Assembly (NCBI RefSeq): GCF_947493595.1
Contig: NZ_CANLRL010000003.1
Coordinates: forward strand, 434,001 to 498,000
DNA length: 64,000 nt
Direction: 5' to 3'
Origin: an uncultured Shimia sp.
GTDB taxonomy: Bacteria > Pseudomonadota > Alphaproteobacteria > Rhodobacterales > Rhodobacteraceae
Made by a program: the position numbers and the translations under genes. Below the pieces are notes generated by a model. The model saw only the letters and a program-made list of their open reading frames with translations. It ran no database searches and was not told the DNA's origin. Shown here piece after piece: positions 1 through 64,000 of this stretch; the stretch's first letter is position 1; each line of letters opens with the position of its first letter.

Positions 1-1
1 G

Positions 2-169
2 GCGACCACGTCGATTGCTGTGGAAGGGCGCGGCGAGGACACTCTGGTGGAGCATCAGGCGATTGTGGATGCGATCACCGCACGCGATGGCGACGCGGCA
101 GATGCGGCCCTGCGGGCGCATATTTCGACTGCCTTTGTGACGCGTTTGAAGCAGGAAAACTCCGAGTAA
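2..169 (+). CDS. GntR-family (FadR/FCD) transcriptional regulator, C-terminal fragment
   Basis: Only the last 55 codons lie in the window, and the start is off the left edge. The readable frame contains EHQAIVDAI, then a run ending LRAHISTAF and a TAA stop at 167-169. In FCD-domain regulators the final helices carry this pattern (H-x2-I-x-DAI-x-x-RD-x2-AA-x2-LR-x-H), where the histidine of the LRxH segment helps bind a metal or ligand. Family assignment rests on this helix alone, so the N-terminal winged helix is inferred. The stop codon abuts the stop codon of the convergent glycosyltransferase gene with no spacer. Confidence 0.7.
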   Translation, partial: ATTSIAVEGRGEDTLVEHQAIVDAITARDGDAADAALRAHISTAFVTRLKQENSE

Positions 170-2125
170 TCAGTCACCGTTGCTCGCATGGCAGGGGCTG
201 TGGTCTATGGCCTCGGCGGTTTTGCCGTGGCTGGTTTTGTCCCAGTAGAATGGGGCGAGGACCATTTCGATCAAGCCTTTGTAGGCCGCCAGCGTGGCCA
301 GCGGGAAATAAAGCAGCATAGATAGGATCCATAGGTAGAGACGGGGGCGTTTGCTTTTGTGGACGGCGGTGATCCAGAGCGCGCCGTTGGTGGTGCCGGA
401 TAGCAGCAGTGTGGCGACGAGGATCAGCAGGGTTTCCCGTGGCATCGTCTCGGTCAATGGATGAGGCAGGCCAAAGGCAGCGCCCCAGAGCAGCCACAGG
501 AAAGGGGCCAACAGAAACTGGCTGATTGTGCAGAGGAAGAGCGTCTGGAAGCCGAGAAATTGCCATGGGCCGAGGTCGCGCCATATCTGGCGTGGGTTGC
601 GCATGTGTACGATGTAGGTGGCCATGTAGCCTTTGAGCCAGCGCGAACGCTGCCGGATCCACGGGATCACATGGCAGTTGGCCTCTTCTTTGGTGATGGT
701 GGGGATGAGCTCCGTGCGATAACCGCGTCGGGCGAGGCGCATGCCAAGATCCGCGTCTTCGGTGACGTTGTGACTGTCCCAGCCGCCCACCTCTTCGATG
801 ACGTGTCGGCGCAAAAACAGTGTGGTGCCGCCCAGCGGGATTGGAAGTCGCAGGCGCTTTAAAGCGGGCAGCACCAATCGAAACCAAGCGGCATACTCAA
901 TGGAAAAGCAGCGGGAGAGCCAGTTGGTATAGGGGTTGTAATAGTCCAGAACGCCTTGCAGGCAGGCCACCTCCGGGGCGGAATGGGCAAAATGATACGC
1001 CACATGTTCCAACTGATCCGGGGCGGGGGCGTCTTCAGCGTCCCAAATGCCAATGATCTCGCCGCGGCAAAACGGTAGGGCATAGTTGAGCGCGCGGGGT
1101 TTGGTGGTGATGCCGGCGCCAGTGGGCACCTCGACCACGCGCATCCAGCGCGGCAGACGGGTTTGGGCGATGGTGGCTTGGGTGAGTTGATCTTTTTCTT
1201 CGAGCACCAGAACCACATCCAAAAGGGCGCGGGGATAGGTCAGGCGTGTAAGCCGGCGGATGAGGGCGGTGGCGATTTCGGTTTCCCGATACAGTGGCAC
1301 CATTACCGAGATACGGGGCAGACGTGCGCGGCGGCCGTTGCGGGTGAGGTGGGCAGGTAGGGTAAACGGCGCGGCGGCGGACCAGCGCAGCGGAGGGATC
1401 GGCGGTGTTCCCTCTTTGGACCAGAGGTGAAAGCAGAGAGCCGCGACGCGCAGGCTGGTGGCGGCTATCAGGGTGACAATGGTCCACCAAGTGAGCAGGT
1501 GCAGTGCCAGGTTGGGAATGGGCACGGCGGCAAATACCAGGAGGAGCAACAGGCTGACAAACAGGCAGTGACGCAGAGCTTTGCCATGGGCAAAGCGGCG
1601 GCAACTCTCGACTTCCGGCACACATGACTCGGCGGCTTCGGTCAGGGCGCGGCGGTGATGTAGGGCAACATGTGCTTGCAGCTGCTTGGCATCGGTAAGC
1701 GCAAAAAGCGACTCGCGCAGATGGGGAGGCAGGACGGCGCGCAGGTCATCGAGATGATCTGCGCGGCCGGTAACCAAAATAACGGTGCCGCCAATCTTGG
1801 CCCAAGGCAGCACGTTGTGCTCGAGGCAGAAGGCGGGCGGCAACAGGTCCGCCGCCGACTCTGAGGGGGGCGTGCGGGTCAGGTCGACTTGGCGCAGATC
1901 TTCGGATTGGGCTTTGAAGCTCCGGAAGGCCGCATTTGTGACCCAGCCTTGGGCGGTCAGGATTTCAGTAAGGGTGGCATTCCAGGACGATTGGCAGCGC
2001 AAGGCGAAGAACAACTGCCATGGGGTGACCAAGCCGGCTTCGATCAGGGCGCGGGCCAACGGCAGTCGCGCCGCGTCTTGCGGCTGATGTCGTTTGGGGG
2101 ATTGCTGAAGGGGCGTGGTGCCCAT
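170..2125 (-). CDS. Membrane-bound processive family 2 glycosyltransferase with N-terminal GspE_N-like domain
   Basis: The protein is about 651 residues. Residues 25-160 resemble the N-terminal domain of type II secretion ATPases (GSPII_E_N), a fusion also known from NfrB-like glycosyltransferases. Two membrane helices follow near 185-235, then a GT-A domain starting at PRISVMVPLYRE. The DAED motif, TEDADLG and the QRSRWLKG motif (QxxRW) are typical of processive beta-glycosyltransferases such as cellulose or hyaluronan synthases. Further membrane helices lie near 520-620. It therefore probably polymerises and exports a polysaccharide at the inner membrane; donor and product cannot be read from sequence. 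ATG at 2125 has an AGGTG upstream; an in-frame GTG lies at 2134. No c-di-GMP-binding PilZ domain or bcs partner genes are present nearby. Confidence 0.85.
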   Translation of the reverse strand: MGTTPLQQSPKRHQPQDAARLPLARALIEAGLVTPWQLFFALRCQSSWNATLTEILTAQGWVTNAAFRSFKAQSEDLRQVDLTRTPPSESAADLLPPAFCLEHNVLPWAKIGGTVILVTGRADHLDDLRAVLPPHLRESLFALTDAKQLQAHVALHHRRALTEAAESCVPEVESCRRFAHGKALRHCLFVSLLLLLVFAAVPIPNLALHLLTWWTIVTLIAATSLRVAALCFHLWSKEGTPPIPPLRWSAAAPFTLPAHLTRNGRRARLPRISVMVPLYRETEIATALIRRLTRLTYPRALLDVVLVLEEKDQLTQATIAQTRLPRWMRVVEVPTGAGITTKPRALNYALPFCRGEIIGIWDAEDAPAPDQLEHVAYHFAHSAPEVACLQGVLDYYNPYTNWLSRCFSIEYAAWFRLVLPALKRLRLPIPLGGTTLFLRRHVIEEVGGWDSHNVTEDADLGMRLARRGYRTELIPTITKEEANCHVIPWIRQRSRWLKGYMATYIVHMRNPRQIWRDLGPWQFLGFQTLFLCTISQFLLAPFLWLLWGAAFGLPHPLTETMPRETLLILVATLLLSGTTNGALWITAVHKSKRPRLYLWILSMLLYFPLATLAAYKGLIEMVLAPFYWDKTSHGKTAEAIDHSPCHASNGD

Positions 2126-2190
2126 ACCGCACACCTAACTCGCTAAAACACACCGTTTCAGCCTGTGCGCGTATGGTTAATGCAAGGTTA

Positions 2191-2217
2191 ACGTATGGCG
2201 GGATTGCCGCCATACGT
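2191..2217. terminator. Perfect 11-bp inverted repeat downstream of carA
   Basis: ACGTATGGCGG at 2191-2201 and its exact complement at 2207-2217 flank a 5-base loop. It lies between the carA stop and the glycosyltransferase start, both on the minus strand. It could end carA transcription, but no long U-tract follows in that direction, so a processing or attenuation hairpin is equally possible. Confidence 0.5.
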
Positions 2218-2238
2218 CGGGATTTCCAGACCTGTGGT

Positions 2239-3393
2239 TCAAGCGCGTGCGGCCATGGCGGCGGCAAAGTTCTCAAAGAGGTAGAAGCTGTCCTGTGGGC
2301 CGGGGGAGGCCTCTGGGTGGTGCTGCACGGAGAACACCGGACGATCCGCGAGGCGGATGCCGCAGTTGGAGCCGTCAAACAGGGACACGTGGGATTCCAC
2401 CACACCTTCGGGCAGGGTTTGTGCGTCCACTGCAAAGCCGTGGTTCATAGAAGTGATTTCCACTTTGTCGGTGTCATGGTCTTTCACAGGGTGGTTTGCC
2501 CCGTGGTGGCCGTGATTCATTTTGATGGTTTTTGCCCCCAGCGCCAGCGCCAGCATTTGGTGACCCAGACAGATGCCAAACACCGGAATGTCAGCTTTCA
2601 GAACCTCTTGGATCATCGGTACGGCGTATTCACCGGTGGCTGCCGGGTCGCCCGGGCCGTTGGAAAGGAACACGCCATCTGGCTTGTGTGCGAGCACCTC
2701 TTCGGCGGTTGCTGTGGCTGGCAGCACGGTCACGTCACAGCCAACAGAGGCCAGGCAACGCAGGATGTTGCGTTTGGCGCCAAAATCCACGGCCACAACT
2801 TTGTGCTTTGGGTCGGTCAGCTTTGGGTAGCCATCTGGCCATGCCCAGCGCATCTCGTTCCAGTGGTAGCTTTGTGCGCAGGTGACTTCTTTGGCCAGGT
2901 CGAGACCTTCCAAACCGGAGAAAGCACGCGCCTTGGCAACCAGCGCCTCGGTGTCAAACTCGCCATCCGGGTTGTGCGCCAGAGCCACATGCGGTGCGCC
3001 TTGTTGGCGGATCGCGCGGGTCAGGCGGCGGGTGTCGACACCGCCAATGGCAATGCGGCCACGAGAGGCCAGCCAGTCAGACAGGGTGTTCACGGAGCGC
3101 CAGCTGGACGGTGTGGTTGGATCCCACTTCACCACCATGCCAGCGGCAACGGGATCAGCTGTTTCGTCATCTTCCGGGGTCACGCCGGTGTTGCCGATGT
3201 GCGGGAAGGTGAAGGTCACAACCTGGCCAGCATATGATGGGTCGGTCATGATCTCCTGATAACCGGTCATGGCAGTGTTAAAGCAGAGCTCCGCCACTGT
3301 TTCGCCGGTGGCGCCAAAGCCACGGCCGTAAAACAGAGTGCCATCAGCAAGAGCGAGGCAGGCGGTCGGGTGATCGGGGGTCGATGCGGTCAT
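2239..3393 (-). CDS. carA: Carbamoyl-phosphate synthase small (glutaminase) subunit
   Basis: The protein hydrolyses glutamine and channels ammonia to the large subunit CarB to make carbamoyl phosphate for arginine and pyrimidines. From ATG 3393 it is 384 residues, the normal length. Residues 10-140 form the CPSase small-chain domain. The class I amidotransferase domain follows with nucleophile Cys275 in FGICLGHQM and the His359/Glu361 pair in QHHPEASPGPQDS. The ATG at 3393 follows a GGAG at good spacing; an upstream in-frame alternative at 3414 would add seven residues and is less likely. It is divergent from the yqeY-type gene, an arrangement I associate with Rhodobacterales. CarB is not in the window. 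Confidence 0.97.
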   Translation of the reverse strand: MTASTPDHPTACLALADGTLFYGRGFGATGETVAELCFNTAMTGYQEIMTDPSYAGQVVTFTFPHIGNTGVTPEDDETADPVAAGMVVKWDPTTPSSWRSVNTLSDWLASRGRIAIGGVDTRRLTRAIRQQGAPHVALAHNPDGEFDTEALVAKARAFSGLEGLDLAKEVTCAQSYHWNEMRWAWPDGYPKLTDPKHKVVAVDFGAKRNILRCLASVGCDVTVLPATATAEEVLAHKPDGVFLSNGPGDPAATGEYAVPMIQEVLKADIPVFGICLGHQMLALALGAKTIKMNHGHHGANHPVKDHDTDKVEITSMNHGFAVDAQTLPEGVVESHVSLFDGSNCGIRLADRPVFSVQHHPEASPGPQDSFYLFENFAAAMAARA

Positions 3394-3575
3394 GGGCGAG
3401 TCTCCGGCTGGCAAATTGGCCGATGCATATGTCGGCGCGTCACGGGCGTCAAGCAGATGTGTGTTCTCAATGACCCCTTATTTTAAAGGGCTTCTTCAAA
3501 AAATGCGATGGTTGCGAGTCACGAGGCGTTTATATAAGGTCTCATGCTTATGTTTGACAGCAATTGGCAAGAAGA

Positions 3576-4046
3576 ATGGCACTCAGAGAAGACATCAACA
3601 GCGCGCTGAAACAAGCGATGCGTGACCGCGCGGCGGACCGGCTCTCCACTTTGCGCCTGATCATGGCTGCGATCAAGGATCGGGACATTGCGGCGCGTGG
3701 CGAAGGTGAAGAAGGCAGCAGCGGCGTGTCGGATGCAGATATCCTGTCGATTCTCGCCAAGATGGTGAAGCAACGTCAGGAAAGTGCACGCACCTATGAA
3801 GAAGGTGGGCGACTGGATCTGGCAGAACGGGAACTGTCCGAGATCACCATCATCGAAGAATTCCTGCCCAAGCAACTCAGCGATGACGAGATTGTCGAAG
3901 CGGTAAAAGCGGCTGTGGCCGAAGTCGGAGCGGAATCCATCCGTGACATGGGCAAGGTCATGGGCGCGCTGAAGGCGAAATACACCGGCCAGATGGATTT
4001 TGGCAAAGTGGGGCCAATGGTGAAAGACCAACTCGCCAACGGGTAA
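3576..4046 (+). CDS. GatB/YqeY domain-containing protein
   Basis: A 156-residue soluble protein of the YqeY family, related to the tail domain of the GatB subunit of amidotransferase that binds tRNA. Seen motifs are the N-terminal LREDINSALK, RLSTLRLIMAAIKDRDI and the C-terminal DMGKVMGALKAKYTGQMDFGKVG split by gaps, which match the family along its full length. Its function is not firmly established; a role linked to tRNA or dnaG-rpoD neighbourhoods is known only by context elsewhere. ATG 3576 was chosen over a TTG at 3564 because the family begins M-x-LR. A clear terminator follows. Confidence 0.9.
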   Translation: MALREDINSALKQAMRDRAADRLSTLRLIMAAIKDRDIAARGEGEEGSSGVSDADILSILAKMVKQRQESARTYEEGGRLDLAERELSEITIIEEFLPKQLSDDEIVEAVKAAVAEVGAESIRDMGKVMGALKAKYTGQMDFGKVGPMVKDQLANG

Positions 4047-4066
4047 GTTGATCGTGTGAGATTGGA

Positions 4067-4099
4067 AACGGCCTCGCCTGAAATGGCGGGGCCGTTTTT
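4067..4099 (+). terminator. Rho-independent terminator after the yqeY-type gene
   Basis: A 12-bp stem (AACGGCCTCGCC with GGCGGGGCCGTT, one G-T wobble) encloses a 6-base loop and is followed by TTTTT. It separates the plus-strand yqeY-type gene from the convergent gene ending at 4108. Confidence 0.9.
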
Positions 4100-4107
4100 G
4101 TTGAGGG

Positions 4108-4698
4108 TCAGTCCACAACCCCTGCACCGGTGAAGCCACATTCATCCATGGCTTTCACATAAGCCGCGGTGAAACCGTCCAGAAAGAAGCTGGAAAACAC
4201 GTGTCCCCCAACTACCGCGTCGAGTTGGTGGTTCTTGCGCATGGCGCGCAGCACCCATTGGCTGTCGGGGTGGTCAAAGCGGAAAAAGGCGTGGGCAAAG
4301 CCGTCTTCGTCAAAATATCCGCTGACAACGGCGTCCATGCTGTCTTCGTCATCAAAGCGGATGTAAACGGCTTGACCGTCCTGCATCACGGTTGGGTAGC
4401 CACGGATGGCGTGCTCGCTGACTGAAACACCTGGAAAATAGCGGGGAGGACCGCCGTCGCCGTTGCTGATTTCGATGCTCAGGGTTGGTTCACCGTCTCC
4501 GCCGGTAAGGGCCGTACACGTGCGCCGCAGGTCTTCGCCGGTGTCGATGGTTTCGGCAAACACGCGCCAGGAGCCGTATTCCCAAAAGCCACTGTCAATT
4601 GGGGTGGGGACTGGCGGTGGTGCGCTGTTGGATGGCGCTTGTGCCGGGGCGGTGGTGTTGGCGGTGAAGGCCAAAAGGCCAACGGCAAAAAGCTTCAT
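4108..4698 (-). CDS. Exported protein of unknown function
   Basis: A 196-residue protein starting at ATG 4698 (GGGA upstream). It has a Sec signal peptide with a short n-region (MK), a hydrophobic stretch and a probable cut after APAQA, followed by a proline-rich linker. The mature part begins GSWRVFAETID and has two cysteines (in RRTC and DECGF) that could form a disulfide. The order 'WRV...C...' and a late VVSGYFDEDGFA segment loosely recall IalB-like periplasmic proteins, but I do not claim membership. Acid-rich patches (DDEDSMD) stand out. It is probably periplasmic; no function is assigned. Confidence 0.7.
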   Translation of the reverse strand: MKLFAVGLLAFTANTTAPAQAPSNSAPPPVPTPIDSGFWEYGSWRVFAETIDTGEDLRRTCTALTGGDGEPTLSIEISNGDGGPPRYFPGVSVSEHAIRGYPTVMQDGQAVYIRFDDEDSMDAVVSGYFDEDGFAHAFFRFDHPDSQWVLRAMRKNHQLDAVVGGHVFSSFFLDGFTAAYVKAMDECGFTGAGVVD

Positions 4699-4786
4699 AA
4701 AAATGTGTCCCTGTTCTGTCTTGTGGCAGAGTTTCAGAAAAACCCTGCCAAACCTTTGACGAGAATAAAGCTTTAGGGTGCTTTTC

Positions 4787-5593
4787 CTAGGATTGATTTG
4801 AGGATGCTGGCCACAGCTCTGGGAACCAATCCTCACGCAGCTTTTGGCCTTCGGTCATGTTGTGGCCGGGGAAAGGCGGCGAGGTGGGGCCGGAGCGTTC
4901 GACATAGCGGGCATCATCCCCAAGCAGGCGCAGAGAAAAGGCACGGCGGCGCTTGGTGGCGGTGTTGCCTCGGGCGCCGTGTAAAATATGATAGTTGAAG
5001 GCCACTGCGTCGCCCGGCTCCATTTCCCATTCCAGCACGCGCATGCCCTCTGCGTCCGGATCGGGGATCGGCATGTAGGCATCTTCGTTGGGGAAAAAGC
5101 TCTCCTCGCTGACCCAGCGCGTGGGCAGCACAGGTTTCTCCCATTTGTGGCTGCCAGCCACCATGCGCAGTGTGGCGTCTTTCACCGGATCAAGCGGCGA
5201 CCAGAAGCTGATGGTTTGCTGGCCTTCGACAAAGTAATAAGGCCCATCGGTGTGCCAGGGTGTGGCCATGGAGGTGCCGGGTTCTTTCACCAACACGTGG
5301 TCGTGGAACATCTGCACGGTTTGCGACTGCATCAGTTGCGCGGCGACCTCGGCGGCCTCGGAGGTTTCGATCACCTCCTGAAACTCCGGGATGCGCTGCC
5401 AGTTGCAGTAGTCGTCAAAGAAGCGGCCGGTTTGTCCCGCTTTCTCGTTGTTGGACGCATAGGGGCCGGGATCGGCCATGTTGCGCTCCACCCCTTTGCG
5501 CAGGAGCTCGATGTGATCCGCAAACAATCCGCGGATTAGGACAACCCCGTCCTGCTGATAGGTTTCGATGTCTTTGGCTGTGACCGTGATCAT
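4787..5593 (-). CDS. Phytanoyl-CoA dioxygenase (PhyH) family Fe(II)/2-oxoglutarate oxygenase
   Basis: A 268-residue cytosolic oxygenase. The double-stranded beta-helix iron ligands are visible as His114 and Asp116 in PWHTDGPYY and distal His205 in YHILHGARGN. The basic segment RRRAFSLR after it supplies the 2-oxoglutarate-binding arginine. PhyH enzymes hydroxylate CoA thioesters or small polar molecules such as ectoine, so substrate is open. It lies 64 bp downstream of the IclR regulator and the acyl-CoA ligase on the same strand and is probably co-transcribed with them. That context favours an acyl-CoA or branched acid substrate. Length and motifs are normal. Confidence 0.9.
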   Translation of the reverse strand: MITVTAKDIETYQQDGVVLIRGLFADHIELLRKGVERNMADPGPYASNNEKAGQTGRFFDDYCNWQRIPEFQEVIETSEAAEVAAQLMQSQTVQMFHDHVLVKEPGTSMATPWHTDGPYYFVEGQQTISFWSPLDPVKDATLRMVAGSHKWEKPVLPTRWVSEESFFPNEDAYMPIPDPDAEGMRVLEWEMEPGDAVAFNYHILHGARGNTATKRRRAFSLRLLGDDARYVERSGPTSPPFPGHNMTEGQKLREDWFPELWPASSNQS

Positions 5594-5657
5594 GATTTTG
5601 CCTCCCCAAAACTGCGACGAGCACGTTGGGGTGGGACAGAAAAACCGTCAAGTGGTT

Positions 5658-6482
5658 TTAGACCTGGGTGGCGTGCAGACGAAGCGACTGTGCGATTTGG
5701 AGCAAGCGCGGGCCAAGGTCGTTTTCCATGCGGTCTTTGGTTAGAAACGGGGCAGGGCCGCCAAGGTTTAGGGCCATGTCTGGTGCGGCGTCGCTTGGCA
5801 ATGGGAAGGGCACCGCAAGGGAATGCACACCTTCGTGCCAGTCGCCATAGTTCACGTAGAAGCCTTTTTCCGCGATCTGCGCGGCGGCGGCGTTGATGCC
5901 GTCGAGAATGGCGGGCCAGCGCTCCGGGCCGTGGTGCTCGGACAAAGCTTCAAGGATTTCGGCACGCTCGTCTGGTTTGCAGCCAGCGATATAGGCACGA
6001 CCCATGGCGGAGCGGGCCAGGGAAATACGCGAGCCAACGCCGAGTTGCAGCGACATCATGCCTTGGTCAGCACGGGCGCAGGCGAGGTAGGTCACGGTGT
6101 GATCATCCCGCGCACCAAGAGCGACTTGCACGCCATCACCGGCGTAGTCGGCGAGGCGTTGCATGTGATCTTTGGCGGCGTCGCGGATCGGCATGGAGCC
6201 AAGGCAGGCAAATCCAAGGCTCAGCGCAGGTACACCGATGCGGTAGCGGCCGGTCTGGTCATCATACAGCAGGTAGCTGGTTTGCAGCAGGGTGTAGGTC
6301 AGGCGTGAGATTGTCGAGTTGGGCAGGCCGGTGCGTTCAGCAATGTCGCGATTGGACAGGCCCGCGCGGTCACGTGGGCGGAAGCAGCGCAGCACATCGA
6401 GACCGCGCGACAAAGCAGTGACAAACTGACGGTCTGTTTCGGGGGCTGGGGTGTCGCTGGCGAGAGGCGTACGTTTTCTCAT
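5658..6482 (-). CDS. IclR-family transcriptional regulator
   Basis: A 274-residue regulator. Residues 18-80 form the winged helix (ALSRGLDVLRCF, LSNRDIAERTGLPNSTISRLTYTL), and residues 95-260 the IclR effector domain. IclR proteins usually control aromatic or aliphatic acid catabolism and often bind the pathway acid or CoA ester. It sits between the acyl-CoA ligase and the PhyH gene, and a palindrome TTCCG-CATGG-TGGAA lies 15 bases before its start codon, so autoregulation is likely. Similar boxes precede the fadJ-like and maoC genes nearby, which makes it the best candidate regulator of that set. Confidence 0.92.
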   Translation of the reverse strand: MRKRTPLASDTPAPETDRQFVTALSRGLDVLRCFRPRDRAGLSNRDIAERTGLPNSTISRLTYTLLQTSYLLYDDQTGRYRIGVPALSLGFACLGSMPIRDAAKDHMQRLADYAGDGVQVALGARDDHTVTYLACARADQGMMSLQLGVGSRISLARSAMGRAYIAGCKPDERAEILEALSEHHGPERWPAILDGINAAAAQIAEKGFYVNYGDWHEGVHSLAVPFPLPSDAAPDMALNLGGPAPFLTKDRMENDLGPRLLQIAQSLRLHATQV

Positions 6483-6496
6483 TGGGTTGTGTCTAT

Positions 6497-6511
6497 TTCC
6501 GCATGGTGGAA
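6497..6511. promoter_or_regulatory. Candidate IclR operator before the iclR-type gene
   Basis: TTCCGCATGGTGGAA is a near-palindrome (TTCCG-N5-CGGAA with one mismatch). It lies in the 40-bp gap between the ligase stop and the regulator ATG at 6482. The core CGCATGG-N-GGAA recurs at 8310-8320 upstream of the fadJ-like gene. Confidence 0.5.
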
Positions 6512-6522
6512 TTTTCTATGCG

Positions 6523-8175
6523 TCATGAGAGCTCTTTCCACAAGACCTTGCCGACGCCGGATTTGGGCAATGCGTCGATGAATTCCACAATGGTGGGGCA
6601 TTTGTAGGCGCTCATCTGGGTTTTGCACCATGTGATGATGGCGTCTTCTGTGAGGGAGTCGCGGGCCTCGGCCTGAGGCACCACAAAGGCTTTCACACAT
6701 TCGCCGCGCCGAGCGTCTTTGGCGCCGACCACGCAGCATTCGGCGATCTCGGGATGATGCAGCATCAGCATTTCGATCTCCGCGGGCCAGACTTTGAAGC
6801 CTGCGGCGTTGACCATGCGTTTTACACGATCGACCATGAAGAAGTAGCCATCGGTGTCGCGGTAGCCGATGTCACCGGAGCGGAAAAACGGCACTCCGTC
6901 GATTTCCACAAAGGCCTCGGTGGTGGCTTCGGGGCGTTGCCAGTAGCCGGTGAAGTTCTGCGGCGCGTGCATGACAATTTCGCCTACTTCGCCATGCGGC
7001 AGCTCAGTGTCGCCGCCGATTTCCAGAACGCGGCTGTCGACCTCAAAGATGGGCTGGCCCAGGCACTGGCGTTTGGGCGCGTCAATCGGATTGATGTGCG
7101 TGGCTGCCATGGTTTCCGACAGTCCGTAGCCTTCGATGTAGTCTAGCCCGGTCATGTCTTTGAGGCGTTTGGCAATGGCGTCTGGCATGGCTGCACCGCC
7201 GCCACCAATCATCTCCAGCGTGGAGAGGTCGTAGCTGTCAAAATCCGGATCGTTCACAAGATCAATCGCCATGGTGGCAATCGAGCGCCAGCGGGAGATT
7301 TTGTAGCGTTGGATCAGTCCAGCGGCCAGTTTGGAAGACCAGCGCGGCAGGATCACGTTGCGCCCGCCGGTGAGGATCGGTCCGCACATGCCGCCAACCA
7401 ATCCGGTGACATGGAAAAACGGCAGTGCGGCGAGGTGGACGGTGTTTTCATGTGGCGGGTTCCAGAGCGTGCTGGCGTGAAGAGAGGCCAGAAACGTGCG
7501 GTGAGTGTGCACGCAGCCTTTAGGCTGGCCGGTGGTGCCGGAGCTGTAGGGGATGACGGCAAGGTCATCGCCGGTGGTGTTGCGGGGGGCGGGCACATGG
7601 CCTGCGTCCAGTGCCGATTGGAAGCCGGTGATGCCATGGGCCTCGACCTCTTGTTCCGACATGGCCTGCGCCAGATTGGGCGGGGTCAGGTCAAAGTCGG
7701 CTTGGCCCATATCGGTCATGCGGGTGCCGATCAGGGTTGTGAGGTCGCCATGCCTGAGGGCAGGCAAGATGTGCTCCGACAGCTCCAAGGCGCAGATCGC
7801 GATTTTGGCACCGGTGTCTTCGACGAGATAGTTGATCTCCGTCTGTTTGTTCATCGGGTTCACGGGCACCACGGCGCCGCCGGCGCGCAGGATGGCAAAG
7901 AAGCTGATGATGTATTGCGGGCAATTCTGTGTGTAGAGCAGCACGCGGTCGCCTTTGGTCAGGCCGACGTGTTGCAGATAGCCTGCCAGTGCGGTCACGC
8001 GGGCGGCGATGTCACGGTAAGTATAATCGGCACCGTTGTAGGTGACTGCAATACGGTTGCCCCACTTAACCGCAGCCTCATCCATGCTGATATCAATCGG
8101 CTGGTCTGGCTGCGCAAAGGTCCAGTCTTTGCCGGTGGGCCAGAAATCCGGGATGCGGGCGTTTGGGTGGGGCAT
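6523..8175 (-). CDS. AMP-forming acyl-CoA ligase (fatty/dicarboxylic acid-CoA ligase)
   Basis: A 550-residue adenylate-forming enzyme that activates a carboxylic acid to its CoA thioester through an acyl-adenylate. Motifs seen are the P-loop SSGTTGQPKG, the hinge region RSGDIGYRDTDGYF with VDRVKRMVNAAGFK, and the C-terminal catalytic lysine segment PKSGVGKVLWKEL. ATG 8175 has AAAGGACGG upstream; the open frame extends further to 8325 but without homology-like sequence. It is the first gene of the minus-strand unit ligase-iclR-phyH and is divergent from the fadJ-like operon. The neighbouring hydratase/dehydrogenase, two acyl-CoA dehydrogenases and thiolase make a pim-like beta-oxidation role likely (PimA-like), although a medium/long-chain monocarboxylic substrate cannot be excluded. 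Confidence 0.92.
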   Translation of the reverse strand: MPHPNARIPDFWPTGKDWTFAQPDQPIDISMDEAAVKWGNRIAVTYNGADYTYRDIAARVTALAGYLQHVGLTKGDRVLLYTQNCPQYIISFFAILRAGGAVVPVNPMNKQTEINYLVEDTGAKIAICALELSEHILPALRHGDLTTLIGTRMTDMGQADFDLTPPNLAQAMSEQEVEAHGITGFQSALDAGHVPAPRNTTGDDLAVIPYSSGTTGQPKGCVHTHRTFLASLHASTLWNPPHENTVHLAALPFFHVTGLVGGMCGPILTGGRNVILPRWSSKLAAGLIQRYKISRWRSIATMAIDLVNDPDFDSYDLSTLEMIGGGGAAMPDAIAKRLKDMTGLDYIEGYGLSETMAATHINPIDAPKRQCLGQPIFEVDSRVLEIGGDTELPHGEVGEIVMHAPQNFTGYWQRPEATTEAFVEIDGVPFFRSGDIGYRDTDGYFFMVDRVKRMVNAAGFKVWPAEIEMLMLHHPEIAECCVVGAKDARRGECVKAFVVPQAEARDSLTEDAIITWCKTQMSAYKCPTIVEFIDALPKSGVGKVLWKELS

Positions 8176-8282
8176 GGGGCCGTCCTTTGATCTTGCATGT
8201 CCGCACGGGGCGTAAGCCAGCCTAGCGTGGCTTTGCGGGATTTTAGCGGGAAATTTTGGACAAGTGTCGTCGCGTCGTTTTT

Positions 8283-8320
8283 TTCCGCAGGGATGCGAAA
8301 CAGATGTTCGCATGGCGGAA
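8283..8320. promoter_or_regulatory. Nested inverted repeats upstream of the fadJ-like operon (candidate IclR operator)
   Basis: The region has TTCCGC/GCGGAA outer arms (8283-8288, 8315-8320) and ATGCGAA/TTCGCAT inner arms (8293-8299, 8307-8313). The right half, GTTCGCATGGCGGAA, matches the box before the iclR-type gene in 12 of its last 13 positions save one base. It lies 47 bp before the fadJ-like ATG in the divergent promoter region. Confidence 0.55.
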
Positions 8321-8366
8321 GCCACCGTAGACTGGGGGCAACAGTTATATGCGAGGGAGGCTCACG

Positions 8367-10451
8367 ATGGGCGAGAAAAAGGTCACCGTGGAATTTGTGG
8401 AAGATGTGGCGTTGATCTGCATCAACAACCCGCCGGTGAACGCCAGTGGCGTGGCTGTGCGGCAGGGGATTGTCGATGCTTTGGAAGAGATCAAGACAGC
8501 GGGTTCCGCGAAAGCGATTGGTCTCTACTGCGCGGGCCGGACGTTTATTGCCGGGGCGGACATCACCGAGTTTGGCAAGCCGCCGCTGGAGCCGGGTTTG
8601 CCCAAGGTCTGCAACATCCTTGAGGACAACGAAACGCCAATTGTGGCGGTGATCCATGGCACGGCGCTGGGCGGTGGGTTGGAAACCGCGATGGGCTGTC
8701 ACGCGCGGGTGGCGGTGCCTTCGGCGAAGGTGGGCCTGCCCGAGGTGCTTTTGGGGATTCTGCCGGGGGCCGGTGGCACACAGCGCGCACCGCGGTTGGC
8801 GGGCATTGCCAATGCGTTGGACTTGATCCTGTCCGGGCGCCATGTGCCTGCGAAGGACGCGTTGGAAATGGGGCTTGTGGATCGCATCGACGAGGGAGAG
8901 CCGCGCGATGTGGCTTTGGCGGCGGCGAAAGATGTCGTGGCGGGCACGCTGGCGACGCGCCGGACCGGTGAGTTGACCACCACGCCGGATGATGCGGCGA
9001 TTGAGGCGACCATGGCGGCGGTTCAAAAGAAGCACCCGCATCTGATTTCTCCGCAGAAATGTGTGGAATGCGTGGCGGCCTCGACTGAGGACTTCCAAGA
9101 AGGGCTGGCGTTTGAGCGGGCGCGGTTCATGGAGTGTTTGCCGTCGCCGCAATCCAAAGGCTTGATCCACGCCTTCTTTGGTGAGCGGGCTGTGGCCAAT
9201 ATCCCGGAAAGGAAAGCGCAGGCGAGGGATATCGGGTCCATTGGTGTGATTGGCGGCGGGACCATGGGCTCCGGCATTTCCACATCAGCTTTGATGGCGG
9301 GGCTACCGGTGACATTGATTGAAGTGTCACAGGAAGGCTTGGATCGTGGCGTTGCGACCATCACCGGCAATCTGGATGGCGCGGTGAAGCGCGGTAAGAT
9401 GAGTGCGGAAAAGCGCGATGCAGCGCTGGCCAAGCTGACGGCGTCTACCGAGATGGAGAGCCTCGCAGAGGTCGATCTGGTGATCGAGGCGGTGTTTGAG
9501 AAGATGGAGATCAAGAAAGAGATCTTCACCAAGCTGGATGCAATTTGCAAAGACGGCGCGGTGTTGGCGTCTAACACGTCCTATCTCGACGTGAATGAGA
9601 TTGCGGCGATGACCAAGCGACCACAGGATGTGTTGGGGCTGCATTTCTTCTCGCCTGCGCACATTATGAAGCTGCTCGAGGTGGTTGTGGGTGAGAAGTC
9701 CGCGCCGGAAGTTGTGGCAACGGGTTTTGCGCTGGCCAAGAAGATGCGCAAAGTGGCTGTGCGGGCTGGCGTGTGTGATGGATTCATCGGCAACCGTATT
9801 CTGGGGCACTACCTGAAAACCGCGAGTTATCTTGTATTGGACGGGGCGCACCCGGATCAGGTGGACAAGGCGCTGGAGAGTTTTGGCTTTGCCATGGGGC
9901 CGCACCGTGTGGGTGACCTTGCGGGGCTGGATATTGGTTACATGACCCGCAAGCGGTTGGCGGCAACGCGTCCAGCGGAAGAGCGCTATGGCGGGGCGAT
10001 TGCTGATCGGCTGAGCGAGAACGGCTGGAACGGGCGTAAGACCGCCAAAGGCTATTTTGTTTATGAAGGCCGCGAGACGCTGGAGAACCCGGACCTGAAC
10101 GCTATCATCGATGAAGAGCGCGCCAAAGCAGGCATCACGCCACGGGCGTTTAGCGATGAGGAAATTGTTGAGCGCTACATGACTGCGATGATTTCGGAGG
10201 CCACACGTGCGGTTGAAGATGGCATTGCGCTGCGGCCAGTGGATGTCGATGTGGTGTTCTTGATGGGCTATGGCTTCCCGCGCTTCCGGGGTGGGCCGCT
10301 ACATTATGCCGACACTATTGGCGCGGCAGAGCTGGTGAAGCGGATTGAGGCCTACGGCCAAGAGGACGCGCATTACTGGCAAGTGCCTGCGTTGCTTCGG
10401 AAAATGGCCGAGGATGGCGGCAGCTTTGCAGATTTGAACAAAGGGAAGTGA
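8367..10451 (+). CDS. Bifunctional enoyl-CoA hydratase / 3-hydroxyacyl-CoA dehydrogenase (FadJ/PimF-like)
   Basis: A 694-residue fusion that performs the hydration and NAD-dependent oxidation steps of beta-oxidation. Residues 5-190 are a crotonase domain (GRTFIAGADITEF, GTALGGGLETAMGCHARVA, GLPEVLLGILPGAGGTQR with the catalytic acidic residues). Near 290 the Rossmann motif IGVIGGGTMGSGIS opens the dehydrogenase domain, with HFFSPAHIMKLLEVV further on and a duplicated C-terminal domain. ATG 8367 follows GGGAGG at ideal spacing; an earlier ATG at 8349 has none. It leads an operon with two acyl-CoA dehydrogenases (gaps of 4 and 1 bases). The arrangement matches the pimF-pimC-pimD logic of dicarboxylate oxidation. 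Confidence 0.95.
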   Translation: MGEKKVTVEFVEDVALICINNPPVNASGVAVRQGIVDALEEIKTAGSAKAIGLYCAGRTFIAGADITEFGKPPLEPGLPKVCNILEDNETPIVAVIHGTALGGGLETAMGCHARVAVPSAKVGLPEVLLGILPGAGGTQRAPRLAGIANALDLILSGRHVPAKDALEMGLVDRIDEGEPRDVALAAAKDVVAGTLATRRTGELTTTPDDAAIEATMAAVQKKHPHLISPQKCVECVAASTEDFQEGLAFERARFMECLPSPQSKGLIHAFFGERAVANIPERKAQARDIGSIGVIGGGTMGSGISTSALMAGLPVTLIEVSQEGLDRGVATITGNLDGAVKRGKMSAEKRDAALAKLTASTEMESLAEVDLVIEAVFEKMEIKKEIFTKLDAICKDGAVLASNTSYLDVNEIAAMTKRPQDVLGLHFFSPAHIMKLLEVVVGEKSAPEVVATGFALAKKMRKVAVRAGVCDGFIGNRILGHYLKTASYLVLDGAHPDQVDKALESFGFAMGPHRVGDLAGLDIGYMTRKRLAATRPAEERYGGAIADRLSENGWNGRKTAKGYFVYEGRETLENPDLNAIIDEERAKAGITPRAFSDEEIVERYMTAMISEATRAVEDGIALRPVDVDVVFLMGYGFPRFRGGPLHYADTIGAAELVKRIEAYGQEDAHYWQVPALLRKMAEDGGSFADLNKGK

Positions 10452-10455
10452 TGCC

Positions 10456-11643
10456 ATGGACCTGAGCTATTCCAAAGAAGACCTGGCGTTTCGCGATGAG
10501 GTGCGGGCGTTTCTGGCCGAGCACCTGCCGGAAGAGGTTTCCAGCGCGGTGCGCTCCGGAGGTGAACTGACCAAAGCGATGATGGAAGAGTGGCACGCCA
10601 TTCTGAACACGCGTGGGTGGTTGGCGACGATCTGGCCCAAAGAGTTTGGTGGACCAGGTTGGAGCCCGGTGCAGAAGCACATCTTTGAGGAAGAATGCTG
10701 TCGGGCTTACGCGCCGCGCATTGTGCCCTTTGGCCTGAATATGCTCGGGCCGGTGCTGATCAAATTTGGGTCCAAAAAGCAGCAAGACCATTACCTGCCG
10801 CGTATTTTGGACGGCACCGATTGGTGGTGTCAGGGCTATTCGGAACCCGGCGCGGGGTCGGATTTGGCCTCGCTCAAGACCAAGGCCGAACGCGATGGTG
10901 AGGAGTGGGTGATCAATGGGCAGAAGACCTGGACCACCCTGGGGCAGCATGCCGATTGGATTTTCTGCCTGTGTCGGACCGACCACGATGTGAAGCAACA
11001 GGCGGGCATCAGCTTTATCCTTGTGGATATGGCGACGCCAGGCATCGAGGTGCGTCCGATCAAGTTGATCGAAGGCGGGCATGAGGTGAACGAGGTGTTT
11101 TTCACCGACGTGCGGGTGCCGATTGGCAACCTTGTTGGAGAGGAAAACAAAGGCTGGACCATTGCCAAGTTCCTGCTGACCCATGAGCGGACCGGTATTG
11201 CGGGTGTTGGCTTCTCCATGCAGGCGTTGGAAGAGGTCAAGAGCATTGCGCGCTCGACAATGCGCGGTGCGCGGCCGTTGATTGAAGACCCACTGTTTGC
11301 GGCGCGGATTGCGCAGGCGGAGATTGACCTTGAGGCGATGAAAATCACCAACCTGCGGATGCTGTTCAAAGCGCAGGAGCAGGGCGCGCCGGGGCCGGAG
11401 ACTTCGTTGTTGAAAATCAAAGGCACGGTGATCAATCAGGAACTCAAAGACCTTGCTCGGCGCGCACTTGGCCCGGCGGCGACGCCGTTCCCCGGCCACG
11501 TGAGTGAAGGCAACCTGATGTTTGGGCCAGCCGATACTGAGCACAACGCGGCGCGGTATTTCAACAACCGTAAGACGTCGATTTTTGGTGGGTCCAACGA
11601 GATCCAGCGCAATATTGTGACCAAAACCATGCTGGAGCTTTGA
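10456..11643 (+). CDS. Acyl-CoA dehydrogenase, large-subunit type (PimC-like)
   Basis: A 395-residue FAD flavoprotein that introduces the alpha-beta double bond into acyl-CoA. Seen are WCQGYSEPGAGSDLASL (FAD/substrate loop), WVINGQKTWTT, the helical C-terminal domain with LTHERTGIAG and the closing FGGSNEIQRNIV motif. It begins 4 bases after the hydratase gene and ends 1 base before the second dehydrogenase. Paired large and small acyl-CoA dehydrogenases are typical of pimeloyl-CoA and steroid-type alpha2beta2 enzymes, so the two products probably form a heteromer rather than two separate enzymes. Confidence 0.93.
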   Translation: MDLSYSKEDLAFRDEVRAFLAEHLPEEVSSAVRSGGELTKAMMEEWHAILNTRGWLATIWPKEFGGPGWSPVQKHIFEEECCRAYAPRIVPFGLNMLGPVLIKFGSKKQQDHYLPRILDGTDWWCQGYSEPGAGSDLASLKTKAERDGEEWVINGQKTWTTLGQHADWIFCLCRTDHDVKQQAGISFILVDMATPGIEVRPIKLIEGGHEVNEVFFTDVRVPIGNLVGEENKGWTIAKFLLTHERTGIAGVGFSMQALEEVKSIARSTMRGARPLIEDPLFAARIAQAEIDLEAMKITNLRMLFKAQEQGAPGPETSLLKIKGTVINQELKDLARRALGPAATPFPGHVSEGNLMFGPADTEHNAARYFNNRKTSIFGGSNEIQRNIVTKTMLEL

Positions 11644-11644
11644 G

Positions 11645-12715
11645 ATGGACTTTAATCTGACCGAAGATCGCCAGATGTTGGCAGATACGTTGGGCCGGTT
11701 TTTGGGTGAGAAATACCCGGTCGAGCATCGCATTAAGGTGGCCTATGACGCACCATTTCAAGATCCCGCGCTGTGGGATCAATTGGTCGAGTTGGGGGCG
11801 CTGTATGCGCTGGCGCCTGAGGATGCCGGCGGTATGGGCGGCAGCGGATTTGATATTTCCGTTGTGTTTGAGGCGCTTGGCAAGTCGCTGTGTCCGGAGC
11901 CTGTATTGGGTGCGATGATGGCCTCGCGTATTTTTGCGGCAGCGGGGGCGGATCAAGAGACGTTGCTGACGGGTGCGACCAAATATGCCGTTGGGATCAC
12001 CGAGATTGATGCGCCTTATGAGCTTGATCAGATCTCCACGGTGGCCACGGCCAAGGGGGATGGCTTCGCGCTGTCCGGGCGCAAGTCGACGGTTTACGGC
12101 GGGCAGGTGGCCGATGTGGTGCTGGTGGCGGCCAAACATGGCGGCGGATTGGGTGTGTTTGCGGTGAACGCGCGCGATGCCGATGTGACCGGTTACGGCA
12201 TGATGGACGGCGGTGGTGCGGCCGAGGTGCTGCTTGATGACACGCCCGCGACGTTGGTCTTGGCGGACGCCTCTGCGGCACTGGAAGACGCTGTAAACGC
12301 AGGGATCGTTGCACTATGTGCTGAAGCTGTGGGCGCGATGGATGTGACACATGCGACCACGGTGGATTACCTCAAGCAGCGCAAGCAGTTTGGCATTCCG
12401 ATTGGTAAGTTTCAGGTGCTGCAGCATCGCGCGGTGGACATGCTGACCGAAATTGAGCAGGCGCGCTCTATCACGATCAAGGCGGCGGCGGAGCTGGGTG
12501 GTGCGGATGCCAGCCGGTATGCGTCCATGGCAAAAAACATGATTGGTCGGGCGGCGCGTTTGGTGGGGGAAGAGAGCATTCAGATGCACGGCGGGATTGC
12601 CATGACCTGGGAATATGCGGTGAGCCACTATGCCAAGCGGTTGATCATGTTGGATGCCCAATTGGGTGATACGGATTACCACTTGAGCCAAGTAATGAAA
12701 GGCTATGCAACTTAA
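11645..12715 (+). CDS. Acyl-CoA dehydrogenase, small-subunit type (PimD-like)
   Basis: A 356-residue member of the family, shorter than its neighbour. It keeps the N-terminal helical domain (MDFNLTEDRQMLADTLGRFL), a reduced beta domain with GDGFALSGRKSTVYGG, and the C-terminal helices with KQFGIPIGKFQVLQHRAVDM and QMHGGIAMTWE. The canonical TxPxxGSD loop is missing, as is usual for the small partner of heteromeric acyl-CoA dehydrogenases. The start codon lies 1 base after the previous stop, which implies translational coupling. A strong terminator follows, so this ends the operon. Confidence 0.92.
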   Translation: MDFNLTEDRQMLADTLGRFLGEKYPVEHRIKVAYDAPFQDPALWDQLVELGALYALAPEDAGGMGGSGFDISVVFEALGKSLCPEPVLGAMMASRIFAAAGADQETLLTGATKYAVGITEIDAPYELDQISTVATAKGDGFALSGRKSTVYGGQVADVVLVAAKHGGGLGVFAVNARDADVTGYGMMDGGGAAEVLLDDTPATLVLADASAALEDAVNAGIVALCAEAVGAMDVTHATTVDYLKQRKQFGIPIGKFQVLQHRAVDMLTEIEQARSITIKAAAELGGADASRYASMAKNMIGRAARLVGEESIQMHGGIAMTWEYAVSHYAKRLIMLDAQLGDTDYHLSQVMKGYAT

Positions 12716-12734
12716 ACGGTTGCCTCTAAACGAA

Positions 12735-12764
12735 AAGGCGCGCCCGAAGTGGCGCGCCTTTTTT
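12735..12764. terminator. Bidirectional intrinsic terminator
   Basis: AAGGCGCGCC and GGCGCGCCTT pair perfectly around the loop CGAAGT, with a T-run after and an A-run before the stem. It can serve the dehydrogenase operon on the plus strand and the YHS gene on the minus strand. Confidence 0.93.
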
Positions 12765-12765
12765 G

Positions 12766-13221
12766 TTAGCCCAAGATGCCCGGCCAATTGGCGAGGCCTT
12801 TGGTGATGTTGCCGGGAATGTCCTGACGCCAGAGTTCCTGTGCGCGCAGGTTGGCGTTGAGATAGAGCACATCTTCGTGGATGGTCCAGGCTTCAGGGAT
12901 GGTCGGCGCGAGGTAGCCTTTGGACGCGGCATAGGCGCAGTATCCGCCAAAGCGAGGGGCGTAAGCTTCTGGATTGGCTTGGAATTTCGCTGCGTTTTGC
13001 GCGGAAGCAAAGCGCCAGGTGGCCCCGTTCCAGTCCACCAGATTGGCGGCAGATCCCTCGACCGGTTTCTGCTCGCTGAAATAGGCCACTGGGTCATAGC
13101 CATTGATCGCGATGGGGTTTTGAAACACCTCCGGTTCGCGGGCCAAGGCGGCTTGGGGGGTGAGGGCGTAAGCCAAAGGTGTTGCTGCAAAAAGGCCTAG
13201 GGCGGCACGGCGTGTGAGCAT
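12766..13221 (-). CDS. YHS domain-containing exported protein
   Basis: A 151-residue protein. Start ATG 13221 is preceded by GGAGGAAC. The N-terminus MLTRRAALGLFAATPLA followed by ALA gives a signal peptide with a twin arginine, so Tat or Sec export is possible. The mature part contains NGYDPVAYFSEQKPVEG and the later FGGYCAYA, typical of the YHS family found beside metal or redox proteins in Rhodobacterales. The single cysteine and nearby histidine/tyrosine suggest metal handling, but no activity is established. It is divergent from the solute-binding protein gene, with 255 bp between them. Confidence 0.88.
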   Translation of the reverse strand: MLTRRAALGLFAATPLAYALTPQAALAREPEVFQNPIAINGYDPVAYFSEQKPVEGSAANLVDWNGATWRFASAQNAAKFQANPEAYAPRFGGYCAYAASKGYLAPTIPEAWTIHEDVLYLNANLRAQELWRQDIPGNITKGLANWPGILG

Positions 13222-13476
13222 GTTTGTTCCTCCTATGTTGGAGGCAATATACGGGTCAGTCGAGATTTGGGGAGGAGGTTTCACCCGGCTGTGATTGCCT
13301 GTGAGGGGAAAGTCAGGTGGATGTCGCTTGGATCGAGACACGTTTGACGGTGAGGTCAGTGAGTCCAAATCGGCCTTCAGTATGGATCCAAAACCAGAAA
13401 TAAACGTCGTTTTAACGCCCTCAGTCGAGCGTTTTATCCAGCTTTGAAGCGCTTTCATATCTGGAGGATATTTGAA

Positions 13477-14241
13477 ATGTTGAAACGTGTAATCTACGCC
13501 GCGACTCTGGCCTGCGCGACGGCAGCGACTGCGGTTACTGCTGCCCCAATCAAGCTGGTTCAGGATGAGGCGTATGCGCCCTACATGGGGCTGGAGAACG
13601 GGCAACCAACTGGAATCTGGGCCGAATTTATCAATGAAGCCTTGTCGCGCGTCGGAGGGGAATATGACGTGGTGCTGGAGGCCGTGCCTTGGTCGCGCGC
13701 TGTTAAATTGGTCGAGTCCGGGCAGGCACACGGTTTGATTGGAACCTACTATCGACCTGACTCCCGTCCGTGGATTGGAACGTATTCAACTTCGCCGGTG
13801 ACCGAGAAAGTCTCTGTGTATTGCCGCGAAGGTGTGGCACAGTCGGATTGGGCTTATCCGGCCGATTTTGCTGGTCTGACCTTTGGCAATAACGCCGGGT
13901 TTGGCACACCGGGTAAGGCCTTTTTTGAAATGGTGGATGCCGGGACGATCACTTTACAAGAGGCACAGACCACTGAGCAAAATCTGAAGAAGCTCGAGAA
14001 AGGGCGCATTGATTGCTATGTACAGGAGCAGTTGGCGGCTGAAATGGTCATCAATGGCAAGGGCCTTGAGGGCGTGGTGCGCGTTTTGGACGCCTCTGCA
14101 GAGACCGCCCACATTGGGTTTCGCGCGGATTGGCAGGATGAAGAATCCAAAAAGTTCATTGCAGACTTCAACGCTGCTTTGCAATCCATGATGGATGACG
14201 GCACCGTGGAAGAGATTGTGTCACGCACGGTTGGTGGCTAG
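13477..14241 (+). CDS. Periplasmic amino-acid-type solute-binding protein (SBP family 3)
   Basis: A 254-residue exported protein. ATG 13477 follows GGAGG; the signal peptide ends near VTAA. Mature residues carry APYMGLENGQPTGIWAEF and AVKLVESGQAHGLIGTY, the two-lobe pattern of family 3 binding proteins. Cysteines in VYCREG and IDCYVQ may form a disulfide. No ABC permease or ATPase lies nearby, so it may serve a distant transporter or act as a sensor ligand protein. The family in marine alphaproteobacteria often lacks the strict amino-acid carboxylate motif; ligand is not assignable. It ends at an intrinsic terminator. Confidence 0.85.
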   Translation: MLKRVIYAATLACATAATAVTAAPIKLVQDEAYAPYMGLENGQPTGIWAEFINEALSRVGGEYDVVLEAVPWSRAVKLVESGQAHGLIGTYYRPDSRPWIGTYSTSPVTEKVSVYCREGVAQSDWAYPADFAGLTFGNNAGFGTPGKAFFEMVDAGTITLQEAQTTEQNLKKLEKGRIDCYVQEQLAAEMVINGKGLEGVVRVLDASAETAHIGFRADWQDEESKKFIADFNAALQSMMDDGTVEEIVSRTVGG

Positions 14242-14263
14242 GACGGTCAAATCTGACTAAAAG

Positions 14264-14295
14264 GCGCAGTGCCCGATTGAGGCATTGCGCTTTTT
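14264..14295 (+). terminator. Intrinsic terminator after the solute-binding protein gene
   Basis: Stem GCGCAGTGCC / GGCATTGCGC (one G-T pair) with loop CGATTGA and a following TTTTTC-TTTT run. It also lies at the end of the convergent thiolase gene. Confidence 0.88.
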
Positions 14296-14312
14296 CTTTT
14301 TAGGTTAGGAAG

Positions 14313-15515
14313 TTACAGAACTTCGAATAGGCCAGCTGCGCCCATGCCACCGCCGACGCACATGGTGCAGACGACGTATTTTGCGCCCCGGCGTTTGCCC
14401 TCGATCAGGGCGTGACCGACCATCCGCGCACCGGACATGCCGTAGGGGTGACCGATGGAAATGGCGCCGCCGTTGACGTTTAAGATCTCGTTTGGAATGC
14501 CCAGCACGCGGGCGGAGTGCAGCACCTGACAGGCGAAGGCTTCGTTGAGTTCCCAGAGGCCGATGTCGTCCATTTTTAAGCCATGGGCACTCAGCAATTT
14601 GGGCACAGCATGGATCGGGCCGATGCCCATTTCGTCAGGTTCCAGCCCTTCGGCCATCACGCCAACGTAACGGCCCAGCGGTTCAAGTCCTTGTTTTTCG
14701 GCCATTTTGGCTTCCATGATCACCGAGGCGGAGGCGCCGTCAGAGAGTTGGGAAGCGTTGCCGGCGGTGATGAATTGGCCTTCTTTGACCTGTTGCCCGT
14801 CTTTGAAGACGGGACTTAAGCCTTGCAGGTTTTCCAAGGTGGTAGACGGGCGGTTGCCCTCGTCTTTCTCAAGCGTCACCTCTTGAAAGGTCACCTCTTT
14901 GGTCTCTTTGTCCATCACGCCCATGGTGGAGGTCAGTGGCACAATCTCGTCGTCAAACCTGCCCGCGGCCTGTGCGGCAGCGGTGCGGTGTTGGGATTGC
15001 AGCGCGTAGGCGTCTTGATCTTCGCGGGTCACGCCGTAGCGTTCCGCGACGATCTCGGCGGTCTCCAGCATGGACATGTAGAGCGCTGGTTTGTGCTCCT
15101 TGATCCACGGATCCACGCGGCGGTCCATGCGCATTTTTTCGTTTTGTACCAAGGAGACAGACTCAACACCGCCGCCAATCGCCACGTCCATGCCATCGTG
15201 CACAACCTGTTTGGCCGCTGTGGCGATGGCCATCATGCCCGAGGCGCATTGGCGGTCGAGCGACATGCCTGCCACCGTCACTGGCAAGCCTGCACGGATC
15301 ACAGCCTGGCGGGCGATGTTGCCGCCAGTGGCGCCTTGCTGAAGCGCAGCGCCAATGATGCAATCTTCGACTTCGTGGCCTTCCAAACCGGCGCGGGAGA
15401 CCGCGTGAGAGACAGCGTGGCCGATCAGCTCTTGTGCCTGGGTGTTGTTGAATGCACCGCGGTAGGCCTTGCCAATTGGGGTGCGGGCGGTGGAGACAAT
15501 GAGGGCGTCGCGCAT
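14313..15515 (-). CDS. Acetyl-CoA acyltransferase (thiolase; PimB/FadA-like)
   Basis: A 400-residue thiolase that cleaves 3-oxoacyl-CoA or condenses acetyl-CoA. The acyl-accepting Cys90 sits in LDRQCASGM, the NEAFACQ motif is present, and the C-terminal [11 protein letters not shown] histidine and CMCVGGGMG cysteine complete the active site. ATG 15515 was preferred over 15539 because the family begins M-x2[12 protein letters not shown]. With the MaoC gene upstream on the same strand it probably completes the beta-oxidation set encoded at 6.5-12.7 kb. GHPYG in place of the commoner GHPIG is a minor variant seen in degradative thiolases. Confidence 0.93.
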
Positions 15516-15537
15516 GGGGGAAATGTCCTGATTTTTC

Positions 15538-15581
15538 ACGTCGGTATTGCGTCTGTATCGCGGCTGTTATGCGGAGATGCG
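15538..15581 (+). repeat. Dispersed 44-bp intergenic repeat, copy A
   Basis: It matches 25655-25698 at 39 of 44 positions in the same orientation. It contains two GTCGGTAT-like units 11 bases apart, followed by CGCGGCTGTTATGCGGAG. It lies in the 75-bp gap between the thiolase start and the maoC stop. Confidence 0.75.
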
Positions 15582-15590
15582 TTTTACGCC

Positions 15591-16073
15591 CTAGCTGGCC
15601 TGTGCGTAGGTCTCGACACCCTGTTCAAAGCGCAGATTTTTCCATTGTGCGACCAGTGCGGGTTTGTCTTCGCCCTTGATTTCGACGGTCACGTTCCACT
15701 GCATCTCGATCACACCGGGCTGCGGTTCGGAGTATTTTGCCAAGGTGAAGCGACCGCGAATTTCGGCGCCAGCTTTGACCGGGGCAACAAAACGGACGCG
15801 GTCAAAGCCGTAGTTGATGCCGGTGCTTTCCGCTTCGGTGCGGGGCACGGCGTTGGCGATCATCTGACTGAGCAAGGAGAGGGTGAGAAAGCCGGGGGCT
15901 ACGGTGCTGCCGTAAGGCGTGTCTTTGGCCGCATCCGGATCTGTGTGAATATCCTGAGCTTCACCGGTGGCGAGGGCAAAGGCGTCAATCATGGCCTGGT
16001 CAATCTTGACCCATTTGGAGAGGCCAAATTCGCAGCCCACACCGTCTTCGAGTTTGAGGATTCTTGAAATCAT
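15591..16073 (-). CDS. MaoC-type hotdog hydratase
   Basis: A 160-residue hotdog-fold protein, probably an (R)-specific enoyl-CoA hydratase. The hydratase motif region is seen as DAFALATGEAQDIHTDPDAAKDTPYGSTVAPGF read in sections, with the Asp and His that activate water (G-x-x-Q-D-I-H-T-D). ATG 16073 is chosen; a TTG 15 bases upstream would add five residues. It lies upstream of the thiolase on the same strand with only the 44-bp repeat between them, and two TTCCG-N5-CGGAA-type boxes lie before it. It probably supplies or bypasses a hydration step in the same acyl-CoA pathway. Confidence 0.9.
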   Translation of the reverse strand: MISRILKLEDGVGCEFGLSKWVKIDQAMIDAFALATGEAQDIHTDPDAAKDTPYGSTVAPGFLTLSLLSQMIANAVPRTEAESTGINYGFDRVRFVAPVKAGAEIRGRFTLAKYSEPQPGVIEMQWNVTVEIKGEDKPALVAQWKNLRFEQGVETYAQAS

Positions 16074-16107
16074 ATGACCGGCTCCCAACCCATCTTAGAA
16101 TGAGAAA

Positions 16108-16122
16108 TTCCGCAATGCAGAA
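16108..16122. promoter_or_regulatory. Candidate IclR-type box before maoC, proximal
   Basis: TTCCGCAATGCAGAA is a TTCCG-N5-CGGAA palindrome with one mismatch, 35 bases upstream of the maoC ATG. Confidence 0.45.
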
Positions 16123-16184
16123 TATGCTTTCGCACCTGCCTAGAAGACGGGATTCGGAAGGGTCTGTCAATATGCGGAAGTTAT

Positions 16185-16199
16185 TTCCGTTATGCGGAA
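16185..16199. promoter_or_regulatory. Candidate IclR-type box before maoC, distal
   Basis: TTCCG-TTATG-CGGAA is a perfect palindrome in its arms. A further half site, ATGCGGAA, lies 20 bases to the left (16172-16179). It could also act on the plus-strand coxG-type gene starting at 16338. Confidence 0.5.
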
Positions 16200-16337
16200 T
16201 TTGGCTGCGGGTGTTGTGATCGGGTGTGAATAGCGGTGACCCGACGCAGGGTGCACTATGTTACGACCTTGGTGTGCTTGCAGCGGTTTGTGCTTCTGCC
16301 TAGGTTGGCGAGGCACGCGCACAGGAGGAGAGCTGCC

Positions 16338-16862
16338 ATGCATATGAGTGATCAACGCGAAATTGCGGCCCCGGTGGCTGACGTCTGGGCGGCTTTGTTG
16401 AGCGCGGACAGCCTGCTCAATTGTGTGCCTGGCGCCAAAGAAGTGACCGGCAATGCCGAAGAGGGCTTTGAGGCTACGGTGGTGCAGAAGGTCGGGCCGG
16501 TGAAGGCAACCTTCAAAGGTCAGGTTGCCTTGTCCAATATGGTGGAGGGCGAGAGCCTGACCCTGACCGGCGAGGGCAAGGGCGGTGCGGCGGGCTTTGC
16601 CAAAGGCGGCGCGGATGTGACGTTGGCGGCCAGCGAGACCGGTACGTTGTTGAGTTACGAGGTGGACGCCAAGGTGGGCGGCAAGTTGGCGCAATTGGGC
16701 AGCCGATTGATTGACGGGTTTGCCAAGAAGATGGCGGATCAGTTTTTCACCAATTTGCAAACCTCGCTGGAAGGGCCTGAAGAAGAGGCGGAAGAGGCTG
16801 CGGATGCAGGGGCCGAAGAGGCGCCCAAAAAGAGCCTGTTGAAGCGTATGACTGGCGGCTGA
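16338..16862 (+). CDS. CoxG-like SRPBCC-fold protein
   Basis: A 174-residue protein of the carbon monoxide dehydrogenase subunit G family. The first 145 residues form an SRPBCC (Bet v1-like) domain with [24 protein letters not shown] and the later [14 protein letters not shown]. In the cox system CoxG recruits the Mo-enzyme to the membrane; many paralogues have unknown partners. Residues 146-165 are very acidic ([15 protein letters not shown]) and the C-terminus is basic ([11 protein letters not shown]), which may contact the membrane. ATG 16338 follows AGGAGGAG. No molybdopterin hydroxylase genes adjoin it here, so its partner is not visible. Confidence 0.88.
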
Positions 16863-17025
16863 TGCGGGTTCTGCATCAGGAGTTTCTCTAACAGATTGCG
16901 CCACCGGGCTTGTAGAGCCGTGCGGTGGTGCACATATCCCTCTGAAAATTTGTGCACTTGGCGCGGTTTATCCAACTGATAGGGTGGCGCGTTCAAAAGG
17001 TGCAGACCGGAAGAGGGAGCCGGCG

Positions 17026-17949
17026 GTGATTGTAGACATAAAAGATTTGCGCAAAACCTACAAAGGTGGGTTTGAGGCGCTCAAAGGCGTGACCTTGGGC
17101 ATCAAAGAGGGCGAGATTCTCGCGCTTCTGGGTCCTAATGGTGCGGGGAAAACCACACTTATTTCCACCATTTGCGGGATCACCAACCCGAGCTCTGGCT
17201 CGGTGACTGTTGGCGGGCATGATGTGGTGACGGACTACCGCGCGGCGCGGTCAATGATTGGGTTGGTGCCACAGGAGATCAACCTGGAGCCGTTTAACAA
17301 GGTGATTGACGTGGTCACCTACTCGCGCGGCCTGTTTGGCAAGAAGGCCAACCCGGCGAAGATTGAGGAAATCCTCAAGCAGCTGTCACTCTGGGACAAA
17401 AAAGATGCGCGGGTGATGATGCTGTCTGGCGGCATGAAGCGGCGGGTGTTGATTGCCAAGGCGCTCAGCCACGAGCCGCGGGTGTTGTTTTTGGATGAAC
17501 CGACTGCGGGCGTGGATGTGGAACTGCGCAAGGACATGTGGGATGTGGTGGCCAAGCTTAAAGAGCAAGGCGTGACCATCATTCTGACCACCCACTACAT
17601 TGAAGAAGCCGAGGCGATTGCCGATCGTGTGGGCGTGATTAACGGTGGCGAGCTGCTGCTGGTTGAGGAAAAGGCCGCGTTGATGCAGCGCTTAGGGCAG
17701 AAAACGCTACAAGTTGACCTGCAAGCGCCGGTGGAGCGCGTGCCGGAGAGCCTGGCGGGCTACGACCTTGAGCTTGCGGAGGATGGTCATGCGCTGCGCT
17801 ATCACTACGACACCACAGGCGAGAGCACAGGCATTACGCGGCTCTTGGGCGATATCAGCGCGGCAGGGTTGCAGTTGAAAGATTTGCAGACGGAGCAGTC
17901 GAGCCTTGAAGACATCTTTGTTGGTCTGGTGAAGGAGGACGCGGCATGA
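17026..17949 (+). CDS. ABC exporter ATP-binding protein (DrrA/NatA-like)
   Basis: A 307-residue ATPase. Walker A is GPNGAGKTT at 36-44, the Q-loop is [11 protein letters not shown], the signature is LSGGMKRR, Walker B is [12 protein letters not shown] and the H-loop is [10 protein letters not shown]. The C-terminal 75 residues form the extra domain typical of DrrA-type multidrug or polymer exporters. GTG 17026 is favoured because GAGGGAG precedes it; an in-frame GTG at 16984 has none. It overlaps the permease gene by the tetranucleotide ATGA, so the two are translationally coupled and form one transporter. Substrate unknown. Confidence 0.92.
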
Positions 17950-18707
17950 ACTATACGGCTGTATGGGCAATCTACTCCTCGGAAATGGTCCGGTTTTTCC
18001 GAACCATCGCGCAGAGTTTCATTTCGCCGGTGATTTCCACGTCGCTGTATTTTGTGGTGTTTGGCGCCGCGATTGGCAGCCGGATCGATCAGGTGGAAGG
18101 CGTGAGTTACGGCGCGTTTATTGTGCCGGGGCTGATCATGTTGTCGGTGATGACGCAGGCGCTCTCAAACGCGTCTTTTGGCATCTACTTTCCCAAGTTC
18201 ATTGGCACGGTCTACGAGCTTTTGAGCGCGCCAATCAGTTTCTTTGAGATTGTGCTTGGCTTTGTCGGAGCTGCGGCCACCAAAGCGCTGTTTATCGGCG
18301 TGGTGATCCTGGCGACAGCGTCATTGTTTGTCGATGTGCCGATCACCCATCCTTGGGCGATGGTGCTGTTTTTGGTGCTGACCTGTGTCAGCTTCTCGCT
18401 GTTTGGCTTCATCATTGGGGTCTGGGCAGGCAACTTTGAGCAATTGCAGCTGATCCCGCTGCTGGTGGTGACGCCGCTGGTGTTCCTTGGCGGATCGTTT
18501 TACTCGATCTCGATGTTGCCGGCGATTTGGCAGAAAATCACCTTGTTTAACCCGGTGGTGTACCTGATTTCCGGTTTCCGCTGGTCGTTCTTTGGCACCG
18601 CGGATGTGCCGGTGGGGCTGAGCCTGTTGGCGATCTTTGGCTTCACGTCGCTGTGCATGGTGATCATCTGGTGGATCTTCAAGACAGGTTGGCGCATTCG
18701 GGCGTAA
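17946..18707 (+). CDS. ABC-2 type transporter permease
   Basis: A 253-residue membrane protein with about six predicted helices. The ABC-2 signature region is seen as [18 protein letters not shown] followed by [12 protein letters not shown]. It is the membrane partner of the ATPase encoded just upstream, giving a homodimeric-type exporter. The conserved N-terminal part ([20 protein letters not shown]) places it with NodJ/DrrB-like permeases. The gene ends before a perfect 12-bp inverted repeat that may terminate the unit. Confidence 0.92.
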
Positions 18708-18714
18708 GGTTTCA

Positions 18715-18742
18715 ATGTGACGCGAGGTGACTCGCGTCACAT
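18715..18742. terminator. Perfect 12-bp inverted repeat after the ABC exporter
   Basis: ATGTGACGCGAG and its exact complement flank GTGA; five T residues follow 5 bases later (18748-18752). The position suits a terminator, though the perfect dyad with TGTGAC ends could instead be an operator for the S49 gene. Confidence 0.6.
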
Positions 18743-18821
18743 CAGGATTTTTGATCACAAACATCGCTTTCCTGAGGGGCTTGCCTTGTGAAACGACCAT
18801 GCGCGTTCTAAATGCCATGGG

Positions 18822-19619
18822 ATGAAACGCTTAAACCCCTTTGCCAAAAAAGCGCCCACAGTGGCGGTTGTGCGCCTGCAAGGCATGATTGCCGCAGGCG
18901 GACGTGGACAATTGAACGATGCCACTCTGGCGCCGTTGCTGGAAAAAGCCTTCGCCAAAGGCAAACCTGCGGCGGTGGCATTGGAGATCAACTCTCCTGG
19001 CGGAAGCCCGGTGCAAAGCGCGCTAATTGGCAGCCGTATCCGGCGCTTGGCGGAGGAAAAAGACGTTCCCGTGATTGCCTTTGTTGAGGATGTGGCCGCG
19101 TCAGGCGGCTATTGGCTCGCAGCGGCGGCGGATGAGATTTACGCAGACGAAAGCTCGGTTGTCGGCTCGATTGGGGTGATCTCCGCCGGGTTTGGCGCCA
19201 ATGTGTTCCTGTCGCGTCAAGGCATCGAGCGGCGGGTGTATACCGCTGGTGAAAGCAAATCGATGCTGGATCCGTTTAAGCCGGAAAACGCCGAAGATGT
19301 GGTACGGCTCAAGCGGATGTTGGAGCAAATTCACCAAAACTTCATCGCCCATGTGCAAACACGGCGGGATGGAAAACTTGCGGACAATGACGACCTGTTC
19401 ACCGGAGAAATCTGGATTGGGTCGCAGGCCAAAGAGGTTGGTCTGATTGACGAGATTGGCCATTTGGTGCCGGTTCTGAAGGCGCGCTTTGGGGACAAAG
19501 TGAAGCTGCGCCGCTATGGCGTAAAACGGTCTATGTGGCAGCGTTTTGGGGCATCACTCGCCCAGGATGCGGTTGCGGGCATCGAAGAGCGGGCGCAGTT
19601 TGCGCGGTTTGGGCTCTGA
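18822..19619 (+). CDS. S49-family peptidase, short SppA type without signal peptide
   Basis: A 265-residue serine peptidase. The nucleophile Ser94 lies in DVAASGGYW and the general base Lys146 in AGESKSMLDPF, the Ser/Lys dyad of SppA. EINSPGG at 55-61 forms the oxyanion region. There is no signal peptide or clear membrane anchor; the first 10 residues are only basic. It may therefore act on the cytosolic side or dock peripherally, unlike classical signal peptide peptidase A. A 55-codon gene begins 1 base after its stop, suggesting a small operon that continues into the antiporter and FolM-like genes. Confidence 0.92.
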   Translation: MKRLNPFAKKAPTVAVVRLQGMIAAGGRGQLNDATLAPLLEKAFAKGKPAAVALEINSPGGSPVQSALIGSRIRRLAEEKDVPVIAFVEDVAASGGYWLAAAADEIYADESSVVGSIGVISAGFGANVFLSRQGIERRVYTAGESKSMLDPFKPENAEDVVRLKRMLEQIHQNFIAHVQTRRDGKLADNDDLFTGEIWIGSQAKEVGLIDEIGHLVPVLKARFGDKVKLRRYGVKRSMWQRFGASLAQDAVAGIEERAQFARFGL

Positions 19620-19620
19620 C

Positions 19621-19788
19621 GTGCTGGTAAAGATTGTCTCTCTGTTTCTGGTTGGCATGGCGGTGCTCGCGATGTTTGGCAAGCTCCGGTTTCCCGGACA
19701 GAAGCAGTTGCAATCCAAGAAATGCACTAAGTGCGGGCGCTTTAAAATTGGCAAGGGGCCGTGCCCCTGTCGGAAGGACATGGGGTAA
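19621..19788 (+). CDS. Small membrane protein with zinc-ribbon-like cysteines
   Basis: A 55-residue product starting at GTG 19621, directly after the S49 stop. An N-terminal membrane helix (VSLFLVGMAVLAMFG) is followed by a basic segment and four cysteines in KKCTKCGRF and GPCPCRK, a CxxC...CxC arrangement that could bind zinc. It ends 3 bases before the antiporter gene, so the four genes 18822-21512 may be one unit. Conservation of this order could not be tested. The start codon relies on context. Confidence 0.7.
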   Translation: MLVKIVSLFLVGMAVLAMFGKLRFPGQKQLQSKKCTKCGRFKIGKGPCPCRKDMG

Positions 19789-19791
19789 AGT

Positions 19792-20742
19792 ATGGAATGG
19801 TTGCTGGTATCGCTGGGATTGGTGATCCTGCTTCTGGCGGGGGACGCGCTGGTACGTGGCGCGGTGAACCTGTCGCTGCGGATTGGGATTCCGGCGCTGA
19901 TCGTCTCCTTGACGATTGTGGCCTTTGGTACCTCTGCGCCTGAACTGCTGATTTCCCTGCAAGCGGCGCTGAAAAACGCGCCAGGTATTGCGATTGGTAA
20001 CGTTGTAGGCTCCAACATCGCCAACATTCTGTTGGTGTTGGGCATCCCTGCCATTTTGGCACCAATCCACACCAGTCACTGCAACTCCAAGCGCAACTTT
20101 ATCATGATGATTGCAGCCTCTGTGCTGTTTATTGCTTTGGCCGCTGACGGCTTCTTCCGCATGGGTAATGGCCTTGTGCTGTTGGGGGCGTTGGCATTGG
20201 TATTGGGTAGTGCGTTTTATCAGGCGCGCTGTCACAAAAAGGCGGAAGCCGCTGCGGTGATGGACGAGGAAGAGGTTGAGGGTGCGGACCCGGACATGCC
20301 GTGGTGGCGCATCATTGTCTTCCTTCTGCTTGGCTTGATTGGTCTGCCTTTGGGCGCTGATCTGATGGTCGACAATGCCGAGATCATTGCCCGCCGCTAC
20401 GGTGTGAGTGACACGGTGATTGGTCTGACGCTGATTGCGCTTGGCACGTCTTTGCCGGAGCTGGCCACCACTGTGATGGCCGCATTGCGCCGTCAGGCGG
20501 ATGTGGCGCTGGGCAACGTGATTGGCTCCAACATGTTCAATCTGTTGGCCATCATCGGCATTACCTCGATTGTGCACCCTATTCGCGTCGACCCGGACTT
20601 TTTCGACTTTGACTTCTGGGTGATGTTGGGGGCGTCGTTCATGTTGTTCCCTTTTGTCTTCCTGAAAAAAGACATCACACGCATCTGGGGTGTTATTCTC
20701 ACCGCACTCTATCTAGCCTATATATTGATTACCCTGACCTGA
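19792..20742 (+). CDS. Calcium/sodium antiporter (CaCA family, YrbG-like)
   Basis: A 316-residue inner-membrane exchanger. The two inverted alpha repeats are clear: TIVAFGTSAPELLISL with GNVVGSNIANILLVLG in the first half, and TLIALGTSLPELATTV with GNVIGSNMFNLLAIIG in the second. The glutamates in the two PEL motifs bind the cation. An acidic loop (MDEEEVEGADPD) separates the halves. It follows the small zinc-ribbon-like gene by 3 bases. Confidence 0.94.
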   Translation: MEWLLVSLGLVILLLAGDALVRGAVNLSLRIGIPALIVSLTIVAFGTSAPELLISLQAALKNAPGIAIGNVVGSNIANILLVLGIPAILAPIHTSHCNSKRNFIMMIAASVLFIALAADGFFRMGNGLVLLGALALVLGSAFYQARCHKKAEAAAVMDEEEVEGADPDMPWWRIIVFLLLGLIGLPLGADLMVDNAEIIARRYGVSDTVIGLTLIALGTSLPELATTVMAALRRQADVALGNVIGSNMFNLLAIIGITSIVHPIRVDPDFFDFDFWVMLGASFMLFPFVFLKKDITRIWGVILTALYLAYILITLT

Positions 20743-20759
20743 CTTAAGCGGAGGCTGAC

Positions 20760-21512
20760 ATGGCGCGGGCATTGGTGACTGGCGCCGGACAGCGGCTTGG
20801 ACAGGCGATGGCAATTGCGCTGGCAGGGCGTGGCTACGACGTGGCGGTGCATTATGCGACGTCTGATGATGGGGCGGCAGACACGCTGAACGCGATTGAG
20901 GCTCATGGGCAAAAAGGCGTGGCGCTGCAGGCGGATCTGTTGGACGAGACGCAGGCCAGTGCTTTGTTTGCGCAGAGTGTGGCGGCGTTGGGCGGACCCA
21001 TAACCTGTTTGATCAACAATGCGTCGATCTTTGAGGACGACACCCTTCAGTCGTCAACCAGAGAGAGTTGGGATCGCCATATGGAGAGTAACCTGCGCGC
21101 GCCTTATGTTTTGACCCAGTTGATGGCGCAGCAGGGGCTCAAGGCGTCTTTGGACGCGGCCGGCGAACCGGTGGCGGCTGGGTTGGTGGTGAACATGCTG
21201 GATCAGCGAATTCGCAACCTGACGCCGGAGTATTCAACTTATACCTTGGCGAAGATGGGGCTGTGGGCGCTGACACAAACAGCGGCGCAGGGATTGGCCC
21301 CGGACATTCGGGTGAACGGCATCGCGCCGGGACCCACGCTGCGGGGCGCGCACCAGAGCGTTTCGGAGTTTGCCAACGAGCGACACGGAACGGTTCTTCG
21401 GCGGGGCGTTGGCCCGCAGGATATAGTCGCGGCTTTGGCTTATCTGTTGGAGGCACAGGCTGTCACAGGGCAGGCAATTTGTGTGGATGGCGGGCAACAT
21501 TTGACGTGGTGA
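20760..21512 (+). CDS. SDR oxidoreductase, FolM/pteridine-reductase-like
   Basis: A 250-residue short-chain dehydrogenase. The cofactor motif is TGAGQRLG; the TGxxxRxG form marks FolM and PTR1-type pteridine reductases, where Arg favours NADPH. NNAS and the catalytic YSTYTLAKMG (Tyr-x3-Lys) are present, with NMLDQR before it as in dihydromonapterin reductases. It likely reduces dihydromonapterin or dihydrofolate, but other pterin-like substrates are possible. It closes the 18.8-21.5 kb run of same-strand genes. Confidence 0.85.
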   Translation: MARALVTGAGQRLGQAMAIALAGRGYDVAVHYATSDDGAADTLNAIEAHGQKGVALQADLLDETQASALFAQSVAALGGPITCLINNASIFEDDTLQSSTRESWDRHMESNLRAPYVLTQLMAQQGLKASLDAAGEPVAAGLVVNMLDQRIRNLTPEYSTYTLAKMGLWALTQTAAQGLAPDIRVNGIAPGPTLRGAHQSVSEFANERHGTVLRRGVGPQDIVAALAYLLEAQAVTGQAICVDGGQHLTW

Positions 21513-21873
21513 AACGCCAGAAGAGGCTTTGCCGCATGGTTGGCTGATTGCGGTAACGGAGTGCCAAATTCTGAGCCAAACACGCATATCAGAGATAAGT
21601 TTTGCACCGGTCACAGTTCCGTTACATAAATTTTACTTTTTCTTAATGATTTCAACGATTTGCTTCGTGGATAAAAAAGTTCTCTTTAAAATCAATGCGT
21701 TAGTTTTGTGCCTAATTTTTAAGCACTGCGTCGAAAGCAGCCAAAAACAAGGGAAATCCTCGGAAGCCATAAAGATATCTTCAGACTTATCCACAGTTTC
21801 GGTGGATTTGTTTATGCTTGCTTCTGCCCCGTCAAGATTGCAGCCCGACCAAAAGAATCATATTTGAGAACTC
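21513..21873. other. A+T-rich intergenic region with DnaA-box-like sites
   Basis: These 361 bases upstream of uvrC are clearly richer in A+T than the flanks. A perfect DnaA box TTATCCACA lies at 21787-21795, and the reverse strand carries TTATCCACG at 21667-21675. The open frame 21529-21867 has no sensible composition and is not called. The region probably holds the uvrC promoter; an origin function is unlikely from gene context. Confidence 0.45.
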
Positions 21874-23748
21874 ATGAGTGAAGACAGCCCTGCAGTCCCC
21901 GAAGGCCCGACGGGACACGAATGTATACATAGCTATCTGAAAACACTGGACGGATCGCCCGGTGTTTATCGCATGCTCGATGCGCAGGCGCGAATTCTCT
22001 ACGTTGGTAAAGCGCGCAATTTGCGGGCGCGGGTTTCCAATTATGCGCGGCCTTCTGGGCATTCCGGGCGGATCGCGCGGATGATCTCTGAAACATCGTC
22101 GATGATGTTTCTGACCACCAAGACGGAAACCGAGGCGCTGCTGCTTGAACAAAACCTGATCAAGCAGCTGAAGCCGAAGTACAACGTGTTGCTGCGGGAT
22201 GACAAAAGTTTTCCGAATATTCTGGTCAGTCGAGCGCATGGGTATCCGCAGATCAAGAAACATCGCGGGGCCAAAAAGGAAAAAGGCAATTACTACGGAC
22301 CGTTTGCCAATGCCGGGGCGGTCACCCGGACGTTGAGTCAGCTGCAGAAAGTGTTCTTGCTGCGTAACTGCTCAGATGCGCAGTTTGAGAGCCGGACGCG
22401 GCCATGTTTGCTGTTTCAGATCAAGCGCTGCTCTGGACCTTGTGTCGGGCGGATTTCGGAAAGTGACTATGCCGAAAGCGTGCGGGATGCGGAGCGGTTT
22501 TTGTCCGGACGCTCAACGCAGATACAAGAGACCTTGGCCAAGCAGATGCAGGCTGCCTCTGATGCGATGGAGTTTGAGAAAGCGGCGACGTTACGAGATC
22601 GCATTCGGGCGTTGACCTCGGTGCAAACAACGCAAGGCATCAATCCGCGCGGCGTGGCAGAAGCGGACGTGATTGCGCTGCATCTGGAGAAGGGGCAGGC
22701 CTGTGTGCAGGTGTTCTTCATCCGGGCCAATCAAAACTGGGGCAACCGGGATTTTTATCCGCGTGTTGGGGCGGATGTGGAGGCGGCAGAGGTGCTGGAG
22801 GCCTTCATAGGTCAGTTCTACGACGGCAAGGAGCCACCGCGGCAATTGATCCTGTCACATGCGATCGAAAATGCGGCGCTGATGGCGGAGGCGCTGGGGT
22901 CCAAGGCCGGGCGCAAGGTCGAGATCACCGTGCCCCAGCGCGGCGAGAAGGCGGAACTTGTGGAAGGCGCTGCCAGAAATGCGCGGGAAAGCCTGGCGCG
23001 CAAGATGAGTGAGACCGCCACGCAGGCAAAATTGCTGCAAGGTGTGGCGGAAGCCTTTGATCTGGACGGGCCACCGCAGCGGATTGAGGTCTACGACAAC
23101 AGCCACATTCAAGGCACCAATGCGGTGGGTGGCATGATTGTCGCTGGTCCCGAAGGCTTCATGAAAAACAGCTATCGCAAGTTCAACATCAAGGGGGATG
23201 ACATCACGCCGGGGGATGACTTTGGCATGATGAAAGAGGTTTTGAATCGGCGGTTTAAGCGATTGCTGAAGGAAGACCCGGATCGTGACAAAGGCATGTG
23301 GCCGGACCTGTTGTTGATCGATGGCGGTGCCGGGCAGGTGAGTGCGGTGCGCGAGATCATGGAAGAGTACGGCGTCGAGGATGTGCCGATGGTCGGCGTG
23401 GCCAAAGGCGTGGATCGGGACCACGGCAAAGAGGAATTCCACCGCGTTGGCAAAAGCGTGATGGCACTGCGCCGAAATGATCCGGTTTTGTATTTTGTGC
23501 AACGGTTGCGCGATGAGGCGCACCGGTTTGCGATTGGCACACACCGGGCTAAGCGAGCCAAAGCCGTGGGGACCACGCCGCTGGATGATGTGCCGGGCGT
23601 GGGCGCGACACGAAAGCGGGCTTTGTTGGCGCATTTTGGCAGCGCCAAAGCCGTGAGCCGCGCCAATTTGGCGGATTTGAAAGCCGTGGAGGGCGTCTCT
23701 GACAAGCTGGCGGAGACAATCTACGACTTTTTCCACGAAGGAAGTTAA
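21874..23748 (+). CDS. uvrC: UvrABC excinuclease subunit C
   Basis: A 624-residue nucleotide-excision-repair nuclease that cuts both sides of a lesion once loaded by UvrB. Order of domains: GIY-YIG nuclease at about 30-110 ([23 protein letters not shown]), a cysteine-containing region with [15 protein letters not shown], the UvrB-binding UVR motif near 215-250 ([14 protein letters not shown]), the RNase H-like endonuclease with [15 protein letters not shown] and LLIDGGAGQ, and the C-terminal helix-hairpin-helix pair ([20 protein letters not shown]). Length and motifs are typical. It is preceded by an A+T-rich region with a DnaA-box-like site. Confidence 0.97.
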
Positions 23749-23771
23749 ACCCTGCGCGCGGTGGGTGTTGC

Positions 23772-24101
23772 CTAAGCAGGCACTTTGCCGCGCAGCACGA
23801 GGTTTTCCACAATCTGTTCGACAAACCCAACCATGCCATCGGGGCCTGAGGCGCGGTCCTTGAGGTGGATCGACAGGTCGGGGCGGCGGGTGGCGATCAG
23901 GCCAATCAGGTCGCCGCGCGTGTCGTCATCCATGCTCGCGCCCATAATGACGCAGCAAATGCGCGGTTCGGTGTCCAACTGGCGGATGACTTCGCCGTGA
24001 TCGTGTGCGCCAAGCTATTGAATGGGCAGGTGGTCAAGTTGGCGCGGGACGGCACCAATCACGTTGGGCAGCTTTCCAACAAGCAATACAACAGGTTGCA
24101 T
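23772..24101 (-). pseudogene. Small conserved-looking protein gene interrupted by an in-frame TAG
   Basis: From ATG 24101, preceded by AGAGGAGA, the frame reads MQPVVLLVGKLPNVIG and reaches a TAG at 24015-24017 after 28 codons. The same frame then continues without a break through EVIRQLDTEPRICCVIMGAS to a stop at 23772-23774, giving 109 codons in total. The sense of the frame on both sides (alternating beta-like VVLLVG and CCVIMGA segments and helices) resembles a small receiver-like alpha/beta domain. The simplest reading is a TGG-to-TAG nonsense change. The 3' part has no good ribosome site of its own. A sequencing error is the alternative. Confidence 0.65.
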
Positions 24102-24252
24102 AAGAGTATCTCCTCTGACGATGTGCGCTCGAGGGTCTTGCCCGTTCTGCCTCGTGTGAGTGTAGCACAGTTTTGTGGGCTCTGGGTCATGGTTGCGACA
24201 CCGCGTCACAATCGCGCTTCCCCTGACGCGGGAGACAGGCTAAGTCAGGGGC

Positions 24253-24912
24253 ATGACCTGGACCATTCCCAACATCCTTTCTGTGATGCGCCTGTTTGCA
24301 GCCCCGATGGTTGCTGTGATGTTTCTCTATTTTGAAAGGCCTTACGCGGATTGGTTTGCGCTGATGCTGTTTTTGGTGGCCGCCGTAACCGATTGGTTTG
24401 ACGGCTATCTGGCGCGGTTGTGGAAGCAGGAAACCAAGCTGGGCGCGATGATGGACCCGATTGCTGATAAGGCGATGGTGGTGATCGCGCTGATGGTCAT
24501 CGTAGGCTATAGCTCCATGTCGCCTTGGCTGGTGCTGCCAGCCACCGTGATCTTGTTCCGCGAAGTGTTTGTCTCAGGCCTGCGTGAGTTCCTTGGCGAT
24601 ACTGCCGGAACGCTGAAGGTGACCAAGCTGGCAAAGTGGAAAACGGCGACGCAAATGGTTGCGATTGCGTTCCTTTTTGGCCAGGGCGTGTTTGAGCATT
24701 ACCTTGGCATGTCGGCCTGGGGCATGGATTTGGCGCTGTTTGATCAGATCATGGCGGGCGAGGTGGAAGACCTGCAAGGGCTGCGTTGGAAACACACCGG
24801 GATGGTGTGGAGCGGCTGGGTAGGACTTTTGTTGCTGTGGATTGCGGCCGCGTTGACCGCTATCACGGGTATTGATTACTTCAATAAAGCCAAGCCGCAT
24901 CTAAAGGATTGA
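24253..24912 (+). CDS. pgsA: CDP-diacylglycerol-glycerol-3-phosphate 3-phosphatidyltransferase
   Basis: A 219-residue inner-membrane enzyme making phosphatidylglycerol phosphate, the committed step to phosphatidylglycerol and cardiolipin. The CDP-alcohol phosphotransferase motif is complete: Asp50-Gly51, Ala54-Arg55, Gly64, Asp68 and Asp72 in DGYLAR...GAMMDPIAD. Several hydrophobic helices follow. The last third has an insertion around EVEDLQGLRWKHTG before the final helix. It is followed after 5 bases by moaD and then moaE, so lipid and molybdopterin genes share a unit, an order I recognise from alphaproteobacteria. Confidence 0.95.
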   Translation: MTWTIPNILSVMRLFAAPMVAVMFLYFERPYADWFALMLFLVAAVTDWFDGYLARLWKQETKLGAMMDPIADKAMVVIALMVIVGYSSMSPWLVLPATVILFREVFVSGLREFLGDTAGTLKVTKLAKWKTATQMVAIAFLFGQGVFEHYLGMSAWGMDLALFDQIMAGEVEDLQGLRWKHTGMVWSGWVGLLLLWIAAALTAITGIDYFNKAKPHLKD

Positions 24913-24917
24913 TCACA

Positions 24918-25163
24918 ATGGATGTTCTCTATTTTGCATGGGTGCGCGAGCGCATTGGTATCCCGAAAGAAAAGGTCGAGACCAACGCCACAACGGTGAT
25001 GCAGTTGGTCGAAGAACTGAAGACACGCGAAGAGCGGTATGAGGTGGCTTTCTCGGATTTGAGCGCCTTGCGTGTGGCGATCGATCAGGAATTGACTGAC
25101 TTTGATGCACCCCTTGAGGGCGTGCGTGAAGTGGCGTTTTTCCCACCAATGACAGGCGGTTAA
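24918..25163 (+). CDS. moaD: Molybdopterin synthase sulfur carrier subunit
   Basis: An 81-residue ubiquitin-fold protein whose C-terminal Gly-Gly (PPMTGG) is thiocarboxylated and donates sulfur to precursor Z on MoaE. The N-terminus DVLYFAWVRERIG is the usual first strand and helix. ATG 24918 follows AAAGGA; the TTG at 24909 overlaps pgsA and is not needed. It is 10 bases upstream of moaE. Confidence 0.95.
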   Translation: MDVLYFAWVRERIGIPKEKVETNATTVMQLVEELKTREERYEVAFSDLSALRVAIDQELTDFDAPLEGVREVAFFPPMTGG

Positions 25164-25173
25164 GAGGTCTCTC

Positions 25174-25617
25174 ATGCGCGTCGTTGTCCAGGAAGAGCCG
25201 TTTGATTTTGGCCATGAGGCGCAGGCTTTTGCCAGCGGGCACAGCAATATGGGCGCGATTGTCACCTTCACCGGTGTGGTGCGCGATGCCGACAAGGGCG
25301 GCATGGATCGGATGGTGATTGAACACTATCCCGGAATGACCCAGAAGGCGCTGGAGAAGATTGCCGAAGAGGCCGTAAGTCGTTGGGATCTTGGGGATGT
25401 TTTGGTCATCCACCGCCATGGCGAGCTGCGTCAGGGCGATATGATCATGATGGTGGCGACCGCGTCGCGGCATCGGGTGAATGCCTTTGAGGCGGCGGAA
25501 TATCTGATGGATTACCTGAAGTCCCGCGCGCCGTTCTGGAAGAAAGAATACACCGCAGATGGGGCCGAGTGGGTTGCGGCCAAAGACGAAGATGAGGACG
25601 CGCTGAGCCGCTGGTGA
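25174..25617 (+). CDS. moaE: Molybdopterin synthase catalytic subunit
   Basis: A 147-residue subunit that forms the heterotetramer with MoaD and makes molybdopterin dithiolene. Diagnostic pieces are GAIVTFTGVVRD, MVIEHYPGMTQKALEKIA, VIHRHGELRQGD and the C-terminal KSRAPFWKKEY, which carries the catalytic lysines that hold the substrate phosphate. The start is 10 bases after moaD. A copy of the 44-bp dispersed repeat lies 38 bases downstream. Confidence 0.96.
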   Translation: MRVVVQEEPFDFGHEAQAFASGHSNMGAIVTFTGVVRDADKGGMDRMVIEHYPGMTQKALEKIAEEAVSRWDLGDVLVIHRHGELRQGDMIMMVATASRHRVNAFEAAEYLMDYLKSRAPFWKKEYTADGAEWVAAKDEDEDALSRW

Positions 25618-25654
25618 TGTTGGTGCGTTAACCTGCGGGTTTGGTTCGTTTTGG

Positions 25655-25698
25655 ACGTCGGTATTTTGTCGGTATCGCGGCTGTTTTGCGGAGGTGCG
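25655..25698 (+). repeat. Dispersed 44-bp intergenic repeat, copy B
   Basis: It is the partner of 15538-15581 (39 of 44 identical) and is even more regular inside, with GTCGGTAT twice at an 11-base step and then CGCGGCTGTTTTGCGGAGG. It lies between the convergent moaE and PLP-decarboxylase genes. No coding frame covers it. Confidence 0.75.
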
Positions 25699-25755
25699 CG
25701 TTTTTACGGCCGCGCGGCAGGCGAGTGTAAACCCGCCGCGCGGTGCAACGCCGTT

Positions 25756-27138
25756 TTAGGCAACAGCTTTTGAGTTGAGAACCGCCTCTCGCGCTTTGAC
25801 GATAGCGGCGATTAGCCGGTCGATGTCGGCCTCTGTTGTGGCCCAGTTGGAAACACTCAGGCGGAAGCCGTTTTGGCCTTGCCAGGCGGCGGCGCCAAAC
25901 CATGCCTCGCCGGACGCCTGCACCTCCGCCGTGATGGCGGCGCAGAGGTCTGGGCTGCCGGGCAAGGTCACAAACACCTGATTGAAGTGCACGTCGTGTG
26001 GGACGCTGAAGCCTTCATTGCGCAGTGCCGCCGCGAGGCGGGTGGCCTTGCTGTGGAAGCCCATGATCATGTCGCTGAGGCCCTCTCGGCCAAGGGAGAG
26101 CAGGGCGGCGTAGGTTTCCGTGCCTCGGGCTGCGCGGCTGAACTCTGGCGTCAGGTCGGCGGGTGAGGGATAGGTGGGCGGCAGATAGGCGGCGCCGATC
26201 GCCATGGAGGCACGCATCTCTTCGGGATGGCGGCAGAGGGCCAGACCGGAGTCATAGGGCGCGTTGAGAGTTTTGTGGGCGTCCACCACCCAGCTGTCGG
26301 CTTTCTCCAAACCGGCTAGGTCATCGGCCAGGTCGGGCACAGCGCGGGCCCAGAGGCCGAAGGCACCATCGACATGCAACCACGCGCCCGCAGCCTGGCA
26401 GATGTCGGCGATTTCCCCAATCGGATCAAAGGCGCCGGTACAGACGTTACCCGCCTGTGCCAACACAATGCAGGAGGCATCAAGTTGGGGCAGTTTGTCG
26501 GCACGCATGCGGCCTTGGGTGTCGGTGGGGACACGTTCGATATTGTCGGAGCCAAGGCCAATCAGGCGCAGGGATTTGAGCACAGTGGCGTGGATCTCGG
26601 CGCTGGCGATCACGCGCAGGTTTGGCGCGCCGAGCAGGCCTTTGCCACGGGGATGGCCGAGGCGGGCCAGCAAGGTGTCACGGGCAGTGGCCAGCAGGGT
26701 CATGTTGGCCATGGTCGCGCCGGTGGTGAAGGCACCTTCGGTTTCTGCGGGCAGGTTCAGGAGGTCGATGATCCAGCGCACGGCGGTTTTTTCCATCTGC
26801 ATCACAGAAGGGCCGGTGTCCGCATTGGCGCATTGGTCCCAGGCGGAAAGGAGCGCGCGGGCACCGGAGGCGGCGGGCAGTGCGCCGCCGATGACGTAGC
26901 CGAAGTAGCGGCCTGCGGCGGTGGCGACGGTTCCGGGGCTGCCAGCGTCTTGCATCAGGGAGAGCACGTCGTTGGGGCTGTGGCCGTGTTTGGGGAGCGA
27001 GATGTCGAGCGCGGGGAACTGGGCCGTGTCTGCGTTTACTTGGCGGTCGGAGAGGGTGTTCAGGTAGTCTTCGCCAAGTTTTGCGCCTTGGGCGAAGGCT
27101 TGGGCTTGGCGGGCGAGGGGATCTGAGGCTATGTTCAT
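25756..27138 (-). CDS. Pyridoxal-phosphate-dependent decarboxylase (group II, AADC-like)
   Basis: A 460-residue fold-type I enzyme. PLP forms a Schiff base with Lys289 in VDAHKTLNAPYDSG; Asp257 in LHVDGAFG contacts the pyridine nitrogen and His183 in EIHATVLK stacks on it. Group II decarboxylases act on aromatic amino acids, glutamate, 2,4-diaminobutyrate or sulfinates, and the substrate here is not clear; some roseobacter members are annotated as aspartate aminotransferase-family proteins. It is divergent from an ArsR-like regulator with 33 bp between starts, so the regulator probably controls it. Confidence 0.88.
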   Translation of the reverse strand: MNIASDPLARQAQAFAQGAKLGEDYLNTLSDRQVNADTAQFPALDISLPKHGHSPNDVLSLMQDAGSPGTVATAAGRYFGYVIGGALPAASGARALLSAWDQCANADTGPSVMQMEKTAVRWIIDLLNLPAETEGAFTTGATMANMTLLATARDTLLARLGHPRGKGLLGAPNLRVIASAEIHATVLKSLRLIGLGSDNIERVPTDTQGRMRADKLPQLDASCIVLAQAGNVCTGAFDPIGEIADICQAAGAWLHVDGAFGLWARAVPDLADDLAGLEKADSWVVDAHKTLNAPYDSGLALCRHPEEMRASMAIGAAYLPPTYPSPADLTPEFSRAARGTETYAALLSLGREGLSDMIMGFHSKATRLAAALRNEGFSVPHDVHFNQVFVTLPGSPDLCAAITAEVQASGEAWFGAAAWQGQNGFRLSVSNWATTEADIDRLIAAIVKAREAVLNSKAVA

Positions 27139-27149
27139 ATCGAGATCAG

Positions 27150-27172
27150 TCTATATAGGGAATCATCTATAT
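27150..27172. promoter_or_regulatory. TCTATAT direct repeats in the decarboxylase/regulator intergenic
   Basis: TCTATAT occurs at 27150-27156 and 27166-27172, a 16-base step, in the tight gap between the two divergent starts. It is the only A+T-rich stretch there and is a plausible shared promoter/operator. Confidence 0.4.
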
Positions 27173-27510
27173 TGATAATTGGCGATACGGAGCAAGAGTC
27201 AACTGAGTCGGTGACGGCGCAGGCAAAAGTCTTTGCCGCGCTGTCCAGCCCGGTGCGCTTGCAGATCATGCTTTGGCTGCTGGACCCGCGTCCACATTTT
27301 GCGCCGCAGGTGGATGGAGATTTGGTTGAGGATGGCGTTTGTGTGGGACGGATTGTCGAAAAGCTGGACCTGTCGCAACCCACGGTGAGCGCGCATATGA
27401 AAAAACTGAGCGCCGCCGGATTGGTGCGCGGCAAGAAGATCAACAACTGGATTTTCTATAAGCCGCAGCGGGATGTGCTGCAGGCGGCTGGGGTGGTGTT
27501 GGAGCGTTAG
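27172..27510 (+). CDS. ArsR-like winged-helix regulator
   Basis: A product of up to 112 residues. The helix-turn-helix is seen as AALSSPVRLQIMLWLLD and, after a longer than usual loop (PRPHFAPQVDGDLVEDGVCVG), KLDLSQPTVSAHMKKLSAAGLVRGKK. No obvious metal-binding ELCVCD motif is present, so a non-metal ligand is likely. The start is uncertain: TTG 27172 gives the longest product but lacks a ribosome site and overlaps the proposed operator; leaderless translation or a GTG near codon 14 are alternatives. Confidence 0.8.
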   Translation: MIIGDTEQESTESVTAQAKVFAALSSPVRLQIMLWLLDPRPHFAPQVDGDLVEDGVCVGRIVEKLDLSQPTVSAHMKKLSAAGLVRGKKINNWIFYKPQRDVLQAAGVVLER

Positions 27511-27515
27511 ACTTG

Positions 27516-28529
27516 CTACCGCACCGGATGCCAGAGGCGATCCCAGCGCCATTGTGACAGATCCTGATAGCTTTCGCCTGAGGTCGAAAATGCGACACGA
27601 AACAGCTTGTGCGTGACATTGGGGATCGGCACAAAGCCAACGCCGCGCGCGAAAAGGGGAACGCGGCTGTCGGAGGCATTGTCGCGGTTGTCACCCAACA
27701 CAAACACATGGCCCTCCGGCACGGTGTAGATGCCGGTGTTGTCGGCCTGACTTCGGGCGATGTTTAGGATCTGGTGACGGTGGCCATTGGGCAAGGCTTC
27801 CTCGAACAGTTCTTTGGAGCAAGTGCCGCCGATTCCGACCGGGCCGTTGGCGCAGCGGGGAAGGAGTTGTAACGGGCCTTGTGGTTGGAACAGTTCGTCA
27901 AAGCTGCCCTGCGCGGTTTGCTGTGCCGGTGTGTCGTTGATGTGCAGGACGCTATCCATCATTTGGATGCGGTCCCCCGGCAAGCCAATTACGCGGGCGA
28001 CAATTTCGTATCCGGTGGCCGGGTGGGCAAACAAAACGACGTCACCTGCGGCTACGGTGGCACCAACAATCTGACGGGCAAGGGCAAAGTCGCCCGCCAA
28101 CAAGGTGGGTTTCATACTGCCTGAGGGGATGGTGTAGGGTGCCCAGAAAGCGCGGGACAGACCCAGGACAACCAACAGTAACAAAATGGTTTGGCCGATG
28201 CGGTGGGTCCAATGCGCTGGCCATGTATCGTCAGATTGGGCCTTGGGGCGGGGGATGCCAATGGCAAAGGTGACCAGAAAGCCAAGGAAAGGAATGGCGA
28301 CCAAAAGGCTCCAATAGCCGGATGCGCCAAAGCTGTGTAGGCGGCGCACGAGGAGCGGCCAAAGTAGAAATTGGGCCGTCGTCAGGGTGGTCAAGGCCAC
28401 CCAAGACGGCAGTGCGCCGATGTCTTTGAGAACAAATGCAGCGACTTGGCAGGACAGTGCCAAAAGGAGCGCAATCCAATAGGGCTTGCGGTTGAGCGTG
28501 CCGCTCCAGTCAAACGGGGAATAGCGCAT
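27516..28529 (-). CDS. DUF805-signal peptidase I (S26) fusion lacking the catalytic lysine
   Basis: A 337-residue membrane protein. Residues 8-95 resemble DUF805 (RKPYWIALLLAL, LLVRRLHSFGASGYWSLL). Residues 115-330 are signal peptidase I-like: PSGSMKPTLLAGD with the nucleophile Ser138, GDVVLF, RVIGLPGDRI, and the late GDNRDNASDSR. In LepB the general base lysine is two residues before the V in the I-K-R-x-x-GLPGD motif; here the sequence is IVARVIGLPGD, so Ala178 replaces it. The enzyme may be inactive, use another base, or act as a binding paralogue. A canonical LepB is expected elsewhere in the genome. It ends convergent with the ArsR-like gene, 5 bases away. Confidence 0.85.
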   Translation of the reverse strand: MRYSPFDWSGTLNRKPYWIALLLALSCQVAAFVLKDIGALPSWVALTTLTTAQFLLWPLLVRRLHSFGASGYWSLLVAIPFLGFLVTFAIGIPRPKAQSDDTWPAHWTHRIGQTILLLLVVLGLSRAFWAPYTIPSGSMKPTLLAGDFALARQIVGATVAAGDVVLFAHPATGYEIVARVIGLPGDRIQMMDSVLHINDTPAQQTAQGSFDELFQPQGPLQLLPRCANGPVGIGGTCSKELFEEALPNGHRHQILNIARSQADNTGIYTVPEGHVFVLGDNRDNASDSRVPLFARGVGFVPIPNVTHKLFRVAFSTSGESYQDLSQWRWDRLWHPVR

Positions 28530-28627
28530 CGGTGTCCAACTTGAAGTCTATAAAAACTTGTGTTGGACTGTGAGGCGACTGTGACGGTCGTGCATCCTTA
28601 AAGTGAAGTCGGTCTCTGATGCGGGCC

Positions 28628-28954
28628 TTACGCCCCGCCGAGATGCTCCACGTGGTTGCGCAGCTCTTCGGCCTCTTGCCGGGCGTCGCGCAGGCCGTCC
28701 ATGGCGGCGCGTAACTCTGCTTCGGTCTGGGTGAGCTGATTGGTCAGCTCGGCCTCGCGCTGTTGCAGGTAGGTGATCGCCTGATCGCGGGTCTCTTCGG
28801 CTTCGTGCAGCTCCTGGGACATGCGCTCCAGCTGGTCGACGTCAGACTGCGCGACGCGGGTGAAGCGGTGCACCAGCCAATTGGCAAACCAGCCCATGCA
28901 GAAAGCCACAAACAGAATGACGGCGGTGGTCAGGATGAACTCAATTCTGGTCAT
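28628..28954 (-). CDS. Membrane-anchored coiled-coil protein
   Basis: A 108-residue protein with an N-terminal membrane helix (FILTTAVILFVAFCMGWFANWL) followed by about 75 residues of heptad-like, charged helix (RMSQELHEAEETRDQAI, QREAELTNQLTQTEAE, ending with HVEHLGGA). It overlaps the end of the OmpA-type gene by 14 bases, so the two are probably translated together. The coil likely faces the cytoplasm, while OmpA faces peptidoglycan, so they may share regulation rather than contact. No family name was recognised. Confidence 0.8.
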   Translation of the reverse strand: MTRIEFILTTAVILFVAFCMGWFANWLVHRFTRVAQSDVDQLERMSQELHEAEETRDQAITYLQQREAELTNQLTQTEAELRAAMDGLRDARQEAEELRNHVEHLGGA

Positions 28955-31103
28955 TTGTCTCGTCCTCTGCGCCGTCTTCTGGTGCGGCGTTGTCTGTCGA
29001 TGTGTCGTCTGTTGCGGCATCTGCGCCCGTGTCCGCTGTGGCGTCTGCCTCGGTGGCAGGGGCGTCGGCAGCTGTGTCTTCGGTGGCCGTGTCCTCAGAA
29101 GCGGTTGCCTCGTCGGCGGTCTCGCTTGCGGCTTCTGGCGCTGCCGCGCCAGTGTCCTCTGACGTGGCTTCGGGGGTGTCCGCCCCGGTGGCGTCTGCTT
29201 CGCTTTCGCTTGCCGTTGCCTCAGTTTCGGTGGCCTCGGCATCTGCGGCTTCGGCACCTTCCTCTGCGGCTGCCTCGGCCTGTTCCTCTTCTGGCACGAT
29301 GCGGACAAATTCGATGCGGCGGTTGGCTTCGCGGCCTTCGGCGGTGTCGTTGTCAGCAATGGGCTGGCTTTCGCCATAGCCAAGCGCGAGGAAACCTTTG
29401 GTCAACACGCGGCGTTCTTGCAGCGCGGTCAGAACTGCCAGCGCGCGGGTTTGCGACAGGGCCTGGTTCATGCTTTCGCGGCCCTGGCTGTCGGTGTGGC
29501 CCTGGATCTCGATTTGCAGGTCGGGACAGGCGTTGAGCTCTTCGGCCAGCTTGTCGATGATCGCGGCGGCGCTTTCGTCCAGCGTGCCTTTGCCTGGTTC
29601 AAAGGCAATTTTGGTCTCGTCCTGAAGCGCTTGGATATTGGCCATGCATTCTTCATTGGTCGGCAGACCTGCCAGCGGGTCGAGGGTCTCGACATAGGTG
29701 ACATTGATCGCGAAGTGGTCGGTCTGGCTCAGTTTGGCGGCCAGAAGCTGCGCAATGCGGGCGTTGGTTTCGGTGTTGCCGGTATTGCCCGTGATGGAAA
29801 CGGCCTCCGGGGTCACAATCAGCGAGCCGTTGTTGAGCATGGTGAGCGCATCCAGCCCAGCCATCACGCGGAAGGGCCAGGTGGGGGGAAGGGTTTCATC
29901 CAGGCGGGTCGCCATATGCACGGTTTCGGTGCCAAAGCGGGCGCGGGCGTAGCTGTCGGTGGTGTCGCGCGCAATGTCGTTGGGCAGGCGGCCGCGCAGC
30001 TGCACCAGACCTTCAGGGCTGAGCGTGGCGGTGAATTCCTGCGCTTCGGCGCCATTGTCGTCAGCTTCGGGTGTTGGCGGCAACGTCGCCAAGAGGGCAA
30101 AGGCTTCTGGCAGGGTGCCTTCGAGTTCGCCAACCACACGGTCAAACAGCGCCTGATCGGTGCCCATTTGTGCGGTCAATGTTACGTCGGCATCAGAAAA
30201 GGTTAGCGTGCCGCCGCCCAACTCGTTGAGACCGCGAATGGCGGTGGACACGGCGTCTCCCCACTTGGTGGAAGGCACGCCAAGGCCAATCACACATTCC
30301 ACATTGTCCGTCAGACCTGCGGCGCGGGCGGCGGTCAGGATTTTGGCGCGGGCCTTGTCGGTGTCCGCAGAGCAGGCGTCAAAGCGGGCGATCTCGCCGT
30401 CTTTGACAAGGCGCAGCGTGAAGGGGGTGATCACCGGACGAGGGGCGGAGATGTTCAGGTTGATCTCTACGCCGGTGGGCGCGCGGCGGGTGAGGTCAAT
30501 TTCCAGCTCTGCGCGCGCTTCTGGACTGTCCGCCATGGCGGTGACATCCACGCGCCCTGCTTTCACGGAGATTTTCGAGCGCGGCAGGTCTTTGAGCGCG
30601 GCGATGGCAAAGCGGGTGGCGGAGGACCAGCCGGACGGTGCTGCGTAATCTGCGGTTTCCAATAGGTCCGCAACTTCGCCATTGGCAGAGATGCTTTTGA
30701 GCTCGCGCAACATGCGCGCACGGTCCGCGCTTTCCGGGATCAGGCCGATCAGGGAGATGCCTGCATCGTTGCGCAGGATTTCCACGGAGAAACGGGGCGG
30801 CGCGATGGCGGCGGTGGCGGGCACTTCCATGTTGTCAATCACACGGGCGGCATCGACGATGCGGCCTGCGGCGGAGATCGCTTTGAAGCGGTCGGCCTCG
30901 GAAGGTGCCACGCCCGCAAGAAAGATTTGCAGACCTTCGGCATGCACTTCGGCCCAGTCCATGCCGGACTTGGACAGCTCGTGCTCTACCGTGGTTTTAG
31001 AGGTGTCTTCGATCAGGTCAGCAGACAGGCTCGCGGCGACAAGGCTGAGCAGCCCAGCCGTGGCGAAGGTAACAAACAGGATGAGGAGGGAAGAAAGTCG
31101 CAT
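28941..31103 (-). CDS. OmpA-family peptidoglycan-binding protein with long acidic C-terminal tail
   Basis: A 720-residue exported protein. A signal-type helix (LLILFVTFATAGLLSLVAAS) opens it; several repeated BON-like alpha/beta segments follow (for example ISLIGLIPESADRARMLREL). The OmpA C-terminal domain, about residues 470-590, has IEIQGHTDSQGRES, LSQTRALAVLTAL and GYGESQPIADN...ANRRIEF, including the Asp and Arg that bind diaminopimelate. Unusually, some 125 residues follow, made almost only of Ala, Glu, Asp, Thr and Ser. OmpA domains normally end the protein. The tail is probably disordered and strongly negative. The start at 31103 has a weak ribosome site. Confidence 0.88.
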   Translation of the reverse strand: MRLSSLLILFVTFATAGLLSLVAASLSADLIEDTSKTTVEHELSKSGMDWAEVHAEGLQIFLAGVAPSEADRFKAISAAGRIVDAARVIDNMEVPATAAIAPPRFSVEILRNDAGISLIGLIPESADRARMLRELKSISANGEVADLLETADYAAPSGWSSATRFAIAALKDLPRSKISVKAGRVDVTAMADSPEARAELEIDLTRRAPTGVEINLNISAPRPVITPFTLRLVKDGEIARFDACSADTDKARAKILTAARAAGLTDNVECVIGLGVPSTKWGDAVSTAIRGLNELGGGTLTFSDADVTLTAQMGTDQALFDRVVGELEGTLPEAFALLATLPPTPEADDNGAEAQEFTATLSPEGLVQLRGRLPNDIARDTTDSYARARFGTETVHMATRLDETLPPTWPFRVMAGLDALTMLNNGSLIVTPEAVSITGNTGNTETNARIAQLLAAKLSQTDHFAINVTYVETLDPLAGLPTNEECMANIQALQDETKIAFEPGKGTLDESAAAIIDKLAEELNACPDLQIEIQGHTDSQGRESMNQALSQTRALAVLTALQERRVLTKGFLALGYGESQPIADNDTAEGREANRRIEFVRIVPEEEQAEAAAEEGAEAADAEATETEATASESEADATGADTPEATSEDTGAAAPEAASETADEATASEDTATEDTAADAPATEADATADTGADAATDDTSTDNAAPEDGAEDETNDQN

Positions 31104-31164
31104 TCAGAAAGTGTGGTCCGTCCAGTGGTGCATGGTTGATACGGGGTTCTGCCCCGGCTTGCAA

Positions 31165-32130
31165 TCACAGGAAAAATGCGACGGCGAAAAACAGCAGAGG
31201 GATCAGGCCGGTGTCGCGGTTGGCGCGGAACAGGCGCAGCAGCACGGCGGTGTCGTCGGTGTCCAGTTGGCGCAGCTGCCATTGCATGTGCCACCCCATG
31301 GCCAGCGGGCCGAGCAGGGCGACGGCCATTGCGGCGGGGCTGTGCTCGATGGTGACCATCAAAACGGCAAAGCCAAACAGCATGATTGTGAGTGTCAAAA
31401 AGCCCTGCAGCCATTGTGGAGTGTTTTGGCCAAACAGACGTGCGGTGGATTTTACACCGATGAGGGCGTCGTCTTCGGTGTCTTGGTGGGCATAGATGGT
31501 GTCGTAGAACAGGGTCCAAGCAATGCCGGCGACATACAGGATCACGGCGGGCCAAGCGAGGCTGCCGGTGTGGGCGGTCCAGGCCAGCAGGGCACCCCAG
31601 TTGAAGGCGAGGCCCAGGAAGACCTGCGGCCACCAGGTGAAGCGTTTGGCAAAGGGGTAGATCGCCACGGGGACCAGAGAGGCGATGCCGAGCAGGATGG
31701 CATTGACGTTGAACGTCAGCAGGATGGCGGCGGAGATCAGGGTTTGCAGCGCCATCCAGACAGCGGCCTGTTTGGTGGTGACTTGGCCTGATGGGATCGG
31801 ACGCGAGCGGGTACGGGCGACCTTGGCGTCAATGTCACGGTCGGTGATGTCGTTCCACGTACAGCCAGCGCCGCGCATGAGGAACGCGCCCATGGCGCAG
31901 CCGACGGCGATCCAGAGGTCATGCTGCGTGGCCTGGCCGTCACTGAGCATCGCCAGACCGAGGCTCATCCAGCACGGCAGAAGCAGCAGCCATGTGCCAA
32001 TTGGGCGGTCGGCGCGTGAGAGGCGCAGGTAGGGGCGGGACCAGGCGGGTGCGAGGTGGTCGACCCAATTGCCTTTCACAGCGTCAGAAACTTGCCCCTT
32101 GGGGTCTTCCTTTGCGGGCGTGTCGGCCAT
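31165..32130 (-). CDS. ubiA: 4-hydroxybenzoate polyprenyltransferase
   Basis: A 321-residue integral membrane prenyltransferase that attaches the isoprenoid tail to 4-hydroxybenzoate in ubiquinone synthesis. The two Asp-rich Mg-diphosphate motifs are NDITDRDID and YDTIYAHQDTEDD. About eight membrane helices are visible. ATG 32130 gives a 40-residue soluble head (MADTPAKEDPKG). The start codon touches the divergent rsmE frame directly, so each gene's promoter must lie within or very near the other's coding sequence. Confidence 0.95.
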   Translation of the reverse strand: MADTPAKEDPKGQVSDAVKGNWVDHLAPAWSRPYLRLSRADRPIGTWLLLLPCWMSLGLAMLSDGQATQHDLWIAVGCAMGAFLMRGAGCTWNDITDRDIDAKVARTRSRPIPSGQVTTKQAAVWMALQTLISAAILLTFNVNAILLGIASLVPVAIYPFAKRFTWWPQVFLGLAFNWGALLAWTAHTGSLAWPAVILYVAGIAWTLFYDTIYAHQDTEDDALIGVKSTARLFGQNTPQWLQGFLTLTIMLFGFAVLMVTIEHSPAAMAVALLGPLAMGWHMQWQLRQLDTDDTAVLLRLFRANRDTGLIPLLFFAVAFFL

Positions 32131-32142
32131 ATGTCGGTTCCC

Positions 32143-32868
32143 ATGAAACAGGCAAAAGTCAGACTGTATGTAGAGCAGGGCTTGGGGGAAGGGCAAACCA
32201 TTCCTCTGACCAAAGAGCAAGCGCATTACCTTTTTGGCGTGATGCGCATGGCAGTGGGTGATCCGGTGCTATTGTTTAACGGGCGGGATGGTGAGTGGCG
32301 CTGTGCCGTGACTGTGGCGAATAAACGCAATGGAGAACTGGTGTGTGAAGCGCAGACCAAGCCGTTGCAGATGCCGCCGGACTTGTGGCTGTGCTTTGCG
32401 CCGATCAAGAAGGCGCGCACCGATTTTATCGTTGAGAAAGCGGCTGAAATGGGCGCGGCGCGGATTGTGCCGGTCTCAACCGACTTCACCAATAGCGAGC
32501 GTATTCGGCAGGACCGATTGCAGGCCCATGCGGTTGAGGCTGCGGAGCAATGTGGCGGGACCTATGTGCCGGAGGTCAGCGATCTGGTGAAGCTGGATCG
32601 GTTGCTGGCGGAGTGGCCCGAGGGGCGGCAGTTGATGTTCTGTGACGAGGCCGAGGTTGGCAGTGCCAAGCGGTTGGCGGCATCAGAGGGTGGACCTTGG
32701 GCGATTTTGATTGGGCCGGAAGGTGGGTTTTCTGATGCTGAACGGGCGCGGTTGAGGGCCTTGCCGTTTGCGCATGTGGTGAGCCTGGGGCCACGGGTTT
32801 TGCGGGCGGATACGGCGGCTGTGGCGGCGATGACCTTGTGGCAACAGAGCCTTGGGGATTGGCAGTGA
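32143..32868 (+). CDS. rsmE: 16S rRNA (uracil-1498-N3)-methyltransferase
   Basis: A 241-residue SPOUT methyltransferase that methylates U1498 of 16S rRNA. The N-terminal PUA-like part starts KVRLYVEQGLG; the C-terminal trefoil knot is seen in LIGPEGGFSDAERA and SLGPRVLRADTAAVAAM, which bind S-adenosylmethionine. The family usually begins M-x-x-K-x-RLYV, so ATG 32143 is preferred; ATG 32131 adds four residues. No clear ribosome site precedes either. The stop overlaps the GTG of the acetyltransferase gene (GTGA). Confidence 0.95.
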   Translation: MKQAKVRLYVEQGLGEGQTIPLTKEQAHYLFGVMRMAVGDPVLLFNGRDGEWRCAVTVANKRNGELVCEAQTKPLQMPPDLWLCFAPIKKARTDFIVEKAAEMGAARIVPVSTDFTNSERIRQDRLQAHAVEAAEQCGGTYVPEVSDLVKLDRLLAEWPEGRQLMFCDEAEVGSAKRLAASEGGPWAILIGPEGGFSDAERARLRALPFAHVVSLGPRVLRADTAAVAAMTLWQQSLGDWQ

Positions 32869-33716
32869 GCTGGCGCGCGGTCACGGAAGCGGACCTTGCG
32901 TGGATTGAGCCGTTTCTGCGGGAGCATGTGCAGAGCTCGATGTTCTTTTTGAGTAATCTCAATGAGCATGGGATATGCGGCACTGCTGATCGCGCGATGC
33001 GTATTTGGGCTTTGGACGATGAGCGCAGGGGGCTTTTTGCCCTGTCCAATGGCGGCATGATCTTGATGCAAGCTCCGGATGCCACGAAAGAAGATTGGCA
33101 AGCGACACGTGCCTTTTGGGCGCAGCGGGAGCTGATTGGCTGTTTGGGAGACGGCGCGCAGGTAGCGCCGTTTTTTGAGGCGACGGGCATGGGCGACCGG
33201 CCGATGTCACTGAATGAAGACGAGCCGGGTTATTGGCTGGAGCTGGCGCAGCTCAAGGTGCCGGAGTGTGACGGGTTCAGCATGGTGCCGCTTGGCGAAG
33301 AGCTCTGGGCTTTGGCGGTGGAGTGGCGCACGGCCTATCATGGCGAGGTTCTGGGCACGCCGACACATAAATGTGCCGAAGTGGCAGCGCAGGATATTGC
33401 CCGCTGTATAGAACGAGACACGCACCGCATTTTGTTGAGGGATGGCGTGCCGGTTGCCAAAACCGGGTTTAACGCCACCTTGCCGGACACGGTGCAGATT
33501 GGCGGGGTCTATACGCCGCCGGAGTTGCGCGGGCAGGGGCTGGCGCGGCGGGCAGTGGCACTGCATCTGCAGGAAGCACGGGACAAAGGCGCGACGCGGG
33601 CCATTTTGTTTGCAGCCAATGAAGCGGCGGCGCGGGCCTATGAGTCTATTGGGTTTGAGCGCAATGGGACGTTTTCGTTGATGATGTTTATGGCGGACGA
33701 GGATGTGGAAGCGTGA
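32865..33716 (+). CDS. GNAT-family N-acetyltransferase
   Basis: A 283-residue two-part protein. The C-terminal half is a GNAT domain with the acetyl-CoA-binding motif A (GVYTPPELRGQGLARRAVALHL in two pieces) and the later NEAAARAYESIGFE. The N-terminal half is less conserved (FLREHVQSSMFFLSNLNEHG) and may be a degenerate second GNAT-like lobe, as in other double-domain members. Start GTG 32865 overlaps the rsmE stop, implying coupling. The substrate is unknown; small amines or peptides are possible. Confidence 0.88.
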   Translation: MSWRAVTEADLAWIEPFLREHVQSSMFFLSNLNEHGICGTADRAMRIWALDDERRGLFALSNGGMILMQAPDATKEDWQATRAFWAQRELIGCLGDGAQVAPFFEATGMGDRPMSLNEDEPGYWLELAQLKVPECDGFSMVPLGEELWALAVEWRTAYHGEVLGTPTHKCAEVAAQDIARCIERDTHRILLRDGVPVAKTGFNATLPDTVQIGGVYTPPELRGQGLARRAVALHLQEARDKGATRAILFAANEAAARAYESIGFERNGTFSLMMFMADEDVEA

Positions 33717-33775
33717 GTTTTCGGCACTTCTGCGTTGGAAAAGAAGGCAGCGACTGACCCTGGGTGGGTGCGATA

Positions 33776-33803
33776 GCGCCCTCCCGTGGGGAGGGTCGGG
33801 CGC
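33776..33803. repeat. G+C-rich extragenic palindrome
   Basis: CCCTCCC-GTG-GGGAGGG (33779-33795) is nested in GCGC ends. It lies in the 131-bp gap between the acetyltransferase gene and the next gene. No T-run follows, so it looks like a REP-type element rather than a terminator. Confidence 0.5.
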
Positions 33804-33847
33804 TGCCAGGCCTAGCGGCCCGGCGGAACTTTGAGGAGGCAAACGAA

Positions 33848-34357
33848 ATGACATTCATTCGACCTGAGGCCCGCGCGGCGGTGGCGCAGTGGCGGGAAGC
33901 CTTGGTGGGCGCTGCGGTGCTGCTGCTTGGCCTGTGGTGGGCCAGTGGTTTTGGTGTGATGAAATGGCTCGGCATTGGCCTGGTTGCGGTGGGCGCGGTG
34001 CTGATCGTGAGCGGTCTGCAACGTGGTCGGTTTCGGATTGGCAAAGGTGGTCCGGGCGTGGTGCAGGTGGACGAGGGTGAGGTGGCTTACTTTGGCCCGC
34101 TCAATGGCGGCAGTGTCGCCATTCGCAGCCTGAGCCGATTGGTGTTGGACGGGCGCAGCAAGCCTGCGGTCTGGGCGCTGTATCAACCGGGGCAAGCGCC
34201 GTTGCATATACCTGTAAATGCGGAAGGCTCTGATGCGTTGTTTGATGCCTTTGCCTCACTTGAGGGCATCCGAACGGAACACATGTTGGCCAAGCTCAAG
34301 GCCACGCCGGATCAACCGGTCGTGATCTGGGCCAAATCAGACCCCCGGTTGCATTGA
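33848..34357 (+). CDS. Small inner-membrane protein of unknown function
   Basis: A 169-residue protein; ATG 33848 follows AGGAGG. A short soluble head (RPEARAAVAQWREAL) precedes two membrane helices near 20-60 (GAAVLLLGLWWASGFG and GIGLVAVGAVLIVSGL). The remaining 110 residues form a likely cytosolic beta-rich domain, with FRIGKGGPGVVQVDEGEVAYFGP in two strands and a closing KATPDQPVVIWAK. The layout recalls proteins with membrane-anchored PH-like domains, but no family was recognised. It lies between rsmE/GNAT and gshA on the same strand. Confidence 0.8.
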   Translation: MTFIRPEARAAVAQWREALVGAAVLLLGLWWASGFGVMKWLGIGLVAVGAVLIVSGLQRGRFRIGKGGPGVVQVDEGEVAYFGPLNGGSVAIRSLSRLVLDGRSKPAVWALYQPGQAPLHIPVNAEGSDALFDAFASLEGIRTEHMLAKLKATPDQPVVIWAKSDPRLH

Positions 34358-34420
34358 CACCGGTAAAATTTACGATCACGACTACTGTCCCAAGCGAGTT
34401 TGCAGGAGCGGAGCAAGCCT

Positions 34421-35791
34421 ATGTCTATCCCACAGTCCGGCGGCGGGCCGATCGAACATCACGATCAGCTGGCTGAATATCTCAGCGATGGCTGCAAACC
34501 CAAAGAAGACTGGCGTATTGGCACCGAACACGAGAAGTTTGGCTATTGCAAAGACACGCTAAAGCCACTGCCATACGAGGGCGAACGCTCCATTTTGGCG
34601 GTGCTGGAAGGTCTGCGTGACGGGCACGGCTGGGCGCCGGTGGAAGAAGGCGGCAAGCTGATTGGGCTGGAAAAAGACGGCGCTAATGTGAGCCTAGAGC
34701 CCGGTGGACAGTTGGAGCTGTCGGGTGCGCCGCTGGAGACTATCCACCAGACCTGTGATGAGGTGAACCAACACCTGACAGATGTGAAAGACATCGCGGA
34801 TAAGATTGGTGTGGGTTTCATCGGTCTGGGGGCGGCGCCGATCTGGAGCCACGAGGATATGCCTTTGATGCCCAAAGGCCGCTACAAGCTGATGGACAGC
34901 TATATGGGCAAGGTCGGCACCATGGGCACAACCATGATGCGCCGCACCTGCACGGTGCAGGTGAACCTGGATTTTGCCAGTGAGCCGGACATGGTGCAAA
35001 AGCTGCGGGTTGCCTTGGCGCTGCAACCGGTGGCCAATGCGCTGTTTGCCAATTCGCCGTTTTTGGATGGCAAACCCAACGGAGTAAAATCCACCCGTGG
35101 CCTGGTCTGGCGCAATTTGGATGATGCGCGCACAGGTATGTTGCCGTTTGTGTTTGAGGATGGCTTTGGTTTTGAGGCCTGGGTGCAATATGCGCTCGAT
35201 GTGCCGATGTATTTTGTCTATCGCGATGGCACATACGTCAACGCGCTGGGCATGTCGTTCCGCGACTTCCTTAAAGGCGAGCTGCCTGCGTTGCCCGGTG
35301 AGAAGCCGACGCTGAGCGATTGGGCGGATCATTTGACCACCGCCTTCCCTGAGGCGCGGATCAAGAAGTTCATGGAAATGCGCGGCGCGGACGGTGGTCC
35401 GTGGCGGCGGCTGTGTGCGTTGCCGGCGTTCTGGGTTGGTCTGATGTATGATCAATCCTCGCTGGATGCAGCCTGGGATCTGGTGAAAGGCTGGGATGCG
35501 GAGACGCGTGAAGCCTTGCGTGTGGCCGCCAGTGAAGACGGGCTTCAAGCGCAGGTTGGCACCATCAAGATGCATGATCTGGCGCGGGAAGTGTTGAAGA
35601 TTTCCGAAGCGGGCTTGGTGGCGCGTGGCATGGCTGGTGCTGGCGGCTTGGTGCCCAATGAGACCCATTTCTTAAACGCGCTGAAAGAGAGCGTGGAGAG
35701 TGGCAAAGTGCCGGCGGATGAATTGCTGGAGCGCTATCACGGCGACTGGAACGGCGATCTGAGCCAGATCTACGGTGAGTATAGCTACTGA
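34421..35791 (+). CDS. gshA: Glutamate-cysteine ligase (GCS2/plant-like type)
   Basis: A 456-residue enzyme that joins glutamate and cysteine in the first step of glutathione synthesis. The protein starts MSIPQSGGGPIEHHDQL; the active-site stretch RIGTEHEKFGY, the SLEPGGQLELSGAP loop and MMRRTCTVQVNLDF match the alphaproteobacterial/plant GCS group. This type differs from enterobacterial GshA. ATG 34421 follows a purine-rich GGAGCGGAG. Glutathione also supports thiol detoxification, which may matter beside the methanethiol-forming genes at 38-43 kb. Stop is 26 bases from the convergent paralogue cluster. Confidence 0.93.
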   Translation: MSIPQSGGGPIEHHDQLAEYLSDGCKPKEDWRIGTEHEKFGYCKDTLKPLPYEGERSILAVLEGLRDGHGWAPVEEGGKLIGLEKDGANVSLEPGGQLELSGAPLETIHQTCDEVNQHLTDVKDIADKIGVGFIGLGAAPIWSHEDMPLMPKGRYKLMDSYMGKVGTMGTTMMRRTCTVQVNLDFASEPDMVQKLRVALALQPVANALFANSPFLDGKPNGVKSTRGLVWRNLDDARTGMLPFVFEDGFGFEAWVQYALDVPMYFVYRDGTYVNALGMSFRDFLKGELPALPGEKPTLSDWADHLTTAFPEARIKKFMEMRGADGGPWRRLCALPAFWVGLMYDQSSLDAAWDLVKGWDAETREALRVAASEDGLQAQVGTIKMHDLAREVLKISEAGLVARGMAGAGGLVPNETHFLNALKESVESGKVPADELLERYHGDWNGDLSQIYGEYSY

Positions 35792-35816
35792 TTTTGGCGA
35801 AAGGGACGCCGCTGGC

Positions 35817-36257
35817 TTAGAGCAGGTGGCGTTCCTGGTTTCCATGATCAGGGAAATATTTGAGGCACTCTTCTGGCAAGTTGAGTGTTGCGAGCATTTC
35901 TGGATAGCCGGGCACAACATGTAAGCGGATCGGGATGTTTTTGGCCGCGATGAGGCCCTCATACATGAGGATCGCCGGCTCAGACACTTTTGTGCTGCCA
36001 ACCAAACAAATGTCGATTGGGCTGTCTAAGCTGCCATGCGCTTCGTTTGAGCGCCTGGTAAAATCATTCATTTCGTCATAGCCAATCTCAAAAGAGGTGA
36101 CCCGGAAAAAATCGCTGACCTCGGACATGCCGGGTTGGTAGTCTGGGCGCTGGTAGCAGGCCTGTGTTTCGTCAAACAGTTCCTGAGGTGTGACCCGGCC
36201 CGAATAGACAATGTGGACAAGGTTTAAGTCAGGGATTGGCGTAAGGCTGACGGGCAT
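35817..36257 (-). CDS. Paralogue 1 of a five-gene tandem family (unknown function)
   Basis: A 146-residue protein without signal peptide or membrane helix. It starts MPVSLTPIPDLNLVHIVYSG and ends GNQERHLL. Shared marks with the four genes upstream are a YSGRVT-type strand, PGMSEVSDF, GYDEMNDFT, VVPGYPEML and a C-terminal E-x-HLL. The predicted order strand-helix-strand-helix-strand-helix-strand recalls SpoIIAA/STAS-like folds, which is an inference. It lies 20 bases after paralogue 2 and is the last gene of the minus-strand array, convergent with gshA. It is closest to paralogue 2 in sequence and length. Confidence 0.85.
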   Translation of the reverse strand: MPVSLTPIPDLNLVHIVYSGRVTPQELFDETQACYQRPDYQPGMSEVSDFFRVTSFEIGYDEMNDFTRRSNEAHGSLDSPIDICLVGSTKVSEPAILMYEGLIAAKNIPIRLHVVPGYPEMLATLNLPEECLKYFPDHGNQERHLL

Positions 36258-36277
36258 CAGGGGCTTTCAGGTGGCGG

Positions 36278-36718
36278 TCAAAGTAAGTGGCTTTCCTGCC
36301 GACAAAAGTCGGGCAAGTGTTGCAGGCCTTCAGGGGGGAGGTTCAAAACGGCCAAGACTTCTGGGTAGCCAGGCACAACATCCACATGGAAAGGGGCGTT
36401 GCTGGCGGCGGAGAGGTTTTCATACATCGCCATGGCGGCGGCGGTGACCTGGGTTTCGCCAACCAGAACCAACTGAATGGGCGTGGTCACGTCGCGGTAG
36501 GTTTCCATGGTTTTCTGAGCGTAAGCCATCATCTCGTCAAAGCCGATATCCACTTCGGTTACCTGGGACAGGTCGTTCACCGCGGGCATGCCCATGACAA
36601 AGGCGGGGTTTTGATGGCGCTTGGTTTGCTCGTCAAAAAGATCCTGGATGGTCACCCGTCCCGAATAGACATTATGCACAATTTTTAACTCGGGAATAAC
36701 GGAAACGCTGATCGGCAA
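36278..36718 (-). CDS. Paralogue 2 of the five-gene tandem family (TTG start)
   Basis: With TTG 36718 as start the product is 146 residues, exactly the length of paralogues 1 and 5, and begins MPISVSVIPELKIVHNVYSG like them. AAAAGGA lies 7 bases before that TTG. The ATG at 36760 and TTG at 36778 give longer forms without a ribosome site and without family similarity. Conserved elements are YSGRVT, MPAVNDL, DIGFDEM, VDVVPGYPEVLAVLNLP and QESHLL at the end. It is about half identical to paralogue 1 by eye. Function unknown. Confidence 0.83.
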   Translation of the reverse strand: MPISVSVIPELKIVHNVYSGRVTIQDLFDEQTKRHQNPAFVMGMPAVNDLSQVTEVDIGFDEMMAYAQKTMETYRDVTTPIQLVLVGETQVTAAAMAMYENLSAASNAPFHVDVVPGYPEVLAVLNLPPEGLQHLPDFCRQESHLL

Positions 36719-36835
36719 TTCAAAATCCTTTTCAGCAGTTTGCGGCACATTGGATACCATTTCAAGCGTAGCGGGCAATATGGTTCGAGCGCGCCACCTA
36801 GGGGCGTTTGGGGGCGGCGAAGGCTGAGACCCGCT

Positions 36836-37291
36836 TTAGGAGGACATGCGGGTGAGCAAATGCGCCTCACTTTGACAGTCCTCAGGGAACAGTTCGATGG
36901 TTTCCGGTGGCAGGTCCAGAATGGCAAGCACGTCCGGGAAACCCTGCAGGATGTCGACGCTGGCCATGCCGTCTTCTAGATCGGACAGTGACCGGAACAT
37001 CTCCGCCAGCCAGGTGCTTTGTTCGTTGCTACAAACAATGAAGATATGCACCGGTTCGCCGCGTTCGCGGTGGCGTTCTTGCACCCTTGCGGTGAAGGCC
37101 TTCATGTCGTCAAAGCCAACATCAAAATCCACAAGGTTGAGCATGTCCAAGACCATATGCATGCCGGGATAGAAGTCTGGGTTGGCGTGCAGGGCTTGGG
37201 ACGAGTCGGTGAATTCTTTAAACGTCACGCAGCCTGTGAACCGGCTATAGACCAGCGGTGCTGGGGTTAGCAGGTGGCTTTCAATCGGCAT
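36836..37291 (-). CDS. Paralogue 3 of the five-gene tandem family
   Basis: A 151-residue protein from ATG 37291, reading MPIESHLLTPAPLVYSRFTG. It belongs to the same family but to the subgroup with paralogue 4: both have RERG/RDRG, HIFIVCS-x-EQ, WLAEMFR and a five-residue extension after E-x-HLL (here TRMSS). DVGFDDMKAF and GFPDVLAILDLPPETIELFPEDC match the common core. The cytosolic cysteines in IVCS and EDC are shared with paralogue 4. Gaps of about 117 and 146 bases on either side may carry separate promoters. Function unknown. Confidence 0.85.
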   Translation of the reverse strand: MPIESHLLTPAPLVYSRFTGCVTFKEFTDSSQALHANPDFYPGMHMVLDMLNLVDFDVGFDDMKAFTARVQERHRERGEPVHIFIVCSNEQSTWLAEMFRSLSDLEDGMASVDILQGFPDVLAILDLPPETIELFPEDCQSEAHLLTRMSS

Positions 37292-37437
37292 GGACACTCC
37301 TTAGTTTGGCGCCGTGTCGGTTCTGGCCGGGGTGCACCGGCTGCTCTCAGGATGCGAGGAGCACCCGCCTGTGTCAAGTGGTCGCAGGCGCGGCGGTGAT
37401 GGACGTTGGGTCGGAGCGTGTTGTGCTGTGTGGCGTG

Positions 37438-37893
37438 CTAAGAGCTCAGACGGTTCAGTAGGTGAGACTCGGTTTGGCAATCCTCGGGGAAGAGTTTGAT
37501 GGTGTCCGGCGGCATGTCGAGCAGGGCAAGGACTTCGGGAAAGCCGTGCAGGATTTCAATGCTGGCCAGACCGGGTTCCAGGTCAGCCAGTGCACGGAAC
37601 ATCTCGGCCAGCCACCTGCCCTGTTCGCTGCTGCAGACAATAAAGATATGCACTTGCTTTCCGCGGTCGCGATGGCGGTTTCGGGTCAGAGTGGCAAAAT
37701 CCCTCATCTGGTCAAAACCGATGTCAAAATCGGTGACATCGAGCATGTCGACAACAGTGTGGGTGCCGGGTTTGAACCCTGGGTCTGCGTGCAGCGCCAA
37801 AGAGGATGTGGTGAGTTCATCCATGGTGACGTGGCCGGAAAACCGTCGGTAGGCCAGTGGGGCGGGATTTAGGATTTTGTTCTCAATTGGCAT
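37438..37893 (-). CDS. Paralogue 4 of the five-gene tandem family
   Basis: A 151-residue protein from ATG 37893, reading MPIENKILNPAPLAYRRFSG. It is clearly a recent duplicate of paralogue 3 (shared HIFIVCSSEQ, WLAEMFRALADLE, FPEDCQTESHLLNRLSS). DFDIGFDQM and EILHGFPEVLALLDMPPD carry the family core. Upstream of it lies a 16-bp palindrome (38024-38039) and a GACCGTG/CACGGTC hairpin (37955-37971), suggesting its own regulation. No ligand-binding or catalytic motif is recognised. Confidence 0.85.
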   Translation of the reverse strand: MPIENKILNPAPLAYRRFSGHVTMDELTTSSLALHADPGFKPGTHTVVDMLDVTDFDIGFDQMRDFATLTRNRHRDRGKQVHIFIVCSSEQGRWLAEMFRALADLEPGLASIEILHGFPEVLALLDMPPDTIKLFPEDCQTESHLLNRLSS

Positions 37894-38023
37894 GAGCATC
37901 CTTGGTCAGTTGGTCCGTGGTGCTGCGGAACATACGGTTGGTCCAGCATGGAAGGACCGTGTCGCACGGTCAAGTGACCCCTGCGGCACCTTGGGGAGAC
38001 TGTTTACACCACCTCCATTTAGT

Positions 38024-38039
38024 ATTCCAAAATTGGAAT
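38024..38039. promoter_or_regulatory. Palindrome upstream of paralogue 4 (candidate operator)
   Basis: ATTCCAA-AA-TTGGAAT is a perfect 7-bp-arm palindrome in an A+T-rich patch. On the minus strand it sits between a TTGCAT hexamer and a TAAATG hexamer, a possible promoter spacer. It lies 131 bases before the paralogue 4 ATG. Confidence 0.45.
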
Positions 38040-38064
38040 GCAATGTCGGTGTGGCAAGCAGACC

Positions 38065-38505
38065 TCAGAGCAGATGGGTTTCATCCAGACAATGGGCGGG
38101 AAGCTCTGCGATTTGCTCTTCGGATAGGTCCAATCCGGCAAAGATCTCCGGATAGCCGGGCATGACGTTGATGTTGACGTTGCTGTTCATGGATTCGGCA
38201 AAAGCGATGTACATTTCGGCGATGGAAAAACCGAGTTTGTTTTGGTCCAGCAAGCACAGGTTGAGAGGTTTGGGGTTGGCGCGGTGGAACTCTGTATAGA
38301 CAGTGGTGAATTCCAGCATGTCGTCATAGCCGGCTTGCATGTCTGTCACACCGCGAAAATCGCCCACTTCGGTCATGCCGCGGATGTAGTCGGGGTGTTG
38401 GTACATGCCATTGAGTGCTGTCCAGAGTTCGCCCGGCCCAACCGTGTCATATAGCTCAACATGAATGAGGGCGGCTTTGGGCAGGAGTTTGGCGCGAACT
38501 GGCAA
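38065..38505 (-). CDS. Paralogue 5 of the five-gene tandem family
   Basis: A 146-residue protein, the most diverged of the five. It starts MPVRAKLLPKAALIHVELYD and keeps GMTEVGDFRGVTDMQAGYDDM, IAEMYIAF, NVMPGYPEIFAGLDL and the terminal CLDETHLL. The usual YSG-RVT is replaced by LYDTVGPGEL. It is the first gene of the array, 97 bases downstream of the mdeB-type gene on the same strand, so it could be transcribed with the methionine-catabolic genes. Function unknown. Confidence 0.84.
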   Translation of the reverse strand: MPVRAKLLPKAALIHVELYDTVGPGELWTALNGMYQHPDYIRGMTEVGDFRGVTDMQAGYDDMLEFTTVYTEFHRANPKPLNLCLLDQNKLGFSIAEMYIAFAESMNSNVNINVMPGYPEIFAGLDLSEEQIAELPAHCLDETHLL

Positions 38506-38602
38506 GCGGGATCCTCTTAGGCTGGCGTTGGATCAGCATGCGGAACAGGGGGCTGCGCCGTCAAGAGGTGGGCCGCGCAGCACGGGGCTGCGCAGCGTGG
38601 CT

Positions 38603-40975
38603 TTAGGCTTGGGGTTGCAAGCTGCGACCAGCGGTCAAAGCGTTGATGCGGGACACAATGGTTGCGGCGTCCAGACCGTGATGGCGGTAGAGATCGCCGA
38701 TGGTGCCGGTTTGGCCAAAGTGCTCCACCCCAAGCGGCAATGTTTGGTGACCCTGTACGGCGCCGAGCCAGCTGAGCGTGGCCGGGTGGCCGTCGATCAC
38801 CGTCAGCAGGCGGCAATGTGGCGGCAGATCACACAAAAGCCGCTCGATGTGGCTTTGGGCCGACATTTGCCCGCGCGCACGGGCACGTTGGGCGGCGGTC
38901 CAACCGGCGTTGAGGCGGTCGGCTGAGGTGACGGCCAACACGCCGATGTCGCGGCGGTCATTGGCGATTTGTCCGGCGGCTTTGATGGCTTCCGGCGCGA
39001 CGGAACCCTGGTAGGCAATCACCACCTCGCAGTTGGGACCGGGTTTGCGCAGCCAGTAGGCGCCGTCGATGGCACCTTGCTTGAAGGCATCATCATGGCG
39101 TTTGCCGGGTTGCTCGATAGGGTTGGTGGTGAGGCGGAGATAGACGGAGCCGCCGGTTTCGTCGCGCAGCCAGGTGCGCTCGTCTGGGTCGCCTTCGCCG
39201 TCGCGTTGCAGGTAGTCAAAGGCCCATTGCATGAGTACGGCCAGCTCATCGGCAAAGGCAGGCTCAAACGAGGCCAAACCGTCCTGCGACATGCCGATCA
39301 ATGGTGAGGCGATGGATTGGTGCGCGCCGCCTTCGGGGGCGAGGGTCACGCCAGAAGGGGTGCCGACCAGCAGGAAACGGGCGTCTTGGTAGCAGGCGTA
39401 GTTGAGCGCATCGAGGCCACGGGAGACAAAGGGATCATAGACGGTGCCGATGGGGATAAGGCGTTTGCCGAACAGGGAGTGGGAAAGGCCTGCGGCCCCC
39501 AGCAGGAGCATCAGGTTCATTTCGGCAATGCCTAACTCGATGTGCTGGCCCTCCGGCGTGAACTCCCATTTGGCTGTTGAGGGAATGCGGTGCTCGATGA
39601 AGGCATCGGCTTGGGCTTCGCGGGCAAAAAGCTTGCGGCGGTTGACCCATGGGCCGAGGTTGGTGGTGCCGGTCACATCGGGCGAGGTGGTCACGATGCG
39701 GGACGCCAGCGCGCTGTCGCCTTTGGAGAGGTCATCGAGGATCTTGCCAAAAGCCATTTGCGTGGAGGTCTCGCGGTCGCTGTCGAGTGAGATTGCAGGC
39801 ACAGGCAGTTTGGCATCGGAGAAGCGGCGTGGGCCTTGGGCAAAGAACGGCACTTCAGACAGAAAATCGCGCAGGGCGGCGGGGTCGGTGACGGTGGCCA
39901 TCGGCTCCCATTCCTGACCTTCGGCCACACCCATGTGTTTTTGCCACGTGGCCATCTGCGTTTTGTTCATCAGACCGCCGTGGTTGTCTTTGTGGCCTGC
40001 AATCGGCGTGCCCCAGCCTTTGATGGTGTAGGCCAGAAAACAGGTGGGGCGGTCGTGGTCGATGGCGGCGAAGGTCTCCGCCATGGTTTCCACACAGTTG
40101 CCGCCGAGGTTTTCCATCAGTTCGGCCAGCTCTTCGTCGCTGCGCCGGTCCAGAAGTGCTGTGACGTCGCCTTGGTCGCCCAAGTCGTCCATCAGGTGTT
40201 TGCGCCAGACTGCGCCGCCCATGAAGGTCAGCGCGGAGTAGTCTTGGTTGGGGCAGCTGTCGATCCAGTCGCGCAGTTTGTCACCGCCGGGTTCCGCAAA
40301 GGCGGCGCGTTGCAGGGCACCGTATTTTACGCGCACCACGTCCCAGCCAAAGGCGTCAAAGATCTTTTCGACGCGTTCAAACAGGCCCTCGCGGACAATA
40401 CCGTCGAGGCTTTGGCGGTTGTAGTCGATGATCCACCAGGTGTTGCGCAGGTCGTTTTTCCAACCCTCTTGCAGGGCCTCATAGACGTTGCCTTCGTCCA
40501 GTTCCGCATCCCCCACCAGTGCAACCATGCGGCCCTGCGGCGCGTCTGAGCCCCAGTCTTTGGCGGTGATGTAGTCTTGGATCAGCGAGGCAAAGGAGGT
40601 GATCGCCACGCCAAGACCCACGGAGCCGGTGGAGAAATCCACATCGTCGATGTCTTTGGTGCGGCTGGGGTAGCTTTGCACGCCGCCAAAGCCGCGGAAG
40701 TTTTCCATTTTCTCGCGGGTCTGATTGCCCATCAGGTATTGCATGGCGTGAAAGATCGGCGAGGCGTGGGGTTTCACGGCAAGGCGGTCTTCGGGCTTGA
40801 GCGTGGCAAAGTAGAGCGCGGTCATGATCGAGACCATGGAAGCCGAGCTGGCCTGGTGGCCGCCGATCTTGATGCCGTCTTCTTTAGGGCGGATATGGTT
40901 GGCGTTGTGGATCATCCAATGGGACAGCCACAGCAGGCGTTGTTCGATGGTCTTCAGATGCTGGGTGTCGGTCAT
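38603..40975 (-). CDS. mdeB: AceE/MdeB-type homodimeric 2-oxoacid dehydrogenase E1 (transketolase-like)
   Basis: A 790-residue thiamine-diphosphate enzyme laid out like AceE. The first third has GGHQASSASMVSIMTAL and the TPP motif GDAELDEGN...IIDYNRQSLDG, as in homodimeric pyruvate dehydrogenase E1. The later pyrimidine domain has HIELGIAEMN and LIPIGTVYDPF. In Pseudomonas putida the neighbour of methionine gamma-lyase, MdeB, is such an E1 acting on 2-oxobutyrate; the same neighbour (mdeA) and Lrp regulator are present here. I infer oxidation of 2-oxobutyrate toward propionyl-CoA; pyruvate is also possible. E2 and E3 partners must come from elsewhere. Confidence 0.85.
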   Translation of the reverse strand: MTDTQHLKTIEQRLLWLSHWMIHNANHIRPKEDGIKIGGHQASSASMVSIMTALYFATLKPEDRLAVKPHASPIFHAMQYLMGNQTREKMENFRGFGGVQSYPSRTKDIDDVDFSTGSVGLGVAITSFASLIQDYITAKDWGSDAPQGRMVALVGDAELDEGNVYEALQEGWKNDLRNTWWIIDYNRQSLDGIVREGLFERVEKIFDAFGWDVVRVKYGALQRAAFAEPGGDKLRDWIDSCPNQDYSALTFMGGAVWRKHLMDDLGDQGDVTALLDRRSDEELAELMENLGGNCVETMAETFAAIDHDRPTCFLAYTIKGWGTPIAGHKDNHGGLMNKTQMATWQKHMGVAEGQEWEPMATVTDPAALRDFLSEVPFFAQGPRRFSDAKLPVPAISLDSDRETSTQMAFGKILDDLSKGDSALASRIVTTSPDVTGTTNLGPWVNRRKLFAREAQADAFIEHRIPSTAKWEFTPEGQHIELGIAEMNLMLLLGAAGLSHSLFGKRLIPIGTVYDPFVSRGLDALNYACYQDARFLLVGTPSGVTLAPEGGAHQSIASPLIGMSQDGLASFEPAFADELAVLMQWAFDYLQRDGEGDPDERTWLRDETGGSVYLRLTTNPIEQPGKRHDDAFKQGAIDGAYWLRKPGPNCEVVIAYQGSVAPEAIKAAGQIANDRRDIGVLAVTSADRLNAGWTAAQRARARGQMSAQSHIERLLCDLPPHCRLLTVIDGHPATLSWLGAVQGHQTLPLGVEHFGQTGTIGDLYRHHGLDAATIVSRINALTAGRSLQPQA

Positions 40976-41044
40976 TGTCTGGCTCCGGTGGGCAATTGGG
41001 GAGAGTGGCCTTGGCGCAAGTGTAGCACGCCAAGGCCGAAGGGC

Positions 41045-42259
41045 TTATTCCGCGGCGATGCGGGTGGGCAGAGCGTCGAGCGCCTGGGCGAGATCGGCGA
41101 GGATGTCCTCGACTTCTTCGAGACCCACAGACAGGCGCACGAGGCCTTCGGTGATGTTGTGCGCGGCACGTTCTTCTGGCGTGTAGGTGGAGTGGGTCAT
41201 GGAGGCCGGGTGCTGGATCAGGCTTTCCGCGTCACCCAGAGAAACCGCCCGCTGGATGAGGTTGAGGTTGTTCATCAGGGCGATGCCTGCGTCGTGGCCT
41301 TCGACCAGCTCAAAGGCAATCATCGCGCCGGGCTTGTCCATTTGGCGCTCTGCCAGCTCATGCTGTGGGAAGCTTTTGAGACCCGGGAAAGAGACGGAGG
41401 CGATGGCCGGATGGCTTTCGAGCCATTCCGCAACGGTGATGGCGGAAGCGACGTGCCGGTCCAGACGCAAGGCCAGGGTTTTTAATCCGCGCAGGATCAG
41501 CATGGCGTTAAACGGTGCCATCACTGCGCCGGTCATGTCTTTCATTCCCACAAGACGGATGTCGGCAATTTGGTCGGCGGTGCCGACGACCAGACCGGCC
41601 ACCACATCACCGTGACCACCGAGGTATTTGGTGGCGGAGTGCAGAACAATGTCTGCGCCGAGCTCGATAGGACGGGTCAGGTACGGCGTGGCGTAGGTGT
41701 TGTCGACCACCACAGTGGCGCTCACGCTGTGCGCAATCTCAGAGGCGGCGGCGATGTCGACCAGACGCATGTTCGGGTTGGCCGGGGTTTCAAAGTAGAC
41801 CACGCGGGTTTTTTCAGAGACAGCTTCGCGTAGATTTTCGATGTCGGTCATGTCGACGTGGGTGATGGTCACGCCCCATTTGGCCAAGCCGTGCTGCATG
41901 AAGGCAAAGGTGCAGCCGTATAGCGTTTTGTCGACAATGAGTTCGTCACCGGGGGAGAGCAGGGTCCAGAGCGTGGCGGTGATGCCGCCCATGCCGGAGG
42001 CCAGAGCAAGACCGGCTTCGGCGCCTTCGAGTGTCGCGATGCGCTGTTCCAGCAGATCGCAGGTTGGGTTGGAGATGCGGGAATAGATGTGGCCCACGCG
42101 GTCACCAGCAAACATCTCCCCACCCGCTTGAGCGGTTTCAAAAGTGAAGGTCGAGGTGAGGTGCAGCGGCGGGGTCAGCGCACCTTCGTTGTCCTGCGGA
42201 TCATAGGCGTGGTGGATGGCGCGGGTGGCGAAGCCTTGCGGCGTGTTGCGTTTGGTCAT
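41045..42259 (-). CDS. mdeA: L-methionine gamma-lyase
   Basis: A 404-residue PLP enzyme that splits methionine to methanethiol, ammonia and 2-oxobutyrate. All known determinants sit at the numbering of the P. putida enzyme: Tyr59 and Arg61 (IYSR), Tyr114 and the lyase-specific Cys116 (LYGCTF), Asp186, PLP Lys211 (SATKYLGGHGD) and Lys240-Asp241. Cys116 separates it from cystathionine beta/gamma-lyases. ATG 42259 was chosen; the frame opens further up to 42439 but that part overlaps the promoter and mdeR. It is divergent from mdeR and 69 bases upstream of mdeB. Confidence 0.95.
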   Translation of the reverse strand: MTKRNTPQGFATRAIHHAYDPQDNEGALTPPLHLTSTFTFETAQAGGEMFAGDRVGHIYSRISNPTCDLLEQRIATLEGAEAGLALASGMGGITATLWTLLSPGDELIVDKTLYGCTFAFMQHGLAKWGVTITHVDMTDIENLREAVSEKTRVVYFETPANPNMRLVDIAAASEIAHSVSATVVVDNTYATPYLTRPIELGADIVLHSATKYLGGHGDVVAGLVVGTADQIADIRLVGMKDMTGAVMAPFNAMLILRGLKTLALRLDRHVASAITVAEWLESHPAIASVSFPGLKSFPQHELAERQMDKPGAMIAFELVEGHDAGIALMNNLNLIQRAVSLGDAESLIQHPASMTHSTYTPEERAAHNITEGLVRLSVGLEEVEDILADLAQALDALPTRIAAE

Positions 42260-42318
42260 GGGAGAGTCCTCGCGTAAAACTGTTGGGGTCAGTTTGAGTG
42301 AGGATGTGGGGCAGGTGA

Positions 42319-42365
42319 TTGCGAAAAATAGCGCAAAAGGATAGATTGTTGGCATAATCTGCCAA
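42319..42365. promoter_or_regulatory. Two inverted repeats in the mdeA-mdeR intergenic (candidate Lrp-type operators)
   Basis: TTGCG-AAAAATAG-CGCAA (42319-42336) and TTGGCA-TAATC-TGCCAA (42349-42365) lie between the divergent starts. Both have A+T centres and short outer dyads, as do Lrp/AsnC sites. The second touches the mdeR ribosome site AAGGAG. Confidence 0.5.
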
Positions 42366-42376
42366 GGAGTCACCAG

Positions 42377-42832
42377 ATGGATGCCAAGGATCGCCAGATC
42401 ATCCGGGCTTTGCAAGCCAATGGCCGCATGACCAACCAAGATTTGGCAGAGGCGGTGAACCTGTCACCCAGCCCCTGCTTGCGGCGGTTGCGCAATCTGG
42501 AAGGCTCTGGCGCGATCACCGGCTATGGCGCGGAGGTGGATGCCAAGGCCTATGGCCTGCCGGTAACAGTCTTTGTGCGGGTGAAGCTGGAGCGGCACAA
42601 TGAGGAGGATGTGCAGCGGTTCGAGCGCGCAGTGATGTTGATTGACGAAGTGCTGGAGTGCCATATCCTGACCGGCGCAACCGATTATCAGCTGCGCGTG
42701 GTGGTCAGTGATCTGGAGGCTTATGAGGAATTCATCCGCCTGCGCATTCATCCGATTGGCGGGATAGCCAGCATCGACACCACTTTTGCCTATGGCACGG
42801 TGAAAAAGACGGCGGTGTTTCCGGCTTTATAG
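42377..42832 (+). CDS. mdeR: Lrp/AsnC-family regulator of methionine catabolism
   Basis: A 151-residue regulator: helix-turn-helix at 1-60 (MDAKDRQIIRALQANGRMTNQDLAEAV read in parts, then SPSPCLRRLRNLEGSG) and the RAM effector domain (LECHILTGATDYQLRVVVSDLEAYEEFI). RAM domains bind amino acids; methionine or 2-oxobutyrate is the likely signal from context. It is divergent from mdeA, as mdeR is in P. putida, where the family member activates the lyase gene. Its stop overlaps the convergent uxuA stop region by 6 bases. Confidence 0.9.
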   Translation: MDAKDRQIIRALQANGRMTNQDLAEAVNLSPSPCLRRLRNLEGSGAITGYGAEVDAKAYGLPVTVFVRVKLERHNEEDVQRFERAVMLIDEVLECHILTGATDYQLRVVVSDLEAYEEFIRLRIHPIGGIASIDTTFAYGTVKKTAVFPAL

Positions 42833-44032
42833 ATCGGCGCTGAGCGCGGTCATCACACCGCGCAGCTCCGCCAGCCCTTTGGTGCGGCCGATCAGCGGGT
42901 AGCCGGGCAGCGTGTCACTGTGCAGGTCATATAAGATGTGCTGGCCATGGTCAGGGCGCATGGGAATTTCCCAATCTGAGCGGCCTTCTGCCTTGCGGCG
43001 GGCCTCTTCTTTGAGCAGGGCGCGGATGGCGATCACCATGTCGGTTTGACCTTCCAGATGCATAGACTCATGGAAGCTGAGTTTATTCCCATCCGAGGGG
43101 CCCTGGCGCAGGGTGTTGCGCAGATGAGTGAAATGGATGCGGGGGCCAAGGCGGGTGATGAAGTCAGTAACGTCGAAGGTCGGGTTTACGCCAAGAGAGC
43201 CGGTACAAAGCGTGGCGCCATTGGCGGGGCTGTCGATGGCAGAAAGGATGGTTTCGTAGTCTTCGGTTGTGGACATGACGCGCGGCAGGCCCAAAAGCGG
43301 GAACGGCGGGTCATCCGGGTGGCAGCACAGGCGCATACCGTGTTCTTCAGCTACGGGCACCACTTCGGACAGAAAGTCGATCAGATTGGCGCGCAGCTGG
43401 GCGGTGTCGATGCTTTTGTACAGGTCCAGTAGGGCAAGGACGTCGTTGAGGGTCCAGCTGTCGTTTGCGCCGGGAAGTCCGGAGACAATGGTGTTGACCA
43501 AGCGCGCTTGTGCGGTGTCATCCATGGCGTTGAACCGGGCGGAGGCCGCTTGGCGGATGGCGGGGCTGTGATCATCTTCAGCTGAGGGGCGGGCCAGCAG
43601 GAAGAGGTCAAACACCGCAAAATCCACCACATCAAAGGCCATAGCGGTGCCGCCGTGGGCCATGCGCGCAGCAAGATTGGTGCGGGTCCAGTCGAGCACT
43701 GGCATGAAGTTGTAACAGACGGTCTGAATGCCGCAGCCCGCAAGATTGTGCAGGCTCTCTTTATAAGCGGCGATATGGGCGGCGTAACCAGCGCCTTTGG
43801 TTTTGATTACTTCGGAGACCGGCAGGCTTTCGACCACATCCCAGTTCAAGCCCGTGGGCTGGGGTGTGGGTTTCGCAATTTCGGCCTGTCGTTGGCGGAT
43901 CTCACTTTTGGTCCAGGGGGTGCCCGGTGGAATGTGATGCAGTGAGGTGACCACGCCTTGAACACCCACCTGTGGCAGGTCGTAGATGTCGATGGGGTCA
44001 GCTGGACCAAACCAGCGCCAAGTTTGCTTCAC
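42827..44032 (-). CDS. uxuA: D-mannonate dehydratase
   Basis: A 401-residue TIM-barrel enzyme that dehydrates D-mannonate to 2-keto-3-deoxygluconate in glucuronate degradation. Metal and substrate residues are visible in LCCHPDDPPFPLLGLPRV, LCTGSLGVN, FTHLRN and MRPDHGQHI (Cys, His and Asp ligands). The start reads MKQTWRWFGPADPI, the family standard. It is convergent with mdeR and overlaps it by 6 bases. With uxaC, 665 bp away in the opposite direction, it makes two steps of the uronate pathway; fructuronate reductase and KDG kinase/aldolase are not in this window. Confidence 0.95.
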   Translation of the reverse strand: MKQTWRWFGPADPIDIYDLPQVGVQGVVTSLHHIPPGTPWTKSEIRQRQAEIAKPTPQPTGLNWDVVESLPVSEVIKTKGAGYAAHIAAYKESLHNLAGCGIQTVCYNFMPVLDWTRTNLAARMAHGGTAMAFDVVDFAVFDLFLLARPSAEDDHSPAIRQAASARFNAMDDTAQARLVNTIVSGLPGANDSWTLNDVLALLDLYKSIDTAQLRANLIDFLSEVVPVAEEHGMRLCCHPDDPPFPLLGLPRVMSTTEDYETILSAIDSPANGATLCTGSLGVNPTFDVTDFITRLGPRIHFTHLRNTLRQGPSDGNKLSFHESMHLEGQTDMVIAIRALLKEEARRKAEGRSDWEIPMRPDHGQHILYDLHSDTLPGYPLIGRTKGLAELRGVMTALSADL

Positions 44033-44697
44033 AAGCGGCTCCTTTGTCAGCTCGCGCAGAGCGCGGCCATCGATGTGGGGTGAGGGTGCAACCTAGAGGC
44101 GGTTCCGGCAAGGAGAAATTTCACGCAATTGCAAATGCTTGTCCTCAAGTGATGCATTATTGTTGCCGCCAGGTCAGCTTCACGAAAGCATAGGCCCGGC
44201 CCGCCGACAATCGGGTGCGCGGCAGGTCCAGTTTAGGGTGGCTGCATGGCGGCTTGAAGGCTTTCGCTGCTGTTGGCGCTGGGAATTTAGGCGGCATTTT
44301 ATCTTTGTTTTCAGGAGTATGGTGGACGTAGCAGTTTTGGGTTTCTGCGCTGGATTTTTGCGGATTAGCAACCTGTGGTTGCGGGGTGGCGACCTGTGCT
44401 TTTGAAGAGTGCGTGTTTTCATGGGTTTGCCAAAGATGTGAGGGGGGTGCGGCTTTTCGACGGATGTCATGCGCACGGAATGGGTGTGTTGTGGTTTGGG
44501 GATTTTGACCCGTTGGCCGCAGCAAGGCGGAAAAGTGATGAAGCGCCAGGCGCGTGCGTTAGCGGAACATCAATCTCTCTGTGTGCCATTGGCGAGGAAT
44601 GACTTGTGGATCTGCCTGAGGCGCGTGACGTGCCTTGTGTGGTCCGCGTGGAGCGCCTGTTGAGGGGGTTCTGCCAGCACAGAGAGACGTTTGACCT
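44033..44697. other. 665-bp uxuA-uxaC intergenic region
   Basis: It lies between divergent uxuA and uxaC. I found no RNA gene and no open frame with convincing coding character. Visible points are the palindrome GCAATTGC at 44125-44132 and a small frame from GTG 44606 that ends at the uxaC ATG (reading ...VVRVERLLRGFCQHRETFDL), which may be a leftover gene end. The promoters of both genes must lie here. Confidence 0.5.
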
Positions 44698-46113
44698 ATG
44701 AGCCAGCCACTGACTTCCCTGACCGGGCACACCACTCCGATCCTGACTCTGCCGGATGCGGCGCAGGATATTTATGACGGTGTGCGGGATATGCCGATTA
44801 TCTCGCCACATGGCCATTGCGATCCAAGTTGGTTTGCCGAGAACAAGCCGTTTAACGATCCGGCGGAGCTGTTGATCATTCCGGATCATTATATTTTCCG
44901 ACTGCTTTATAGCCAGGGCGTGCCTTTGGAGGATCTTGGCATGGGGGTGCCGCCGGAAAAACGCGATGCGCGGGCGATCTTCCGCATCTTTGCCAGTCAT
45001 TGGCACAAGTTCCGTGGCACGCCGAGTGATGCCTGGTTCGCCACCACCATGGCGCGGACCTTTGGTATTACCGCCACGTTGAACAGTGAAAACGCGGATG
45101 TATTTTATGACAAGATTGACGCCGAACTAAAAGCGGCGCGGTTGCGGCCTCAGGCGTTGTTGAATGAGTTCAATATCGAGGTGCTCGCGACAACCGCCAA
45201 TGCTTTGTCCGACCTTGCTCACCACAAGGCGGCGCGAAAACAGAAGTTGAGTGGCAAGATCATCCCGACCTTCCGTCCGGATAGTATTTTGGATCCGAAG
45301 CATCCGAACTTCAAAAAGGACATTGTGAAGCTGGCTGAGGTGACCGGAGAAGATACAGAGAGCTTTACCGGCTATCTGGAAGCGCTGCGCGATCGGCGCG
45401 CCTATTTTATGGCTTATGGGGCCACGGCGACCGATCATGCGGTGGCGGAGTTGATGACCTGTCACCTCACCGAAAAGCGGGCGGCGGCGTTGTATGCCAA
45501 GGCGCGCAGCGGCAAGCTGACGCCCAAAGAGGCCCAGGTGTTCTACGGGCATATGTTGACCGAGATGGCACAGATGTCGGCCGAGGATGGGTTGGTAATG
45601 CAAATCCATGCGGGCAGCAAACGCAACACCAACAAGGCACTATACGACAAGTTTGGCGCGCATATGGGAGCGGATATGCCGGTGCGCGTGGATTGGGTTG
45701 AAGGCATGGATGCGCTGCTCAATCGCGTAGGGAATGAGCGGGACATGAACATCTTGCTGTTTACCTTGGATGAGAGCGCCTATGCGCGTGAGCTGGCGCC
45801 AATGGCTGGCCATTGGCCAGCCCTGCGGCTGGGGCCTCCGTGGTGGTTCCATGACAGTGCCAATGGCATTGCGCGCTACCTGGATCAGGTGGTGGAGACT
45901 GCGGGCTATTGGAATCTGGCGGGGTTCAATGATGACACGCAGGCGTTGATGTCGATCCCGGCGCGGCACGACATGTGGCGACGTGGGGTCAGTCTGCATC
46001 TGGCCGCCCAGCGGGGGCGTGGCATTCTGGGGCGCAGTGACGTGGACGAGCTTGCCTGCCTGTTGTGTCGTGATCTCGCGATTGATGCCTATAAGTTGGG
46101 AAAAGTTGTTTAG
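44698..46113 (+). CDS. uxaC: Glucuronate (uronate) isomerase
   Basis: A 471-residue metal-dependent isomerase of the amidohydrolase superfamily that converts glucuronate to fructuronate. The metal motif HGHCDP is at 38-43, preceded by MPIISP; further features are the LFTLDES and GPPWWFHDS segments, the latter with the barrel tryptophans of the family. The start ATG 44698 has AGAGAG upstream. It is followed by a strong terminator, so it is transcribed alone or from the long upstream region shared with uxuA. Confidence 0.95.
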   Translation: MSQPLTSLTGHTTPILTLPDAAQDIYDGVRDMPIISPHGHCDPSWFAENKPFNDPAELLIIPDHYIFRLLYSQGVPLEDLGMGVPPEKRDARAIFRIFASHWHKFRGTPSDAWFATTMARTFGITATLNSENADVFYDKIDAELKAARLRPQALLNEFNIEVLATTANALSDLAHHKAARKQKLSGKIIPTFRPDSILDPKHPNFKKDIVKLAEVTGEDTESFTGYLEALRDRRAYFMAYGATATDHAVAELMTCHLTEKRAAALYAKARSGKLTPKEAQVFYGHMLTEMAQMSAEDGLVMQIHAGSKRNTNKALYDKFGAHMGADMPVRVDWVEGMDALLNRVGNERDMNILLFTLDESAYARELAPMAGHWPALRLGPPWWFHDSANGIARYLDQVVETAGYWNLAGFNDDTQALMSIPARHDMWRRGVSLHLAAQRGRGILGRSDVDELACLLCRDLAIDAYKLGKVV

Positions 46114-46157
46114 CGCGGCGATTTGATCGAAAAACAATACCAATTTTCGCGATGCAC

Positions 46158-46191
46158 AAGCCCCGTAACCGGTTCGGTTGCGGGGCTTTTT
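46158..46191 (+). terminator. Intrinsic terminator after uxaC
   Basis: Stem AAGCCCCGTAACC / GGTTGCGGGGCTT (one wobble), loop GGTTC, then TTTTT. It is 45 bases after the stop codon. Confidence 0.92.
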
Positions 46192-46916
46192 GCCGGGCTG
46201 GCGATGAAAAATTATGGCAAGATTGCCTCTATCTCAGCTTCGAACTCGGGAATTGTCGCTTTTTTTACGACTTTGAAACATGTGCGTGAGGATGGCGGCG
46301 GAAAGTTGCCGGTTTGCCATACCACATGTGTCGGCGTCGAAAATGACAAATAATTAGAAGGAAATACGAGAGCTTAGCCAGGTTTTGTCCTGGCACGATT
46401 TGCTGAAGCGTTTTGTTGTCCGGAAGGCATTTTGGGGTGACTGTATCCGCCTGGGGAGCGAGATTCATCGACAAAAATGCGAGCAAATACGCGGCCAAAA
46501 GGGAGGCGTATTTGGGGGGTAAAGCCAATGGCTTTGCTTTTATTTTATTGACTTTCCCTTTGTTTTTAGGCTTTTACTTGCGCAACGCCTGGGGGCGTGA
46601 AAATTAATTTTTGGGCTAATCGTCATCATGTTTACTCTCGTTTGCGCTCAGCAGGAGCTCGGCAGCAAAGTTCAGTTTTTTAACTGGCCCAAGGTTTCAT
46701 AGGGCGTCCGCAATTGAAATTGGCGTGACGGCGTTAGAAGATCGGTAACCACTTTCGTAAATATAGTTCCCTCAAGAGCGCCCAGAACGGGTGCTGTCCT
46801 TGGCATTGTTGCAGAGCGTGTCTCGGGAAACGGTGGAATGCCCCTGTATTCGGGGAAACTCCATCTGTATTAAGAGCGGAAGCTTTGGTGCGAATAACAG
46901 GAAGTTGAAGACCAGA
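46192..46916. other. Long intergenic region before the capsule locus, lower G+C
   Basis: About 725 bases without a convincing gene. Base composition is visibly more A+T-rich (46320-46620) than the surroundings. Small frames here (46413-46607 plus, 46265-46528 minus) lack ribosome sites or family features. No JUMPstart/ops element (GGCGGTAG) was found. It probably holds the capsule operon promoter and a long 5' leader. Confidence 0.5.
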
Positions 46917-48065
46917 ATGGTTTTGAAGGCGAAGCTAGAAAAAATGCGGTGGGGTCGGGCGATTGTCGCGGCCGTTGCTGTTTTGGCTATTGCAGGCTGT
47001 TCTACCTTGCCGGGCCAAGGCACCAGCAAGGCGATGATCACCATGACAGACGAGGTGGCGAACAACGAAAACGTCACCCGTAACTTTGCGCTTGTGCCAG
47101 TCACGCCGGCCGTGATCGGCAAGATCGGCGCGCCGATGAAGGCGGGATTTGCAGGAAGCCTCAGCTCACGCAGCACGTCCAGCGCTGGGACAAAAATTCG
47201 CGTGGGTGACCGGCTGACGGTGCGGATATGGGAAAGCTCTCCAGAAGGGTTGTTCTCCACTGTCGAGCAGAAGTCGTCTGCGATCCCGGTGATCGTGAGC
47301 AATGATGGCAACATCAATATCCCCTATGTTGGCAACTTACCGGTGGCGGGGCTGACGGTGGATCAGGTGCGTACGCATGTTGCGGATGGTTTGCGTGGCA
47401 AGGCGGTCGATCCAGAGGTTTCGGTCATTCTGGAAAAAGGCGGCGCGCAAAGCGTGACGGTGGTGGGCGATGCGCGCTCCCCGGGACGCTTTGACATTCC
47501 TGCCAGCGGCCTGCGTCTTTTGGATGCTGTGGCCATGGCCAGCGGCGCGACAAAGCCGACCCATGATATGGAAGTGAGCCTTGTGCGCGGCAGTTCCGTA
47601 GCCCGTGCGCGTTTGGACGAGGTGATCTCTACAGCCAGCGCCAATGTGTGGTTGCAACCGCGTGACACAGTGCAGTTGTTGCACAAACCTCGGACGTTCT
47701 CGGCATTTGGTGCGGTGTCAAAACCGTCGCAATACCCGTTCGGGACCGAAGCGGTCACGTTGGCGGAAGCGATCAGCAAGGTGGGTGGTCTGGATGACAA
47801 AACCGCCGATGACAGCGGCGTGTTTCTGTTCCGGTTTGAAAACCAGGCACGGGTTCAGAGCACGGGTGTGACGCTGCCAGACCGTGCGTTCACTGATGGC
47901 ATTCCGACAATCTATTGGGTCGATCTGAACTCCCCGGAGGCGATCTTCATGACCCAAGCGTTTAACATGCGAGATAAGGACGTGCTGTTTGTCGCAAACG
48001 CACCGTCCACCGATCTTGCCAAATTTGTTGCCATTGTCGCGGCAACACTAGCGATAGCGAGCTGA
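46917..48065 (+). CDS. Polysaccharide export lipoprotein (Wza/KpsD-like outer-membrane exporter)
   Basis: A 382-residue lipoprotein. The signal peptide ends in the lipobox IAGC (AVAVLAIAGCSTLPG), so Cys would be lipidated. The first polysaccharide-export domain follows (KIRVGDRLTVRIWESSP, ...DGNINIPYVGNLPVAGLTVDQV), then SLBB-like repeats (SVTVVGDARSPGRFDIP; TFSAFGAVSKPSQYPF) that line the channel. The last 20 residues are hydrophobic. Start ATG 46917 or ATG 46944 are both possible; the signal peptide is intact in each. It begins the capsule operon; KpsE, KpsM and KpsT homologues follow. Confidence 0.9.
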   Translation: MVLKAKLEKMRWGRAIVAAVAVLAIAGCSTLPGQGTSKAMITMTDEVANNENVTRNFALVPVTPAVIGKIGAPMKAGFAGSLSSRSTSSAGTKIRVGDRLTVRIWESSPEGLFSTVEQKSSAIPVIVSNDGNINIPYVGNLPVAGLTVDQVRTHVADGLRGKAVDPEVSVILEKGGAQSVTVVGDARSPGRFDIPASGLRLLDAVAMASGATKPTHDMEVSLVRGSSVARARLDEVISTASANVWLQPRDTVQLLHKPRTFSAFGAVSKPSQYPFGTEAVTLAEAISKVGGLDDKTADDSGVFLFRFENQARVQSTGVTLPDRAFTDGIPTIYWVDLNSPEAIFMTQAFNMRDKDVLFVANAPSTDLAKFVAIVAATLAIAS

Positions 48066-48069
48066 TCGA

Positions 48070-48813
48070 ATGAGTTTACATAGACTAACCCGCCCCCATC
48101 CCGAACCGCAGGTGTCTTTCCTGTTGTTGTCCGGTGGTATCGGGTCGCGTTCAAACCACCACGAGCCAAAGCAGTTTTATAAGCTGGCGGGCCACCCGAT
48201 GATTGCGCACTCGATCATCGCTGCGGTGCGCACGCCCAATGTTGCCGAGATTGTGGTGAATGCGCCGGAAGGGTTTGAGGAACGGACCCGTGAAATCATG
48301 GAAGCCTATTGCGCGGGCTTGCCTTACAAGATTGTTCCCGCTGGCGCGACGCGTCAGGAAAGCTGTGAGGCTTTGGTGGCTGCGGCAGAGAAAGACGTGG
48401 TTGTCCTGCATGAGGCGGCCCGCCCCTTCATCAGCGTAGATATGCTGGCCGATCTCATTGAGAACGACGCGGAAAACGCCGGCTACTGTTTTGCGATTTC
48501 TTTCTCGATGTGCCGCATCGACACCGAGACCCGGATGATCAAGCGTGGCGTGTCGCGGGAAAAAGTTTTCGACATTCAGCTGCCACAGAAATTTGCGCGG
48601 GCGACACTGCTTGCCGCGCATGAGAAGGCCCGAAAGAAGGGCAAGAACTACAATGAAGATTCGGTGATGGTGGTCAAAATGACCAAGCAGCCGGTTCTCT
48701 CTCTGGAGGGTTCCAGCCGCAACCGGAAAGTAACAACCCCTGAAGATTTCATTATCGCAGAAGGCATGATGAAGGATTTCCATAGCAAAGGAAAAGTGAC
48801 TCCCCATGACTAA
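48070..48813 (+). CDS. IspD-like cytidylyltransferase, probable D-ribitol-5-phosphate cytidylyltransferase
   Basis: A 247-residue nucleotidyltransferase. The IspD/TarI fold shows LLLSGGIGSRSNHHEPKQF (CTP-binding Gly-rich loop and Lys) and VLHEAARPFIS, with the Thr-Arg pair in AGATRQES. In TarI and the H. influenzae Bcs1 protein this domain makes CDP-ribitol. It overlaps the following SDR gene by 8 bases; in Bcs1 the same two domains are fused. That pairing, inside a capsule locus, makes CDP-ribitol (or a related CDP-polyol) more likely than the isoprenoid role. The genuine ispD would be elsewhere. GSRSNHHEPKQ departs from the usual GxR-x6-K-Q only in loop residues. Confidence 0.82.
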   Translation: MSLHRLTRPHPEPQVSFLLLSGGIGSRSNHHEPKQFYKLAGHPMIAHSIIAAVRTPNVAEIVVNAPEGFEERTREIMEAYCAGLPYKIVPAGATRQESCEALVAAAEKDVVVLHEAARPFISVDMLADLIENDAENAGYCFAISFSMCRIDTETRMIKRGVSREKVFDIQLPQKFARATLLAAHEKARKKGKNYNEDSVMVVKMTKQPVLSLEGSSRNRKVTTPEDFIIAEGMMKDFHSKGKVTPHD

Positions 48814-49510
48814 AACTGTTTTAATTAGCGGTGCCTCCAAAGGCATCGGCCTTGCGACGGCCCGCCGTTTCGCGCGCGGTATGGATGATGTGAACTGCAT
48901 CGTCATGGTGGCGCGGAAATCTGATGCGTTTGACAGCGCGGTGGCCGAAGTGCGTGCCATTTCCGGCAACCGCCAGATTTTTCAGGTCGAAGCGGATCTG
49001 TCTGACCCTGAAGCGGTCAAAGACGTGTTTGACCGTCTGGACGCGGAAAACGTGGCGGTGAACTATATCGTCAACAACGCTGGCTTCACCAAGCCTGCAT
49101 CGATCAACGAAACCAACATGGCTGACTTTGAGCTGACCATGCGGGTGAATGTCTATGCACCGTTCCGCTTTGTGCAGGAAGCGCTGCTGCGCAACCACCC
49201 TCTGGAGAAGATCATCAACATCGCGTCCACCGCAGGCATCAACGGTCGTTCCGGTTGGCTGTCGTATTCGACATCCAAAGCGGCTGTGATCAACATGTCT
49301 GAAGTGATGCGCGACGAGCTGGCGCCCTATGGTGTGGACGTTGTCTGCCTGTCGCCCGGCCGCTGTGCTACCGATTTGCGTAAAACCCTTGCGCCTGATG
49401 AAGATCCGACAACAATCATGCAACCGGAGCAGGTTGCGGATGTGATCGCCATGATGTCTTCGCCAACCGGCAAAATGCTGTTGAGCGAAAACCTGGTGGT
49501 GCGCACCTAA
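48806..49510 (+). CDS. SDR reductase, probable ribulose-5-phosphate reductase for CDP-ribitol synthesis
   Basis: A 234-residue short-chain dehydrogenase with the cofactor motif SGASKGIGLATA, NNAG and the catalytic YSTSKAA. Placed directly after the IspD-like gene with an 8-base overlap, it matches the second half of Bcs1-type CDP-ribitol synthases, where the SDR reduces D-ribulose 5-phosphate to ribitol 5-phosphate. The Gram-positive counterpart TarJ is a zinc MDR enzyme, not an SDR. The assignment is by context; a fatty-acyl or sugar substrate is less likely. Confidence 0.78.
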   Translation: MTKTVLISGASKGIGLATARRFARGMDDVNCIVMVARKSDAFDSAVAEVRAISGNRQIFQVEADLSDPEAVKDVFDRLDAENVAVNYIVNNAGFTKPASINETNMADFELTMRVNVYAPFRFVQEALLRNHPLEKIINIASTAGINGRSGWLSYSTSKAAVINMSEVMRDELAPYGVDVVCLSPGRCATDLRKTLAPDEDPTTIMQPEQVADVIAMMSSPTGKMLLSENLVVRT

Positions 49511-49514
49511 ACCG

Positions 49515-50813
49515 ATGTTGGAAGTGCGGGACACGAGTAGTTTGGTGACGAGAAAAGAGCCTACCGGCGATCAACTTGATGATCGCACCGAGGCTGCGCC
49601 TCAGGATCACAGTGCGCGCGTCGCGCTGCGGGATGTGGCGGCTGTGCCGGATCAGGCTGTCTATCTGGACAGCCCGGTGCTTTCTGCTGTCAACCAGATC
49701 CGTCCCTTTTTTGAAAGCGGTGCTTACGGTAAGTCCGACACGCCGCTTTTGCTGCGCCATCGCGCTCTGATCCGGATGCAACGGCTGTTCAGCCGTCTGC
49801 CATCCGATCTGGATGTGCGGCCAGTCAAAGGGGCAAATGGAGCACGATTCCCACTGCGTCCGGGTGGGGTCCTGTTTTACCCGTTCAACTCGCAATCCAA
49901 CTTGCAAACAGTGGCCAACCGGTCGTTCCGACACGTTCTTACGCTTCATGGGGAGAGCAATAAGGGCGCGTCGGTACGACCGGCGTCACGCATGTATGAC
50001 TATGTATCCATCGCCGGTCCGCTGGCGCGGGATCGTTATCTCGATGCGGGAATTTTTACCGCGGCTGATGTGGATCAGGGCCGTCTGGTGATGATGGGCG
50101 ACACGTTTGTGCAATCCATGCCCTGGATCAAACCGGCGCGGATCACAGACACCGCGCCCGTGATTTTTTACTCGCCGACCTGGGAAGGCTACGGCAGCGA
50201 AATGGACAATTACAGTTCGGTCTCCGGCCTGCGTGGGTTTATGGCCGTCCTGAAAGCGGCGCGGGCGTTGGACCTGCACCGCGTTGTGGTCAAGCCACAT
50301 CCTTATTTGGGCATGTTGCGCCCGGCGATGGTTCGGGAATTCATTTCTGGCATCCGCCTGCTGCGCCGCTCTGGATTACAAGTTTCGGTGGCTTTGCGCC
50401 ACGCTAGTTTGCAACTGCGTTTTGGCTGTCACACACAGTTGAGCCGTCTCACCACCATTGAGGAGGACGACAGTTCGCCGGTGGCGGTGGCGCTGGCGCT
50501 GTGTGATATTTCCGGCATGGAGGCCATCTTCCTTAAACAGCGTATCCGCCATATGGTGTTGGCGCGGGAAAGTGATGTGCCAAGAGGGCTTGAAACAATC
50601 TATGACCACAAGTCGATCATGTCACACCAGGATCCGGAAACAGCGGTGATGGATTACCTCAATGGCGCCGACGACACAGATGCAGCCCACCGAAAAATGG
50701 TGTTTGGTTGGCAAAATCCAGAGTTGGAGGGGATGTCGGCCAGTTCCGCACGTCGCTGGATTATTGAGTATGTGCGCCGGGATCCGTTCTGGTCTCAGAC
50801 AAAATCAGTGTGA
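49515..50813 (+). CDS. TagF-like polyol-phosphate transferase (Glyphos_transf family) for capsule polymer
   Basis: A 432-residue GT-B-like protein. Residues 130-390 follow CDP-glycerol/CDP-ribitol phosphotransferases: LTLHGESNKGAS, YDYVSIAGPLARDRYLDAG, VMMGDT, IFYSPTWEGYGSEM, VVKPHPYLG and CDISGMEAIFLKQ. The histidines in LHGE and KPHP correspond to the catalytic pair of TagF. An N-terminal 110-residue part is of unknown role. With CDP-ribitol genes just upstream it probably builds or extends a ribitol- or glycerol-phosphate chain. It is the only transferase in the locus, which suggests a simple repeat or extra enzymes elsewhere. A 180-bp gap separates it from kpsE. Confidence 0.8.
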   Translation: MLEVRDTSSLVTRKEPTGDQLDDRTEAAPQDHSARVALRDVAAVPDQAVYLDSPVLSAVNQIRPFFESGAYGKSDTPLLLRHRALIRMQRLFSRLPSDLDVRPVKGANGARFPLRPGGVLFYPFNSQSNLQTVANRSFRHVLTLHGESNKGASVRPASRMYDYVSIAGPLARDRYLDAGIFTAADVDQGRLVMMGDTFVQSMPWIKPARITDTAPVIFYSPTWEGYGSEMDNYSSVSGLRGFMAVLKAARALDLHRVVVKPHPYLGMLRPAMVREFISGIRLLRRSGLQVSVALRHASLQLRFGCHTQLSRLTTIEEDDSSPVAVALALCDISGMEAIFLKQRIRHMVLARESDVPRGLETIYDHKSIMSHQDPETAVMDYLNGADDTDAAHRKMVFGWQNPELEGMSASSARRWIIEYVRRDPFWSQTKSV

Positions 50814-50993
50814 GCGACACCCGGCCCTTCAAGCGGTAGATTGTCTCGAATGTTTGGTTAACTTGATAGGGCCGTTTCTCACATTATCTCAAACAAGGCG
50901 TGACATAACCGTTGCGCGTGCACCTTGCCACTCAACAGTGGTATGATGTGAAAGATAAAAAGCCGGTGCCAAAAGGCGCTTGAAAGGTAAGTC

Positions 50994-52187
50994 ATGGCAG
51001 AAGTCAAAGCGTTAAAGGCGGTCGAAGAGGCAGACGGTCCAAGCGGTGTGATGCAGGCACCGCCGAAGTCTTCGCCGTTGAAGAACAAACGGTGGGGATT
51101 GATCCTGTCATTCCTGTTTTTGTTTGTGACCCCTGTTGCGCTCGGCGGGGCCTACTTTGGCGCAATCGCTTCTGACCGTTATGCGGCTGGGGCCAATTTT
51201 GTAATCCGCGGCCTGGAGGGCGGTGGCGCGCCGGACTTTGTGACGTCGTTTACCGGACTTTCCCCAAGTGGCAGCACCACCTCTGACAGCTATGTTGTGC
51301 GCAATTTCCTGGAGAGCGCAGATCTGCTGCGCCAGTTGGATGCAGACCTCGATCTGCGTGGACACTATTCACAAGAATTCATTGATCCCATTGCGCGTTT
51401 CAATCCCGAGGGCACGTTTGAAGAGTTGGTGGACTATTGGCAGTGGCGGATCAATACGACCTACGACAGCACCACTGGCATTGTGACCTTTGAGGTTCAG
51501 GCCTTTGATGCCGTGATGGCAGAACGACTGGCGCAGCGGGCCTTGGCGGCTGCGGACCGGTTGGTCAATGAACTGTCAGAAACGGCACGTCGCGACTCGG
51601 TGCAATTTGCGGCGAGAGAAGTTGAGCGTGCGGAAGAACGTGTACGCAATGTGCGGCTGCAATTGGTGGATTTCCGCGCCGAACGTGGTGCCGTGGACCC
51701 GATGGTCAACGCGCAGCTGGATGCGGAGCTGATGGCGTCGCTGGAAACCAAACTTGTCGACATTCAGGCGCGGATCAATGCTTTGTCGGGCTCTGTAGAC
51801 GCCGACTCGCCCATGTTGATGCAACTCAATCGTCAGGCCTCTGCGCTGGAAGAACAAATTCGCCAACGTCGGGCTTTGATCGGGCATGCTGGCGGGCCGG
51901 ACAGTCTTGAAAACACAGCGGAAGCATTGGCCGCTTATGAGGGCCTTTTGATCGAGCAGAACTTTGCGCAACAGAGTTATGCATCCGCCATGGTATCGCT
52001 GGAGACCGCACGCATAGATGCGGACCGGCAACAACGCTATCTTGGCGTTTTTGCCCGCCCCTTTGTGCCCAACGAGCCGGCATACCCTGTGCGTGTGCGC
52101 GATTTTTTCCTGGTGGTGATTGCAGCCTTTGCCCTTTGGGCGATTTCCACGCTGATCGCCTATACGATCCGGGATCACATGCGCTGA
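50994..52187 (+). CDS. kpsE: Capsule export inner-membrane/periplasmic adaptor (PCP-3, KpsE-like)
   Basis: A 397-residue protein with two membrane helices, near 35-57 (LILSFLFLFVTPVALGG) and 368-390 (FFLVVIAAFALWAISTL), and a long periplasmic coiled-coil part (EVERAEERVRNVRLQLVDFRAE in parts; ALEEQIRQRRALIG). The PNEPAYPVRVRDF motif before the second helix is typical of the family. KpsE-like proteins link the KpsMT transporter to the outer-membrane channel. kpsM and kpsT follow within 13 bases. Confidence 0.93.
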   Translation: MAEVKALKAVEEADGPSGVMQAPPKSSPLKNKRWGLILSFLFLFVTPVALGGAYFGAIASDRYAAGANFVIRGLEGGGAPDFVTSFTGLSPSGSTTSDSYVVRNFLESADLLRQLDADLDLRGHYSQEFIDPIARFNPEGTFEELVDYWQWRINTTYDSTTGIVTFEVQAFDAVMAERLAQRALAAADRLVNELSETARRDSVQFAAREVERAEERVRNVRLQLVDFRAERGAVDPMVNAQLDAELMASLETKLVDIQARINALSGSVDADSPMLMQLNRQASALEEQIRQRRALIGHAGGPDSLENTAEALAAYEGLLIEQNFAQQSYASAMVSLETARIDADRQQRYLGVFARPFVPNEPAYPVRVRDFFLVVIAAFALWAISTLIAYTIRDHMR

Positions 52188-52197
52188 GGTCTGGCTG

Positions 52198-52965
52198 ATG
52201 TTTTATGCCATTTGGCTGCAAATTCGGGTCATCGCAGCGTTGACACTGCGGGAAACACGCATGACCTTTGGTACCTCTCATTCGGGGTATTTTTGGGCTG
52301 TGTTCCAACCGATTTTCTCAGTGTCCTTTCTGATGACGCTGTTTTACCTGATCGGCCGGCAATCCCCGTTTGGGCCGTCTCTGGCGTTGTTTTTTGCCAC
52401 TGCGGTTTTGACGCTGGAGCTTTATAACAAGCTTTCAGTGTCGTTGATGCGGGCGTTTACATCCAACAAATCGCTGTTGTCCTATCCCATGATTAAGGAG
52501 CCTGACACGCTGTTTGCGCGGCTATCTCTGATCGCCTGTACCTTCATTGTCATCAATGTGGTTTTTTACGGCGGGCTGATTGTTGTGGGGCTGGGGCAAT
52601 TTCCGGCCAACCCTGAAAAGCTGGTGTTTGCGTTCTTGACCACGTGTCTGTTCGGTTTTGGCATCGGGTCGATCAACGCGATCCTGTACCAGAAAAACCA
52701 GGCATGGCAGCATATCGAGAAGATTTTCGCCCGCCCGTTGTTCTTCCTGTCTGGCGTGTTTTACATCCCGTCCACCATGCCGCCAGAAGCGGTTGCGGTG
52801 CTAAAGTGGAACCCGATTCTGCACATTGTGGAATGGACGCGGGAGGGATTTTACTCAAACTATCGCAGTGATGTGCTCGATATTACCTATCCTTTGGGGC
52901 TGGGCGCGACGCTGGTGATTGTTGCGTTGTTTGCCGAACGTATCACCCGCAAGCAGAGGGTCTGA
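52198..52965 (+). CDS. kpsM: Capsular polysaccharide ABC transporter permease
   Basis: A 255-residue ABC-2 permease with six helices. The N-terminal amphipathic part (ALTLRETRMTFGTSHSGYFWAV in parts) and FFLSGVFYIPSTMP near the fifth helix fit KpsM/CtrC/BexB proteins. It exports the lipid-linked or finished polymer with KpsT. Only 10 bases after kpsE and 2 before kpsT. Confidence 0.94.
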   Translation: MFYAIWLQIRVIAALTLRETRMTFGTSHSGYFWAVFQPIFSVSFLMTLFYLIGRQSPFGPSLALFFATAVLTLELYNKLSVSLMRAFTSNKSLLSYPMIKEPDTLFARLSLIACTFIVINVVFYGGLIVVGLGQFPANPEKLVFAFLTTCLFGFGIGSINAILYQKNQAWQHIEKIFARPLFFLSGVFYIPSTMPPEAVAVLKWNPILHIVEWTREGFYSNYRSDVLDITYPLGLGATLVIVALFAERITRKQRV

Positions 52966-52967
52966 GC

Positions 52968-53618
52968 ATGATCGCTTTTGAAAATCTGACAAAGATCTAC
53001 ACCGTGAAAAACGTCCGGAAAGTCATTCTGGATGATGCATCCTACCGCTTTGCAGACCGCAAGAACGTGGCGCTCATGGGGCACAATGGAGCTGGCAAGT
53101 CGACCATGATGCGCATGATTGCCGGGATCGAATTGCCGACCTCCGGCCGGGTGCGGCGGACCGAAAAGGTGAGCTGGCCGATGGGTTTTGCGCGCGGCTT
53201 TAACGGGATGATGACCGGTGTGGAAAACGTGCGGTTCGTGTCTCGGGTTTATGGGTGTCACACGGAGACAATTCTGGAGCAGGTGCAGGAGTTTGCCGAG
53301 CTCGGAAAATCGTTGAACTTGCCGATTCAGACCTATTCGAGCGGGATGAAGGCCAGATTGGCTTTTGGTCTCTCTTTGGCGATCAGTTTTGAGTGCTACC
53401 TGATTGATGAAATCACGGCCGTTGGCGACCGGCGCTTTAAGAAAAAGAGCGAAAAAGCCCTTAAAGACAAAATCAAAGATGCGCGGGTGGTGATGATTTC
53501 TCACTCTGAAAAGACCATCAAAGATTACTGTGATTGCGGCGTGTTCGCCTATGGCAGCAAGCTGTATCATTACGACGACGTGAATGAGTTGCTGAAAGAC
53601 TATAGAAAGTTTTGTTGA
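52968..53618 (+). CDS. kpsT: Capsular polysaccharide ABC transporter ATP-binding protein
   Basis: A 216-residue ATPase of the KpsT/CtrD type. Walker A GHNGAGKST is at 38-46, the signature is YSSGMKARL, Walker B is YLIDEITAVGD and the switch histidine is in ISHSEKTIKDYCD. The short length without a carbohydrate-binding C-terminal domain fits group 2 capsule exporters rather than Wzt O-antigen exporters. Its stop overlaps the start of the following phosphodiesterase-type gene (TGATG). Confidence 0.94.
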   Translation: MIAFENLTKIYTVKNVRKVILDDASYRFADRKNVALMGHNGAGKSTMMRMIAGIELPTSGRVRRTEKVSWPMGFARGFNGMMTGVENVRFVSRVYGCHTETILEQVQEFAELGKSLNLPIQTYSSGMKARLAFGLSLAISFECYLIDEITAVGDRRFKKKSEKALKDKIKDARVVMISHSEKTIKDYCDCGVFAYGSKLYHYDDVNELLKDYRKFC

Positions 53619-54475
53619 TGATCCGCTGGGGTGCTGTTGTGGGGCTGCTGATTGCGGCCTTTGGGTTTTGGGGTGCTTTTGGTGGCGCTGCGGTAAAAGC
53701 GGAGCACAGCTGTGGCGACGCACAGGGCAATCTGCGGGTGATGACGTTTAACATCCGTACGGCGCTTGGCACCAAGAACCCGGGCGCCAACCCGCTGCAT
53801 GAATTGTTGGGAGACCATGACGTTGGCCCGATTGTGGCGGCGATTGCGGAGGCTGATCCGGATGTGGTGGCGTTGCAGGAGGTCCTGGGCTGGGGACAGA
53901 CCAGTCGGATTGCGCGCGCTTTGGGCATGGAGAGCGCGTTTGCCTTTCATCCCAGCCCGATGCCATGGTGGGGCAATGCCGTGCTGAGCAAATGCCCCAT
54001 GTCAGAGACAAAACGTGTGGTGACCAGCCGGGGCAAAGGCAATGGCAAGGCCATGCCAGTGGCTCAGATTGAGGTTGGCGGCCGCGCGCTGTTTGCAACT
54101 TCAATCCACCGAGATCGCGAAGACAACACTGGCATTCAGCTGCAGCGTATGATGGCGCCGTTTGCAGGCACCGATACGCCGGTGCTGCTGATGGGGGATT
54201 TTAACTTCAAGCCCAATGACAAGCGGCACGGGGTTGTTTCCGCTGCCTATGAGGACAGCGCATTGGTGGCGCAAGCGGGCGCGGAGTATGTGCTGGAGCG
54301 CGGGACGTATCCGGTGATTGCCGGGACAAAGAAGCACCGTCGGATTGACTATGTCTTTTTGTCTAAGGGCGACTTTGTTGTCTCCAATGTACAGGTGATT
54401 GAAGGCGTACATGCGGAAGCCTCTGATCATCTGGGCTATGTCGCGGATGTGGGTTTAACCTCAAAGACAGACTAA
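53618..54475 (+). CDS. Exported endonuclease/exonuclease/phosphatase (EEP) family protein
   Basis: A 285-residue protein. An N-terminal signal/anchor helix (GAVVGLLIAAFGFWGAFGG) precedes the EEP fold: VMTFNIRT, VVALQEV (metal-binding Glu), MGDFNFKPND, RRIDYVFLS and EASDHLGY (catalytic Asp-His). EEP enzymes cut phosphodiester or phosphomonoester bonds in DNA, sphingomyelin or inositides. The gene overlaps the end of kpsT, so it is part of the capsule operon. Since the capsule predicted here has phosphodiester links, the enzyme may trim or release it; this is an inference. A plain secreted nuclease is the alternative. Confidence 0.85.
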   Translation: MIRWGAVVGLLIAAFGFWGAFGGAAVKAEHSCGDAQGNLRVMTFNIRTALGTKNPGANPLHELLGDHDVGPIVAAIAEADPDVVALQEVLGWGQTSRIARALGMESAFAFHPSPMPWWGNAVLSKCPMSETKRVVTSRGKGNGKAMPVAQIEVGGRALFATSIHRDREDNTGIQLQRMMAPFAGTDTPVLLMGDFNFKPNDKRHGVVSAAYEDSALVAQAGAEYVLERGTYPVIAGTKKHRRIDYVFLSKGDFVVSNVQVIEGVHAEASDHLGYVADVGLTSKTD

Positions 54476-54649
54476 GCTCCCGGTTTCTGCTGTGAGGACG
54501 GCGGTTGGTCCGGTTATGTAAAAAATTTGATCATATTTCAGGGGAAACCCTTGCAGGACGCCACGCCACGTGATTGCATCTGGCGTCAGCATTGATGGTT
54601 TTTGGCACTACGCCATTGCTACCGATGGTGTGAGAGATGCAGCATTCTG

Positions 54650-55666
54650 ATGGGGCAGGGCGCTTTGGTGACAGAGATCTGGGGACATATGCCGGATGGC
54701 CGTGCGGTGCATCGCGTGACGCTTACGGGCGGCGGGTTGAATGCACATGTGCTGACCTTTGGCGCGGTGTTGCAGGACTTGCACCTGGACGGACATGACG
54801 CGCCTTTGGTGTTGGGGTTTCCAGAGTTTGCGCCCTACCTGACGCAATCGCCGTACTTCGGGGCCACGGTTGGTCGGTTTGCCAACCGTATACGTGACGG
54901 GCATCTGGAGTTGGACGGGCGGAGCTATCAGCTCGATACCAATGACGGTGGACGGCACACGTTGCATGGCGGGGCTGAAGGGCTGGGTGGTCATCTGTGG
55001 GAGATTGACACAGCCGCCGAAGATCATGTGACGCTTAAGGCCGTGCTGCCGGCCGGGCATATGGGGTTTCCCGGTAGACTGACGTGCGCGGTGACATTTG
55101 CGCTTCTGGATGGCGGTGCTCTGGACATTCAGATGCGGGCTGAAACGGATAAGACCACCATTTGTAGCCTGGCGCATCATAGCTATTTTGCGCTGGATGA
55201 TGCTGAGACTGTTTCTGAGCATATGCTGCAGATCGCGGCCGAGAACTACACGCCGGTGGATGATACTCTGATCCCGACTGGGGAAGTGGCATCGGTGGCG
55301 GGAACACGGTTTGATTTTTGTGAGGCTGCACCGGTGGGGCAGGCGGCGCCTTTGGATCACAACTTCTGCTTATCTGACGCGCGGCAATCCCTGCGGCCCG
55401 TGGCAACCCTGCAAAGCAGGATCTCTGGCGTGCAGATGACGTGTTTGACCACGGAACCGGGTTTGCAAGTCTATGATGGGGCCGGGATCAATACAGCGGT
55501 TGTAGGGCTCGCCGGGCAGCCTATGGGCACAAGCGCTGGCATTGCGCTGGAGCCGCAGGCCTGGCCGGACGCGCATCATCACAAAAATTTCCCGCAGGCC
55601 GTTTTGCGGCCGGGCGAGAGTTATCATCAACACACACAATTTGTCTTTTCGAGAGGTCAGACATGA
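54650..55666 (+). CDS. galM: Aldose 1-epimerase (mutarotase)
   Basis: A 338-residue beta-sandwich enzyme interconverting alpha and beta anomers. Motifs: GATVGRFANRIRDG, HTLHGGAEGLGGHLWEI (first catalytic His) and LAHHSYFALDD (second), with LEPQAWPDAHHH near the end carrying the catalytic Glu. The start is uncertain: ATG 54650 or GTG 54668. Its stop overlaps the ATG of the aldehyde dehydrogenase (ATGA), so the two are coupled. Some sulfoquinovose gene sets carry such a mutarotase beside a GabD-like dehydrogenase; the link here is suggestive only. Confidence 0.9.
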   Translation: MGQGALVTEIWGHMPDGRAVHRVTLTGGGLNAHVLTFGAVLQDLHLDGHDAPLVLGFPEFAPYLTQSPYFGATVGRFANRIRDGHLELDGRSYQLDTNDGGRHTLHGGAEGLGGHLWEIDTAAEDHVTLKAVLPAGHMGFPGRLTCAVTFALLDGGALDIQMRAETDKTTICSLAHHSYFALDDAETVSEHMLQIAAENYTPVDDTLIPTGEVASVAGTRFDFCEAAPVGQAAPLDHNFCLSDARQSLRPVATLQSRISGVQMTCLTTEPGLQVYDGAGINTAVVGLAGQPMGTSAGIALEPQAWPDAHHHKNFPQAVLRPGESYHQHTQFVFSRGQT

Positions 55667-57111
55667 GCAACTTTAATGGATTGCTGCTGGAATCCAACTT
55701 GATTGGCGGCCAGTGGGTCGGGGCCGATGATGGCGCGACAACAGAAATCACCAACCCGGCCACAGGCGCGGTGCTGGGCACAGTGCCAGAGGCGGGTGGC
55801 GCCGAGACGCAGCGCGCGATTGCGGCGGCAAGTGCGGCGTTTAAGACCTGGTCCAAGACCAACCTGATGGAGCGCGTGAGCCTGCTGCACAAGCTGCATG
55901 ATGCGTTGATGGACAATCAGGAAGAACTGGCGCAACTGCTGACGGCGGAGCAGGGCAAGCCACTGTTTGAGGCGCGTGGCGAGATTGGTATTGGCGCGGC
56001 GTATGTGCGCTGGTTTGCAGAGGAAATTCGCCGCTCCAAAGGCGAGATCATCCCGTCCCCGACCAATGACAAGCGTCTGATGGTGACGCATCATCCGGTG
56101 GGGGTTGTGGGCATGGTTACACCGTGGAACTTCCCTAGCTCGATGCTGGCGCGCAAAATTGCACCTGCACTGGCGGCGGGCTGTACCATTGTGGCAAAAC
56201 CTGCGCCACAGACGCCGTATAGCGGGCTGGTCTGGGGCAAACTGTGTCAGGATGTGGGCTTCCCGGATGGGGTGGTGAATATCGTGACCGGGGACGCGCC
56301 TGCGATTGGCGGGGCGATCATGGAAAACCACGATGTGCGCAAGGTGACCTTCACCGGCTCCACCAACGTGGGCAAGCTGTTGATCCGTCAGTCGGCGGAT
56401 CAGGTGAAAAAGGTTTCCATGGAGCTGGGCGGCAACGCGCCGTTTATTGTGTTTGACGACGCCGATCTGGATGCGGCTGTGGAAGGCGCGATGATCGCGA
56501 AATTCCGCAACATGGGGCAGACCTGTGTTTGTACCAACCGCTTTTATGTGCAGGCCGGTATTCACGATGCCTTTGTTGCCAAGTTGAAAGAGGCCGTGGC
56601 GGCGATGAAAGTGGGCGACGGCTCTGAAGAGGGCGTGGTGCAAGGTCCGCTGATTGATGAGAACGCGGTCAAAAAAGTTGAGGGCATGGTGGCGGATGCC
56701 AAAGCCAAGGGCGGCACCGTGGAGCTGGGCGGCAATCGTCACGCGCTGGGCCAGACCTTCTTTGAGCCAACCGTGATTACTGGCGCGACGTCCGAGATGT
56801 CGTTCTCTACCGATGAAATCTTTGGCCCGCTGGCGGCCGTCTATAGGTTTGAGGATGAAGAGGATGCCGTGGCAGCAGCCAATGCCACGGACTATGGCCT
56901 CGCGGCCTATGCCTACACCAAAGACCTCGCGCGGGCGTTCCGTATGAACGAAAACCTCGAGTATGGCATGGTTGGTATCAATTCCGGTCTGATCACCACC
57001 GTGGAAGCACCGTTTGGCGGTGTGAAAGAAAGTGGCATGGGCAAAGAGGGCGGCAGCCAGGGATTGGAAGATTACATGATCACCAAATACACCTGTCTGG
57101 CGGGCCTATAG
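55663..57111 (+). CDS. GabD-like NAD(P)-dependent aldehyde dehydrogenase (succinate semialdehyde or sulfo-aldehyde)
   Basis: A 482-residue aldehyde dehydrogenase. The catalytic Cys288 is in GQTCVCTNRF, the general base Glu254 in MELGGNAP, and the cofactor loop is FTGSTNVGK. The family best fit is succinate semialdehyde dehydrogenase. One oddity is AKPAPQTPYSG at 178-188, where most relatives have KPAEQTP. GabD-like enzymes also serve as 3-sulfolactaldehyde or sulfoacetaldehyde dehydrogenases; comDE lies 183 bases downstream, although a terminator separates them. Substrate is therefore open among these. Confidence 0.88.
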   Translation: MSNFNGLLLESNLIGGQWVGADDGATTEITNPATGAVLGTVPEAGGAETQRAIAAASAAFKTWSKTNLMERVSLLHKLHDALMDNQEELAQLLTAEQGKPLFEARGEIGIGAAYVRWFAEEIRRSKGEIIPSPTNDKRLMVTHHPVGVVGMVTPWNFPSSMLARKIAPALAAGCTIVAKPAPQTPYSGLVWGKLCQDVGFPDGVVNIVTGDAPAIGGAIMENHDVRKVTFTGSTNVGKLLIRQSADQVKKVSMELGGNAPFIVFDDADLDAAVEGAMIAKFRNMGQTCVCTNRFYVQAGIHDAFVAKLKEAVAAMKVGDGSEEGVVQGPLIDENAVKKVEGMVADAKAKGGTVELGGNRHALGQTFFEPTVITGATSEMSFSTDEIFGPLAAVYRFEDEEDAVAAANATDYGLAAYAYTKDLARAFRMNENLEYGMVGINSGLITTVEAPFGGVKESGMGKEGGSQGLEDYMITKYTCLAGL

Positions 57112-57142
57112 GCCAGAGCTACAAACACAACTGAGACTGTTG

Positions 57143-57174
57143 GGCCTGAGCGGTGTGGATCGCTTGGGCCTTTT
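57143..57174 (+). terminator. Intrinsic terminator after the GabD-like gene
   Basis: A 10-pair stem GGCCTGAGCG / CGCTTGGGCC with two wobbles and loop GTGTGGAT, followed by TTTTC. It separates galM-gabD from comDE. Confidence 0.8.
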
Positions 57175-57294
57175 CTATTTAAACTGGCCCCATCCGTTAG
57201 CGCATTCTGGCTGTACTGACGCACAAGTGTATGGCCAAAGTGGCGAAAGGTGCTGCGCTCAAGAGAGTGCGTCGAGCGAGGGATGGGAGGACAG

Positions 57295-57801
57295 ATGGCG
57301 ACAACAATGGATCATCAGATCGTTGAGGATCTGAAGGCGGCGGGGATTGATTACATCACCTCGGTGCCGTGCAAGCAGTTGGCTGGCGTGATTGAGGTGT
57401 TGGAGGGCACGTCGGAGATCATGCACATGCCGTCCAACAAAGAAGACGAAGGCATGGGGCTTTGTGCCGGGGCCTTTATGGGTGGGATGAAGCCGGCCAT
57501 TGTGATGCAGAACACCGCGCTGGGTGTGGTGGTGAATACGCTGGCGACGCTCATTCAGTTCTACCAGATTCCGCTGCCGATGTTGATTTCCTATCGCGGA
57601 GAAGTGGGCGAGCCGGTGGCCTGTCAGGTCGAAATGGCGTTACACACCAAAGCGATTTTGAACCAGCTGCACATCCCGACCTATCACTTTCACAAGCCGG
57701 AGGACGCCGCGGAGCTGCCGGGCATTCTGGAATATGCGCAGATGGCGTCCAAACCGGTGGCCATCCTGTGTGATGCCTCTTTCTGGAGGGCTTCAGCATG
57801 A
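57295..57801 (+). CDS. comD: Sulfopyruvate decarboxylase alpha subunit
   Basis: A 168-residue half of a TPP enzyme (the pyrimidine-binding part). It shows DYITSVPCKQLAGVIEVL, MPSNKEDEGMGLCAGAFMGG (the catalytic Glu for TPP activation) and LISYRGEVGEPVACQ. Split alpha and beta subunits of about 170 and 185 residues mark ComDE; phosphonopyruvate decarboxylase is a single chain. It turns 3-sulfopyruvate into sulfoacetaldehyde in roseobacter sulfonate breakdown. ATG 57295 follows GGGAGG. It overlaps comE by ATGA. Confidence 0.9.
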   Translation: MATTMDHQIVEDLKAAGIDYITSVPCKQLAGVIEVLEGTSEIMHMPSNKEDEGMGLCAGAFMGGMKPAIVMQNTALGVVVNTLATLIQFYQIPLPMLISYRGEVGEPVACQVEMALHTKAILNQLHIPTYHFHKPEDAAELPGILEYAQMASKPVAILCDASFWRASA

Positions 57802-58352
57802 TCCGTAACGATGTGTTCAAAACGCTTATTCCGGTGATCAGTGAGCATCTGGTGGTCTGCAACATTGGGGCGCCAAGCCAAGAACTGCATGCGTTGGACG
57901 ACCGTGCGTCCAATTTCTACATGCTGGGCACCATGGGGCTGTCCTCGTCCATTGGGCTTGGCTTAGCTGCGGCGCAGGACAAGCCGGTCATCGCAATTGA
58001 CGGGGATGGTTCTGTGCTGACCAATCTTGGCACGCTGGCGACCATTGGCAACAACCCGCAAGGCAACTTCACGCTGCTAATCATCGACAACGGATCTTAT
58101 GGCTCCACCGGCGATCAGCCGACCTATGCGGGTATGAAAACCGATCTGGCCGCGGTCGCCAAGGCATGCGGCGCGGAGACTGTGCAGACTGTGTCGGCTG
58201 AAGACACGGCTGAGGCGGTGAAGGCGGCGATTGCGTCTGATCAAACGACCATCATTGTCAGCAAGTGTGAAAGCGGTAACGTCAAGGTGCCGGTGATCAA
58301 GACCAACCCCATTGTGATCCGCGAACGATTTATGGAAGAGGTGCGGCGTTAA
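57798..58352 (+). CDS. comE: Sulfopyruvate decarboxylase beta subunit
   Basis: A 184-residue TPP-binding half. The diphosphate motif is complete: IDGDGSVLTNLGTL followed by LLIIDNGSYGSTG, and the N-terminal VVCNIGAPSQEL is as in ComE. It makes the active site with ComD. Sulfoacetaldehyde would next go to Xsc (not in the window) or to a dehydrogenase. A hairpin follows 30 bases after the stop. Confidence 0.9.
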   Translation: MIRNDVFKTLIPVISEHLVVCNIGAPSQELHALDDRASNFYMLGTMGLSSSIGLGLAAAQDKPVIAIDGDGSVLTNLGTLATIGNNPQGNFTLLIIDNGSYGSTGDQPTYAGMKTDLAAVAKACGAETVQTVSAEDTAEAVKAAIASDQTTIIVSKCESGNVKVPVIKTNPIVIRERFMEEVRR

Positions 58353-58381
58353 TTTTTACCAACTGAACAAATATTCAGTCG

Positions 58382-58413
58382 GGGCGCCGTATTTGGCGCC
58401 CATTTGCGTTTTT
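58382..58413 (+). terminator. Hairpin after comE, weak terminator
   Basis: GGGCGCC-GTATTT-GGCGCCC is a perfect 7-bp stem; a TTTTT run begins 7 bases later. The spacing is poor for a classical terminator. Confidence 0.55.
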
Positions 58414-58522
58414 CCACCTACGTCAAGCGGTTTATGCCTAATAAACAGGCAGGTTTTACCTTGATATTCGTGGGCAGCGCGTCAATCATCCCTCCACCAA
58501 CTTTATCAGGGGAGTGAAATTG

Positions 58523-60103
58523 ATGAAGTTCAAAACAATGATGCTGGCCACCGCCGCGATTGCAGCGATGCCAATGCTGGCACAAGCCGAAACCGTCCGT
58601 TGGGCCCGCGCAGGTGATGCGCTAACGCTGGATCCGCACGCACAGAACGAGGGACCAACCTCCGCGCTTGCGCACCAGATCATGGAGCCGCTGGTGATGC
58701 GGGACATGACCGGTGCCATGGTGCCGGCGCTGGCCACCGAATGGGGCCCGTCCGCAGACAACCCAAATGTTTGGGTGTTCAAGCTGCGTGAAGGTGTGAC
58801 CTTCCACGATGGTGCTGCGTTCAACTCAGAGGATGTGAAGTTCTCGCTTGACCGTGCGATGACCGAAGACTCCGACTACAAAGAGCTTCTGGCATCCGTG
58901 AAAGAAGTGCGCGCCACCGGTGAGTTTGAGATCGAGATTGAGACCAACGGTCCAAACCCGATCATGGCCAACAACCTGACCAACATGTTCATCATGGACA
59001 AGGATTGGGCAGAGGCCAACAACGCGGTCAAAGTGCAGGATTATGAAGGTGGCGAGAACACCTTTGCCGCCAAAAACGCCAACGGCACCGGCCCTTACAA
59101 GCTGGTCAGCCGTGAGCCGGACGTGAAAACTGTGCTGTCTGCGTATGATGGCTATTGGGGCAAAGATGAGTTCCCAATGCAAGTCACTGAAGTGATCTAC
59201 ACACCGATCCAGAACGCGGCGACCCGTGTTGCGGCGCTGCTGTCGGGTGAAGTGGACTTCATTCAGGACGTGCCTGTGCAAGACCTTGGCCGTGTGAGCG
59301 GCACCGATGGTCTGGACGTGCGCACCGCGCCTCAGAACCGCGTGATCTTCTTTGGTATGAACCAGGCAGCGGAAGACATTGCCAACGACGACGTGGACGG
59401 CATCAACCCGATGTCTGACGTACGTGTGCGTAAAGCGATGTCCATGGCGATTGACCGTGACGCGATCCAGAAAGTGGTGATGCGTGGCCAGTCCGCACCT
59501 GCGGGCATGATCTCTCCTCCGTTTGTGAACGGCTGGAACGAGGCGATGGACAGCTCTTCCATGACCGACATCGAAAAGGCCAAAGGCCTGATGGCGGAAG
59601 CGGGTTTTGCGGATGGCTTTGGCATCACGCTGAACTGCCCGAACGATCGTTACATCAACGACGAGAAGATCTGTCAGGCGGCCGTGGGCATGCTGGCAAA
59701 AATTGGCGTGAAGGTGAACCTGGATGCCAAGCCTAAGGCGCAGCACTTCCCACTGCTGAGCAATCTGGAAACAGATTTCTACATGCTGGGTTGGGGTGTT
59801 CCGACCTATGACTCCGAGTACATCTTCAACTTCCTCGCCCACACCAAAGGTGAGAAGTATGGTTCCTGGAACGCAACCCGCTTTGGCGATGCCGACCTGG
59901 ATGCGAAGATCGAAGCGCTGGCCGGTGAAACCGATCTGGAGAAGCGTAACGGCATGATCAACGAGATCTGGACCGTTGTTCAGGATGAGCAGCTGTACAT
60001 CCCGATCCACCACCAGGTGCTGAACTGGGGCATGGCCTCCAAGGTTGACACCATCGTGGCACCGGATGACACCGCCAAGTTCAAGTACTTCAAGCTGAAC
60101 TAA
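58523..60103 (+). CDS. Peptide/nickel-type ABC transporter substrate-binding protein (SBP_bac_5)
   Basis: A 526-residue periplasmic binding protein with signal peptide ending in MLAQA. Typical segments are ALTLDPHAQNEGPTSALAHQI, NVWVFKLREGVTFHDG, FSLDRAM, GTGPYKLVSR and VRKAMSMAIDRDAI. Family 5 proteins bind peptides, opines, glycosides or other large solutes. No permease or ATPase gene is adjacent, so the rest of the transporter is elsewhere. It lies between comE and a convergent E1 gene and ends at a strong terminator. Codon use is well adapted by eye (few rare codons), suggesting high expression. Confidence 0.93.
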   Translation: MKFKTMMLATAAIAAMPMLAQAETVRWARAGDALTLDPHAQNEGPTSALAHQIMEPLVMRDMTGAMVPALATEWGPSADNPNVWVFKLREGVTFHDGAAFNSEDVKFSLDRAMTEDSDYKELLASVKEVRATGEFEIEIETNGPNPIMANNLTNMFIMDKDWAEANNAVKVQDYEGGENTFAAKNANGTGPYKLVSREPDVKTVLSAYDGYWGKDEFPMQVTEVIYTPIQNAATRVAALLSGEVDFIQDVPVQDLGRVSGTDGLDVRTAPQNRVIFFGMNQAAEDIANDDVDGINPMSDVRVRKAMSMAIDRDAIQKVVMRGQSAPAGMISPPFVNGWNEAMDSSSMTDIEKAKGLMAEAGFADGFGITLNCPNDRYINDEKICQAAVGMLAKIGVKVNLDAKPKAQHFPLLSNLETDFYMLGWGVPTYDSEYIFNFLAHTKGEKYGSWNATRFGDADLDAKIEALAGETDLEKRNGMINEIWTVVQDEQLYIPIHHQVLNWGMASKVDTIVAPDDTAKFKYFKLN

Positions 60104-60124
60104 GCTTGTTAGTCTGACACAAAG

Positions 60125-60158
60125 AAGCCCCCGCAGTTTTTGACTGCGGGGGCTTTTT
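60125..60158. terminator. Strong intrinsic terminator between convergent genes
   Basis: AAGCCCCCGCAG pairs with CTGCGGGGGCTT around a TTTTTGA loop and is followed by TTTTT (with AAAG before the stem). It probably serves the binding-protein gene and may work for the convergent E1 gene. Confidence 0.93.
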
Positions 60159-60169
60159 CGTTTGTGGGG

Positions 60170-62353
60170 TTAGCTCTGTGACCAAAGCGCTTTTGCCGAC
60201 TCGGCAATGCTGTCGCGTGACGGCATGGTGGCGGCGTAGGCCGGACCGGTGGCGATGAAGCTGTCATGCGCTGCAATACGCGCGTGGGGCAGGTCCGTCT
60301 GTTCGTGCAGCAGCGCCATGAGGGCCTCGGACTGGCTGCCGGTGGTGCGGCATTCATCCACGATCAGGACTTTTTCGGCGCCTTTCAGGGCGGCAAGAAT
60401 ACCATCGGTTGGCAGAGGGGCCAGCCAGCGCATGTCGATCACGCGGGTGTCGATGCCCTGCGCCTTCAGATCCGCGGCGGCCTGTGTGCTGAGGTAGCGG
60501 CCGTTGCCGTAGGTCAGGATCGCCAGCGGGCCATCGCCGTCTCGGCCAACTTCGCCAAGCGCGATGGATCGATCCGGCGACGGGTAGGTGGCCATCCAGC
60601 CGCTGTCTTTGTCATCCAGCAGGTCACGCATCGGGTAGAGCGCAATCGGTTCCACCATAGCCACCACCCGTTGTTCTTCGCGGGCGAGACGCACACATTC
60701 GCGCATCATTTTGGCAGCATCGTCACCGCGGGACGGACAGGCGATGATCACGCCGGGGATGTCGCGCAGCACAGCCAGTGAGTTGTCATTGTGGAAGTGT
60801 CCGCCAAAGCCCTTTTGGTAGCCCAAGCCGGCAATGCGCAGCACCATCGGGTTGGTGAACTGGCCGTTGGAGAAGAAGGGCAGGGTGGCGGCTTCGCCGC
60901 GCAGTTGGTCTTCGGCGTTGTGCAGATAGGCCAGGAACTGGATTTCTGGCATGGGGACAAAACCGTTGTGCGCCATGCCAATCGCCAGCCCCAGAATGGA
61001 TTGCTCATCCAGCAGCGTGTCGATCATCCGGTCAGCGCCAAAGCGGTCCTTGAGTTTTTGCGTGACACCGTAGACGCCGCCCTTGGTGCCAATGTCTTCG
61101 CCCATCATCACGATCTCGCCGTGTTCCAGCATCAGATCGGTGAGCGCCCAGTTGAGCAGGCGCGACATGGGTTGCGGGTTGTCCATCTGTTTGAGGTCAG
61201 ACCCAAAGGCTTTGGCGCGGGCCTCTTCGCTGGGCCCGTTGGTTGCTGCGCAAGGACGGGAAGGGGGGATCAGCGAGGCCATGACCTCTTTGGCAGTTTT
61301 CAAGCGCGGTTTCTTAACGGCTTTCGCTGCCAGTTTGGCGCAGTGATCCTCGCGGTCTTGATAGAGGGTCAGTGCCTGATCCGGCGTCATCACGCCAGCC
61401 TGATCGAGCAGGCGCACCGAATGCAGCAGTGGGTCATCGGCTTCCCAGGCTTCGAATGTGGCTTTGGGCAGGTAGGCTTGCTGCATGTCTGAGCCGGCGT
61501 GCCCATAGAGGCGCACGACAGAGATATGCAGGAAGGCCGGTTTGCGCTGCGTGCGGACATAATGCGCCGCCTCTTGGGCGACTTTGTAGGCGTCGTAGAT
61601 GTTGAGCCCGTCCGCACAGAAATACTTCAAGCCCGGGCGGTTCTCATAGCTGGCCTTGATCCAGCCGCCGGGGGTGCGGGTGGAGATGCCAATGCCGTTG
61701 TCTTCGCAGACAAATAGGAGCGGCATGGGCGCGGATTGATAAGCGGTCCAGCAGGCGGTGTTGATGGCGCCTTGGGCGGTGGAGTGGTTGGCGGAGGCGT
61801 CGCCAAAGGAGCACATGATAATGCCGTCATCGGGCAGACATTTGTGCTCTGGTGCGCGGCGCTTGCCGAGACCAAGAGAGTAAGCGGCCCCCACGGCTTT
61901 GGGTAGGTGGGAGGCAATAGTGGAGGTTTGTGGTGGGATGTTGAGGGCTTTGGAGCCCAGCACTTTGTGGCGCCCACCGGACATTGGGTCGTCTTTGGCG
62001 GTGCAGAAGCTGAGCAAAATGTCCCACGCCGCATTCACGCCTTCGACTTGAGAGGAGCGCATGGTTTGGAACGCCCCATCACGGTAGTGCAAAAACGCCA
62101 TGTCATCCGGGCGCAGGGCGGCGGCGACGGCGGCCATGCCTTCGTGTCCGGAAGAGCCGATGGTGTAATAGCCATTGCCTTCGGACTGCATCTTGCGCGA
62201 GCGGCGGTCGAGGTTGCGGCTCAGGCATTGGGCGTCAAAAATCTGTTTGGCCAGTTCTGGCGCGAGGGCGCTATTGGGCGTGCCGCCTGCCGGAAATTCG
62301 CCGGATGCGATGCGCGCGCGAAAGGCGCCATCTACCACGTCTGCTCTGTCCAT
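60170..62353 (-). CDS. Fused alpha/beta 2-oxoacid dehydrogenase E1 (branched-chain type)
   Basis: A 727-residue TPP enzyme that joins both E1 subunits. Residues 1-370 are the alpha part: GSSGHEGMAAVAAAL, SHLPKAVGAAYSLGLG and the TPP motif GDASANHSTAQGAIN...EDNGIGIST. Residues 395-720 are the beta part: RLLNWALTDLMLEHGEIVMMGEDIG (read in two parts), FGADRMIDTLLDEQSILG and GHFHNDNSLAVLRDIPG. ATG 62353 follows GGGAGG. The fusion point is a loose linker near RPCAATNGPSEE. E2 and E3 genes are not adjacent, so it must use a shared complex or act alone. The substrate is probably a branched or other 2-oxoacid. Confidence 0.88.
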   Translation of the reverse strand: MDRADVVDGAFRARIASGEFPAGGTPNSALAPELAKQIFDAQCLSRNLDRRSRKMQSEGNGYYTIGSSGHEGMAAVAAALRPDDMAFLHYRDGAFQTMRSSQVEGVNAAWDILLSFCTAKDDPMSGGRHKVLGSKALNIPPQTSTIASHLPKAVGAAYSLGLGKRRAPEHKCLPDDGIIMCSFGDASANHSTAQGAINTACWTAYQSAPMPLLFVCEDNGIGISTRTPGGWIKASYENRPGLKYFCADGLNIYDAYKVAQEAAHYVRTQRKPAFLHISVVRLYGHAGSDMQQAYLPKATFEAWEADDPLLHSVRLLDQAGVMTPDQALTLYQDREDHCAKLAAKAVKKPRLKTAKEVMASLIPPSRPCAATNGPSEEARAKAFGSDLKQMDNPQPMSRLLNWALTDLMLEHGEIVMMGEDIGTKGGVYGVTQKLKDRFGADRMIDTLLDEQSILGLAIGMAHNGFVPMPEIQFLAYLHNAEDQLRGEAATLPFFSNGQFTNPMVLRIAGLGYQKGFGGHFHNDNSLAVLRDIPGVIIACPSRGDDAAKMMRECVRLAREEQRVVAMVEPIALYPMRDLLDDKDSGWMATYPSPDRSIALGEVGRDGDGPLAILTYGNGRYLSTQAAADLKAQGIDTRVIDMRWLAPLPTDGILAALKGAEKVLIVDECRTTGSQSEALMALLHEQTDLPHARIAAHDSFIATGPAYAATMPSRDSIAESAKALWSQS

Positions 62354-62618
62354 CTTTGCCTCCCATGATGGTGCTGCCCTTGCGTAGCACTTGTTTTGAG
62401 AGAACAACAATCCACCCGACCCTGCGTCAATGTCGTTTGTGATCAAAAGAATCCATAGGGGCGAAAAGACCGGCTTATTGTTGTCCTGAAAGGACCCAGT
62501 TTCGCCCCAATCTCAGCCGTGCTCTGGCCGTATTTACCAATCATTAACCAAGCCAACGACTTGCGGAAAATGTGTGCTGCAAGCACCGCGACAGCGGAAG
62601 ACGAGTGAGGATTGGGCT

Positions 62619-63119
62619 ATGAGGCATGAGTTACGCCTTGGAGATTTTGAACCGGTTCGGCCACAGGCGGATCAGGACGGCCAACAGGATGTTGCGCCGG
62701 ATGTACGCGTTGAGAACCGGCGTTTGATGCGCGAAGCCAAACTCCGAATGGCCAAACTCTCTGCCAATTCCAAAGCGGGCGATGAGGCGTCGCTGGCGGC
62801 TCAGGTGACACGTGACCCTATGCAAAATCAGCGGTCCGAAGACGCTGTGCGCCAGGCCATTTTGGAGAGCGATGTGAAAAACCGTTGGCCACGTCCGCGT
62901 GTGCTGGCTTTGATTGTGGTGATCACACTCGCTGCTGTGGTGCCCACGGTTACGATGCGCCTGTTGATCTGGATGGTGGTTTTGCTGTTGTTGACAGCGG
63001 TGTTGCTCGGCCCAGAGCGGGCGCGGGATGCGGTTTACGCCGCACTGCACCATCTGTCGCGCATGTGGGGGCGGGAAATTGGCATCATGCGTCGTCTGCT
63101 GGATCGGATTGCACACTAA
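62619..63119 (+). CDS. Membrane protein of unknown function, C-terminal double helix
   Basis: A 166-residue protein; ATG 62619 has GAGGA upstream. About 95 polar residues (RHELRLGDFEPVRPQ; ENRRLMREAKLRMAKLS) come first, then two tight membrane helices (VLALIVVITLAAVVP and LLIWMVVLLLLTAVLLG), followed by a basic helix ARDAVYAALHHLSRMWGRE. Shape and tail resemble the next gene product, so the two may be distant paralogues. No function is known to me. Confidence 0.75.
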   Translation: MRHELRLGDFEPVRPQADQDGQQDVAPDVRVENRRLMREAKLRMAKLSANSKAGDEASLAAQVTRDPMQNQRSEDAVRQAILESDVKNRWPRPRVLALIVVITLAAVVPTVTMRLLIWMVVLLLLTAVLLGPERARDAVYAALHHLSRMWGREIGIMRRLLDRIAH

Positions 63120-63252
63120 TAGGGTTTAGCTGCGCTGCGGCGCCATTGTTTTTCCATAATTTGACCTTTGGAATGCCTTGCTGCCCTGCAAGGCTGCTGA
63201 GTTACATCGCGCGTTGCGATGGGGGTGTTTGGGTAAAAAATCGGGTTGAGAT

Positions 63253-63948
63253 ATGCAAGAGACTGCCACTGCGCCGGAGCGGCTTAAGCCGCCGCAATAC
63301 GGCCAAGACATCATAGAACCGGGTGAACCTTTCACCGATGCGACACTGGACACCATCCGGGCCTTGCTGGCCGAATCTGATCCGGTGCCGCAGCCTAAGC
63401 CGCTCGAAGAGACGGTGCTGTTTGCTGGGCGGCGTGGCAAGCGTGATAAGAATCGCGACACAACGCAGCCTGAAATCCACTGCCATGATCCTGTTGTAGA
63501 GCCACAGGCGCCCTCGCCCTTTCCGGATTTGGCCGCACCTGAGGAAGAACCGTTTGAGATCGAGCGGTCCTGGCGCACGATTGAGGTCACCGAGGGCAGC
63601 GCAGGCCGCAGCCTGCGGCGTTTCCTGATGTCACCGCGATTGGTGGCTGTGGTCTTTTTGGCTGGCGTTGTGGCCTGGCAACCCTGGTTTATTCCGATGC
63701 TGGCCTTGATGATTGTCTCGTCTTTGTTGCTGGTTGGAGCGTTGATCGGTCAGGATCGCATGGCACGCATTGTGCTTTTCATGCTGAAACGCTTTGTCTG
63801 GGCTGATCCTTCTCTAGGTCGCGTGATGCAACGGATCCTCCCGCAGCGCTGGCATCCAGTTTTGTATCGTCCAACCACCGCAGATCCTGCGTTTGATGGT
63901 CCCATTGATCCGGGGTTTGCAGCCCGATTGGATCGCATCAAATCCTGA
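63253..63948 (+). CDS. Membrane protein of unknown function, proline-rich head
   Basis: A 231-residue protein beginning MQETATAPERLKPPQYGQD. The first 120 residues are acidic and proline-rich, probably disordered (PQPKPLEETVLFAGRRGKRD; EEEPFEIERSWRTIEV). Two membrane helices follow near 133-180 (LVAVVFLAGVVAW and LALMIVSSLLLVGALIG), then a basic helix MARIVLFMLKRFVW and a 45-residue tail. The helix pair plus basic helix mirrors the upstream gene, 133 bases away. The remaining 52 bases of the window hold no recognisable start. Confidence 0.75.
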   Translation: MQETATAPERLKPPQYGQDIIEPGEPFTDATLDTIRALLAESDPVPQPKPLEETVLFAGRRGKRDKNRDTTQPEIHCHDPVVEPQAPSPFPDLAAPEEEPFEIERSWRTIEVTEGSAGRSLRRFLMSPRLVAVVFLAGVVAWQPWFIPMLALMIVSSLLLVGALIGQDRMARIVLFMLKRFVWADPSLGRVMQRILPQRWHPVLYRPTTADPAFDGPIDPGFAARLDRIKS

Positions 63949-64000
63949 GTGCTTTCAAGTCAGTTGTGATTGCTTTGGTCTTGGCCCTTGAATTTGGCGC

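Follow-up and report, generated by a model that had tools for sequence, protein, structure and literature searches.

The window analysed here, a 64,000-nt stretch of DNA, contains five consecutive minus-strand genes between positions 35817 and 38505, as the original prediction had noted. They are g1 (35817..36257; 146 aa, ATG start), g2 (36278..36718; 146 aa, TTG), g3 (36836..37291; 151 aa, ATG), g4 (37438..37893; 151 aa, ATG) and g5 (38065..38505; 146 aa, TTG), the last of which has a long branch in the tree. The start codon of g2 is TTG in three of five orthologues and ATG in the other two. Downstream of g1 lies gshA (34421..35791, plus strand), encoding glutamate--cysteine ligase (TIGR01436, 644.7 bits, above cut-off); it is convergent with the array and hence not co-transcribed with it. 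Beyond g5 are two further minus-strand genes: an mdeB-like gene (38603..40975) for a 2-oxoacid dehydrogenase E1, a thiamine-diphosphate enzyme (PF17831 and PF00456 above cut-off; score below the NCBIfam aceE cut-off), and mdeA (41045..42259), encoding methionine gamma-lyase (NF005695, 739.1 bits; TIGR01328, 616.8 bits; both above cut-offs). Divergent from mdeA is a gene for an Lrp/AsnC-family regulator (42377..42832, plus strand; PF01037 and PF13404 above cut-offs), which we take to be mdeR-like. No Rfam match was found across positions 33500-43500 at E <= 1.

The five small, soluble proteins clearly derive from one ancestor. All ten pairs align with z of 16.3 to 40.1 (200 shuffles per pair), the full-length alignment has 19 invariant columns, and the motifs first read from the sequence (G59-[YF]60-D61, G117-[YF]-P119 and E142-x-H144-L-L) are present in g1-g5. 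Median dN/dS (NG86) is 0.09-0.11 in each of the five orthologous groups (3 to 6 species; the interrupted g5 copy of locus L042 excluded), indicating that these are real genes and that the paralogues are under purifying selection. Orthologues of g1, g2 and g3 are retained in all six array genomes compared. The g3 and g4 proteins are 64% identical (97/151), and these two genes had been taken for a recent pair. The pair is not recent, because the g3 orthologues of six genomes form their own clade (100/98), apart from g4; the duplication is older than the species split. A sixth, distant paralogue (E 8.8e-12) is encoded elsewhere in the genome (G000:C1:792941-793342), adjoining mmsA.

The family is uncatalogued, as had been suspected: g1-g5 fall into none of the sequence families of Pfam, NCBIfam, PADLOC or the PDB. 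Pfam scans of the five window proteins (E <= 10) gave no useful match and neither PF11964 nor STAS. For a wider set we used an alignment of 34 array proteins, leaving out two copies interrupted by stops (L042 from 5828, L044 from 6860) and one truncated at a contig end (L046). These 34 matched seven Pfam families with one member each, which is chance level; none matched PF11964 at E <= 1, and no match to STAS (PF01740) exceeded the cut-off in either set. Among 48 relatives from the wider family, Pfam likewise gave nothing useful, the one PF11964 match having an E value of 0.014. NCBIfam, PHROGs and PADLOC scans returned nothing useful, and PDB sequence searches only chance-level matches. No members turned up in plasmids, searched with g4 and a single relative, or in a scan of viral contigs, and our literature searches found no paper on the array family.

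In the window the array abuts the mdeBA genes, which had been taken for its natural partner. Comparison within the genus does not bear this out. Of its 25 genomes, 23 were examined at gshA, one having no gshA match (G169, whose mdeB-linked copy is cut off at the contig end) and one a partial gshA (G162). Ten of the 23 have array-family copies at the 3' end of gshA and 13 have none; thus, gshA does not need the array. mdeBA adjoins all six arrays of five or six copies and none of the four gshA-linked loci with one or two. The neighbour common to large and small loci is therefore gshA, not mdeA, and it is in the expanded-array lineage that the array adjoins an mdeBA-mdeR-uxuA block. Local amplification, also predicted, was borne out. 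Copy number is 0, 1, 2, 5 or 6 across genomes, with five or six in a group of related marine bacteria. In a gshA tree, the two groups of array genomes were not joined with support, with one genome (G164) contributing only 44% of columns. We conclude that the array is old and arose by expansion of one or two copies linked to gshA.

The wider family spans Rhodobacterales, and its members lie 3' of mmsA in 35 of 50 loci, these being the best-scoring loci of earlier searches rather than a random sample; since one locus (L147) repeats another (L057), the count is 35 of 49 distinct loci. Tandem pairs of family members also recur at mmsA.

Upstream of g2-g5 we found conserved promoter-like elements, all on the minus strand. 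That of g2 (36737..36765, TTGAAA-N17-CAAACT) is recognized by conservation only. The g3 element (37349..37377) reads TTGACA-N17-CATCCT, and CTTGAC precedes all six g3 orthologues. The g4 element (37945..37973, TTGACC-N17-CATGCT) is shared by the window and L040 and missing from L041 and L044; the g5 element (38535..38564, TTGACG-N18-CATGCT) is shared by the window, L040 and L044. g1 starts 20 nt after g2 and has lost the element that its five orthologues retain. The motif occurs in 21 of 33 upstream regions against a shuffle mean of 0.46 (maximum 3), a count made in the same sequences on which the motif was defined, with shuffles that preserved base composition only. A plain sigma-70 consensus scan gave two sites versus 1.3 expected, which is not above chance, and no terminator was found between the array genes on the coding strand. 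These scans count against separate transcription units; the cross-species footprints count for them. The original prediction of separate promoters thus holds in part: four of the five genes probably have their own, and g1 does not. The proportions of the proteins could then be set separately. RpoH-type promoters, as described in PMC3441632, fit poorly in spacing and in the base expected at -9. A housekeeping-type reading of these putative promoters is simpler.

A SpoIIAA/STAS-like fold had been guessed from the order of strands and helices, and structure prediction agrees. AlphaFold2 models of g1 (pLDDT 83.9, pTM 0.78) and g5 (pLDDT 89.6, pTM 0.84) have the element order beta1-beta2-alpha1-beta3-alpha2-beta4-alpha3-beta5-alpha4. 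The top Foldseek matches of both were SpoIIAA (1th8_B; E 4.8e-4 for g1, 1.0e-3 for g5) and also the DUF3478 structure 2q3l. Structural alignment with VIA gave Z of 8.8 for g1 against 2q3l and for g5 against SpoIIAA, values of 8-9 being only slightly over the level that unrelated models reach. Sec14/CRAL-TRIO domains and parts of CtpA proteases also aligned, at Z of 7-8. SiaC (DUF1987) structures (7e6g, 6kko, 6k4f) matched weakly, with E of 0.018 to 0.28 and Z of 6.1 for 6kko_C. The array proteins are thus predicted to adopt a SpoIIAA-like domain fold. Profile comparison suggests more specific kin. With hhalign, the array plus the wider family scored 32.3 against seven PF11964 domains (probability 70%, E 4e-5), and none of 50 column shuffles of the same pool scored as high (best 14.0); the array alone gave a probability of 17% and an E value of 0.0014, again with 0 of 50 shuffles as high. 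Against seven STAS domains the score was 13.6, equalled by 4 of 50 shuffles, indicating no kinship. The closest sequence kin therefore appear to be of the PF11964 type, not STAS, with a kinship that is probable but weak.

The array proteins share a short C-terminal tail, FPxxCxxExHLL, that is more conserved than the rest of the sequence: mean column entropy is 1.07 bits at residues 135-146 versus 1.83 at 1-134. P136 and L145 are present in all 34 sequences, E142 and H144 in 33, and C139 in 30; the Cys is replaced by Gly in g1 of three genomes, the window included, and by Arg in one further sequence. The last six residues (141-146) have low pLDDT (means of 50 and 59 in the g1 and g5 models). 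No catalytic or phosphorylatable residue is prominent in the 34 sequences, and only 2 of the 34 x 7 cells at columns 57-63 are Ser or Thr. The array proteins are most likely non-enzymatic binding modules that share this tail. As the best overall explanation, which we advance tentatively, they would be SpoIIAA-like modules with diverged cores and a common docking tail. They would work by binding, rather than by catalysis or a phosphorylation switch; the cores would differ in the partner or ligand that they recognise. The tail would dock on a single partner common to all, plausibly one of the enzymes of thiol or short-chain acyl-CoA metabolism encoded nearby.

Alternatively, the proteins may be carriers or sensors of hydrophobic ligands, with an alpha2/alpha3 lid over a nonpolar pocket and a different ligand for each paralogue. 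Consistent with this, both models have 2q3l and 2ook among their best fold matches, and Sec14/CRAL-TRIO domains align with the models at Z of 7-8 over 125-139 residues. A similar, CRAL-TRIO-like reading has been proposed for Shewanella DUF3478/SpoIIAA-like proteins, and PMC2954212 argues for a nonpolar pocket in 2q3l. However, the conserved Trp of the DUF3478 helix alpha2 switch region is absent from all 34 array sequences, and group-specific residues show no clustering in the lid or in any other element, so that ligand diversification there is not supported. We consider this reading unlikely.

It is also conceivable, and in our view improbable, that tandem duplication, recurring at variable spots, left the array behind as a by-product, its copies weakly selected and partly redundant. 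Copy number does vary, tandem pairs recur in the family, mmsA loci included, two copies are stop-interrupted (in G163 and in G159, whose array has five copies, one broken), and the array genes have roughly double the dS of the flanking genes. Such a by-product would nonetheless be hard to reconcile with dN/dS of about 0.1 in every group, retention of g1, g2 and g3 in all six genomes, invariant tail residues and conserved upstream elements.

The Rhodobacterales family as a whole might consist of SpoIIAA-like modules that are dedicated partners of metabolic enzymes, an idea we regard as a long shot. The single copy 3' of mmsA would serve methylmalonate-semialdehyde dehydrogenase; in one lineage, a relative would have moved beside gshA and acquired the ExHLL docking tail, and the five- or six-member set into which it diversified would tune thiol and methionine breakdown (GshA, MdeA, MdeB). 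Methylmalonate-semialdehyde dehydrogenase forms propionyl-CoA, and MdeB is also thought to do so. If true, the set would amount to a small combinatorial code made of enzyme regulators that are not themselves enzymes. A role as anti-sigma-factor antagonists of the SpoIIAA/RsbV type, changing partner on serine phosphorylation, is highly improbable, although both models match SpoIIAA structures best in Foldseek. At columns 57-58, where STAS has DSSG at the start of helix alpha2 (register set by hand), the 34 sequences have one Thr; the STAS profile and Pfam comparisons failed, and no anti-sigma kinase gene is among the neighbours named here.

With these proteins, the SpoIIAA-like fold gains a sequence family that was not in the catalogues. 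Two strong genomic clues bear on its role, the position 3' of mmsA at most loci examined and the position at gshA in one genus. Bacterial tandem arrays in which, as here, the members stay distinct across several species under strong purifying selection are rare. What such small binding domains do can be tested directly, thanks to the conserved tail and the mmsA link.

Among known systems, CRAL-TRIO/Sec14 domains align structurally in part; they are longer than the array proteins, with no sequence evidence of kinship. STAS proteins such as SpoIIAA and RsbV have a similar overall fold, but membership is ruled out by the profile test and the missing phosphoserine site. The mmsA-linked relatives, mostly single copy and uncatalogued, are true homologues of the array proteins (hhalign, 139 columns, E 1.4e-31), but their sequences stop near residue 139 and lack the ExHLL tail. 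PF11964 (DUF3478), of which a separate member is encoded in the same genome (G000:C14:106-789), comes closest: the strand and helix order of 2q3l and 2ook, as described in PMC2954212, is that of the predicted g1 and g5 models. Where DUF3478 has a conserved Trp-Asp-Asp in its helix alpha2 switch region, the array sequences are without the Trp (columns 57-75 of 34 sequences, by eye), and they carry an additional C-terminal tail.

The original prediction of five minus-strand paralogues at 35817-38505 agreed with our analysis in coordinates, lengths and TTG starts. The five proteins, numbered from g1, nearest gshA, to g5, nearest mdeB, can be aligned over their full length, 19 columns being invariant; z-scores of pairs against shuffled sequences range from 16.3 to 40.1, and identities from 28-29% for several pairs involving g5 up to 64% for g3 and g4. 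As had been proposed, they show no strong match to a well-characterised family. Indeed, none of the catalogued families matches the array proteins, and the listings of our literature searches included no paper on them. A profile of the five, searched against the whole genome, detected a sixth, distant copy (G000:C1:792941-793342; 1303-1722, minus strand, of locus L006), which is positioned 3′ of mmsA on the same strand. The genome also encodes a separate protein with two tandem PF11964 (SpoIIAA-like) domains near a contig end (G000:C14:106-789).

At its 3′ side the array is convergent with gshA (TIGR01436, above cut-off). The other flank is a gene for an mdeB-like 2-oxoacid dehydrogenase E1, beyond which lie mdeA (methionine gamma-lyase, above two cut-offs) and then a divergent Lrp/AsnC regulator, uxuA and uxaC. 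Upstream of gshA, 33842-34357 encodes a 171-aa protein that has a sub-threshold Pfam match only and shares 94-97% identity with its counterparts in five relatives.

At least one family member was present somewhere in the genome in 23 of 25 genomes of the genus. We read the gshA 3′ flank in 23 of these 25 (22 fetched, plus the window) and found array-type copies in 10 and none in 13. There are five copies in G000 (the window's genome), G168 and G159, six in G157, G164 and G163 (with one copy interrupted in each of G159 and G163), two in G154, G155 and G161, and one in G160. Both interrupted copies carry a stop codon (L042 5828-6265 and L044 6860-7297). mdeB, mdeA, an Lrp-type regulator and uxuA follow all six arrays of five or six copies, but none of the four loci with one or two. 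Since mdeBA occurs only at the larger loci and gshA at all of them, it is gshA, and not mdeA, that is the common neighbour of large and small loci. Among eight named records, mostly Shimia, array copies accompany mdeBA in six (truncated by a contig end in one), and in the other two the copies are linked to gshA in the absence of mdeBA. mdeA at 96% or above was found in 7 of the 25 genomes, namely the six array genomes and G169, where the contig breaks off within g5; it was found at 80-82% in two further genomes of the genus, in which no array-type copy was found. In G155, G160 and G161, uxaC directly follows the copies; hence, the mdeBA-regulator-uxuA block (38603-44032) was probably inserted between the array and uxaC later, the alternative being loss of the block. 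Gene order 3′ of gshA varies widely among genomes of the genus (L104-L125), as in a variable spot.

In a tree of 34 array copies and seven distant relatives, clades cross species for g1 (six rows, support 99/99), g2 (eight rows, 100/98, two genomes having additional duplicates), g3 (six rows, 100/98) and g5 (three rows, 100/100), indicating that the duplications predate the split of these genomes. The g4 rows stand beside g3 with weaker support (90/82), within a joint g3 and g4 clade (100/99), and one distant row, L057, with a very long branch, is placed among the array copies. Across g1-g5, median dN/dS is 0.09-0.11, compared with 0.03-0.06 for flanking genes, and median dS is 0.86-1.71, compared with 0.53-0.60 in the flanks (33842-35791 and 38603-42259). 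Thus, the copies are constrained, yet silent-site change is about twice that of both flanks. Third-position G+C of the array (0.62-0.70) is like that of gshA (0.69) and slightly below that of mdeA and mdeB (0.75-0.76).

A generic scan of the array for promoters and terminators was negative. Upstream alignments of orthologues contain conserved elements of the type TTG-N20/21-CAnnCT, a pattern that occurs 16 times on both strands of the 64-kb window, four of them preceding g2, g3, g4 and g5. In the window, g1 lies 20 nt behind g2 without an element, whereas five g1 orthologues have one. A related pattern, derived from the same regions in which it was counted, is present in 21 of 33 upstream regions, against a shuffle mean of 0.46 and maximum of 3. 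Of the array genes, g2-g5 probably each have a promoter of their own.

Three genome samples contained relatives: 36 of 149 genomes for the taxonomic family, 70 of 244 for the order and 9 of 190 for the class, where two of the carriers were of the window's genus. A profile comparison joins the array to them with an E-value of 1.4e-31. No other genome of the order sample (244) has a five-copy array; the highest copy number outside the genus in that sample is five scattered copies (G312). We analysed the 50 best-scoring loci, 49 of them distinct. mmsA lies directly 5′ of the family gene in 35 of these 50 (L006, L012-L150), always on the same strand, and in 28 of the 35 the family frame begins at most 250 nt from where mmsA ends. 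Among the 35 is the sixth copy in the window's genome, and its mmsA scores above cut-off for TIGR01722. Tandem pairs occur at mmsA (L021, L024, L062, L150), as they do at gshA. Unlike the array proteins, these relatives do not carry the ExHLL tail. We conclude that the relatives directly 3′ of mmsA are an uncatalogued, mmsA-linked family, mostly single copy.

Among 34 array copies, M1, G59, G117, P136 and L145 are invariant, and D49, M98, P119, A123, E142 and H144 are kept in 33. Predicted helix α2 starts with G59-[YF]-D and α4 with GYPE. The tail, FPxxCxxExHLL, has a mean entropy of 1.07 bits, compared with 1.83 bits elsewhere, and its last six residues are modelled with low confidence. Residues specific to one group of copies are spread evenly over the protein, with no concentration found. 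The most likely role of the array proteins would be that of soluble, non-enzymatic binding modules whose cores have diverged and whose common tail would serve for docking; the partner would be a neighbouring enzyme, a choice made from gene order alone. In methionine breakdown, the mdeB-like E1 would make propionyl-CoA. The mmsA link of the relatives, together with the mdeB neighbour, hints at short-chain acyl-CoA metabolism. Thiols are hinted at by the position next to gshA, a clue weakened by the convergent orientation of that gene and by the absence of the array at 13 of 23 gshA loci.

The array proteins are predicted to adopt a SpoIIAA-like fold, an assignment that draws on the agreement of two models, the order of their elements and many SpoIIAA/STAS entries, and that bears out the fold guessed originally. 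AlphaFold2 models of g1 (34-row alignment, pLDDT 83.9, pTM 0.78) and g5 (27 rows, pLDDT 89.6, pTM 0.84) have identical element order, which is the SpoIIAA-like order described for the DUF3478 structures 2q3l and 2ook in PMC2954212. The top Foldseek match was SpoIIAA 1th8_B (E 4.8e-4 for g1, 1.0e-3 for g5), followed for both models by STAS and DUF3478 structures. VIA-align gave Z 8.8 for g1 with 2q3l_B (3.5 Å, 113 residues) and for g5 with 1thn_B (2.9 Å, 110 residues); Sec14/CRAL-TRIO domains reached Z 7-8, values that can reflect a common arrangement. At the sequence level, the pooled family scored 32.3 against a profile of seven PF11964 domains (E 4e-5, 0 of 50 shuffles as high); against seven STAS domains it scored 13.6, with 4 of 50 shuffles as high. 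Profiles of five domains gave the same picture, more weakly. Where STAS anti-sigma antagonists have DSSG, the array proteins have [DEQ]-[IVAT]-G. We have described a SpoIIAA-like family that is itself uncatalogued, on a fold that is well known; its tandem array is long-lived and restricted to one genus.
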